Of a stretch of DNA of 36,749 bases, positions 1 to 36,749 are shown piece after piece. The notes beneath the pieces are model-generated. The model saw only the letters and a list, made by a program, of their open reading frames with translations. It did no database searches and was not told the DNA's origin. Positions within the stretch are counted from its first letter, which is position 1, and every line of letters starts with the position of its first letter. Origin of the DNA: Endomicrobium sp. (GTDB lineage Bacteria > Elusimicrobiota > Endomicrobiia > Endomicrobiales > Endomicrobiaceae); assembly GCA_031272265.1 (NCBI GenBank), contig JAISUD010000024.1, positions 1 to 36,749 on the forward strand, given 5' to 3'. The position numbers and the translations under genes were made by a program.

Positions 1-15
1 TCTGAGTGAGAAGAG

Positions 16-400
16 TCAATTATCAGGACATTTAGAACAATCACCGAAACGGAAGCAATTGCCTCTTTTCAAACATTTAGACTCATAAACAACTTCAACC
101 TCTAACATTACCATTCAGCATCAACTCTCATAAAAGTTTACAATTTACATTTTTTTACACTTCTTATATCGTCGTAAACCTTAAATTTTCTGTCAATTGG
201 AGTCTAAAGGTATAATAAACTTTCCTTTCTGTCAACAGTCCTAATACACATCAAGTATATGCATTAGTCCGAAAAACTTACAGACGTTCAGTATATCTGT
301 CTTTCAGTTCACTCACCAAAGACTTTAGCTTTAAATTCAATGAGGACGAAGGTTCATTTAAAAGATTAGAGAGCGAAAGGATACAAACAAGATACACAGC
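16..400 (-). pseudogene. Decayed unidentified coding remnant with a cysteine-rich C-terminus
   Basis: On the minus strand, coding-like segments in shifting frames are separated by several stops. The first runs about 400 down to 292. The second covers roughly 280-150. The last is a clean 32-codon segment from ATG at 114-112 to TGA at 18-16. That tail carries four cysteines spaced C-x5-C-x5-C-x2-C, like a small metal-binding knuckle. I do not recognise the family. No ribosome-binding site is visible and the upper segments lack a common frame, so this looks like a gene fossil. Alternatively, the last 32 codons could be a genuine small protein. Low confidence. Confidence 0.25.
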
Positions 401-403
401 TTA

Positions 404-803
404 AAAGGAAATTTGCATATTTTGTGCGTTTTTATATCAATTTGGATATATATATTATCTATTAATTATATACATAAAATTGTTATGATTACACTTATTA
501 CAACAATAACTAAGCAACGTGACAGTTTTGCCCTAGTTTGTAATGTCTCATTTATTTCCTAAACAAAATAAATAAACCCTTTTTGCATGTCTTGTAAATT
601 ACCTAAGTGTTTTTGCAAGTTTGTTTGTTCTATGCAATAATCATTTTTCTAACCTTTGTAAAATATTATGCATATGTCCTTTCTCTTGACATTCAACTTT
701 TAAATGTGGTAAAAGTTTTACATAATTATAACGGTTAGATAACGTATTTTGGTTAAAAGATGTGTTATATATAAAGTGAAGTTTTGGAGCCTGTGCGGCA
801 CAG
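404..803. other. AT-rich intergenic region upstream of the methyltransferase
   Basis: I see no coding region here on either strand; open frames opposite the methyltransferase start are shadows. A TTGACA at 686-691 is followed 18 nt later by TAAAAG, which is a weak candidate promoter for the methyltransferase. No terminator-like hairpin is obvious. Confidence 0.4.
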
Positions 804-1892
804 ATGGAAAATAAATTGTTTAAAGATAGAAAAGGAAACAGAACATTTATACTATTAAAAAAGTTGTTGAGCATTATGGAAGATGACGAAATAGTCAATA
901 AGTTGTTTATTCATAAAGGAACTTTAAAAAGATGGCTAAGTCTTAAAGAAGTTCCTGATAATTATTACAATGATATTAATCATTTGCTTGGAAATAAGTA
1001 TGAGTCTAATAATTCTTATAGAGACAAAGATCAATTTTATACAAATAAGGAAATATCAATTTATTGTTATAAACAGACGTTAAAAATAATGAAGAATTTA
1101 AGTATTGACGCTGAAGATTATGTTTTCATAGAGCCTAGCGCTGGCTGTTGTAATTTTTATAATATTTTACCTAAAAGCAGAAGAATCGGTATAGACATAG
1201 ATCCTAAAGGTAATTTAGCGAAGGAATTAATAAAAATCAATTATTTGGATTATAAGCCCAAAAAGAAAGGAAAGTACGTGGTAATAGGGAATCCGCCGTT
1301 TGGTCTAAGAGGAAATTTAGCTTTAAGATTTATTAACCACTCGTATAACTTTGCCGATATAGTAGCTTTTGTATTACCGCCCTTATTTAATAGCACCGGT
1401 AAAGGCGTCCCGATGAAAAGAGTGAAAGATTATAAGTTAGCGCATAGCGAAAAATTGCCGTTAAATTCCTTTCAGTATCCAAACGGCGAATCAGTGGCGA
1501 TTGCAACTATTTTTCAAGTATGGACCAAAATAAGCACAAACAAAATTAAAATAGAAAAGGAAGAAACGTGCAGAACTATTGCAAGAATTTTTTCTCTATC
1601 TAACGGAGGAACGCCCAGCAGTACAAGGAATAAAAATATGATTGGTAAATGTGACGTGTATTTGCCTTCAACTTGTTTTTCCGACACGCAAGCCTATGAT
1701 TCTTTTGAAAAATTGCCAAACAAAAGAGGTTATGGGATAGTTTTTCATAAAAATAAAAAAGAGTTAACTGATATTTTCTTTAATATAAATTGGAGAGAAG
1801 TAGCATTTTTGTCAACGAATAGCGCTGTTAATTTACGAACTGATCTGATTGAAAAAGAAATGATAAAAAGAGGATTTTATGATAAGCAATAG
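804..1892 (+). CDS. DNA adenine-N6 methyltransferase (type II restriction-modification type)
   Basis: This is a predicted SAM-dependent DNA methyltransferase of 362 aa. The SAM-binding motif reads EPSAG at residues 110-114, followed by an acidic strand end (GIDID). The catalytic motif is NPPF at residues 163-166, the form used by adenine-N6 enzymes. A motif-X-like segment (DQFYTNKEI) precedes motif I. Residues about 20-60 look helical and could form a DNA-binding helix-turn-helix. The ATG at 804 is the first start after an in-frame stop at 777-779; there is no good ribosome-binding site. The downstream endonuclease gene overlaps its 3' end by 14 nt and is broken, so this enzyme is probably an orphan modification methylase now. 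The recognition sequence cannot be read from the protein. Confidence 0.85.
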   Translation: MENKLFKDRKGNRTFILLKKLLSIMEDDEIVNKLFIHKGTLKRWLSLKEVPDNYYNDINHLLGNKYESNNSYRDKDQFYTNKEISIYCYKQTLKIMKNLSIDAEDYVFIEPSAGCCNFYNILPKSRRIGIDIDPKGNLAKELIKINYLDYKPKKKGKYVVIGNPPFGLRGNLALRFINHSYNFADIVAFVLPPLFNSTGKGVPMKRVKDYKLAHSEKLPLNSFQYPNGESVAIATIFQVWTKISTNKIKIEKEETCRTIARIFSLSNGGTPSSTRNKNMIGKCDVYLPSTCFSDTQAYDSFEKLPNKRGYGIVFHKNKKELTDIFFNINWREVAFLSTNSAVNLRTDLIEKEMIKRGFYDKQ

Positions 1893-2420
1893 TATAACAT
1901 TATATTGCTTTAAATATTTTGAAAAAAGTGTTAGAAGAGGCACAAGATGAGTGGTTAGATCGTAACAGTATGTATAGAGATATTAGAAATTTACAAATAG
2001 ATAAAAGAGGCAGTTTTGGTGAGAGATTTTTTGGATAAACTTTGTCAATGATTTACGCTAGGAGACTGAATGTAGAATATAAGGATGGAGATCAGGGAGA
2101 TTGGGATTTGAAATTTAGTGGAATAAAATTTGAGATAAAGACGGCTTCTTTAGATGTAAATAAGAAATTTCAGAGTGAAGGTTTGAAAAAAGACGGTGAT
2201 TATGACGGTGTCCTATTTTTTAGGAGTAGCACCTAATAATTTATATATTAAGTTTGTAAGAAAAGATGATATTTCATTTCATATTTTACATAACAGAGAA
2301 AAGAGAAAAACGGGTAGAGGATATAAGTGGGATTTTAGAATATCTGACATGGTAGCAATTAATGAATTAGATGATATAAAGGTAGAATTTGAGAAACATT
2401 TTAGATTTATTTTAAATTAA
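1879..2420 (+). pseudogene. Broken type II restriction endonuclease (PD-(D/E)xK fold)
   Basis: The reading starts at ATG 1879, overlapping the methyltransferase end by 14 nt as in translationally coupled R-M pairs. Continuity is broken three times: a +1 shift at the A6 run 1922-1927, an in-frame TAA at 2036-2038, and a +1 shift at the T6 run 2216-2221. Removing these lesions gives one protein of about 180 aa. The middle part holds D-W-D-L, then F-E-I-K-T, that is D-x8-E-x-K (Asp codon 2105, Glu 2132, Lys 2138), the catalytic pattern of PD-(D/E)xK nucleases. The function is inferred from this motif plus its methylase neighbour. Both indels sit in homopolymers, so polymerase slippage rescue or sequencing error must be considered. 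Confidence 0.75.
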
Positions 2421-2616
2421 CAATGTCATTTTACGTCAATTAGTTAAGTTGGAACTTATAATGCTTTGCCAAAAGTTAATTTTTAAGTATATTTATATCT
2501 TGTAATTACTTTTGGTGATTAAATATATATCATACGTGATATGAAATAAAACGTAAAAACATAGCCTGATGTAAATTTTGCAATAGTATTTAGGAGGTTT
2601 GATTTTCCAGCATAGA

Positions 2617-2703
2617 GGAGAGATGGCCGAGTGGTTTAAGGCGATAGTCTTGAAAACTATTATAGAGGAAACTCTATCGGGGGTTCAAATCCCTCTCTCT
2701 CCG
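2617..2703 (+). tRNA. tRNA-Ser (anticodon UGA)
   Basis: This is an 87-nt class II tRNA. The 7-bp acceptor stem pairs 2617-2623 (GGAGAGA) with 2696-2702 (TCTCTCC), and the discriminator is G2703. The D arm is GCC...GGC. The anticodon stem ATAGT/ACTAT encloses the loop CTTGAAA, giving anticodon TGA. A long variable arm follows, typical of tRNA-Ser, then a T arm with loop TTCAAAT. The 3' CCA is not encoded; the gene is followed by TTT. Confidence 0.97.
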
Positions 2704-3032
2704 TTTCCCGAAAGCTGAATTTTAAGCTGACCGGACTTCTTTCTCCAAATGTGAAAAAAGAGGGTTGAATCTTGAAATAAATGCCTTTATAGCTTAAAAA
2801 TCTGTCTTTTTTAGTTGGATAATGCTGTTTTATAAAATAAAGTTTGTTTTGGAAATTTTCAGCGCAAATATAAAAAAGGAGTTTGTATTGCGGTTAGAGA
2901 TGCTTGCTTAGGCAGCAGGGCATCTATAAGCGCTGGCATTTCACCTGACTTTGAAAGTGGAGATATAATATACCGTACGAGGATATGGGAATGTAAGTTG
3001 CTACGCGTTGTGTGAAGTCATCTAGACTAAAT
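2704..3032. other. Intergenic region with a 60-codon orphan open frame
   Basis: The gap lies between tRNA-Ser and the minus-strand trhP fossil. A plus-strand frame is open from 2836 to a TGA at 3013-3015 without a convincing start. Its residues look coding-like (for example VCIAVRDACLGSRASISAG, beginning at 2881), but I recognise no family. It may be the tail of a lost gene. No terminator or promoter is evident. Confidence 0.3.
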
Positions 3033-4284
3033 TTACGCAATCTTTATTCTTGCTATTGTATTTTCAGGAAAAACTGAAATGTCTCCCTGCAGGGGTATTT
3101 TTATGGATTGATTTGCTTTTCCGGGCGCGAGTTCTTCAACAGGAAGATTGTTATCTTTGTTGTAAATTTTATTTAATGTAAGTTTTACGGGGATAAATTG
3201 AAACGGAGATAACAATTCTATTTCATCGCCTTTTTTCAGTTTGTGCCTTAACTCTATTGTCAGAAAGCCGTCAGCATTATTTTTTACAAGTCCCGCGTTC
3301 CTGTAGTTGCTTTTGCTTGAAATGTCAATATAGTTTTGCGATTCTTCTCCCGGCTTTCCATTGAAAAAGCCTAACGTGTACCCACGATTTTGAAGAACTG
3401 TCAGTTCTTTAATATATTTCTCAGATTGCCAGTCGTCAGGATTGTCAAAATAATCGTCAATTGCTTTTCGGTAAACTCTCGCAGTTTGAGCTACATAATA
3501 TTCACTTTTGTTTCTGCCTTCTATTTTCAATGAATCAAAATTTGTTTTTAAAATTTTGTCTAGTTCTGGCATGGGACATAAATCTCTTGAATTTAAAATG
3601 TATGATCCTTTATCGTCTTCTTCCACTTCTAAGTACTCGTCCGGCCTTAATTCTTCTTCAAGCAGCATTTTACTCTTATATTTCCACCTGCACGAATGTG
3701 CGCATAATCCTTGATTTGCGCTGCGCAAAGCCATAAATGCAGAAATTAAACATCTTCCGGAATAACTTATGCACATAGAGCCGTGTATAAAAATTTCAAG
3801 TTTTATATCTCTACAACGTTCTCTTATTTCTTTGACTTCAAGAAAGCTTAATTCTCTCCCTAGTACACATAAATCTGCGCCTAAGTTTTTCCAAAAATTG
3901 ACCGTAAGCCACGAACAAATATTTGCTTGTGTTGATATATGTATGGGAATTTGAGAAATTTCTTTTTTTAAGTGTTGGAATACGCCGGGATCCGAGATAA
4001 TAATGCCATCGGGGTATAGTGTTTTTATTATTTTTGAAAAGTTTTCAAGCTGTGCAACGTCCTTATTATGTAAAAATAAATTGAACGTTAAATATACTTT
4101 TTTCCCGAGTTTGTGCAAAAGATATTCCCTCTCTCATTTCTTCCAAAGGGAATTTTGATTTTGCTCTTAACGACATTTCAGAAATTCCGGCGTAAACGGC
4201 GTCTGCTCCGTAAAGAAACGCCGTCTTCAATTTTAAAAGAGAGCCCGCGGGCAATAAAAGTTCAGGTTTTTTTATGCTTGTCAT
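3033..4284 (-). pseudogene. trhP: Frameshifted U32-family protein, TrhP (YegQ)-like tRNA hydroxylation factor
   Basis: Read from 4284 down to 3033 this is a near full-length U32 protein of about 415 aa split by one frameshift. The N-terminal part has LLLPAGSLLKLK and YGADAVYAG. The rest has the signature SMCISYSGRCL, the later C-x3-C-R-W-K-Y cluster, and SLKIEGRNKSEYYVA, as in Escherichia coli YegQ/TrhP. Family members take part in prephenate-dependent 5-hydroxyuridine formation at tRNA wobble position 34. The frames change near 4115, where GCACAAA reads as if one CA dinucleotide were lost from GCACACAAA. Restoring it gives the normal SFAHKLGKKVY junction. Everything else looks intact, so inactivation is recent or the lesion is an assembly error. 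Confidence 0.85.
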
Positions 4285-4523
4285 AAGGAAAGACTTATTT
4301 ACCTGTATTCTGTATGGAAGCTAGTTTAATGAAGTTAAAACATCATAAACAACAGAACAATTTTAATGATTATAACAAAAATCTCCATAAAAAAAGTGGA
4401 ATTGCAAAAATTTATATCGTTTTCCATTGAAATAAATTTATGCGTTATTTGTCGGTTATTAGTGAATATATATTGAAAAATAAAGAACGACTATAAGTGT
4501 TTAATAATGGTTAAATACGCAGA
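4285..4523. other. Intergenic region between divergent trhP fossil and ribosomal operon
   Basis: This stretch is AT-rich and I see no coding signal on either strand. It must hold the promoter for the minus-strand trhP gene, but no clear hexamer pair is visible on that strand. The plus-strand promoter at 4524 lies at its right end. Confidence 0.4.
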
Positions 4524-4552
4524 TTGACAAGACAAAATGCATTTATTATAAT
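4524..4552 (+). promoter_or_regulatory. Consensus sigma-70-type promoter of the rpsP operon
   Basis: TTGACA at 4524-4529 and TATAAT at 4547-4552 are separated by exactly 17 nt, matching the housekeeping consensus at all twelve positions. Transcription would start near 4559, leaving a leader of about 58 nt before rpsP at 4617. It would drive rpsP-khpA-rimM-trmD and perhaps the genes beyond. Confidence 0.85.
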
Positions 4553-4616
4553 CCTAAAGTGTAGGGCATATTTTTACGTTTTGAGCGAAAATAGCAAATC
4601 TAGGGAGGATGTACGG

Positions 4617-4883
4617 ATGGTAGTCAGGCTGCGTTTACAGAGAAAGGGCAAGACGAAAAGGCCGTATTACAGAGTTGTGGCAATTGATCAAAGAGTTAAA
4701 AGAGACGGAAAACCTATTGAAGTTCTTGGTCAGTATGATCCTATAGCAAAGGATAATAAACTTAATGTTGACGAGGGAAGAATAAATTATTGGTTAAGTG
4801 TTGGGGCAAAAGCTTCGGAAACAGTAGCTGCGCTGATGAGAAAGAATAAATTGAACGAAAATAATGATAAGTCCACACAATAA
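4617..4883 (+). CDS. rpsP: 30S ribosomal protein S16
   Basis: Small basic protein of 88 aa that binds 16S rRNA and helps assemble the 30S body. The N-terminus MVVRLRLQRKGKTKRPYYR is the classic S16 opening, and VLGQYDP and INYWLSVGAK are also family hallmarks. I chose ATG 4617, not the longer open frame from 4524, because AGGGAGG at 4602-4608 lies 8 nt upstream and homologues start here. The extended frame would run through the promoter. It is the first gene of the rpsP-khpA-rimM-trmD-rplS cluster common in bacteria. Confidence 0.97.
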   Translation: MVVRLRLQRKGKTKRPYYRVVAIDQRVKRDGKPIEVLGQYDPIAKDNKLNVDEGRINYWLSVGAKASETVAALMRKNKLNENNDKSTQ

Positions 4884-4898
4884 TTGCGGAGGGGTCTC

Positions 4899-5129
4899 AT
4901 GAAAGAGCTAGTACTTTTAATTGCGAAGGCTTTGGTTGATAATCCGGATAAAATAGAAGTAAAAGAAATTGTCGGCGAGAAAGCAACTGTTGTGGAATTG
5001 AAAGTTGCTGACGGAGATAAGGGCAAGATTATTGGCAAGGAAGGTAGGATTATAAAAGCGATAAGGATTATTGTGAATTCAGCTTCTGCAAAACTTGATA
5101 AAAGAGCAACTGTTGAAGTTGTAGAATGA
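4899..5129 (+). CDS. khpA: KH-domain RNA-binding protein KhpA (YlqC family)
   Basis: Single-KH-domain protein of 76 aa, the usual size for the family. The GxxG-type RNA-binding loop is in KIIGKEGRIIKAIR. KhpA proteins bind RNA, often with KhpB, and influence cell-envelope and small-RNA biology in Gram-positives; the role here is inferred. ATG 4899 is preceded by GGAGGGG at 4888-4894 and suits the family length, so the in-frame TTG at 4884 is rejected. The gene lies 15 nt after rpsP, in its standard position between rpsP and rimM. Confidence 0.92.
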   Translation: MKELVLLIAKALVDNPDKIEVKEIVGEKATVVELKVADGDKGKIIGKEGRIIKAIRIIVNSASAKLDKRATVEVVE

Positions 5130-5136
5130 TGATAAA

Positions 5137-5451
5137 ATGGAGTTTGAGAAAAACAATTTAAAATGGAATATCTCCGATATTTTAGGGTTTGAAGTTTTTG
5201 ACCAGAACGGGAAATGCTTGGGGGTTCTTTCTGATGTTATATTAACAAGCAGCAATGATGTATGGGTTGTAAAATGTTATAATAAAGAAATTTTAATTCC
5301 TGCCTTAAAAAATATAGTAAGAGAAGTAAATATTCTAAGGAAAAAGATTTTTGTTGCTTTTCCTAAGGGGGGGTATGAAGATATCTACGGTCAAGTAAGA
5401 TCAGTGGACGATATTTTTGAATATAACGGCTTCTTTACATATGAGGATTGA
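5137..5451 (+). CDS. rimM: RimM-like ribosome maturation factor lacking the N-terminal domain
   Basis: RimM assists late 30S maturation by binding S19. The usual protein is about 170 aa, with an N-terminal RimM beta-barrel and a C-terminal PRC-barrel. Here only 104 aa exist and they match the PRC-barrel half: DILGFEVFDQNGKCLGVLSD, then EILIPALKNIVREVN. The upstream khpA stop is just 7 nt away, so no room remains for the N-terminal domain. The start ATG 5137 has no good Shine-Dalgarno and probably relies on coupling to khpA. Assignment rests on the fold pattern and on the position between khpA and trmD. It may be a reduced functional protein or a decaying one. trmD overlaps its last 11 nt. Confidence 0.75.
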   Translation: MEFEKNNLKWNISDILGFEVFDQNGKCLGVLSDVILTSSNDVWVVKCYNKEILIPALKNIVREVNILRKKIFVAFPKGGYEDIYGQVRSVDDIFEYNGFFTYED

Positions 5452-6142
5452 TATTCTTACGATATTTCCCGCGATGTTTAAAGGGCCTTTTACAGAAAGT
5501 TTAATAGGTAAAGCCTCAAAAAAAGAGATTCTTAAAATCAGTATAATTGACATAAGATCTTTTTGTAAAGACAAACATAAGAAAGTTGACGATAGACCTT
5601 TTGGTGGCGGCGCGGGTATGGTTATTAAAGCGGAGCCGGTATACAGCGCTATAAGAAGCATAGGAATTAAAAAGAAGAACAATTCTTATAAAAATATTTA
5701 TCTGAAACCATATGTTATCTATATGTCTCCCCAGGGTAAAACTCTTGACAGTAAGATTGTAAAAAACCTTGCAAAATTTAAACATTTGGTTATTATATGT
5801 GGTCATTACGAAGGCGTTGACGAACGTGTTATGAATTATGTTGACGAAGAAATATCAATAGGGGATTATGTTCTTACGGGGGGCGAAATTCCTGCAATGG
5901 TTTTGACTGACGCTGTAGCAAGAATGCTTCCGGGTGTCGTCAAAGAAGAAGATTCAGTAAAAAACGATTCGTTTTATAACGGCTTGCTGGATTATCCGCA
6001 CTATACTAGGCCTGCGGTATTTAAAGGCTATAAAGTCCCCGAAATTCTTTTGTCGGGGGATCATAAAAAAATCAGTGAATGGTGTTTGAAAGAAGCGTAT
6101 AGAAGAACGAAAGAACGTCGTCCTGACTTGTTAAAAAAATAG
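5441..6142 (+). CDS. trmD: tRNA (guanine-37-N1)-methyltransferase TrmD
   Basis: TrmD uses SAM to form m1G37 next to the anticodon and so prevents +1 frameshifting; it is a homodimeric SPOUT enzyme. The protein is 233 aa. Visible motifs are MRIDILTIFP at the start, DDRPFGGGAGMV, the knot segment GHYEGVDERV and SIGDYVLTGGE. The start is taken as ATG 5441, giving the conserved N-terminus; a longer open frame to 5417 only adds rimM-encoded residues. It overlaps rimM by 11 nt, so translational coupling is likely. Confidence 0.97.
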   Translation: MRIDILTIFPAMFKGPFTESLIGKASKKEILKISIIDIRSFCKDKHKKVDDRPFGGGAGMVIKAEPVYSAIRSIGIKKKNNSYKNIYLKPYVIYMSPQGKTLDSKIVKNLAKFKHLVIICGHYEGVDERVMNYVDEEISIGDYVLTGGEIPAMVLTDAVARMLPGVVKEEDSVKNDSFYNGLLDYPHYTRPAVFKGYKVPEILLSGDHKKISEWCLKEAYRRTKERRPDLLKK

Positions 6143-6283
6143 TGCTTGATTTACACGCTTTTAAGAAAACATGGAATTTTGAGTTTGAAGTATTAAAACA
6201 AAAAAATGCTTTCGCGTTTTTAACTTTACTCTTTTATTTTCGTTTATTGTTGTCTAGTATCTATGAAAAGGAGTGCCGACAAA

Positions 6284-6676
6284 ATGTCATTGTTAGAGCA
6301 AGTGCAGGCGTTGTATAAAAAAGATATAGGGATCAGTTTTAAAGCGGGTGACCAAATAAAAGTATATTTTAGGGTAACGGAAGGCGAAAATGAAAGAGTG
6401 CAGGTTTTTGAAGGCACGGTTATACGCGTTAGGGGCAGTGGGCTTTCAAGAACTTTTACGGTGAGAAAAGTTTCTTTTGGTGTGGGAATTGAACGGATTT
6501 TTCCTATTAATTCTCCGCGCATTGATAAAATTGAAGTTGTTAGACGTGGAAAAGTGCGCCGAGCTAAACTCTATTATCTTAGAAATCTTTCAGGAAAGGC
6601 AGCAAGGATTTCTGAAGACTCTTCAAGAAAAAACTCCAATAAGAAAGTGTTACCTCAGGCCCCGTCAGCAAATTAA
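6284..6676 (+). CDS. rplS: 50S ribosomal protein L19
   Basis: L19 sits at the 30S-50S interface of the ribosome. The protein is 130 aa from ATG 6284. Family segments include [39 protein letters not shown], and [14 protein letters not shown] near the C-terminus, followed by a Ser/Lys-rich tail of about 20 aa. AAGGAG at 6268-6273 lies 10 nt before ATG 6284, so that start is preferred over ATG 6263, which precedes the ribosome-binding site. It is separated from trmD by about 140 nt with no clear promoter. Confidence 0.96.
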
Positions 6677-6682
6677 ATTTTT

Positions 6683-7324
6683 GTGCGTAAGACAAAAATA
6701 AGCCTGTTTTCTTTTGACGAGAATCTTTACGCTAAAGGAATTGATTCAATTGCAGGTGTGGACGAAGCTGGACGAGGACCATTGGCAGGACCAGTGGCAG
6801 CAGCGGCGGTAATACTACCCAAAGATTTGGTGATTCCTGATTTAAAAGATTCAAAACAGTTGTCAGAAAAAAAGAGAAAGATTCTTTTTGAAGTAATAAA
6901 AAAAAGGGCGTTAGCTTACGCCGTTAAAATCATAGATAGTGAAACTATTGATAAAATAAATATTTTACAAGCGACATTCCGTGCAATGTCTGGCGCTGTG
7001 GTTAAACTAAAAATAAGACCGAACTTGTGCCTTATAGATGGAAATCGTAATATTCCCGAATTGTTTTGTAATCAGAAAGCTGTTGTAGGCGGAGATGCAA
7101 AAAGCGCGTGCATTGCCGCGGCCTCAGTGCTTGCTAAAGTCTCCAGAGATAAAATTATGCTTAAGTACGCGCAACTTTATTCAGTTTATGGTTTTGAAAA
7201 ACATAAAGGATATGGGACTAAAAAGCACATAGAAGCTTTAAAGAAATACGGCGTTTGCCCCATTCACAGAAGGACTTTTTATCCGGTTAGCGATATTGTT
7301 TCTCAAACAAAAACTGATATTTAG
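6683..7324 (+). CDS. rnhB: Ribonuclease HII
   Basis: RNase HII nicks RNA in RNA-DNA hybrids and starts removal of single ribonucleotides misincorporated in DNA. The protein is 213 aa. The catalytic pair is in GVDEAGRGPLAGP (Asp27, Glu28); a third acidic residue is Asp119 in LIDGNRN; and the ASVLAKVSRDK segment gives the last Asp. The start is GTG 6683, six nt after rplS, with no strong ribosome-binding site, suggesting read-through coupling. rnhB and yraN commonly follow rplS in this conserved block. Confidence 0.95.
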   Translation: MRKTKISLFSFDENLYAKGIDSIAGVDEAGRGPLAGPVAAAAVILPKDLVIPDLKDSKQLSEKKRKILFEVIKKRALAYAVKIIDSETIDKINILQATFRAMSGAVVKLKIRPNLCLIDGNRNIPELFCNQKAVVGGDAKSACIAAASVLAKVSRDKIMLKYAQLYSVYGFEKHKGYGTKKHIEALKKYGVCPIHRRTFYPVSDIVSQTKTDI

Positions 7325-7518
7325 AGTTAAGAATTTTTATTATTGCAAACTTATCGGTGCAAACTAAAATGGTAGGTTTTGTAATTATAAATAATATCGT
7401 TGTGTCATTATAGTTTGGAGAAAGAGGTTCTAAGTGAAAATTTATACTGTTATAACCGAAAACTGAAAGTCTTATTATCAAATTTTCAACTTGTTTTGCA
7501 ACAAACAAAAATATCGCA

Positions 7519-7884
7519 ATGAAGACAAATAGAGATGTCGGTTTTGAAAAAGAGAAAGAAGTTGTTAAATATCTGGAAAATCTCAGATATAAAATTTTAA
7601 CAACAAATTTTAGAACAAGTTTTGGCGAAATAGATATAATAGCTAAACAGAATGAGACTGTAATTTTTATAGAAGTAAAATATAGGAAATCTTCTCATGT
7701 CGGAACTCCTCAAGAAGCTGTAACCTCTAAAAAGCAGCAAAGAATTATAAATTCAGCGTTGGTTTATATAAAACAAAATAATATCAAAAAAGATATTCGT
7801 TTTGATATCGCGTCTGTAAATGACGACAAAATTGAAATAATAAGTTCTGCGTTTGCTCCTCCGGAAGAATTATACTATTTTTAA
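7519..7884 (+). CDS. yraN: UPF0102 family endonuclease-like protein YraN
   Basis: 121-aa protein of the YraN family, which has a Holliday-junction-resolvase-like (PD-(D/E)xK) fold. Core residues are visible in FGEIDIIAKQ and VIFIEVKYRKSS, that is E...D...ExK. The N-terminal GFEKEKEVVKYLENL helix and the later QRIINSALVYI also fit. The biological role is poorly known. It is the last gene of the rpsP-rnhB block; a 194-nt gap with nothing recognisable separates it from rnhB. Confidence 0.93.
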   Translation: MKTNRDVGFEKEKEVVKYLENLRYKILTTNFRTSFGEIDIIAKQNETVIFIEVKYRKSSHVGTPQEAVTSKKQQRIINSALVYIKQNNIKKDIRFDIASVNDDKIEIISSAFAPPEELYYF

Positions 7885-8243
7885 AAATTTTATTTCAGGC
7901 ATCTACTTGCAAATAAGACTATTTTTCAATATAAATTTCATTTTATGTAAAATAAAAAAGCTATATTGCAACTGGTATACCGGTATTAATAACAAGTTAG
8001 TTGGATTGACTTCTAGTTTTTACTTTTGTTATAATCCTTAATTATAAGGGTGAAGAGTAAAAAAATGGTGAAAAAAGGTGGTATTTTATATTATTTTTGT
8101 CTTTGTCAGCAAGAGACGATTTTGCAAAAAACGTGAAGAAGTGCGGAGAGAGGTAGAAAAGCATCGGTAAGAATATAAATAACGAATATATGAATGATTT
8201 GTTGATGTGTAATAAATAGTGAAATGGTTAAATATCTATAATT
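7885..8243. other. Intergenic region with a promoter and a possible gene fossil
   Basis: After yraN comes about 120 nt of AT-rich sequence, then the promoter at 8006-8035. ATG 8065 opens a 23-codon frame beginning MVKKGGILYYF, which resembles the start of a signal peptide. A neighbouring frame continues as LSARDDFAKNVKK and is then broken by stops up to about 8218. I read this as the remains of a small exported protein, with low confidence. Confidence 0.3.
8006..8035 (+). promoter_or_regulatory. Probable sigma-70-type promoter
   Basis: TTGACT at 8006-8011 and TATAAT at 8030-8035 are 18 nt apart. Immediately downstream, 8036-8049 forms a short dyad, CCTTA-ATTA-TAAGG, overlapping the expected start site and possibly an operator. 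The promoter would serve the fossil at 8065 and then the PHP gene at 8244. Confidence 0.5.
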
Positions 8244-8891
8244 ATGATAGATTTGCATACTCATACTTTCTTTTCAGATGGAGTGTTAAGTCTTTTTGAA
8301 CTTGTCTACAGGGCAAAAAATAAAGGTTATAGTGCTATTGCTGTTACAGACCATATTGATTATTCCAATATGGAGCTTGTTATTTTAAATATTGTTAAAG
8401 CTGCAAAAATATTGACGGAGAGCTATAATATTTTGGTTTTGCCGGGTGCGGAACTGACTTATATTCCTCCGAAGTTTATAAAGTCTGCAGCAAGTGAGTG
8501 CAGGAAACTGGGCACTAAAGTGATTGTTGTTCACGGTGAAACTGTCGCTGAAGTTGTACCACCAGAGACAAATATATATGCAGTTGAAGCTTGTGTGGAT
8601 ATATTAGCCCACCCAGGTCATTTGTCTGAAAAAGAAGCTGAAACTGCAGCTAAGAATAACGTAAAAATAGAAATTACTACAAGAAAAGGGCATAACGTCA
8701 CGAATAAAGAAGTTGCAGAAATCGCTCTTAAAAAAAAAGCTAAACTTGTTTTAAATACAGATACTCATAATCCGGAAAATCTTTTGACGAAAGAAATTAT
8801 AGAGAAGACTTTATCAGAATCGGGTTTGCCGACCTATTATTATGATATAATGCAAAAGAATTCTATGGAAATAGTTAGCGACAAACGATAA
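8244..8891 (+). CDS. PHP-domain metal-dependent phosphoesterase
   Basis: 215-aa protein consisting of one PHP domain, the fold of histidinol phosphatases, polymerase-associated PHP domains and YcdX-type phosphatases. Metal-binding motifs appear in order: DLHTHTFFSDG at residues 3-13, TDHID near 36-40, a conserved HGE, LAHPGH, and NTDTHNP near the C-terminus. It probably hydrolyses a phosphoester with two or three bound metal ions in the cytoplasm. The substrate cannot be told; proximity to the TPR gene suggests co-transcription but not a pathway. No strong ribosome-binding site precedes ATG 8244. Confidence 0.88.
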   Translation: MIDLHTHTFFSDGVLSLFELVYRAKNKGYSAIAVTDHIDYSNMELVILNIVKAAKILTESYNILVLPGAELTYIPPKFIKSAASECRKLGTKVIVVHGETVAEVVPPETNIYAVEACVDILAHPGHLSEKEAETAAKNNVKIEITTRKGHNVTNKEVAEIALKKKAKLVLNTDTHNPENLLTKEIIEKTLSESGLPTYYYDIMQKNSMEIVSDKR

Positions 8892-8915
8892 GCGAAAATA
8901 AAATGGATTAGAGAA

Positions 8916-9578
8916 ATGAATTTCACAGCTCAGAATAAATCAGTTAGAGAAATAATTTCGGAGATTATATTAAAACTGTTTGAAAATAAAATAAAACTTT
9001 TTACAGTTATGGTTTTAAGTGCAGTAATAATTTTTACAGCGTTGTTTATTTTTTGGAGATCTAACACAGCTGATAGAGCTTCTTCTGAGAAATTCTGGGA
9101 AGCTTGTGTGTTTTTTGATAGCGGAGATTCAATAAGAGCGATTACTTCTGTAGACGAAGTTATATCTCGCTTTTCAAAAACTCCGGCTAGTTATCAGGCA
9201 AGACTTTTAAAAGCAGACATACTTATTAGTAGACTCAAGTATGATGAAGCCATAAAGATTCTAAAAGAGATATTAGATACAGGAAAACCTAATGCTATAA
9301 AACCACTTGCAAGTTCAGAAATTATTTATGTATATGATTCTAAAAGAGATTATCCTGCCGCTATTCTTGCCTCAAATGAGTTTATTAAGAAATACCCGAA
9401 CCATTTTCTTGTAAAAGATATTTATCTCAATTTAGCGGAGTATTATTTTCTTTCCGGTTTAAAAGAGGATGCCGTTAGAGTTTTTAATGAAGTATTGGTT
9501 AAATTCCCTGCTACGCCGGAAGCACAGAAAGCGCGAGATAGACTTGATTATATAAACAAAATAAATAAAGGGAATTAA
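8916..9578 (+). CDS. Membrane-anchored TPR protein (YfgM-like)
   Basis: 220-aa protein with one N-terminal transmembrane helix at about residues 29-50 (LFTVMVLSAVIIFTALFIF), preceded by a Lys-rich cytoplasmic end. The rest is helical repeats of the TPR type, for example YQARLLKADILISRLKYDEA, then ALASNEFIKKYPNHF-like units and a final EDAVRVFNEVLVKFP. This layout resembles YfgM and related anchors that act near the Sec translocon. Such proteins serve protein-protein contacts; the partner is unknown. It lies between the PHP gene and an exported protein gene, with short gaps suggesting one operon. Confidence 0.75.
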   Translation: MNFTAQNKSVREIISEIILKLFENKIKLFTVMVLSAVIIFTALFIFWRSNTADRASSEKFWEACVFFDSGDSIRAITSVDEVISRFSKTPASYQARLLKADILISRLKYDEAIKILKEILDTGKPNAIKPLASSEIIYVYDSKRDYPAAILASNEFIKKYPNHFLVKDIYLNLAEYYFLSGLKEDAVRVFNEVLVKFPATPEAQKARDRLDYINKINKGN

Positions 9579-9594
9579 ACAATTAGTTGAAGTA

Positions 9595-10197
9595 ATGAAA
9601 AAATCTTTTTTAGTTTTAGCAGGTGTATTTATTTTTATTGGGGTATTAGGCGCTCCCGTATTGTCGGCAACTGTTAAAGAGGGTGACAGTATAAATACAA
9701 AGTCAAGCAGGCTTGCTCGTGCTTTATCAGAGGTGATTAATAATCCTATAAAGAGGGATCTTGAAGATAAATTCACTTTTGACTTTAGACAGAATTACCT
9801 TATGAGTAGTATTGGTAGTGGTATTAGTGGAGTGTATTGGATAGACGGGAACGTCGGATATGGAGGTTTTATAAGATTTGATCTGTCAAAGGATAATAAG
9901 TGCTTAATTTTTGGAGGTAAATTAAAGTCTCTACTATTGTCATATAAAAGATTTAATCTGTTGTTGTCAGTATACGGGGGACCGCATATAAAAATAGAAA
10001 GTTTTTATGACATGATAGGATTTGAGACAGGACTAAGAGTGGAATTGGAATATCTTATTAATAATAAATTTTCATTGTTTATAGAAGGAATAAATTTAAA
10101 ATTTATTGTAGATTTTCCCAGATATAGGAAGAAAGACGAAAGTGGTATAGGGATTTCAATATTGCCGGCATTAGGTTTAAGAGTATGTTGTGTATAA
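9595..10197 (+). CDS. Exported, probably outer-membrane protein of unknown function
   Basis: 200-aa protein with a clear signal peptide: MKK, a hydrophobic core (SFLVLAGVFIFIGVLGAP), and likely cleavage after VLSA near residue 25. The mature part has alternating polar and hydrophobic strands with many Gly and aromatic residues (for example GFIRFDLS, SLLLSVYGG, GFETGLRVELEYL, SLFIEGINLKF). It ends in a strand, ALGLRVCCV. This pattern suits a small outer-membrane beta-barrel, but the final residue is Val, not the usual aromatic, so membrane insertion is uncertain. It is the gene just before gcvH, where gcvT often lies, yet it is not gcvT. Confidence 0.6.
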   Translation: MKKSFLVLAGVFIFIGVLGAPVLSATVKEGDSINTKSSRLARALSEVINNPIKRDLEDKFTFDFRQNYLMSSIGSGISGVYWIDGNVGYGGFIRFDLSKDNKCLIFGGKLKSLLLSYKRFNLLLSVYGGPHIKIESFYDMIGFETGLRVELEYLINNKFSLFIEGINLKFIVDFPRYRKKDESGIGISILPALGLRVCCV

Positions 10198-10223
10198 AAA
10201 TGTTCTAAAAAAGGTGGTGTATA

Positions 10224-10598
10224 ATGAATGTTCCAGGGGATTTAAAGTACGCAAAAACCCATGAATGGACGAGAATTAGCGGTAATAAAGCCAAAGTAGG
10301 TATAACTGATTTTGCACAGCATGAAATTACTGATATTGTGCACGTAGAACTTCCTGAGATAGGAAAGCAGGTTAGAAGAGAACAGCCCGTAGCTGTTATA
10401 GAATCAGTAAAATCCGCTTTTGATATATATACTCCTCTAAGCGGTAAAATTGTAGAGGTAAATGACATTGTCCTTAGCACTCCGGAGATTGTAAATAAGT
10501 CGCCTTATGAAGAAGGTTACTTATTTACAGTTGAGTTTGAAAACGAAAAAGAAGTTGAGAATTTACTTAGTGCAGACGATTATAAAAAATTAGTTTAA
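10224..10598 (+). CDS. gcvH: Glycine cleavage system H protein
   Basis: Lipoyl carrier of the glycine cleavage system, shuttling the aminomethyl group from P to T protein. The protein is 124 aa. The lipoylated lysine is Lys63 in ESVKSAFDIY. KYAKTHEWTRI at the N-terminus and VGITDFAQHEITDIVHVELP are family hallmarks. AAGGTGG around 10211-10217 is placed correctly for ATG 10224. It is followed directly by gcvPA and gcvPB. No gcvT or lipoamide dehydrogenase gene is present in the window. Confidence 0.96.
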   Translation: MNVPGDLKYAKTHEWTRISGNKAKVGITDFAQHEITDIVHVELPEIGKQVRREQPVAVIESVKSAFDIYTPLSGKIVEVNDIVLSTPEIVNKSPYEEGYLFTVEFENEKEVENLLSADDYKKLV

Positions 10599-10612
10599 AG
10601 AGATAATTAACT

Positions 10613-11944
10613 ATGGATTATACATCACAGAGTCAACGAGATAGAAAGGAGATGTTTAAAGCGATAGGGATTAGTGGTATAAACGAGCTGTTTAGCGTGA
10701 TACCTGAGGATTTAAGAGCGAAAGAGCTAAATATTGCCGGTGGTAAAACGGAACAGGAGCTTTTAAATTATTTTTCGGATATTGCTTTAAAAAATAAAAT
10801 TCTTACATCTTTTAGAGGGGCGGGGATCTATGATCATTTTATACCCTCTTTAGTATGCGAAGTTGTAGGAAGGTCAGAGTTTTGGAGCGCATATACGCCT
10901 TATCAGGCTGAGGCAAGTCAAGGAACTCTTCAAGCGATTTTTGAGTATCAGAGTTTAATATGCGCTTTAACAGGACTTGCTACGTCCAATGCTTCTCTTT
11001 ACGACGGGGCGACCGCCACGGCGGAAGCTGCTTTACTTGCTTTGAGAGTTAGCAGAAAAAGTAAGATATTAATTTCGTCAGCTTTGCATCCTGAATATAT
11101 ACAAGTTGTAAAAACATATTTGGAAAATTTTAAAGCAGAACTTGTTTTTTTAGATGTTTCTGACGGAGCGGTAAAAAAAGAAATTTTAGAGGCAAATCTT
11201 GACGCTGATACGGCTGCAGTTATAATACAATCGCCTAATTATTTTGGCGTTATTGAGGATATGCAGACTTTGTCTGTTGTTACAAAAAGGAAAGATTCTT
11301 TATTTGTAGCAGTAGTAAATCCTTTATCATTGGGTGTTTTTAAAGCTCCCGGTGAATATGACGCCGATATTGCCGTAGGTGAAGGGCAAGTTTTAGGTTC
11401 TTCCATGTGCGCAGGTGGAGCGACATTCGGATTTATGACTGTAAAGAAAGCTTTAGAATGGAAAATGCCGGGAAGAATTGTAGGCCAAACAGTTGACAAG
11501 CGTGGCAACAGAGGATTTGTGTTGACTTTACAATCGCGAGAACAACATATAAGAAGGGAAAAAGCAACATCCAATATATGCACTAATGCGTCTTTAAATG
11601 CGCTAGCAGGGTGTGTTTTTTTAGCGGGCTGGGGGAGTTACGGTTTTAAAAAGCTTGCAGAAATTAATATATCAAAAGCAAGATACGCTTTTAGTAAAAT
11701 AAAATCTTTAGAAGGTTTTAAACCAAAGTTTGGAGAAGATAAAGTATTCTTTAATGAATTTGTAATTGAGACGATAAAAGATGTAAAAAAAATAAATAAA
11801 GTTTTGCTTGAAAATAATATTCTCGGTCCTTTGGATTTATCTGAAACAGAAAAAACCTTTAAAAATTGTCTTTTATTTTGCGTAACAGAGCAAAGAAGTA
11901 AATTTGAAATTGATAGATTAGTGGAAATACTTTCTAAAATATAA
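10613..11944 (+). CDS. gcvPA: Glycine dehydrogenase (decarboxylating) subunit 1
   Basis: Alpha-type half of split P protein, 443 aa, the normal length. P protein decarboxylates glycine with PLP and loads the remaining aminomethyl group on GcvH. Characteristic segments: FRGAGIYDHFIPSLV, YTPYQAEASQGTLQAIFEYQ, ASLYDGATATAEA, and QSPNYFGVIED. This subunit is PLP-fold-like but carries no Schiff-base lysine; that lies on GcvPB. It begins 15 nt after gcvH and is separated from gcvPB by 86 nt. Confidence 0.96.
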   Translation: MDYTSQSQRDRKEMFKAIGISGINELFSVIPEDLRAKELNIAGGKTEQELLNYFSDIALKNKILTSFRGAGIYDHFIPSLVCEVVGRSEFWSAYTPYQAEASQGTLQAIFEYQSLICALTGLATSNASLYDGATATAEAALLALRVSRKSKILISSALHPEYIQVVKTYLENFKAELVFLDVSDGAVKKEILEANLDADTAAVIIQSPNYFGVIEDMQTLSVVTKRKDSLFVAVVNPLSLGVFKAPGEYDADIAVGEGQVLGSSMCAGGATFGFMTVKKALEWKMPGRIVGQTVDKRGNRGFVLTLQSREQHIRREKATSNICTNASLNALAGCVFLAGWGSYGFKKLAEINISKARYAFSKIKSLEGFKPKFGEDKVFFNEFVIETIKDVKKINKVLLENNILGPLDLSETEKTFKNCLLFCVTEQRSKFEIDRLVEILSKI

Positions 11945-12030
11945 TGGAAAGTGTGGATGATTAAGAATAAGACATAGGTAATAACGCGTTGTATAACGTG
12001 CTTTATTAACTTAGATAGGGAAACTTAAAA

Positions 12031-13461
12031 ATGGAAAAACTATTGAATGAACTCTCTTCGGATTGCAAGGCGGCATACGATTTGGAATCTGATATTGAAA
12101 TTAAGGCGCAGATACCTGAGAATTTAAAAAGAAATTTGAGTTTGGATCTTCCAAGTATTGCAGAGAGTGATTTATTAAGGCATTTTACAAGTCTTTCAAG
12201 AAAAAATTATGCTGTAAGCACGACTTTTTATCCGCTTGGCTCATGTACGATGAAATATAATCCTTTAGTGAATGAACGTATTGCTAAATTTGATAATTTT
12301 AATAAACTTCATCCCTGTCAAGATGAAGAAACTATTCAAGGTGTTTTAGAAGTAATGTACAAGCTTGAAAAGGATTTATGTGAGATTTCGGGAATGGATT
12401 GCTTCTCTCTTCAGCAGGCAGCGGGAGCGCAGGGAGAGTTCGCAGGCCTTTTAATTATCGCGAAATATTTTAAATCAATAAAACAAAAAAGAACAAAGAT
12501 AATTGTTCCTGATTCCGCGCATGGGACGAATCCGGCTTCTGCTGCTTTTGCAGGTTTTGATATTGTTTCTTTGAAATCGGAATCCGATGGGAGTATATCA
12601 CCTGCAAAACTAAAAGAAGTTCTGACTCCTGAAATTGCAGCGATTATGCTTACCGTCCCTAACACTTTGGGAACATTTGAAAGAAATATCCCTGAAATAT
12701 CAAAAATAATCCACGAAAATGGCAGTCTTTTATACTATGACGGTGCGAACTTAAATGCTGTTATGGGCGTAGTAAGGCCCGGTGATATGGGGTTTGACGT
12801 TATGCATATAAATCTTCATAAAACTTTTTCAACTCCGCACGGCGGTGGTGGACCGGGCGCGGGCCCCGTAGGTGTGAAGGCGTTTTTGGAGCCTTTTTTA
12901 CCTTTTCCTAGAGTGGAAAGCAAAGGACCTAAATTTGTTTTAAACTATGAAAAACCTGAAAGTATAGGGAAGCTTAAATCGTTTTTTGGGAATTTTCCAG
13001 TTATGTTGAAAGCTTATGCATATATAAAGTCGTTGGGCGCAAAAGGCTTAAAGAATGTTTCTGAGCAAGCTGTTTTAAATGCAAATTATATGCTTGCAAG
13101 ATTTAAAGACAAAATAAATATTCCTGCAGGAAACAGATGTATGCACGAATTTGTTCTGTCTCCGAAAGCATTATTTAAAAATGGTGTGAGAACTTTAGAC
13201 GTTGCAAAAAGACTTTTAGATTGCGGTTATTATGCTCCTACTGTATATTTCCCTTTAATTGTTGAAGAATCAATTATGATAGAGCCTACTGAAACGGAAT
13301 CAAAAGAAACGTTGGACGCGTTTGTAGATACTCTTGTTAAAATTATTCGTGAGGAAACATCGTTAGAGCCTCAAAAACTAAAAGACGCTCCTGTTAATAC
13401 ACCTGTTGGAAGATTAAATGAAGTGGAAGCCGCCAGAAAGCCAATTTTGAAATGGGAGTAA
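12031..13461 (+). CDS. gcvPB: Glycine dehydrogenase (decarboxylating) subunit 2
   Basis: Beta-type half of split P protein, 476 aa. The PLP-binding lysine is Lys264 in INLHKTFSTPHGGGGPGAGP, a signature of glycine decarboxylase. Other hallmarks are STTFYPLGSCTMKYNP, DSAHGTNPASAAFAGF and MIEPTETESKETLD. AGGGA lies a suitable distance before ATG 12031. Together with GcvPA it forms the P component; T and L proteins must come from elsewhere, or the system is incomplete. Confidence 0.97.
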   Translation: MEKLLNELSSDCKAAYDLESDIEIKAQIPENLKRNLSLDLPSIAESDLLRHFTSLSRKNYAVSTTFYPLGSCTMKYNPLVNERIAKFDNFNKLHPCQDEETIQGVLEVMYKLEKDLCEISGMDCFSLQQAAGAQGEFAGLLIIAKYFKSIKQKRTKIIVPDSAHGTNPASAAFAGFDIVSLKSESDGSISPAKLKEVLTPEIAAIMLTVPNTLGTFERNIPEISKIIHENGSLLYYDGANLNAVMGVVRPGDMGFDVMHINLHKTFSTPHGGGGPGAGPVGVKAFLEPFLPFPRVESKGPKFVLNYEKPESIGKLKSFFGNFPVMLKAYAYIKSLGAKGLKNVSEQAVLNANYMLARFKDKINIPAGNRCMHEFVLSPKALFKNGVRTLDVAKRLLDCGYYAPTVYFPLIVEESIMIEPTETESKETLDAFVDTLVKIIREETSLEPQKLKDAPVNTPVGRLNEVEAARKPILKWE

Positions 13462-13491
13462 TTTTGTAAATTTAAAAGAGAAAATAATAAA

Positions 13492-13923
13492 ATGCTTAAA
13501 AACTGAAAACAGACTTTGGAGCAGATAAAAAGGTAAAGTAGGAGTTTAAAGAGTCTCAAAGAAAAGGTAGAAAGATTAGTTTTTGCGAAGGAAGGAGTGT
13601 TTTAGTTTTAAGGTGGAAGTGTATAAATTTTTTTAAAGACGGGAGATTTAGTAGCTTTTGAGTGTGGTGGTTGCAGTGAATTCAAATAATTTTAAAGTCG
13701 TCTCAAAGAACCTAAAATACCGTTACCTGTAAAAAACAGAGCAAAGCAAAATGGCTTCTCCTCTTTAAAGTGTGTGAATTGCTTTGTTGCTTTTGATTGA
13801 CGGATCTCAAGAAAGATTTTGAGCAAGTTACGCTTTGATATTTTATTAAAAGGTGAGAGTTGTAGTTTTCTAAAAATCGTTGGAAAAGAATGCGTAAAAA
13901 GACTCAGAAAAATCCTTTTTTAA
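13492..13923 (+). pseudogene. Possible decayed gene with two CxxC pairs
   Basis: The 510-nt gap after gcvPB contains one frame that stays coding-like from ATG 13492 to TAA 13921-13923 but is interrupted by about eight stops. Between stops it reads segments such as SLKEKVERLVFAKEG, LKTGDLVAFECGGCSEFK, SLKCVNCFVAFD and RISRKILSKLRFDILL. Two CxxC pairs about 35 residues apart would suit a zinc ribbon. No frameshift is needed to link them, which argues for decay by point mutation; still, the stop density is only slightly below chance for AT-rich DNA. No family recognised. Confidence 0.3.
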
Positions 13924-13972
13924 AAGTGAAATCGTTGACAATAAATTTAGTAAGTTTAAGAAGTCGTGATGA

Positions 13973-14509
13973 ATGAATTCCATCCACTTATCTAATATTA
14001 CCAAAGGTTTTAATCGTGAAGCTAGTACTAAACACTCAAAACTGAAACGGAATACAGATATTCAGCAAGCTTTTCAAAAAGAGAATACTGTTTTTAAGCA
14101 TGTCAGCGTTTTAAGAATAATAGACGCTAATTTAAATCGTTGTCGTGAGGGCCTAAGAGTTATTGAGGATAGTATACGTTTTATTTTAAATGACGGTGTT
14201 CTTTATAAAAAAGTTCGTAAGATCCGCCATAGCGTTGACAAAGTTTTAAGGGATAGATATGGCGAACTTATAAAAAAAAGGGATTCTTTTGACGATTCAG
14301 GTAGGAAAATGCCTGAAATGTCAAAGAGAGATTTGCCGGAGCTGATGATTGCAAATTTTAAACGAGCACAGGAATCTTTGAGAGTTTTGGAGGAATATTC
14401 TAAAACTTTTATTCCTATGGCATCTGCAGATTTCAAAAGGCAAAGATACACGGTGTATAATTTGGAAAAAGAAGTTTATTTGAAATACAAGATTTTTTAC
14501 CTCAAATAA
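13973..14509 (+). CDS. thiD2: ThiD2-type hydroxymethylpyrimidine phosphate kinase
   Basis: 178-aa protein. Residues about 47-175 match the ThiD2 domain: LRIIDANLNRCREGLRVIED, then VRKIRHSVDKV, then LPELMIANFKRAQESLRVLE and the final YNLEKEVY. In many bacteria this domain is fused ahead of thiamine phosphate synthase; free-standing ThiD2 has been described as an HMP-P kinase making HMP-PP. Being near thiC fits, because ThiC produces HMP-P. The first 45 residues are not part of the domain and may be an extension or residue of a lost start. The kinase call is family knowledge, not shown by a catalytic motif here. No TPP riboswitch is seen upstream. Confidence 0.8.
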   Translation: MNSIHLSNITKGFNREASTKHSKLKRNTDIQQAFQKENTVFKHVSVLRIIDANLNRCREGLRVIEDSIRFILNDGVLYKKVRKIRHSVDKVLRDRYGELIKKRDSFDDSGRKMPEMSKRDLPELMIANFKRAQESLRVLEEYSKTFIPMASADFKRQRYTVYNLEKEVYLKYKIFYLK

Positions 14510-14556
14510 AAAGGACTAAAGCTGCATTAGTATTCTATAAAAAGCCTTTAATATGA

Positions 14557-15924
14557 ATGTGAAGATAAAGCGAATAAGACAATTACTTTTGCAGACGGAG
14601 GATTGGACGTTGAATTTAAAGAGTGTATAGGCGGTATATCAAAAACGGTCTATGAAATTGTTTGCGCGTTTTTAAATACAAAAGGGGAAGATATTTTACT
14701 TGGCGTCAGAGATAAAGGAAAGATTGTGGAATTGATAGAAAGTATGCCTCTAAAGTCAAACAAGAATTTCTCACTTCTGTAAACAATCAATCAAAGTTAT
14801 CGCCGTCTTTTTATCTTGACTCTGAAGAAATTTTTATAAATAACAGAATTGTTTTATATATTCGCGTCCCTAAGAGTTCGCAAGTTCACCGGTGTAATCA
14901 AAAAATATTTGTCCACAGCGGTTCAGGAGATATTGATATCACAGATAGATACCCCAAAGTTTCAAAATTGTATATTAGTAAACAAAATTCTTATTCTGAA
15001 AACAGAATATATTCCCGGTAATTAAGTTTAAGGATTTAAGAGTAGATTTAATGAAAGCTGGGAAAGCTGACAAAGCATACGGGACGTTGGCCATAAATGG
15101 TTGCAAATGACGAACATAAAACTTCTAAAAAAATCTTCTTTACAGCAAAAAGCTCCTGTAACTGGTTGTAAAGGATTTACTTTAGCAGGATTACTTTTAT
15201 TTGGTAAGGACGAGATTATTGCCACGGCAGTTCCTGGATTTAGAATAGATTTGATTAAGAGAATTGACAATTCTAATAGATATGTGACGGTAGAGTTGAT
15301 TTGAGGGCAAATCTTTATGAACGTGTGGTGGAATTTGTTGCAAAGCATTTGCCTGGCCCTTTTTATGTGGACGAAAGAGGACAAAAAATAAATCTAAGAG
15401 AAAATGTTTTTCGGGAAGTGGTAGCTAATATTATGGTGCATAAGGAGTATCTTAGTGGAGAACTTACGAAGCTTATAACAGAGAAAAAACGAGTTTTAAC
15501 GGAAGACAGCAGTAAACCGTATATAAATGGGATTATAAATCTTTCAAATTTAAAATCATACTCTAAAAATCCAAATATTTCTAAGTTTTTTATGGTAATC
15601 AACAGAGTTGAAGAGCTTGGTTCAGGTATTTAGAAATTTATATAAATTTTGTAAACGTTATTCGGGATATGATCCGAAAATTATTGACGAAGATACATTT
15701 AAATTTTTTTAGTGGAGAGGATACTGATACCCCTCTCCATGATGGTAGCGAGAAGAATTGATTCTTTCGTTTTGTAAAGCGCCGAAGACAAGGATTGAGA
15801 TACAAAATTATATTGGGATTAAAGATAGAAGGTATTTCGAAAAGTTCATTTTAACGCCGCTTATTAAATCATGAAAATTCCGAATAAGCCTCGCAGTAGA
15901 AATCAAAAATATATTACAAAATAA
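14557..15924 (+). pseudogene. Decayed AlbA_2 / HATPase_c_4 transcriptional regulator
   Basis: A once-single gene of about 455 codons can be followed through at least seven lesions. In order: RIRQLLLQTEDWTL, then VEFKECIGGISKTVYEIVCA and ILLGVRDKGKIV (AlbA_2, Schlafen-like); IRVPKSSQVHRCNQKIFVHS; FTLAGLLLFGKDEII; INLRENVFREVVANIMVHKE; FFMVINRVEELGSGI with GIRNLYKFC (HATPase_c_4); and a winged-helix end ILSFCKAPKTRIEIQNYIG, closing with PNKPRSRNQKYITK at TAA 15922-15924. Frame changes lie near 14611, 14745, 15015, 15100, 15300 and 15630, with stops at 15710-15712 and about 15872. The open frames at 15101-15304 and 15301-15633 are pieces of it, not genes. Confidence 0.85.
15713..15739. repeat. 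Perfect 8-bp inverted repeat inside the regulator fossil
   Basis: TGGAGAGG at 15713-15720 pairs with CCTCTCCA at 15732-15739 around an 11-nt loop. It directly follows the stop codon 15710-15712 in the decayed regulator. There is no T-run after it, so it is not a standard terminator. It may be chance. Confidence 0.5.
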
Positions 15925-15942
15925 ATATATACAGGAGCTGAG

Positions 15943-17208
15943 ATGACATTAATGCGTGATGCTCAAAATAAGAGAAATAATGATCTAATAAGGATTGCGG
16001 CACAGTCTGAAAATTTAAGTGAAGAATTTGTAAGAAAAGGTGTTGCTCGTGGAACTATTGTTGTACCTAAAAATACAGTCAGAAAACTTGAAAAAATTGC
16101 AGCTGTCGGGAAAGGATTGAGAACGAAAATCAACGCTAATATAGGAACTTCGCCGGACCATATTAACATTAAAGAAGAGCTCGCAAAACTTGGTGCTGCT
16201 GTTAGAGCGGGTGTTGACGCCGTTATGGATCTGTCTACGGGAGGCAATTTGACGGAGATAAGGAAAGAAATTCTTGAAGCTTCTCCAGTGCAAGTAGGCA
16301 CAGTACCTATTTATGAAGCTGCCTGCAGAACTGTTGCCAAAGGGAAAAATGTATCCGAAATTGACGCTGAGCTGTTATTTGACGTTATAGAGGAACAAGT
16401 ACAGCAAGGTGTGGATTTTATTACTGTTCATTGTGGAGTTAATAAAGCTAATGTGGAGATATTAAAGAGACAAGGACGACTTACGGGCGTTGTAAGCAGA
16501 GGTGGTTCTTTTTTGGTTAAATGCATAAATGCAACAGGAAAGGAGAATCCTTTATTTGAGCAATACGACAGACTTTTGAAGATAGTAAAGAAGTATGATG
16601 TTACGTTAAGTCTGGGCGATGGGTTCAGACCGGGTTCTGTTTTTGACTCTTCAGATGGGACGCAGCTTGCCGAACTATCAGTTTTAGGTGAACTTGTTTT
16701 AAAAGCGAGAGAAGCTGGAGTTCAATCTATGATAGAAGGTCCCGGGCATGTTCCTTTGAGTCAAATTGAAGCTAATGTAACTCTTGCAAATAAATTAGGT
16801 CACGAAGCGCCTCTTTATTTCTTAGGTCCTTTGGTGACTGATATAGCTCCCGGATATGATCATATAACTTCAGCAATAGGTGGTGCTTTAGCGGCATCAT
16901 ACGGTGTTGATTTCCTCTGCTATGTTACGCCTGCCGAACATTTAAGACTTCCTGATATTCACGACGTCCACGATGGGGTAATATCAGCACGGATTGCCGG
17001 ACATGCTGCTGATATTGTCAAAGGCATTGACGGCGCAAAAAAGCAGGATAATGAAATGTCTAAGTGGCGTAAAGCCAGAAACTGGGAAAAGCAAAAAGAA
17101 TTTTGCATAGATCCTATAAAGTTTGAAAAGGAAAGAAAAAAACTTATACCGCAGGAAGAAGACGTGTGCACAATGTGTGGGGAATTTTGCGCTATGAGGG
17201 ATAAATAG
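15943..17208 (+). CDS. thiC: Phosphomethylpyrimidine synthase ThiC
   Basis: Radical SAM enzyme that rearranges aminoimidazole ribotide to HMP phosphate, the pyrimidine part of thiamine. The protein is 421 aa, the shorter form seen in many anaerobes. Hallmarks: KINANIGTSP, GADAVMDLS-like segment (VDAVMDLSTGG), TVPIYEA, FITVHCGV, LSLGDGFRPG, EGPGHVPL and YVTPAEHL. The C-terminal cluster motif is CTMCGEFC, with Cx2Cx3C spacing. AGGAG at 15933-15937 lies 5 nt before ATG 15943. It sits downstream of thiD2 across a fossil gene. Confidence 0.97.
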   Translation: MTLMRDAQNKRNNDLIRIAAQSENLSEEFVRKGVARGTIVVPKNTVRKLEKIAAVGKGLRTKINANIGTSPDHINIKEELAKLGAAVRAGVDAVMDLSTGGNLTEIRKEILEASPVQVGTVPIYEAACRTVAKGKNVSEIDAELLFDVIEEQVQQGVDFITVHCGVNKANVEILKRQGRLTGVVSRGGSFLVKCINATGKENPLFEQYDRLLKIVKKYDVTLSLGDGFRPGSVFDSSDGTQLAELSVLGELVLKAREAGVQSMIEGPGHVPLSQIEANVTLANKLGHEAPLYFLGPLVTDIAPGYDHITSAIGGALAASYGVDFLCYVTPAEHLRLPDIHDVHDGVISARIAGHAADIVKGIDGAKKQDNEMSKWRKARNWEKQKEFCIDPIKFEKERKKLIPQEEDVCTMCGEFCAMRDK

Positions 17209-17354
17209 GTTCTAACCAAGTTGCTTTCAAAATTTAATTTGAGTATCTTAAAACGCGCCCTGTTGTTTTTTATTGGAATACAGGTTAAGAATTAAATTGT
17301 TGGTGAATAATAGTTTCTAAATAAAGATACAACTAAAATACTATTATCTTATAA

Positions 17355-17852
17355 TTAGTTTTGCGGATTTTGTTCGCGTATTTGTTTTTCAAGTATTTTA
17401 CCTTTAAGTTTTTTATTGTCTTTTTCTTTTTTTAGGAAAGATATGTAATCGGGGAATGTCACAATTTTTCTTATTTTACCTAGCCATACGTAAGCAGCTA
17501 AGTCTTTCTGAAACTTTATTTTTATGTAATTTCCAGAATTTGTCTCATTTGCATACCATGCCGAGCCGATAATATTTTTGTATTTAATTCCCTTTTTTGT
17601 TGCTAACCTCTCTTTTTTATGCGATATCAATTTATTTCCATATATTTTTAACTGTTGTTTTACTATCTTTTCTGCTTCTTTAGGTTCAGGCATAACTTTT
17701 ATAAAATTAACGTGCAATACTGCCGCCATTTCGGGCGGTTTTTCCTGAAACTCTATAAAGTAATCAATTTTTTCAGCAAGATCTTTTATGCAAAAGGCGT
17801 TTATTGAAAAAATTAATATAGATATTATTGCCACAAAAATCTCTTTTTTCAT
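17355..17852 (-). CDS. Small exported protein of unknown function
   Basis: 165-aa protein beginning MKKEIFVAIISILIFSINAFC, a typical signal peptide with possible cleavage around residues 19-21; a Cys at 21 leaves a lipoprotein possible but no clean lipobox is present. The mature part is Lys-rich with no recognised domain. It contains KGIKYKNIIGSAWYANET and AAYVWLGKIRKIVTFPDYISFL, and ends in a Lys/Glu-rich helix. On its own strand an AAAGGA precedes the ATG, supporting translation. No neighbours lie on the same strand, so it is probably a single transcript. Function unknown. Confidence 0.6.
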   Translation of the reverse strand: MKKEIFVAIISILIFSINAFCIKDLAEKIDYFIEFQEKPPEMAAVLHVNFIKVMPEPKEAEKIVKQQLKIYGNKLISHKKERLATKKGIKYKNIIGSAWYANETNSGNYIKIKFQKDLAAYVWLGKIRKIVTFPDYISFLKKEKDNKKLKGKILEKQIREQNPQN

Positions 17853-18513
17853 TGTAAATCCTTTTCTTTAAGTAATCTCTTTTAATTAAAATAATGAAAT
17901 AAAATTTAGTAAAACATAGTCTGTATAGTTAGAAAATTGTGCTTATTGGATATAAATTAAATTGGTTAGCAATTAAAATGAAAACGAAAATAATTTAATT
18001 GAAGTATTTTACAAAATTATTATAATTATGATAAATTGATGATGAACTTCTTGGATGATATAAAATTTGGGATACTAAAGATAACAGATTTAAATTTTTT
18101 CATTTAAAAAAATGGGGAGTATTTATTTCCAGATGATGTAGAAAAACAAAAATAAAAGGGAAATAATTTAAAAAAAAGAGAAGCAAAAGTAAATCGAATA
18201 GAAAAGACAACGGGTACCAATATAAAACTTAAATTAATGGCGGTCAGAAATGGGGCGAGTGAAACAAATAGAAGAATGAAGGGAAAAATAAATGAAATAG
18301 TAAGTAAGACTAAACAAGTTAGAATGGTTTTGTGAAATATGCGCTGATAAATACTGATCACTGATAAGAAACTGAACAATATGTTATATGTAATGACTGT
18401 ACGATAGAAAAGTAGGCTTAGGCGTGAAGAATTTCTAAAATTTTCAGAATATCTCATGATGTTTTAAAATAAATTTGAAATAAACTTGTGAATAATCAAT
18501 CGTAAGAGGCAAT
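17853..18513. other. Long gap with an uncertain membrane-protein ORF on the minus strand
   Basis: The only sizeable open frame is 18104-18457 (minus, 117 codons). It is very hydrophobic with two or three potential membrane helices (for example TILTCLVLLTISFIFPFILL) but has no ribosome-binding site. The opposite strand carries a Lys-rich coding-like run over about 18136-18333 (LKKREAKVNRIEKTTGTNIK) with a stop inside. In AT-rich DNA, Phe/Leu-rich frames arise opposite Lys-rich ones, so either strand may be the shadow. Both may be fossils. Confidence 0.3.
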
Positions 18514-19056
18514 ATGGGTACTATAGGTAATCCTAAAAAAGCAAAGTTGTTTTGCGGCATGATTTACTCTAACGAGGAGATAAAACAAAGAGCTTTTACA
18601 GTACTTGAAAAGAAACTGGGAAAAATTGATTTAATAAGTTGTGTTATACCTTTTGATTTTTCAAGTTATTATAGTTCTGAAATGGGCAATAATCTAAAAC
18701 GTTTTTGGGTTTCTTTTGAAGAGTTGGTTTCTGTAGCCGTTCTTGCTGAAATAAAAATTTTTACGAATTCCATTGAAAGTAGTTTTGCCTTAGATGCTAA
18801 AAGGCAGATAAATATTGATCCCGGATATATAACCCCGGCAAATATTGTTCTTGCTACAACAAAAGATTATAGTCACAGAATTTATCTTTCCAGCGGTATA
18901 TATGGTGAAGTTACTATAATATATAAAAGAAATGGGTTTATTAAACTCCCATGGTCTTATCCTGATTATTTGTCTAAACCTGCGACAGAATTTCTTTTAA
19001 AAGCGCGGACATATCTTATGAAACAACTAAAAGAAAGTAATAATTGTTCTAGCTAA
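18514..19056 (+). CDS. DUF4416 family protein
   Basis: 180-aa protein of a family with unknown function. Recognisable family signatures are FDFSSYYSSEMGNNLKRFWV, INIDPGYITPANIVLATTKD, HRIYLSSGIYGEVTIIY and the end LPWSYPDYLSKPATEFL. Members are often labelled GTP-binding, but I see no P-loop here. AAGAGG a few bases before ATG 18514 acts as the ribosome-binding site. It lies upstream of gatC, with an 80-nt gap. Confidence 0.85.
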   Translation: MGTIGNPKKAKLFCGMIYSNEEIKQRAFTVLEKKLGKIDLISCVIPFDFSSYYSSEMGNNLKRFWVSFEELVSVAVLAEIKIFTNSIESSFALDAKRQINIDPGYITPANIVLATTKDYSHRIYLSSGIYGEVTIIYKRNGFIKLPWSYPDYLSKPATEFLLKARTYLMKQLKESNNCSS

Positions 19057-19136
19057 AATTAAAAATTAAAAATGTATTTGTTAAAAATTTTTGATTTTTG
19101 TAGGATATTAATAACTTGGTCTAAAGAGGTGGTTTT

Positions 19137-19427
19137 GTGTTGAAAGAAGAACTTGAAACTATCGCTTTTCTAGCGAGAATAGAAATCAAAGAAGATGAGA
19201 AAGAAAAATATCTTACGGATATAAATAAAATGTTTGACTATATTGAAATTTTGCAGGAGCCGGATATAACTAATTTAAAACCCACAACCCATGTTACAGA
19301 ACTTAGAAATGTTTGGAGAGAAGATATTTTAAAAGCGTCTCCCAAAAAAGTTATTGATATGATGCTTAATTCCTCTCCTGAGAGAGAGGGGACTTTTTAT
19401 AAGATTAAAAGAGTTATATCTGACTGA
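19137..19427 (+). CDS. gatC: Glutamyl/aspartyl-tRNA amidotransferase subunit C
   Basis: Small subunit that wraps around GatA and stabilises the GatCAB complex, which converts Glu-tRNA(Gln) and Asp-tRNA(Asn) to the amidated forms. The protein is 96 aa from GTG 19137; the adjacent TTG 19140 is an alternative. AAAGAGGTGG at 19123-19132 supports this start. Family features: LARIEIKEDEKEKYLTDINK, then MFDYIEILQEPDI, and LRNVWREDI near the middle. It is separated from gatA by corA. Confidence 0.9.
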   Translation: MLKEELETIAFLARIEIKEDEKEKYLTDINKMFDYIEILQEPDITNLKPTTHVTELRNVWREDILKASPKKVIDMMLNSSPEREGTFYKIKRVISD

Positions 19428-19519
19428 CTTATATTTGCTAATTTGCGTTTGCCCTAAACTTTATGTGTGTTATTTGAGTTAATGGGTAAGAGTCTGAAAG
19501 TTTGTGTATAAGTTTTATT

Positions 19520-20512
19520 ATGATAAAAGCAATTTGTTCTGCCAATGGTTCAATTACTGTAGAATGTGGCGCTTTAAATATTCTGCAAGGTTATAAAAAG
19601 AAACCAGATCTTATATGGATAGATGTTCATTTGGAAAACCATGACTTAAGTCACGAGGAAATGTTGCTCCTTTCGGAATCATTTGGTTTTCACGAGATGT
19701 CAATTGAAGACTGCCTTTTTCCTCAATATTATCCTAAAGTAGAAGCGTTTGAGAATTACGTTTTTGGTGCTGTACACGGAATACAGCTTAAACCGCATTA
19801 TTTTCAGGAGTTTGAAGACAGTATTTATGAATTGAATGTTTTCATAGGTAAAAATTTTTTAATCACCGTGCATACAGAAGAACTTTTTTTCCTTGAAACT
19901 ATTTTTGAAAAAGTGAAGGCGAAACCGCAGATTGAAATGAAAAGTTTAGAGAATTTGCTTTATAATATTTTTGATAAAGTTGTTTCTAGTTATGAATTTA
20001 CCTTAGAAAAAATTGACTATAAGATAGAAGATTTAGAAGATAGCGTTCTTGCAGATCCTGAAACTAAAAATATGGAAGAAATTCTTGATATTAAAAAAGT
20101 GATTTTTGCAATGAGAAAAGTAGCGGAATCTCAACAAGCAGCTTATTTTTACTTTGCAAGATCAAATGACGGTTTAATCTCAAAAGAATATTTAGTGTAT
20201 TTCCGCGATATTTATACGCATTGTGCAAGAATAAATCAGTCTATAGTTATGCGAAGTCAGATGGTTGTGAGTCTGCTTGAAGTTTACATGTCCAGTGTTA
20301 CGGTTAAGCTTACTGAGGTTATGAAGTTTCTAACGGTGATAGCTACGGTTTTAATGCCAGTTCTTATTATATCTGGCTATTATGGAATGAATGTAAGGTT
20401 TCCTGAATACTCAATTTTCGGCGAGAAAGGTTCGTGGTTTTTTGCATTAGGGTTAATGTTAGTAGCTATAATAGCTATGCTTGTATATTTTAAAAAGAAA
20501 AAATGGTTTTGA
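19520..20512 (+). CDS. corA: CorA-family magnesium/divalent cation transporter
   Basis: 330-aa inner-membrane channel protein. The N-terminal domain is cytoplasmic; the long helices (about residues 140-270) lead into two C-terminal transmembrane helices, FLTVIATVLMPVLIISGYYG and FFALGLMLVAIIAMLVYF. The signature YGMN between them is the selectivity loop of CorA channels. I take ATG 19520 as the start; the frame is open to 19502, but those extra residues have no homologue-like character. It ends with KKKKWF and its stop overlaps the region just before gatA. Its place between gatC and gatA is unusual. Confidence 0.92.
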   Translation: MIKAICSANGSITVECGALNILQGYKKKPDLIWIDVHLENHDLSHEEMLLLSESFGFHEMSIEDCLFPQYYPKVEAFENYVFGAVHGIQLKPHYFQEFEDSIYELNVFIGKNFLITVHTEELFFLETIFEKVKAKPQIEMKSLENLLYNIFDKVVSSYEFTLEKIDYKIEDLEDSVLADPETKNMEEILDIKKVIFAMRKVAESQQAAYFYFARSNDGLISKEYLVYFRDIYTHCARINQSIVMRSQMVVSLLEVYMSSVTVKLTEVMKFLTVIATVLMPVLIISGYYGMNVRFPEYSIFGEKGSWFFALGLMLVAIIAMLVYFKKKKWF

Positions 20513-20513
20513 T

Positions 20514-21971
20514 ATGGACGAGATTTTAAAAGTTAAAGCTAGTGAACTGCGTACAAAAGTTCATTCGGGCGAAATAAAAAGTGTGAACATTATTGAAGCC
20601 TGTTTAACTCGCATTAAGGGAACTGATTTCAAAGTAAAAGCATTTCTTAAATTAAGTGAGGGAAGATCATTAAAACAAGCTGCGCATTCGGACGAAAAGA
20701 TAGAAAAAGGCGAGAAGTATGGGTTTCTTGAGGGTATTCCAATCGGTATAAAAGATAATATTATGATAAAGGGCGAAAGCATGACTTCTGCTTCAAAATA
20801 TCTTGAAAATTATGTTTCTCCTTATGATGCAACTGTTATAGAAAAACTTAAAGAAGCGGGTGCAGTTTTTGTAGGTAGAACAAATATGGACGAATTTGCA
20901 ATGGGTGGGTCTACCGAGACATCGGCTTATCAAAAAACGGCAAATCCGTGGGACATTAGATGTATCCCGGGTGGATCGTCTGGTGGCAGCGCCGCAGCGG
21001 TAAGCGCGGGTATGGTGCCTTTTGCACTGGGTTCTGATACAGGTGGTTCAATAAGACAACCTGCGAGTTTTTGCGGAGTAGTAGGTTATAAACCGTCTTA
21101 TGGATTGATAAGCAGATATGGCGCATGTGCTTTGGCGTCTTCGTTTGATCAGATAGGCACATTGTCAAAAAATGTGAAAGACAGTGCCTTGCTTGCAAGC
21201 GTTATATCCGGTAGAGATTACAGAGATCCTGTCTGTGAACCTAGAGAAGGGATTGATTATGTAAGTTATATTGATAGTCCCGACGTGTTGAAGACTATTA
21301 AGATAGGTGTGCCTAAGCAACTTTTAAATTACAAAATAGACGCTGAAATAGCGAAACATTTCAATGAAGCCGTAGAAAAACTTAAACTCTCGGGTACAGA
21401 GATAGTAGAAATTGACGTTGCGGCTTATAAATATGTTCCCGCTTTATACAAAGTTATTATGTGCGCTGAAGTTTCTGCAAATATTGCGACTTTTGACGGA
21501 ATTCGCTATGGATATAGAACGTCAAGCAGTAAAAATTTAAATGACGAGTACGCTAAATCAAGAGCCGAATCGCTTGGATATGAAGTTAAAAAGAGAATAT
21601 TGTTTGGGACTTATGTTTTAGGCGCGAAAAATTATTATAAGTGCTATCATCAGGCGCAAAGAGTGAGAACTTTATTTATAAACCAAATAACCGACGCTTA
21701 CGGAAAGTGCGATTTCATATTTTCTCCCACGACTTTACAAATGCCTGTAAAATTTGGTGAGACGCTTATGGAAGAATGTGATATTTTTCTTACGGCTGCA
21801 AATCTTGCAGGACTTCCAGGCATTACTGTTCCATGCGGTTTTGCGAATTCGGACATGCCAATGGGCGTACATTTTATGGGGTCTAGATTTTCCGATGTAA
21901 AACTCTTTCAGGTTGCTAATGCTTTTGAAAAGATTTCCGGTTTTGATATGAATAAATATCCAGAATTGTAG
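20514..21971 (+). CDS. gatA: Glutamyl/aspartyl-tRNA amidotransferase subunit A
   Basis: Amidase subunit that releases ammonia from glutamine for GatB. The protein is 485 aa. The Ser-cisSer-Lys triad is visible: Lys80 in GIPIGIKDNI, Ser155 in PGGSSGGSAAAV and Ser179 in SDTGGSIRQPA. ATG 20514 lies directly after the corA stop (20510-20512) and gives the normal N-terminus, so the longer frame from 20481 inside corA is rejected. It has little Shine-Dalgarno, suggesting coupling to corA translation. Confidence 0.97.
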   Translation: MDEILKVKASELRTKVHSGEIKSVNIIEACLTRIKGTDFKVKAFLKLSEGRSLKQAAHSDEKIEKGEKYGFLEGIPIGIKDNIMIKGESMTSASKYLENYVSPYDATVIEKLKEAGAVFVGRTNMDEFAMGGSTETSAYQKTANPWDIRCIPGGSSGGSAAAVSAGMVPFALGSDTGGSIRQPASFCGVVGYKPSYGLISRYGACALASSFDQIGTLSKNVKDSALLASVISGRDYRDPVCEPREGIDYVSYIDSPDVLKTIKIGVPKQLLNYKIDAEIAKHFNEAVEKLKLSGTEIVEIDVAAYKYVPALYKVIMCAEVSANIATFDGIRYGYRTSSSKNLNDEYAKSRAESLGYEVKKRILFGTYVLGAKNYYKCYHQAQRVRTLFINQITDAYGKCDFIFSPTTLQMPVKFGETLMEECDIFLTAANLAGLPGITVPCGFANSDMPMGVHFMGSRFSDVKLFQVANAFEKISGFDMNKYPEL

Positions 21972-22058
21972 ACTTCAAGTTTGTCTTCAATTTTTGTTTA
22001 CTGTTCTAAATTTAAGGGTTAAACTGAAAAAAAGTTTTTATTTTAGCAAAGGTATAAA

Positions 22059-23516
22059 ATGATGGGTGATTATGAAGCGATTATTGGACTTGAAGTTCAT
22101 ATGCAGATTAATACGAAATCAAAAGTTTTCTGCGAATGCTCTACGCAGTTTGGTTTTGAGCCGAACTTAAATACATGCGTGATTTGCACATCTCAACCGG
22201 GAGCGATTCCTATATTAAATAAAAAGGCGGTTGAAGCTGTAATTAAAACGGGACTTGCGTTAGGATTTACTATAAATAAGGAGAGTACTTTTGCTAGAAA
22301 GCAGTATTTTTACCCTGACATTCCCAAAAATTATCAAATAACACAATCTGAACCGCCCTTATGCTCTAAAGGGAGACTTCCGATAATCGTCAAAGGAAAA
22401 GAAAAAGTTATAAATATAACAAGAATACATCTTGAAGAAGACGCAGGTAAGCTTTTGCACGAAATAGGCAGCAGGAAACTTGATTATTCCCTTCTTGATT
22501 TAAACAGAGCCGGTATAGGCCTAATGGAATTAGTTACTGAACCGGAACTCAATTCACCGGAAGAGGCATTTGAGTTCTTAAATGAACTCAAGAGTATTGT
22601 TGAATATTTAGGGACATCTGAATGCAGTATGGAAGAAGGCAAGATGCGTTGCGACGTGAATGTAAGTGTACGTCCTGTCGGAAGGAAAGAATACGGAGTA
22701 AGAGTTGAAATTAAAAATATAAATTCACTCTCGGGTATTAGAGATGCTATAGCTTATGAAGTTGAAAGACAAAAAGAAGTTCTTAATTCAGGCGGCGGAC
22801 TTATACAGGAGACGAGATTATGGGAATCAGAGGAAGGAATAACGAAATCAATGCGTTCAAAGGAAGGAGCTTTAGATTACAGATATTTCCCCGAACCGGA
22901 TCTTGTTCCTTTTAATTTGCCGGATTCTTTTATTGAAAAATTGCGCAAAGAAATTCCTGAAATGCCTAAAGTGAGGAAAGCAAGATTTATGAAAGATTAC
23001 GGCTTGACGGACTATGACGCAAGTTATTTAACTTCTACAAAAGTAGTTGCAGATTATTATGAAGAAGCATTGAGTTATTCTAAAGATAAAAGAGCTTCGG
23101 CTAAACTGCTTGCGAATTGGATTTCTACAGAATTAAACGCAAAATTTAACGCTTCAAAAATTTCTATTGTAGAATCTCCTGTTTCGTGTCAGAATTTAGC
23201 AAAATTGATTTCTCTTATTTTAGATGGAACTATTTCGTGGAAAATTGCAAAAACTGTTTTTGAAGAAATGTATGAGAAGTCTGCAGATCCCGAAAGAGTA
23301 GTAAAAGAAAAGGGACTTGTGCAGATTTCCGATGAGTCAGCTATTATGAAAATGTGCGAAGAGGCTATTTCTGAAAGTAGCAAAGCTGTAGCGGAGTTTA
23401 AATCAGGTAAAGAAAAGGCGATTGGAGCAATCGTCGGACTTGTTATGAAAAAATCTAAAGGACAAGCAAATCCACAGCTTGTCAACAAAATCTTGGCAGA
23501 AAAACTGAAAACATAA
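22059..23516 (+). CDS. gatB: Aspartyl/glutamyl-tRNA amidotransferase subunit B
   Basis: Subunit that phosphorylates the misacylated aminoacyl-tRNA and transfers ammonia to it. The protein is 485 aa. Signatures: [60 protein letters not shown] and [11 protein letters not shown]. The C-terminal 150 residues form the YqeY-like tRNA-binding domain. The start is ATG 22059 or ATG 22062; AAAGG at 22048-22052 suits either. It follows gatA by 87 nt. Confidence 0.97.
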
Positions 23517-23699
23517 TTTTTAAAACCGTACGAATGCAACTAAAATTCATTAACTAAACATTTAAGTCCTTAAAACGAAACACTAGCGAATGGTAGAATT
23601 TTAAAATATGAGTTAAAAATAGAAATGAGCAAGATTTTAAAAAATTATATAATATTAGTATAAATCAATTCGTTAGGCGAGCTAGATGTTTATTGAATT

Positions 23700-24953
23700 A
23701 TGAAAAAATTTTTTATTGTTTTAGGTTTAACATTAGCGTTAGTGTCTAGTGTAGATTCATATGCTACAGCCGAAAAAATAAACAGAGAAATAGTTAAATC
23801 AGAGGTTTTAAAAAATAATCCTCTTATTTCTATCGCAAAACTGGAATTAGATAAGGCTAAACAAGAATACACTAAAGCTTCAAGCGGATTTTTCCCGAAA
23901 ATAAAATTTCAGGCACATCTCCCGCAAAATTTGCGAGAACAAGAAGGCTCACTATCTTATAAGAGTTTTTCATGCGGAGTAAGTATTGGGCTTTCAATTT
24001 CTGGATTACTTACAACACATAAACACCTTAAGGAAAAAGCTGTCGGTGTTAAAATTGCGCAGGCCTCATACGACCGCGCAGTGGCAGATGCTATATATGA
24101 ATCAAGTGTAAAATATATAGATCTTATTTTTTACTACGAAAGTATAGAACTACTTGATAAGATAAAAAAAAGAAGGATAGAGAATAGGGATATAGTAAAG
24201 TTAAAATATAATTCCGGTCTTGTTGATATTGTTGCATTAAAAGTAGTGGAATTTGATATTGCGAAAGTTGAACATGAGTTAAAGATGTTAAAAAGAAATA
24301 TAGCTGTAACTTCAGCACTCCTATTGAAGTCTATGGATAGAAGTGACGACACTGCACTTTTGGAAACAGACGAACGTTTGGATATATATTGCAAAGAATT
24401 ACCGCAAGAACCTGACTATTGTAGCATTATACCTACAATACCGGAATTTTTAATTGCGCAGCATAAAATTGATATGCTTAAAAAGCAAATAGCAAGAATT
24501 AAAGTAGAAAACTTACTACCCTCAGTCAGTTTTTCCATTGGTGGAATGTGTAATAATGTGCCTGATTTTTTCGGAGAACAGGATATATCTGTAGATTATA
24601 CACTTTTTGCTGGCAGAAAACTGATTTCGGATATAAAGATTGCTTCTAACGAACTTAAGATTGCTTCTGAAGGTTTAAAAAATACAATTGGTTATTTAAA
24701 AGGTGAAGCTATAAAATTTTATAATGACTTGGTTTCTGCTTATGAAGCTATTGATATGAAAATACAATCTTTGGACGTTTTAAAATTACAAGCAGAAGTT
24801 TCGTCACAAAAGTATGCAAAAGGATTTTTAAAATATGAGAGCTGGTATAACACGGAAAATAATTGTATAAATTCACAAAAAGAATTACTGCAAGCTAAAA
24901 AGGATTTTGCTTTAGAAACGGAAAAGTGGCGCAGATTTATATGCAGCAAATAA
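23700..24953 (+). CDS. TolC-family outer-membrane efflux protein
   Basis: 417-aa protein with a signal peptide (MKKFFIVLGLTLALVSSVDS, cleavage near YA-TA at about residue 22). The rest has the TolC/OEP pattern: a long helix starting NPLISIAKLELDKAKQEY, the strand-associated GFFPKIKFQ, the helical hairpin YIDLIFYYESIELLDKIKKR, and a second repeat starting IPEFLIAQHKIDML with LLPSVSFSIGG. It would form the outer-membrane exit duct. The next two genes encode the periplasmic adaptor and MacB-type ABC transporter, with which it likely forms one export machine. The substrate is unknown. Confidence 0.82.
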   Translation: MKKFFIVLGLTLALVSSVDSYATAEKINREIVKSEVLKNNPLISIAKLELDKAKQEYTKASSGFFPKIKFQAHLPQNLREQEGSLSYKSFSCGVSIGLSISGLLTTHKHLKEKAVGVKIAQASYDRAVADAIYESSVKYIDLIFYYESIELLDKIKKRRIENRDIVKLKYNSGLVDIVALKVVEFDIAKVEHELKMLKRNIAVTSALLLKSMDRSDDTALLETDERLDIYCKELPQEPDYCSIIPTIPEFLIAQHKIDMLKKQIARIKVENLLPSVSFSIGGMCNNVPDFFGEQDISVDYTLFAGRKLISDIKIASNELKIASEGLKNTIGYLKGEAIKFYNDLVSAYEAIDMKIQSLDVLKLQAEVSSQKYAKGFLKYESWYNTENNCINSQKELLQAKKDFALETEKWRRFICSK

Positions 24954-24972
24954 AAAAATGGATTGAAATAAA

Positions 24973-25881
24973 ATGATTATGAATAAGAAAAAGAAAATAG
25001 TTTATTTGTTTTTATTTGTTTTAGTTATTGTAATAGCTCTTATAATTGTTGTTTTTAAAACGAAAAAACAAGTCATAGATGAAGAGGAAACTCTTAAACC
25101 AAGAGACTTGTATGAAGAGTTTATGGAAAGTGGTGTCCTATATCCTAGAAATAGGATTGAAATTGTGTCTTTGTTCGACGGAATAATTGAAAAAATTTGT
25201 GTAAATGAGGGCGATTTAGTAAAGAAGGGACAGGTACTCTTTTGGTTGAGTTCTATTGAAAGAGCCGTTATAGTGGATGCCGCAATGGTCTCGGGAGAAT
25301 CAAAAAATTGTAATAAGTGGGGAAATACTTTCAAAGCTACCCCTGTTTTAGCGCCTATAGATGGTTTCATAATTCACAGAATTAAAGAACCTAAGCAAAC
25401 TGTTGGTTTTAGAGAGAATATTTTAGTTATGGCAGATGATTTGATAGTTTGTGTAAATATAAATGAAATTGATTTAAAGCATATTAAAATCGGCAGCAAA
25501 GTTAATATGTATTTAGACGCTTATCCTGAAATAGAATTTGAAGGTATAGTAGAACATATATCTTACGAATCTTTAGTTATAAATAATATCGTCCTTTATA
25601 TGGTAAAAATAAAACCTATAAATAAACTGGAAATGTTTAGATCTGGAATGAGTGTAACCGTAATGATACCTATAAGCTCCAAAAAAAACGCATTATCAAT
25701 ACCTATTAAGTTTATTTCTGAAGAAGGACAAAAGAAAATAGTAATTGTGAAAATGGGAAATGGAAGAAAACCAGCATTTTGTATGAGAGAAGTTAAAACC
25801 GGCGTAAGTGACGGTAGATTCATTGAAATAGTGTCAGGTCTAAATATCGCGGAAAAAGTTGTTACATTTAAATCTAAATAA
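24973..25881 (+). CDS. Periplasmic adaptor (MacA/HlyD-type membrane fusion protein), short form
   Basis: 302-aa protein with a single N-terminal membrane anchor (residues about 9-29, VYLFLFVLVIVIALIIVVF). Two lipoyl half-motifs follow: VSLFDGIIEKICVNEGDLVK with KGQVLFWL, and TPVLAPIDGFIIHRIKEP. A beta-barrel and membrane-proximal domain continue to the C-terminus (RSGMSVTVMIPI). The stretch between lipoyl halves is only about 30 residues, so the long alpha-helical hairpin that usually reaches TolC is absent or vestigial. The start is ATG 24973 or the in-frame ATG 24979. It lies between the TolC-like gene and macB. Confidence 0.82.
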   Translation: MIMNKKKKIVYLFLFVLVIVIALIIVVFKTKKQVIDEEETLKPRDLYEEFMESGVLYPRNRIEIVSLFDGIIEKICVNEGDLVKKGQVLFWLSSIERAVIVDAAMVSGESKNCNKWGNTFKATPVLAPIDGFIIHRIKEPKQTVGFRENILVMADDLIVCVNINEIDLKHIKIGSKVNMYLDAYPEIEFEGIVEHISYESLVINNIVLYMVKIKPINKLEMFRSGMSVTVMIPISSKKNALSIPIKFISEEGQKKIVIVKMGNGRKPAFCMREVKTGVSDGRFIEIVSGLNIAEKVVTFKSK

Positions 25882-26020
25882 AAATCAGACCCGGAATAAT
25901 TTGCCATAGTTTACTTTGAAATTGGATTATAAAGCGAAGTAGAAAGGGAAAGAGATAAAATTCAAAAATAGAATTTTGTCTATATGATTGCGAAATTGTA
26001 AATAAAACATTAAGATATTT

Positions 26021-28006
26021 ATGAAAGTAATAGAGCTTAAGAATATCAAGAAAGTATATTATTTAAAAGATCTAGAAGTTCCAGTATTGCGTGATATAAA
26101 TCTAGAAATCATGCAAGGCGAGTTTGTTGCTATTGTGGGACAGTCTGGAAGCGGAAAATCAACGCTTTTAAATATTTTGGGACTCCTTGATAAACCTTCT
26201 GAGGGCTGTTATAAACTTGCAGGAATGGAAATTTCCAATCGTTCTGACGAAGAATTATCTGTTATAAGAAGTCGTTATTTAGGGTTTATTTTTCAGCAGT
26301 TTAATCTTTTACCTAGATTGACAATTCAAGAAAATGTCTCTTTACCTATAGTTTACTCAACCGGATACATGGACTCACACGAGGATCCATTAGAGCTGCT
26401 TAGTATGGTAGGCTTGTCGGATCGTTTAAAACACAAGCCAAACGAAATATCAGGAGGACAGCAGCAAAGAGTCGCGATAGTAAGAGCTCTTGTGAATAAA
26501 CCGTCAATAATTTTAGCGGACGAACCGACGGGAAATTTGGACACGAAGTCGGCAAAAGAAATTGTAAGAATACTTAAAGATTTAAATAATATCGGTATAA
26601 CGGTGATAATGGTAACGCATGAACCAGAAATTGCCTCTTATGCTACAAGAATCGTAAAAATACAAGATGGGGCTATAATAGACGATAAAACAAGAATTCC
26701 TGTAAAGTGTGACTCCAGTAGAAAATTGGATAGTAAAACATTTAAATATAAAACATTTTCGTTTTTGAAGATTAAGAACTGTTTTGTTGAGGCGATTAGA
26801 TCTATTATGTATAACAAAACGCGCTCTATATTATCAATTTTAAGTGTTGTTATGGGAATTGTAAGTTTAATTTCAATACTTGCTATAAGCGGTGGAGTAA
26901 GGAGAAATATTGAAAAGCAAATTGCAAGTTTGGGATCAAATGTTTTAGTGATATCTCCCGGGGTAACGAAAAGCGGCGGTGTTTATTACAAGAAAAAAAT
27001 GGGTATAGGACTAGAAAGCAAAGACGTTGACGATCTTAAAAAAAATGTTTCAGAAATAAAGAGTATTACAGGGTACGTATTTGAGGGTTTTCACCAAGTT
27101 AGTGCCGGAGGCAAAAATTATAATACAACGGTTGAAGGTGTTTCAACAGGTTATCAAGACATAGAGAACTCTTACCCTTCTATCGGAAGATTTTTTACAG
27201 ATATTGAAGATAAAGAAAATAAAAAAGTGGTTTTGTTGGGAAAAACTGTATTAAAAAAAATTTATGGTAGTGAAAATTTTAACCCTGTAGGCAATTATTT
27301 GAAAATAGATGATGTAGATTTTCAAGTTATAGGCGTTTTACCTACTAAAGGGGTAGAAGGTTGGAGAGACGGAGACAATAGAGTTGTAATTCCTTTAAAC
27401 ACAGCTATGCGCAGGATATTTGGGATTAGGAATTTGTTTTTTATTGCTGCGCAAATAAAAGACGGCGTAAACATAGACAGAATTTCTGAGATTATAACTA
27501 GAAGAATCTTGTTTACACATAGAATTCCGTTTTATCGAAAAAAAGATGCTGTAGAAATAAAAAGTGCGGTAAAATTTCAAGAAATGGCGCGTTCAACGAA
27601 CCGCACGTTTTCATTTCTTATAGTGTCTATTGCTTTTATAAGCTTGCTTGTGGGCGGTATAGGCATAATGAATGTTATGTTTGCTTCAGTTTCAGAAAGA
27701 ACAAAAGAAATAGGTTTAAGAAAAGCTTTAGGAGCGAATAAAACCGATATTTTATTACAATTTATCATAGAATCTATCTTTATATGTTGCATAGGTGGGG
27801 TGATAGGTATAGTTCTTGGTTGGGGAGGAACAGTAATTATTATAAATAAACTTTGCAATCAACTTTTTAGGATTGAAGCTTATGTAACGTATTTCTCAGT
27901 AATATTTGCTTTCTGCTTCTCTGTGCTTACTGGATTGATTTTTGCTATTTGGCCCGCTAGAAAAGCTTCTCTTTTAAATCCTATAGACGCCTTAAGACAC
28001 GATTAG
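26021..28006 (+). CDS. macB: MacB-type ABC transporter, ATPase fused to permease
   Basis: 661-aa protein joining an N-terminal ATPase and a C-terminal FtsX/MacB permease. ATPase motifs: Walker A GQSGSGKST (40-48), signature SGGQQQ (from 144), Walker B ILADEP with catalytic Glu168, and the H-loop VTHEPEIA. The permease has a first membrane helix at about 270-292, a large periplasmic domain, and three more helices near the C-terminus (FLIVSIAFISLLVGGIGIM, ICCIGGVIGIVLGWGG, VIFAFCFSVLTGLIFAI). MacB works by mechanotransmission, driving periplasmic substrates through a TolC duct. Substrate unknown; macrolides, peptides or lipoproteins are possible. Confidence 0.93.
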   Translation: MKVIELKNIKKVYYLKDLEVPVLRDINLEIMQGEFVAIVGQSGSGKSTLLNILGLLDKPSEGCYKLAGMEISNRSDEELSVIRSRYLGFIFQQFNLLPRLTIQENVSLPIVYSTGYMDSHEDPLELLSMVGLSDRLKHKPNEISGGQQQRVAIVRALVNKPSIILADEPTGNLDTKSAKEIVRILKDLNNIGITVIMVTHEPEIASYATRIVKIQDGAIIDDKTRIPVKCDSSRKLDSKTFKYKTFSFLKIKNCFVEAIRSIMYNKTRSILSILSVVMGIVSLISILAISGGVRRNIEKQIASLGSNVLVISPGVTKSGGVYYKKKMGIGLESKDVDDLKKNVSEIKSITGYVFEGFHQVSAGGKNYNTTVEGVSTGYQDIENSYPSIGRFFTDIEDKENKKVVLLGKTVLKKIYGSENFNPVGNYLKIDDVDFQVIGVLPTKGVEGWRDGDNRVVIPLNTAMRRIFGIRNLFFIAAQIKDGVNIDRISEIITRRILFTHRIPFYRKKDAVEIKSAVKFQEMARSTNRTFSFLIVSIAFISLLVGGIGIMNVMFASVSERTKEIGLRKALGANKTDILLQFIIESIFICCIGGVIGIVLGWGGTVIIINKLCNQLFRIEAYVTYFSVIFAFCFSVLTGLIFAIWPARKASLLNPIDALRHD

Positions 28007-28141
28007 AAAATATAAAGCGCGCATAAAAATTCTAGAGGAAAAACTGTTATGTGAATAGTTTTAACAGATAGCGGATGTGAAAATATAATTAGACATCGTA
28101 CTTATGAATTTAATTGATTAACTAAAAAAATTTTAATGGTA

Positions 28142-28373
28142 ATGAGCAACGGTGTTTGTAATAAAGATTATAATGAATAATTGAAAGTTTTTGCGGAACT
28201 TTTTGTGAAACAACTTGTAAAAAATAATTGTTATTTAGACGGTATAAGTAAAACAATTTCACGTAAAGTTATATTTCAACACTTGTTGGAAATGCATTAA
28301 AAATTTATTTGTAAATAAAAACGGAAGAAGTTCTCTTAACAGATATTTGAAAAAAGTGTCATCCACTCTATAG
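28142..28373 (+). pseudogene. Remnant with a Fis-type helix-turn-helix C-terminus
   Basis: The gap between macB and cas3 (28007-28457) contains coding-like segments. From 28181 one frame reads LKVFAELFVKQLVKNN and ISRKVIFQHLLEMH, then stops. After a frame change it reads KNLFVNKN and RSSLNRYLKKVSSTL to TAG 28371-28373. The pattern of a helix, turn and R-S-S-L-x-R-Y-L-K-K resembles the Fis-type DNA-binding end of sigma54-dependent activators. An earlier frame segment from about 28055 may belong to the same lost gene, but I cannot name it. Fossil status is plain from the stops; family identity is tentative. Confidence 0.4.
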
Positions 28374-28384
28374 AAACTTATAAT
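28356..28384 (+). promoter_or_regulatory. Candidate promoter of the cas operon
   Basis: TATAAT at 28379-28384 is a perfect -10 hexamer; GTGTCA at 28356-28361, 17 nt upstream, matches the -35 consensus at four of six positions. Transcription would start near 28391, about 67 nt before cas3. It overlaps the end of the Fis-like remnant. Confidence 0.45.
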
Positions 28385-28457
28385 CAAATTTAAAGGATAA
28401 TATATTTTGTTTAAAATATGTATGTAGTTGAATTATAGTATAGGGAGAGAACTAGAT

Positions 28458-30836
28458 ATGGGTAAAGAATTTTATGCGCGTGTTTCAAAAACTGGAGAGA
28501 AGCAACTTTTAAAAGATCATCTGGAAGCTGTTGCAGAAATGGCGTCTAAAAATGCAGATAAGATAGGACTTAAAATTACAGGCGAATATATAGGATTAAG
28601 GCATGATAACGGGAAATATCAGAAGGATTTCCAAGAATATGTTCTAGATAAAAATAAAAAATCAAAGAGAGGAGATATAGATCATTCAACAGCAGGTGCT
28701 CAAATTTCTAGAGATTTTTTTATAGAAAGTGCGGGTGAATGTGACAAAATAAAAAAATTTATAGCAGAGATAGTACCGCTTTGTATAGCCTCTCATCACA
28801 GCGGTCTTATTGATATGCTAGACATTGAAGGGGAAAACAAATTTTGCAAAAGAATGACAAAGGAAGAGGGTGTATTTAAAAGAGAAGTATTGGAAAATAT
28901 GGATCCTGAAATAAGGGACAAGATAAAAAAAACAGATATTGAAAAATTAACATCTGAAGTTAAAAGTACTATTGAAAGAATAAGGGAACTAGAGAGCAGT
29001 AAACTTATTAAGCAATTTTATTTAGGAATGATTGCAAAATTTTTGTTGAGTTGCCTTATAGATGCGGATCATACAAACAGTGCAGATTTTGAACTTGGCG
29101 CTAAAGCGCATTTAAGACAAAATAATGAATATGTTTGCTGGAATGTTATTTCAGAGAGATTAGAGAAGCACGTAAAAGAATTGAATATAAGAAATGAGTC
29201 TGCCGTAGAAGTTAAACAAATGAGGAAGAAAATATCAGACGATTGCTTTAACGCCGGCAAAACTTTTGCCAAAGGTTGTTACAAACTTGAAGTTCCGACA
29301 GGTGGGGGCAAGACGCTTGCAAGTTTTCGTTTTGCAGTAGAAATGGCAAAACGGCATTCCTTTGACAGAATAATATATTGTATTCCTTATACCACTATTA
29401 TTGAACAAAACGCTGATACTGTAAGAAAAATAGTAGAAAAGTGCGAGAAAGGTCGGATTGTTATTGAACATCACTCAAATTTGATACACAAAAATAAAAC
29501 AGAAGAAGAGATTGATCAAAATGATATTCTGACTGAAAATTGGGATGCTCGTATAATTTTTACTACAAATGTCCAATTTTTAGAAACTCTATTCGGAGGG
29601 AAAACAAGCAATACTAGACGTTTACACCAGTTAGCTAATTCGGTAATAATTTTTGACGAAATACAGACTTTGCCGATTAAGTGCGTTCATATGTTCAATA
29701 ATGCTGTAAATTTCTTAGTTGACTTTTGTGGTTCTAGTGTCGTTCTATGTACTGCTACACAGCCTTTGTTGGACGGTGTTTGTGAAGATAAAGGAAAATT
29801 AAAAATAGGCGCTGATATAGTTAAAAATAAAAGTTTAATATTTGACAGATTAGAACGGGTTGAAATTATAAATAAATATAAGAATTCCTGTACAAACAAC
29901 GAAATTGCAGAAAAGGCTGTAACCCTTGCAAATGAAAATGATAATTGTTTGGTTGTATGCAATACTACAAAATCAGCAAAAGAAGTTTTTGAGAAAATCC
30001 AGAATAATCAAGTTCAGAAGACATACTACCTTAGTGCGCGGATGATTCCTATTCATAGAAAATGGATTTTAAGGCAGATAAAAAGAGATTTAAATAACAA
30101 GAAGAAAATAATAGTTGTTTCCACCCAAGTTATAGAAGCAGGTATTGATATTGATTTTAATTGTGGTATTCGTGCATTAGCAGGTTTGGACTCAATTTTT
30201 CAGGCGGCAGGAAGGATAAATAGAAATGGTAACCTCTCTGATAAAGGAAAACTTTATGTTTATAACTTTGAGGAAGAAAACATACAATGGTTAAAGGATA
30301 TATATGAAGGTAAAAAAAGCAGTGAAATCGTCTTGTCAAAAAGTTCAGACACTGTTATATCTACTAAAATCATGGATGAGTATTATGAGGATTATTTTTA
30401 TCAGAGAAAAAAGGAGATGCAATATTTATGTGAGCACGAAAATAGTCTACTTGACCTATTGTCTGAGAATTCTAAATACAAAAAACAGGATCTGTATTTA
30501 AAGCAGTCATTTAAAAAAGCGGCAGAGATTTTTAAACCTATAGATAATCTTACAAAAGCGGTTTGTTTATGTAAGGGTAAAGCAAGGAGAATTATAAGTA
30601 AACTAGATAAATCTAATGAAACGTTAGGTTTCTCAGAAAAACATAAGCTTATAAAAGAGTTACAAAAGTATAGTTTAAATATATATTGTGAGCAATTTGA
30701 GCGATTTAAGAATATTAAAGCAATTGATAAAGTTTCAAATAGTTTAGAAATTTTTTATTTAGACAAATATTATTATGATAATAATTTTGGCATTACTGAA
30801 GAGGCTACACTGGATAAAGGAGGTACAAATGTCTGA
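28458..30836 (+). CDS. cas3: CRISPR-associated helicase/nuclease Cas3 (type I-C)
   Basis: 792-aa effector that is recruited by Cascade to unwind and degrade target DNA. The N-terminal HD nuclease has His49-Asp50 in LRHDNGKYQKDF, then DHSTAGAQ and ASHHSGL. The SF2 helicase follows: Walker A TGGGKT (281-286), DEIQ box FDEIQTLP (Asp400, Glu401), VSTQVIEAGIDIDF and QAAGRINRNG. I choose ATG 28458 because AGGGAG at 28442-28447 precedes it by 10 nt; a TTG at 28428 is possible. The reading frame is intact over its whole length, and the end overlaps cas5c by 8 nt. Confidence 0.96.
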   Translation: MGKEFYARVSKTGEKQLLKDHLEAVAEMASKNADKIGLKITGEYIGLRHDNGKYQKDFQEYVLDKNKKSKRGDIDHSTAGAQISRDFFIESAGECDKIKKFIAEIVPLCIASHHSGLIDMLDIEGENKFCKRMTKEEGVFKREVLENMDPEIRDKIKKTDIEKLTSEVKSTIERIRELESSKLIKQFYLGMIAKFLLSCLIDADHTNSADFELGAKAHLRQNNEYVCWNVISERLEKHVKELNIRNESAVEVKQMRKKISDDCFNAGKTFAKGCYKLEVPTGGGKTLASFRFAVEMAKRHSFDRIIYCIPYTTIIEQNADTVRKIVEKCEKGRIVIEHHSNLIHKNKTEEEIDQNDILTENWDARIIFTTNVQFLETLFGGKTSNTRRLHQLANSVIIFDEIQTLPIKCVHMFNNAVNFLVDFCGSSVVLCTATQPLLDGVCEDKGKLKIGADIVKNKSLIFDRLERVEIINKYKNSCTNNEIAEKAVTLANENDNCLVVCNTTKSAKEVFEKIQNNQVQKTYYLSARMIPIHRKWILRQIKRDLNNKKKIIVVSTQVIEAGIDIDFNCGIRALAGLDSIFQAAGRINRNGNLSDKGKLYVYNFEEENIQWLKDIYEGKKSSEIVLSKSSDTVISTKIMDEYYEDYFYQRKKEMQYLCEHENSLLDLLSENSKYKKQDLYLKQSFKKAAEIFKPIDNLTKAVCLCKGKARRIISKLDKSNETLGFSEKHKLIKELQKYSLNIYCEQFERFKNIKAIDKVSNSLEIFYLDKYYYDNNFGITEEATLDKGGTNV

Positions 30837-31578
30837 TACGCCAAAAAACACAATAGAATTTAAGGTGTGTGGTAAGTATGCGCTATTTACAGATCCTATC
30901 ACAAAATTAGGAGGAGAAAAATGCTCATATCAGATTCCTACTTATGAGGCTATCAAGGGGATTATAAAGTCTATTTATTGGAAGCCGACTTTCATTTGGA
31001 TTGTGGATGAAGTGCGTGTTATGAAAAGTATTGAAATGGAATCAAAAGGAATTCGGACAATAAAATATTATGACGGAAAAGCAGGGTTATATTTTTACAC
31101 ATATTTAAAAAATGTTGAGTACCAAGTAAGGGCTCACTTTGAATGGAACTGTTTTAAAAATGAACTTAAAGAGGATAGAAATGACGGGAAACATTTTGCT
31201 ATTGCGAATCGTTCTATTGAAAGAGGAGGAAGACAAGATATTTTCTTAGGAACAAGAGAATGTCAGGGCTATGTAGAACGTTGTGAATTTAATACCGGGC
31301 AAGGGTTTTATGACCGCCACCGTGTATCTGAATTGTCATTTGGAATGATGTTTCACAGTTTTGGGTATCCAAATGAAATAGGTGAAGATAAATTAGAAGC
31401 TAGATTGTGGAACGCGAAAATGAATAAAGGAATTATTAATTTTAAAGAGATTAAAGAGAAAGATATAAAAAGATATGTTAAATCTATGAAGCGGACTGAT
31501 TATGTAATAGATAAGGACATTTTAAGTGTTGATAAAGAGTATAAAAACATGTTTATAAATGAGAGAGGGACTTTATGA
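30829..31578 (+). CDS. cas5c: Cas5c (Cas5d), pre-crRNA processing subunit
   Basis: 249-aa RAMP protein of the type I-C Cascade. In this subtype there is no Cas6, and Cas5c cuts pre-crRNA within the repeat and holds the 5' handle. Family segments: IEFKVCGKYALFTDPITK at the N-terminus, SYQIPTYEAIKGIIKSIYWK, and GTRECQGYVERCEF with the Cas5c-typical end region. ATG 30829 follows AAAGGAGG at 30816-30823, a strong ribosome-binding site, so the longer frame from 30775 is rejected. It overlaps cas3 by 8 nt and cas8c by 4 nt (ATGA). Confidence 0.95.
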   Translation: MSDTPKNTIEFKVCGKYALFTDPITKLGGEKCSYQIPTYEAIKGIIKSIYWKPTFIWIVDEVRVMKSIEMESKGIRTIKYYDGKAGLYFYTYLKNVEYQVRAHFEWNCFKNELKEDRNDGKHFAIANRSIERGGRQDIFLGTRECQGYVERCEFNTGQGFYDRHRVSELSFGMMFHSFGYPNEIGEDKLEARLWNAKMNKGIINFKEIKEKDIKRYVKSMKRTDYVIDKDILSVDKEYKNMFINERGTL

Positions 31579-33527
31579 GTTGGTTTCAGAGGTTGTATGA
31601 AACTTATGAGAATTGTAGAGAGGCTTCAAAAACGGCTGGATATGAATTTGCTCCGGTTGCTCACACTCATAAAAATATTAATATTGAGATACAATTGGAT
31701 GAAAACTCTGAAATGATTAAGGCTGAAGTTATTACTAACGAGAAAGAGAAATATACAGTAATACCTACGATAGACGATAACGATTGTAGGTGGGCGCTTG
31801 CCGTTAATATAAAGACTTATTTAAAAGAAAAAAAACCTTATCAGAAGCAGTTACAGAAGTGGGCTGATTTTGATAAAAATAATAAAAATAATATAAAAAT
31901 AGCAATAGTGAATAAATATATACAAAGTGATAAGCTTATAGAAGATTTAATTCAAAAAAAAATATTGAAAGGTGAAGGAAAGACATTAATAGAACCTAAA
32001 GATAAAAAAGAAAAAGATGAATGTCCAATTTTTAAATCTATAAATAGTCAACAAGGTCAAAAAGATGCTTTCATTAGATGGGTAGTGGTAGTTGGTAAGG
32101 ACAAAAATGGAAAAGCATGGAAAACATGGGAAGATGATGAAATTATAAAATCATGGCAAAATTTTAGATATAAAGTAGAGAAAGAAAAAAATGGTAGTTC
32201 GGGATTATGTTATGTTTTGGGTAAAAGTGATACATTTCTAACAACAAAACATCCTTTTGCTGATGCTACAGCAAAACTTATTTCGTCGGAGGACAAAAAG
32301 AATTTTGTATTTAATGGGAGGTTTTCAACTAAGGAGGAAGTAGTTGGCATTAGTTATGAAGTTACTCAGAAAGCTCATAATACGCTTAGATGGCTTATGT
32401 TAAAAGAAAGAAATCAAGCATATTATAATAAGGAACAGAAATTTGTTGCGTGGAATATTAGTGCAACGGATTTACCTAAAATAGGTATCAGTTCGGACGA
32501 ACTTATAGGGAATAATGAGATTTCGAGCGATGTAGGTCAAATAGGGGATAATGAGATTTCGAGCGATGTAGGTCAAATTTTTGGTGCTAAGTTAGCAAAT
32601 AAGATAAGAGGTTACAAGGAAAAGCTTAAACCTGACGATAGGTCTGTAATTATAGGAATAGACGGAGCAAGTCCTGGTAGAAAAGCTGTAATATATTATA
32701 GAGAGATCATAGGCTCTGAATTTTTGGATAATATTGAAAATTGGCATAAAAAATACGCTTGGAAGCAGTATATATTAGGTGAAAATAAAAACCAAAAATA
32801 TAGGTGTTTTTTCGGTGCACCGTCAATAGATACAATAGCTAAAATGTATTTTTATAGGAAGGACACATATAGTATTGGAAAAAATGAGGATAGAATAAAA
32901 AAAAGAATAATAAAAGAATTAGTTCAAAGTATTGTAGAAAAAAAGAATATTCCCAAGTATATAGAGGAAAAATTTATTAGAAAAGCTTCTAATCCTGTTG
33001 CTTTAAACTATGAACAACGGAAAACAGTGTTAAGTATAGCCTGCTCTATATACAAAGGAAATAATAAGTATAAGGAGGAGGATTATAAAATGTGTCTTGA
33101 TTATGAAAATAAGGACAGGAATTATCTTTACGGTAGATTATTAGCTGTAATTCATAAGGGAGAGTATAGTGTATTAAGAAAAAGAGTAGGTGAATCACAG
33201 ACAAAGACACAAGATGAAGAAGAATCAAAATCTATTCGTCAAACTAAAGCACAAAGGCTAATGAAACGTTTTTCAAGCAAGCCTTTTGATACTTGGAGAT
33301 ATTTATATGAAAGCTTTAATAGTGCTTACAGCAGTAGAATAAAAGGGAATTGGGTTGAAAATAAGATTAAAAGTATAGTTGCTTTAAATCCAGAGGGATT
33401 AAAGGGTAACTCTAAGTTAACAGGAGAATATTTGCTTGGATACTTTTGTCAATTAAGGGAACTTGATTACAATCCTGAAAAAAATTTAAAGGAGATAAAA
33501 AATGGATGTATTAAGCAAAAAGATTGA
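31575..33527 (+). CDS. cas8c: Cas8c, large subunit of type I-C Cascade
   Basis: 650-aa protein that recognises the PAM and helps open the target in type I-C Cascade. Family features: MSWFQRLYETYENC at the N-terminus, then VAHTHKNINIEIQLDENSEM, NGRFSTKEEVVGISYEVTQK, AHNTLRWL, and the C-terminal CLDYENKDRNYLYGRLLAVI. The ATG overlaps the cas5c stop (ATGA). Two oddities: a 36-nt exact-period tandem duplication gives the 12-residue unit GNNEISSDVGQI twice (residues 312-335), and an internal start at codon 506 probably makes Cas11c. cas7c overlaps the last 26 nt. Confidence 0.95.
   Translation: MSWFQRLYETYENCREASKTAGYEFAPVAHTHKNINIEIQLDENSEMIKAEVITNEKEKYTVIPTIDDNDCRWALAVNIKTYLKEKKPYQKQLQKWADFDKNNKNNIKIAIVNKYIQSDKLIEDLIQKKILKGEGKTLIEPKDKKEKDECPIFKSINSQQGQKDAFIRWVVVVGKDKNGKAWKTWEDDEIIKSWQNFRYKVEKEKNGSSGLCYVLGKSDTFLTTKHPFADATAKLISSEDKKNFVFNGRFSTKEEVVGISYEVTQKAHNTLRWLMLKERNQAYYNKEQKFVAWNISATDLPKIGISSDELIGNNEISSDVGQIGDNEISSDVGQIFGAKLANKIRGYKEKLKPDDRSVIIGIDGASPGRKAVIYYREIIGSEFLDNIENWHKKYAWKQYILGENKNQKYRCFFGAPSIDTIAKMYFYRKDTYSIGKNEDRIKKRIIKELVQSIVEKKNIPKYIEEKFIRKASNPVALNYEQRKTVLSIACSIYKGNNKYKEEDYKMCLDYENKDRNYLYGRLLAVIHKGEYSVLRKRVGESQTKTQDEEESKSIRQTKAQRLMKRFSSKPFDTWRYLYESFNSAYSSRIKGNWVENKIKSIVALNPEGLKGNSKLTGEYLLGYFCQLRELDYNPEKNLKEIKNGCIKQKD
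32508..32579 (+). repeat. In-frame 36-nt tandem duplication in cas8c
   Basis: Unit 1 is 32508-32543 and unit 2 is 32544-32579. They differ at two positions only: A to G in the second codon (Asn to Asp) and the last base. The period of 36 nt keeps the frame and adds 12 residues. The near identity suggests a recent event. Confidence 0.95.
33090..33527 (+). CDS. cas11c: Cas11c small subunit, translated from inside cas8c
   Basis: A second translation start lies inside cas8c in the same frame. AAGGAGGAGG at 33072-33081 is followed by ATG 33090, with 8 nt between the second AGGAGG and the ATG. This is among the strongest Shine-Dalgarno sequences in the window, and it sits inside an open gene. The product would be the last 145 residues of Cas8c, beginning MCLDYENKDRNYLYGRLLAV. 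In other type I-C systems the small subunit Cas11c is known to be made this way from the C-terminal part of Cas8c, starting just before the CLD...YxLGRLxAV block, and it lines the Cascade backbone. The assignment is from position plus ribosome-binding site; protein evidence is needed. Confidence 0.75.
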   Translation: MCLDYENKDRNYLYGRLLAVIHKGEYSVLRKRVGESQTKTQDEEESKSIRQTKAQRLMKRFSSKPFDTWRYLYESFNSAYSSRIKGNWVENKIKSIVALNPEGLKGNSKLTGEYLLGYFCQLRELDYNPEKNLKEIKNGCIKQKD

Positions 33528-34383
33528 TTTTGCCGTAATATTTAAAGTCAAAAACGCAAACCCTAATGGAGATCCTTTAGGTGAAAATATGCCAAGGACC
33601 GATAATGACGATTTAGGAGAAGTTACAGACGTTTGCATTAAAAGGAAGATAAGAAATAGGCTCTTAGACTTGGGAGAAGAGATTCTTGTTCAATCAAATG
33701 ATTATAAAAAAGACGGTTATTCTTCTATAAAGGAAAGGCTTGAAAATATTAATGATCTAAAAAAAAAGGGCAAAGAAAAGTGTGAATATGATGTAGAAAA
33801 GGTATGTGAGAAATTTTTTGATGTTCGTGCCTTTGGACAAGTAATTGCATGGGATAATTGTTCAATAGGTATTAGGGGACCTGTTACAATTCAATCGGCT
33901 TTTAGCGCGGAGCAGGTAGAAATTGTTGGTAAACAAATCACAAAAAGCGTTAATAATGAAGATGGAAATAAGAAAGGTTCTGATACTATGGGAATGAAGT
34001 ATTGTGTAAAGTATGGAGTGTATGTTTTTAAAGGAGCAATGAATCCTCAATTAGCTGAAAAAACAAAGTTTAGTGATGAAGATGCGGAAAAGATAAAATC
34101 TGTTTTACCAAAATTGTTTGATAATGACGCTTCTTCTGCAAGACCGGAAGGCAGTATGGAAGTATTGGAAGTTGTTTGGTGGGAACATAGTTCAAAATCA
34201 GGACAATATTCGTCAGCAGAAGTTCACCGTTCGTTAGAGGTTGTCAATAATGAAAAAATAATTTTAAAAAAACTGGAAGGTTTACATACTGAGAGATGGA
34301 ATTTAGAAAATAAGGAATATAAGGAATATGTAGTGACAAAAGAGAAAGAAGAGATAGATATATCTAAGTATAAAAGAGGATAA
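33502..34383 (+). CDS. cas7c: Cas7c (Csd2 type), Cascade backbone subunit
   Basis: 293-aa RAMP protein that polymerises along the crRNA spacer. Csd2/Cas7 features are visible: FAVIFKVKNANPNGDPLGEN, then PRTDNDDLGEVTDVCIKRKI, DVRAFGQVI, GIRGPVTIQSAFS, MGMKYCVKYGVYVFKGAMN and LEVVWWEHSSKSGQYSSAEV. AAAGGAG at 33488-33494 precedes ATG 33502. It overlaps cas8c by 26 nt and ends 7 nt before cas4. Confidence 0.96.
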   Translation: MDVLSKKIDFAVIFKVKNANPNGDPLGENMPRTDNDDLGEVTDVCIKRKIRNRLLDLGEEILVQSNDYKKDGYSSIKERLENINDLKKKGKEKCEYDVEKVCEKFFDVRAFGQVIAWDNCSIGIRGPVTIQSAFSAEQVEIVGKQITKSVNNEDGNKKGSDTMGMKYCVKYGVYVFKGAMNPQLAEKTKFSDEDAEKIKSVLPKLFDNDASSARPEGSMEVLEVVWWEHSSKSGQYSSAEVHRSLEVVNNEKIILKKLEGLHTERWNLENKEYKEYVVTKEKEEIDISKYKRG

Positions 34384-34390
34384 AAATTAA

Positions 34391-35026
34391 ATGTATTCTG
34401 AGGATGATTTACTTCCGTTAACAGGTTTGCAAAATATGCTTTATTGTAAAAGAAGGTGTGCTTTGAAACATATTGAACAAGCGTGGGCTGATAATTTTTT
34501 TACAGCTAAAGGAAGTGTCATGCACGATAAAGTTCATAAAGAAAAAAGCGAATATAGAAAAGGTGTAATTATAGAGCGCAGTGTTTTTATTAGATCTTAT
34601 AAACTGGGATTGAAAGGCAAAAGCGATGTTGTAGAATTTCATAAATCAGGAGATAAATTTATTCCATTTCCTGTTGAATATAAAAGCGGTAGAGCAAAAG
34701 CTGATAATACGGATAAAGTTCAGCTTTGCGCACAGGCTATGTGTTTTGAAGAAATGATGAATGTTAAAATAGAAGATGGCGCAATATTTTATGGAAAGAC
34801 CAGGAACCGTTTAAATGTTAAACTTGACGAATCTTTAAGGGAAGAAACTTCTTATCTTGCACAGGAGTTTCATAGTTTAGTTGATATTGGGAAAACTCCA
34901 AAAGAAGAATATTCTAAAAAGTGCGATAATTGTTCTTTAAAGGAGTTGTGTTTGCCTGAAATATTTACGAAAAAATCTGTAAAAAAATACTTAGCAGAAA
35001 TTATAAACGATGAAAAAGCTATTTAA
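34391..35026 (+). CDS. cas4: Cas4 family nuclease for prespacer processing
   Basis: 211-aa iron-sulfur nuclease that trims prespacers and secures PAM-correct orientation with Cas1-Cas2. Cluster ligands are Cys19 in MLYCKRRC and Cys178, Cys181 and Cys187 in KKCDNCSLKELC. The PD-(D/E)xK core is Asp79 in KSDVVEF and Glu96-x-Lys98 in VEYKSG. ATG 34391 is 7 nt after cas7c. The last 17 nt overlap cas1. Confidence 0.96.
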   Translation: MYSEDDLLPLTGLQNMLYCKRRCALKHIEQAWADNFFTAKGSVMHDKVHKEKSEYRKGVIIERSVFIRSYKLGLKGKSDVVEFHKSGDKFIPFPVEYKSGRAKADNTDKVQLCAQAMCFEEMMNVKIEDGAIFYGKTRNRLNVKLDESLREETSYLAQEFHSLVDIGKTPKEEYSKKCDNCSLKELCLPEIFTKKSVKKYLAEIINDEKAI

Positions 35027-36044
35027 TACGCTTTACATATCTACACAGGGAACCTATGTATCAAAAGAGCGTGAAAATATCGTTGTCAGTGTGCAGGGTA
35101 AAGAGTTATTTAGAGCGCCGATTCATTTGATTAGTTCAATAATTTGTTTTGGAAATGTTATGTGTTCGCCGTTTCTTTTGGGATTGTGTGCTGAAAATAA
35201 TGTTTTTGTAAGTTACTTAACTGAATACGGTAAATTTATTGCAAGAGTCCAATCTCCCATTTCAGGTAATGTTCTTCTAAGGAGACGACAATATAAATGT
35301 GCGGATGACGAGAGTTTTTGTTTAGAAACATCTAAATCATTTTTGCTTGGGAAATTGAATAATTCAAGGACTGTAATTAATAGGGGATTGAGAGATCATG
35401 GCGATAAAATATCTAGTTCCGATAGGTTAATTCAAGTTTCTGTTAGCTTGCGTAAATCAATGGATAGCATTATAAAGGCAGGCGATGTAGATGTGCTGCG
35501 TGGGGTGGAGGGAGACGCCGCGAGTTCTTATTTTAATGTGCTTGATGATCTTATATTAAAACAAAAAGAAAAGTTTTTTATGAGAGAAAGAAATAGACGT
35601 CCTCCAAAAGATAGAGTAAATTGCCTTCTTTCCTTTGTGTATACTTTGTTGGTGCACGATATTACTTCAGCATTAGAAGGAGTTGGTTTAGATCCGCAAG
35701 TTGGATTTTTGCATAAAGATAGACCGGGCAGACCAAGTTTAACTTTAGATATAATGGAAGAATTTAGGCCTTTTATAGCTGAAAGATTAGTTCTTACTTT
35801 GATAAATTTATCCCAAATTGACGCTGACGGCTTTTCAGAATCTCCAAGTGGCGGAATTTTAATGAGAGACGAAAGTAGAAAAATTGTTATAGACGCGTAT
35901 AGAAAGAGAAAGGAAGAAGAAATATTTCACCCTTTTTTAAAAGAGTCTATGCGTGTTGGTCTTTTGTATCATGCGCAGGCGTTGATTTTTGCTAGATTTT
36001 TAAGGGGAGATATTGACGCATATCCGCCTTTTATTTGGAAATAG
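35010..36044 (+). CDS. cas1: Cas1 integrase (type I-C)
   Basis: 344-aa integrase that, with Cas2, inserts new spacers at the leader end of the array. Metal-binding positions are Glu167 in GVEGDAAS, His235 in GFLHKDRPGRPSL and Asp247 in TLDIMEEFRP. The N-terminus MKKLFNTLYISTQGTYVSKE is typical of the I-C branch. The frame is intact. It starts inside the end of cas4 and stops 14 nt before the duplicated cas2 start. Confidence 0.97.
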   Translation: MKKLFNTLYISTQGTYVSKERENIVVSVQGKELFRAPIHLISSIICFGNVMCSPFLLGLCAENNVFVSYLTEYGKFIARVQSPISGNVLLRRRQYKCADDESFCLETSKSFLLGKLNNSRTVINRGLRDHGDKISSSDRLIQVSVSLRKSMDSIIKAGDVDVLRGVEGDAASSYFNVLDDLILKQKEKFFMRERNRRPPKDRVNCLLSFVYTLLVHDITSALEGVGLDPQVGFLHKDRPGRPSLTLDIMEEFRPFIAERLVLTLINLSQIDADGFSESPSGGILMRDESRKIVIDAYRKRKEEEIFHPFLKESMRVGLLYHAQALIFARFLRGDIDAYPPFIWK

Positions 36045-36444
36045 GATAAAAAAACATTATGCTGGTTTAGTAAGTTATGACATAAACACTGTTAACAGTG
36101 AGGGAGCGAGATGTTTAAGGAATGTTTCTAAAATATGTTTAGATTATGGACAAAGAGTTCAGTTTTCAGTATTTGAATGTGAAGTTGATCCTACTCAATG
36201 GGTTTTTTTGAAAGATAAACTGTTAAGTAATATAGATTTTAAAGAGGATAAAACAACACTATGCTGGTTTTAGTAAGTTATGACATAAATACTGTTGACA
36301 GTGAGGGAACAAGACGCTTAAGGAATGTTTCTAAAATATGTTTAGATTATGGACAAAGAGTTCAGTTTTCAGTATTTGTCTGTGAAGTTGATCCTACTCA
36401 ATGGGTTTTTTTGAAAGATAAACTGTTAAGTAATATAGATTTTA
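36040..36444 (+). repeat. Tandem duplication of the 5' part of cas2
   Basis: Two adjacent copies of about 200 nt: 36040-36240 and 36241-36444, with a period of 202-203 nt. By hand I count about a dozen substitutions plus a one-base T deletion in the first copy (GGTTTAG against GGTTTTAG). The copied unit starts just upstream of the cas2 start and ends two thirds through the gene. Confidence 0.92.
36059..36260 (+). pseudogene. cas2: Truncated upstream copy of cas2
   Basis: The first copy opens ATG CTG GTT TAG because one T is missing, so its own start leads to a stop after three codons. Beyond that, the cas2 frame continues as LVSYDINTVNSEGARCLRN to LLSNIDF, then the second copy begins, so the C-terminal third is missing. 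A TTG at 36013 inside cas1 would allow a hybrid 86-aa reading, but there is no ribosome-binding site for it. The conserved Arg of RRLRN has become Cys (RCLRN), as expected of decay. Confidence 0.85.
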
Positions 36445-36551
36445 AAAGGGATAGTATTAGGTTTTATATGCTTGGCTCAAATTGGAAAGGGAAAATAGAG
36501 CATTATGGTTGCAAAGAACCACTAGATTTACACAGCACATTAATAGTGTAG
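36261..36551 (+). CDS. cas2: Cas2 (type I-C), intact copy
   Basis: 96-aa Cas2, which dimerises between two Cas1 dimers as the scaffold of the spacer-acquisition complex. MLVLVSYDINTVDSEGTRRL, GQRVQFSVF and SIRFYMLGSNWK with the end KIEHYG match type I-C Cas2. The first-strand Asp (SYDI) is present. It is the downstream, full-length member of the duplication. One peculiarity is FVCEVD, where the upstream copy keeps FECEVD. The CRISPR leader follows. Confidence 0.95.
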   Translation: MLVLVSYDINTVDSEGTRRLRNVSKICLDYGQRVQFSVFVCEVDPTQWVFLKDKLLSNIDFKRDSIRFYMLGSNWKGKIEHYGCKEPLDLHSTLIV

Positions 36552-36739
36552 AAAAGACATATATTTTTTTATAAAATTTATTTAATGCGAATGTTATGTG
36601 ATTTATAAGTATTAAGATATTTCGCATATTGAAAAATGAATGAAAAAGTTAAAAAGTGTGTAATTTTATTTAAAAAAATATGAAGAATCGCAAAAGTTGT
36701 GTAAAATGTGTTGAATTTATAAGTAGTTTTTGTTGTTCT
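36552..36739 (+). promoter_or_regulatory. CRISPR leader
   Basis: 188 nt of very AT-rich non-coding DNA between cas2 and the first repeat, the usual place and character of a type I-C leader. It should hold the array promoter; TATAAG at 36718-36723 is a possible -10, but no good -35 is seen at the right distance. Cas1-Cas2 would integrate new spacers at its right end. Confidence 0.75.
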
Positions 36740-36749
36740 GTCGCGCCCC
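36740..36749 (+). CRISPR. Start of the first type I-C CRISPR repeat (cut by window end)
   Basis: The last ten bases are GTCGCGCCCC. Type I-C repeats are about 32 nt, begin GTCGC followed by a C-rich stem arm, and end in GTGGATTGAAA-type sequence. The match, in the right orientation directly behind the cas2 leader, indicates the array starts here and continues outside the window. No spacer is visible. Confidence 0.75.

Follow-up and report, generated by a model that had tools for sequence, protein, structure and literature searches.

A partial tandem duplication of cas2 in the type I-C CRISPR operon of an Endomicrobiellum-like bacterium

The cas2c gene of Leptospira interrogans serovar Lai (LA0683), which belongs to a type I-C CRISPR system, carries a natural deletion of 1 nt according to the corresponding report (PMC9510766). 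The same study attributes the main dimer contacts of the Leptospira Cas2C protein to strands b4 and b5, and presents residues Y7, D8, R33 and F39 as important for the DNase activity of Cas2. In the lineage of termite-gut endosymbionts, CRISPR systems are patchy (15 metagenome-assembled genomes, MAGs, in PMC11257099). No closer precedent for a tandem duplication or a frameshift of cas2 in symbionts was found in the PMC literature. The locus described here combines both features: a truncated and frameshifted copy of a type I-C cas2 lies directly upstream of a complete one.

The window, i.e. the whole stretch of 36,749 nucleotides that was analysed, is contig C7 of an Endomicrobiellum-like MAG (698,591 bases, 30 contigs, estimated 60.5% complete). 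A complete operon with the gene order cas3-cas5c-cas8c-cas7-cas4-cas1-cas2 fills its last 8.3 kb. Its assignment to type I-C is based on this full gene order and on the adjoining leader and partial repeat, most of the matching family models being I-C-specific (NCBIfam). Among genomes that carry the same genes, its nearest relatives are Endomicrobiellum and Endomicrobium MAGs, and several of these come from flagellates of the termite gut. The genes upstream of cas2 and the elements downstream of it are as follows.

28428-30836, + strand: cas3, single open frame (Cas3 HD and core models, Pfam/NCBIfam)
30775-31578, + strand: cas5c, single open frame (Cas5d, TIGR01876)
31575-33527, + strand: cas8c/csd1, single open frame (Csd1, TIGR01863)
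33502-34383, + strand: cas7/csd2, single open frame (Csd2, TIGR02589)
34391-35026, + strand: cas4, single open frame (Cas4, TIGR00372)
35010-36044, + strand: cas1, single open frame (Cas1c, TIGR03640)
36560-36739, + strand: CRISPR leader region, resembling the sequence that separates cas2 from the array in sister genomes
36740-36749, + strand: beginning of the first CRISPR repeat (10 nt), where the contig ends

The array proper lies outside the assembled sequence, probably between C7 and another contig of the same genome, C26, which starts with a full repeat (GTCGCGCCCCATGCGGGCGCGTGAATTGAAAT) followed by no further repeats; the start of C26 probably marks the other end of this array. Past this apparent array end (locus L045, 841-2389), a DNA methyltransferase-like gene is accompanied by a neighbouring ORF, a putative restriction enzyme on the basis of motif and position only. 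Two other contigs carry CRISPR elements. The short contig C17 (L090, 784-3435) encodes a second CRISPR system, in which a complete type II-like Cas2 accompanies a Cas1 and the C-terminal part of a Cas9-like protein. On contig C23 (L039), positions 75-170 are 85% identical to the window leader (36611-36707) and have no repeat adjoining them, which suggests an orphan leader or the remnant of a second array. Within the operon itself, cas8c contains an in-frame tandem duplication of 36 nt at 32505-32578 (GNNEISSDVGQI/GDNEISSDVGQI). This duplication is absent from the sister genomes G024 and G298, and the cas8c gene of G300 carries an internal duplication of its own, distinct from this one, at the same variable loop.

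The first-pass annotation of this DNA had proposed that a unit of about 203 nt, covering the first two thirds of cas2, is present twice next to the array, with about a dozen differences between the copies. Both repeat finders recovered it: Tandem Repeats Finder reported a repeat at 36039-36453 (period 203, 2.0 copies, 93% match), and an ungapped repeat finder paired 36066-36250 with 36269-36453 (185 nt, 95%) and 36039-36068 with 36241-36270 (30 nt, 90%). Such a repeat is far beyond chance, and no second tandem array of about this size exists elsewhere in the window. The duplicated unit corresponds to the end of cas1 followed by cas2 codons 1 to about 63, and is organized as follows.

36039-36241, + strand: copy 1 of the unit, a short 5' stretch and cas2 codons 1 to about 63 (repeat finders, alignment)
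36013-36273, + strand: open frame of 86 aa running through copy 1 (ORF list)
36232-36260, + strand: duplication junction together with the 5' stretch of copy 2 (comparison of the parental ends)
36261-36551, + strand: copy 2, complete cas2 of 96 aa (PF09827, E 6e-25; TIGR01573; AlphaFold2)

The count of differences was likewise correct: over 183 aligned coding columns the copies differ by eight substitutions and one deletion, to which three differences in the short 5' stretch and two at the junction codon are added. The parental ends have in common AAA, then two mismatched positions, then GGATA, a similarity that would fit either recombination over short homology or slippage during replication. 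Some of the junction bases are present at neither parental end, and the T that belongs to the cas1 stop codon in the cas1-end copy is replaced there by a G. The interval from the cas1 stop to the cas2 ATG (36045-36058) is about 6 nt longer than in sister genomes by virtue of an A-rich insertion, which is found in both copies and therefore predates the duplication.

Copy 1 had been described as dead because of a one-T deletion after the start, a lost Arg and a missing C-terminus, and each of these three lesions is present. The deletion of one T after codon 2 causes the ATG at 36059 to read ATG CTG GTT TAG (MLV-stop), making the copy untranslatable from this start. Comparison with outgroup genes reveals the substitutions D13N and R19C, the latter at a residue that is Arg in 41/41 I-C-like relatives (37 distinct sequences). 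Since the unit ends near codon 63 and never took in codons 64-96, copy 1 was truncated from birth; it lacks strands b4 (65-71) and b5 (79-83), as positioned on the predicted structure of copy 2. With no readable frame from its start codon through b5, copy 1 does not qualify as a functional cas2, even if 62 codons read in a different frame are still recognized by PF09827 (E 1.7e-17) and TIGR01573. The 86-aa frame has no ATG or GTG start, the only usual start upstream of its cas2-like part being the TTG at 36013, inside cas1, and its TAG stop (36271-36273) is located 13 nt inside copy 2. No promoter was detected inside copy 1 by a consensus scan of the + strand.

Copy 2 is full length, as previously stated, and matches the Cas2 models over its whole length (87.7 bits for a cut-off of 23.8 in Pfam, 59.8 for 24.5 in NCBIfam). 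The predicted fold is the ferredoxin-like b-a-b-b-a-b-b arrangement, b5 included (AlphaFold2, mean pLDDT 88.9), and the top PDB structure matches of this model are all Cas2. Y7, D8, R33 and F39, which occupy invariant alignment columns, are all kept. A search of the other contigs established that copy 2 is the sole full-length I-C cas2 of the assembly. It is nevertheless altered at an invariant site, a point absent from the first-pass annotation: relative to the outgroups, copy 2 has undergone one synonymous change and E40V (GAA to GTC, two adjacent bases). Position 40 is Glu in copy 1 and in 41/41 I-C relatives (37 distinct sequences), so that copy 2 departs from the SVFE motif of this group, a motif that is an observed regularity and not a published criterion. 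Each copy has thus lost a different invariant residue, R19 in copy 1 and E40 in copy 2. A single sequencing error does not explain E40V, which is a two-base change. The type II-like Cas2 of contig C17 also has V (GTC) at codon 40, but a gene conversion from it was considered and rejected, as no flank is shared beyond the codon. Outside the I-C group, distant Cas2 proteins have M, W, S or V at this position; a loss of Cas2 function does not, for this reason, automatically follow from E40V, and the substitution may be tolerated. The question raised is what keeps Glu40 constant in the SVFE strand of I-C Cas2, and no role for this residue was found in the literature covered.

The duplication is restricted to the present genome among those compared. 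With a threshold of E <= 1e-12 applied to 341 genomes of the phylum, an I-C-like cas2 was detected in 16, with two matches in this genome alone and a single one in the other 15. No second cas2 remnant adjoining cas2 was seen in 27 related loci; a weak match in L032 (31 residues, E 0.002), on the other strand and 1.4 kb off, was taken as chance. On this sampling the duplication is lineage-specific. In a tree with outgroups, the two copies are sisters with 99% support, on branches of 0.027 (copy 1) and 0.022 (copy 2) compared with 0.246 for the branch joining the pair to other species. The duplication therefore postdates the separation from all the species sampled without being brand new, in agreement with the earlier proposal. 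The view that the first copy is the one that has been drifting is not sustained: the branches are nearly equal and the changes polarised by the outgroups are about evenly split (deletion, D13N and R19C in copy 1, E40V and one synonymous change in copy 2), codon 17 differing from the outgroups in both copies and codon 10 being ambiguous. An origin of one copy as a diverged allele acquired from a different lineage was rejected, the copies being each other's closest relatives. Between them, dN is 0.032 and dS 0.105 (ratio about 0.3, from eight substitutions only), whereas species compared with one another give a ratio of about 0.07-0.2; this is a hint, and no more, that constraint has been weaker since the duplication. 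The copies have exact runs of 61 and 63 nt in common; taken as a possible sign of gene conversion between the copies, the clustering of the differences that leaves these two long identical runs has a post hoc P of 0.017.

The cas1 stop is followed after 14 nt by the dead ATG of copy 1 and after 216 nt by the ATG of copy 2, whereas cas2 starts 8, 9, 8 and 9 nt past the cas1 stop in four related genomes (L011-L014); the lengthening of the cas1-cas2 gap noted at first reading is thereby established. A purine-rich AAGAGG is located 13 nt upstream of the copy 2 ATG, a spacing longer than the 5-8 nt of the relatives. The accompanying suggestion that coupling to cas1 was lost and Cas2 dosage altered is plausible, and Cas2 output may have changed. 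Because the copy 1 frame ends 13 nt inside copy 2, a newly formed duplication could have kept a coupling chain from cas1 through copy 1 to copy 2, which would then have been cut by the 1-nt deletion rather than by the duplication.

These observations can be assembled into one scenario, to which, taken as a whole, about an even chance is given: an ordinary tandem-duplication relic in an adaptation module that may be decaying. In one Endomicrobiellum lineage, the last cas1 bases and the first two thirds of cas2 would have been duplicated in tandem by way of short homology. Copy 1 would now be a non-functional relic, acting only as an untranslated spacer of about 200 nt, and this part of the scenario is strong. 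Cas2 would be made from copy 2 by its own weak ribosome-binding site, uncoupled from cas1 translation. Selection on spacer acquisition would have been relaxed in this lineage, leaving adaptation reduced or lost and the interference genes open, which is the weakest step. In favor of this scenario are the repeat structure, the MLV-stop of copy 1, the 216-nt gap, the sister position of the copies with near-equal branches, the losses of R19 and E40, both conserved in 41/41 I-C relatives, the dN/dS of about 0.3, the single cas2 of the other genomes and loci compared and the precedents for decay of I-C cas genes. Against it, cas1, cas4, cas7, cas8c, cas5 and cas3 are all open, distant Cas2 proteins vary at position 40, and the window Cas1 deviates at only three otherwise-invariant columns (F178L, D258E and L326I, all mild) and Cas4 at none, which is unlike long neglect. 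A tentative but serious alternative, somewhat less probable, is one in which copy 1 is equally inert and the system works fully, E40V being tolerated and the copy 2 protein supporting normal spacer acquisition. The four retained residues, the intact predicted fold, the non-Glu residues of distant lineages and the open operon are what would be expected from it; the universal Glu40 of the I-C relatives, the two base substitutions taken by E40V and the lost proximity to cas1 are harder to reconcile with it.

Two other explanations concern the duplication itself and copy 1. A false joining of two strain alleles, with the tandem present in no cell, would be understandable in a fragmented and partial metagenome-derived assembly whose contig ends only 200 nt further on, in the array, all the more so with the exact runs common to both copies. 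These runs of 61-63 nt are short, however, for the usual long-k assembly settings, which exceed them. An artefact would also have to supply junction bases that are absent from both parental ends, including the G for the T of the cas1 stop, and an allele with that G next to cas1 would be without a cas1 stop. Since the G is tolerable only once the stretch is no longer the end of cas1, real evolution after a real duplication is favored and an assembly artefact is unlikely. That copy 1 is expressed, giving an N-terminal piece of Cas2 able to bind Cas1-Cas2 or modulate it, is less probable still. It could be argued from the 86 open codons and from the nuclease activity in vitro of the truncated I-C Cas2 of Leptospira Lai, devoid of b4-b5 (PMC9510766). 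Yet the only usual start is the TTG located within cas1, translation from the native ATG would stop after three codons, the dimer-forming strands are missing and R19C is present; an open frame is moreover expected without selection, so few mutations having accumulated since the duplication. That such a fragment, if still made, associates with the E40V protein and partly compensates or tunes it, the integrase complex then containing a Cas2 of split or mixed make-up, is the most improbable idea of all. The preferred reading remains that of a duplication relic, which is otherwise an ordinary tandem-duplication pseudogene; its significance would be that of one minor stage in what may be the decay of a CRISPR adaptation module in a termite-gut endosymbiont lineage.

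Compared with the described systems, the window shares with Leptospira Lai an I-C cas2 disabled by a single-base deletion, with a product devoid of b4-b5, and the presence of a second CRISPR type in the same bacterium. Leptospira Lai differs by its single cas2 without tandem copy and its locus without array, whereas the window has a full-length second copy and a repeat. The type I-C Cas2 and Cas4-Cas1-Cas2 of Bacillus halodurans (PDB 4es1, 8d3l; PMC6519985) belong to the same family and operon type and match the whole of copy 2, but here too cas2 is single. The sister Endomicrobiellum genomes (G024/L011 'agilis' TA26, G298/L013, G296/L012 DS12 and G300) have the same gene order, leader and kind of I-C repeat, with Cas2 proteins 75-83% identical to copy 2; unlike the window, they have a single cas2 with Glu40, starting 8-9 nt past the cas1 stop (measured in L011-L014). 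Among them, DS12 has retained cas4-cas1-cas2 together with an array in which at least 24 repeats are present. Its cas7 is only about 30% identical to that of the window, and beyond the array cas5 is found as pieces in several frames (L012, 3-626 and 4441-4778), so that its I-C effector part seems rearranged or decayed. The decay of I-C cas genes has a precedent both in the cas2 deletion of Leptospira Lai and in the fragmented cas5 of DS12.
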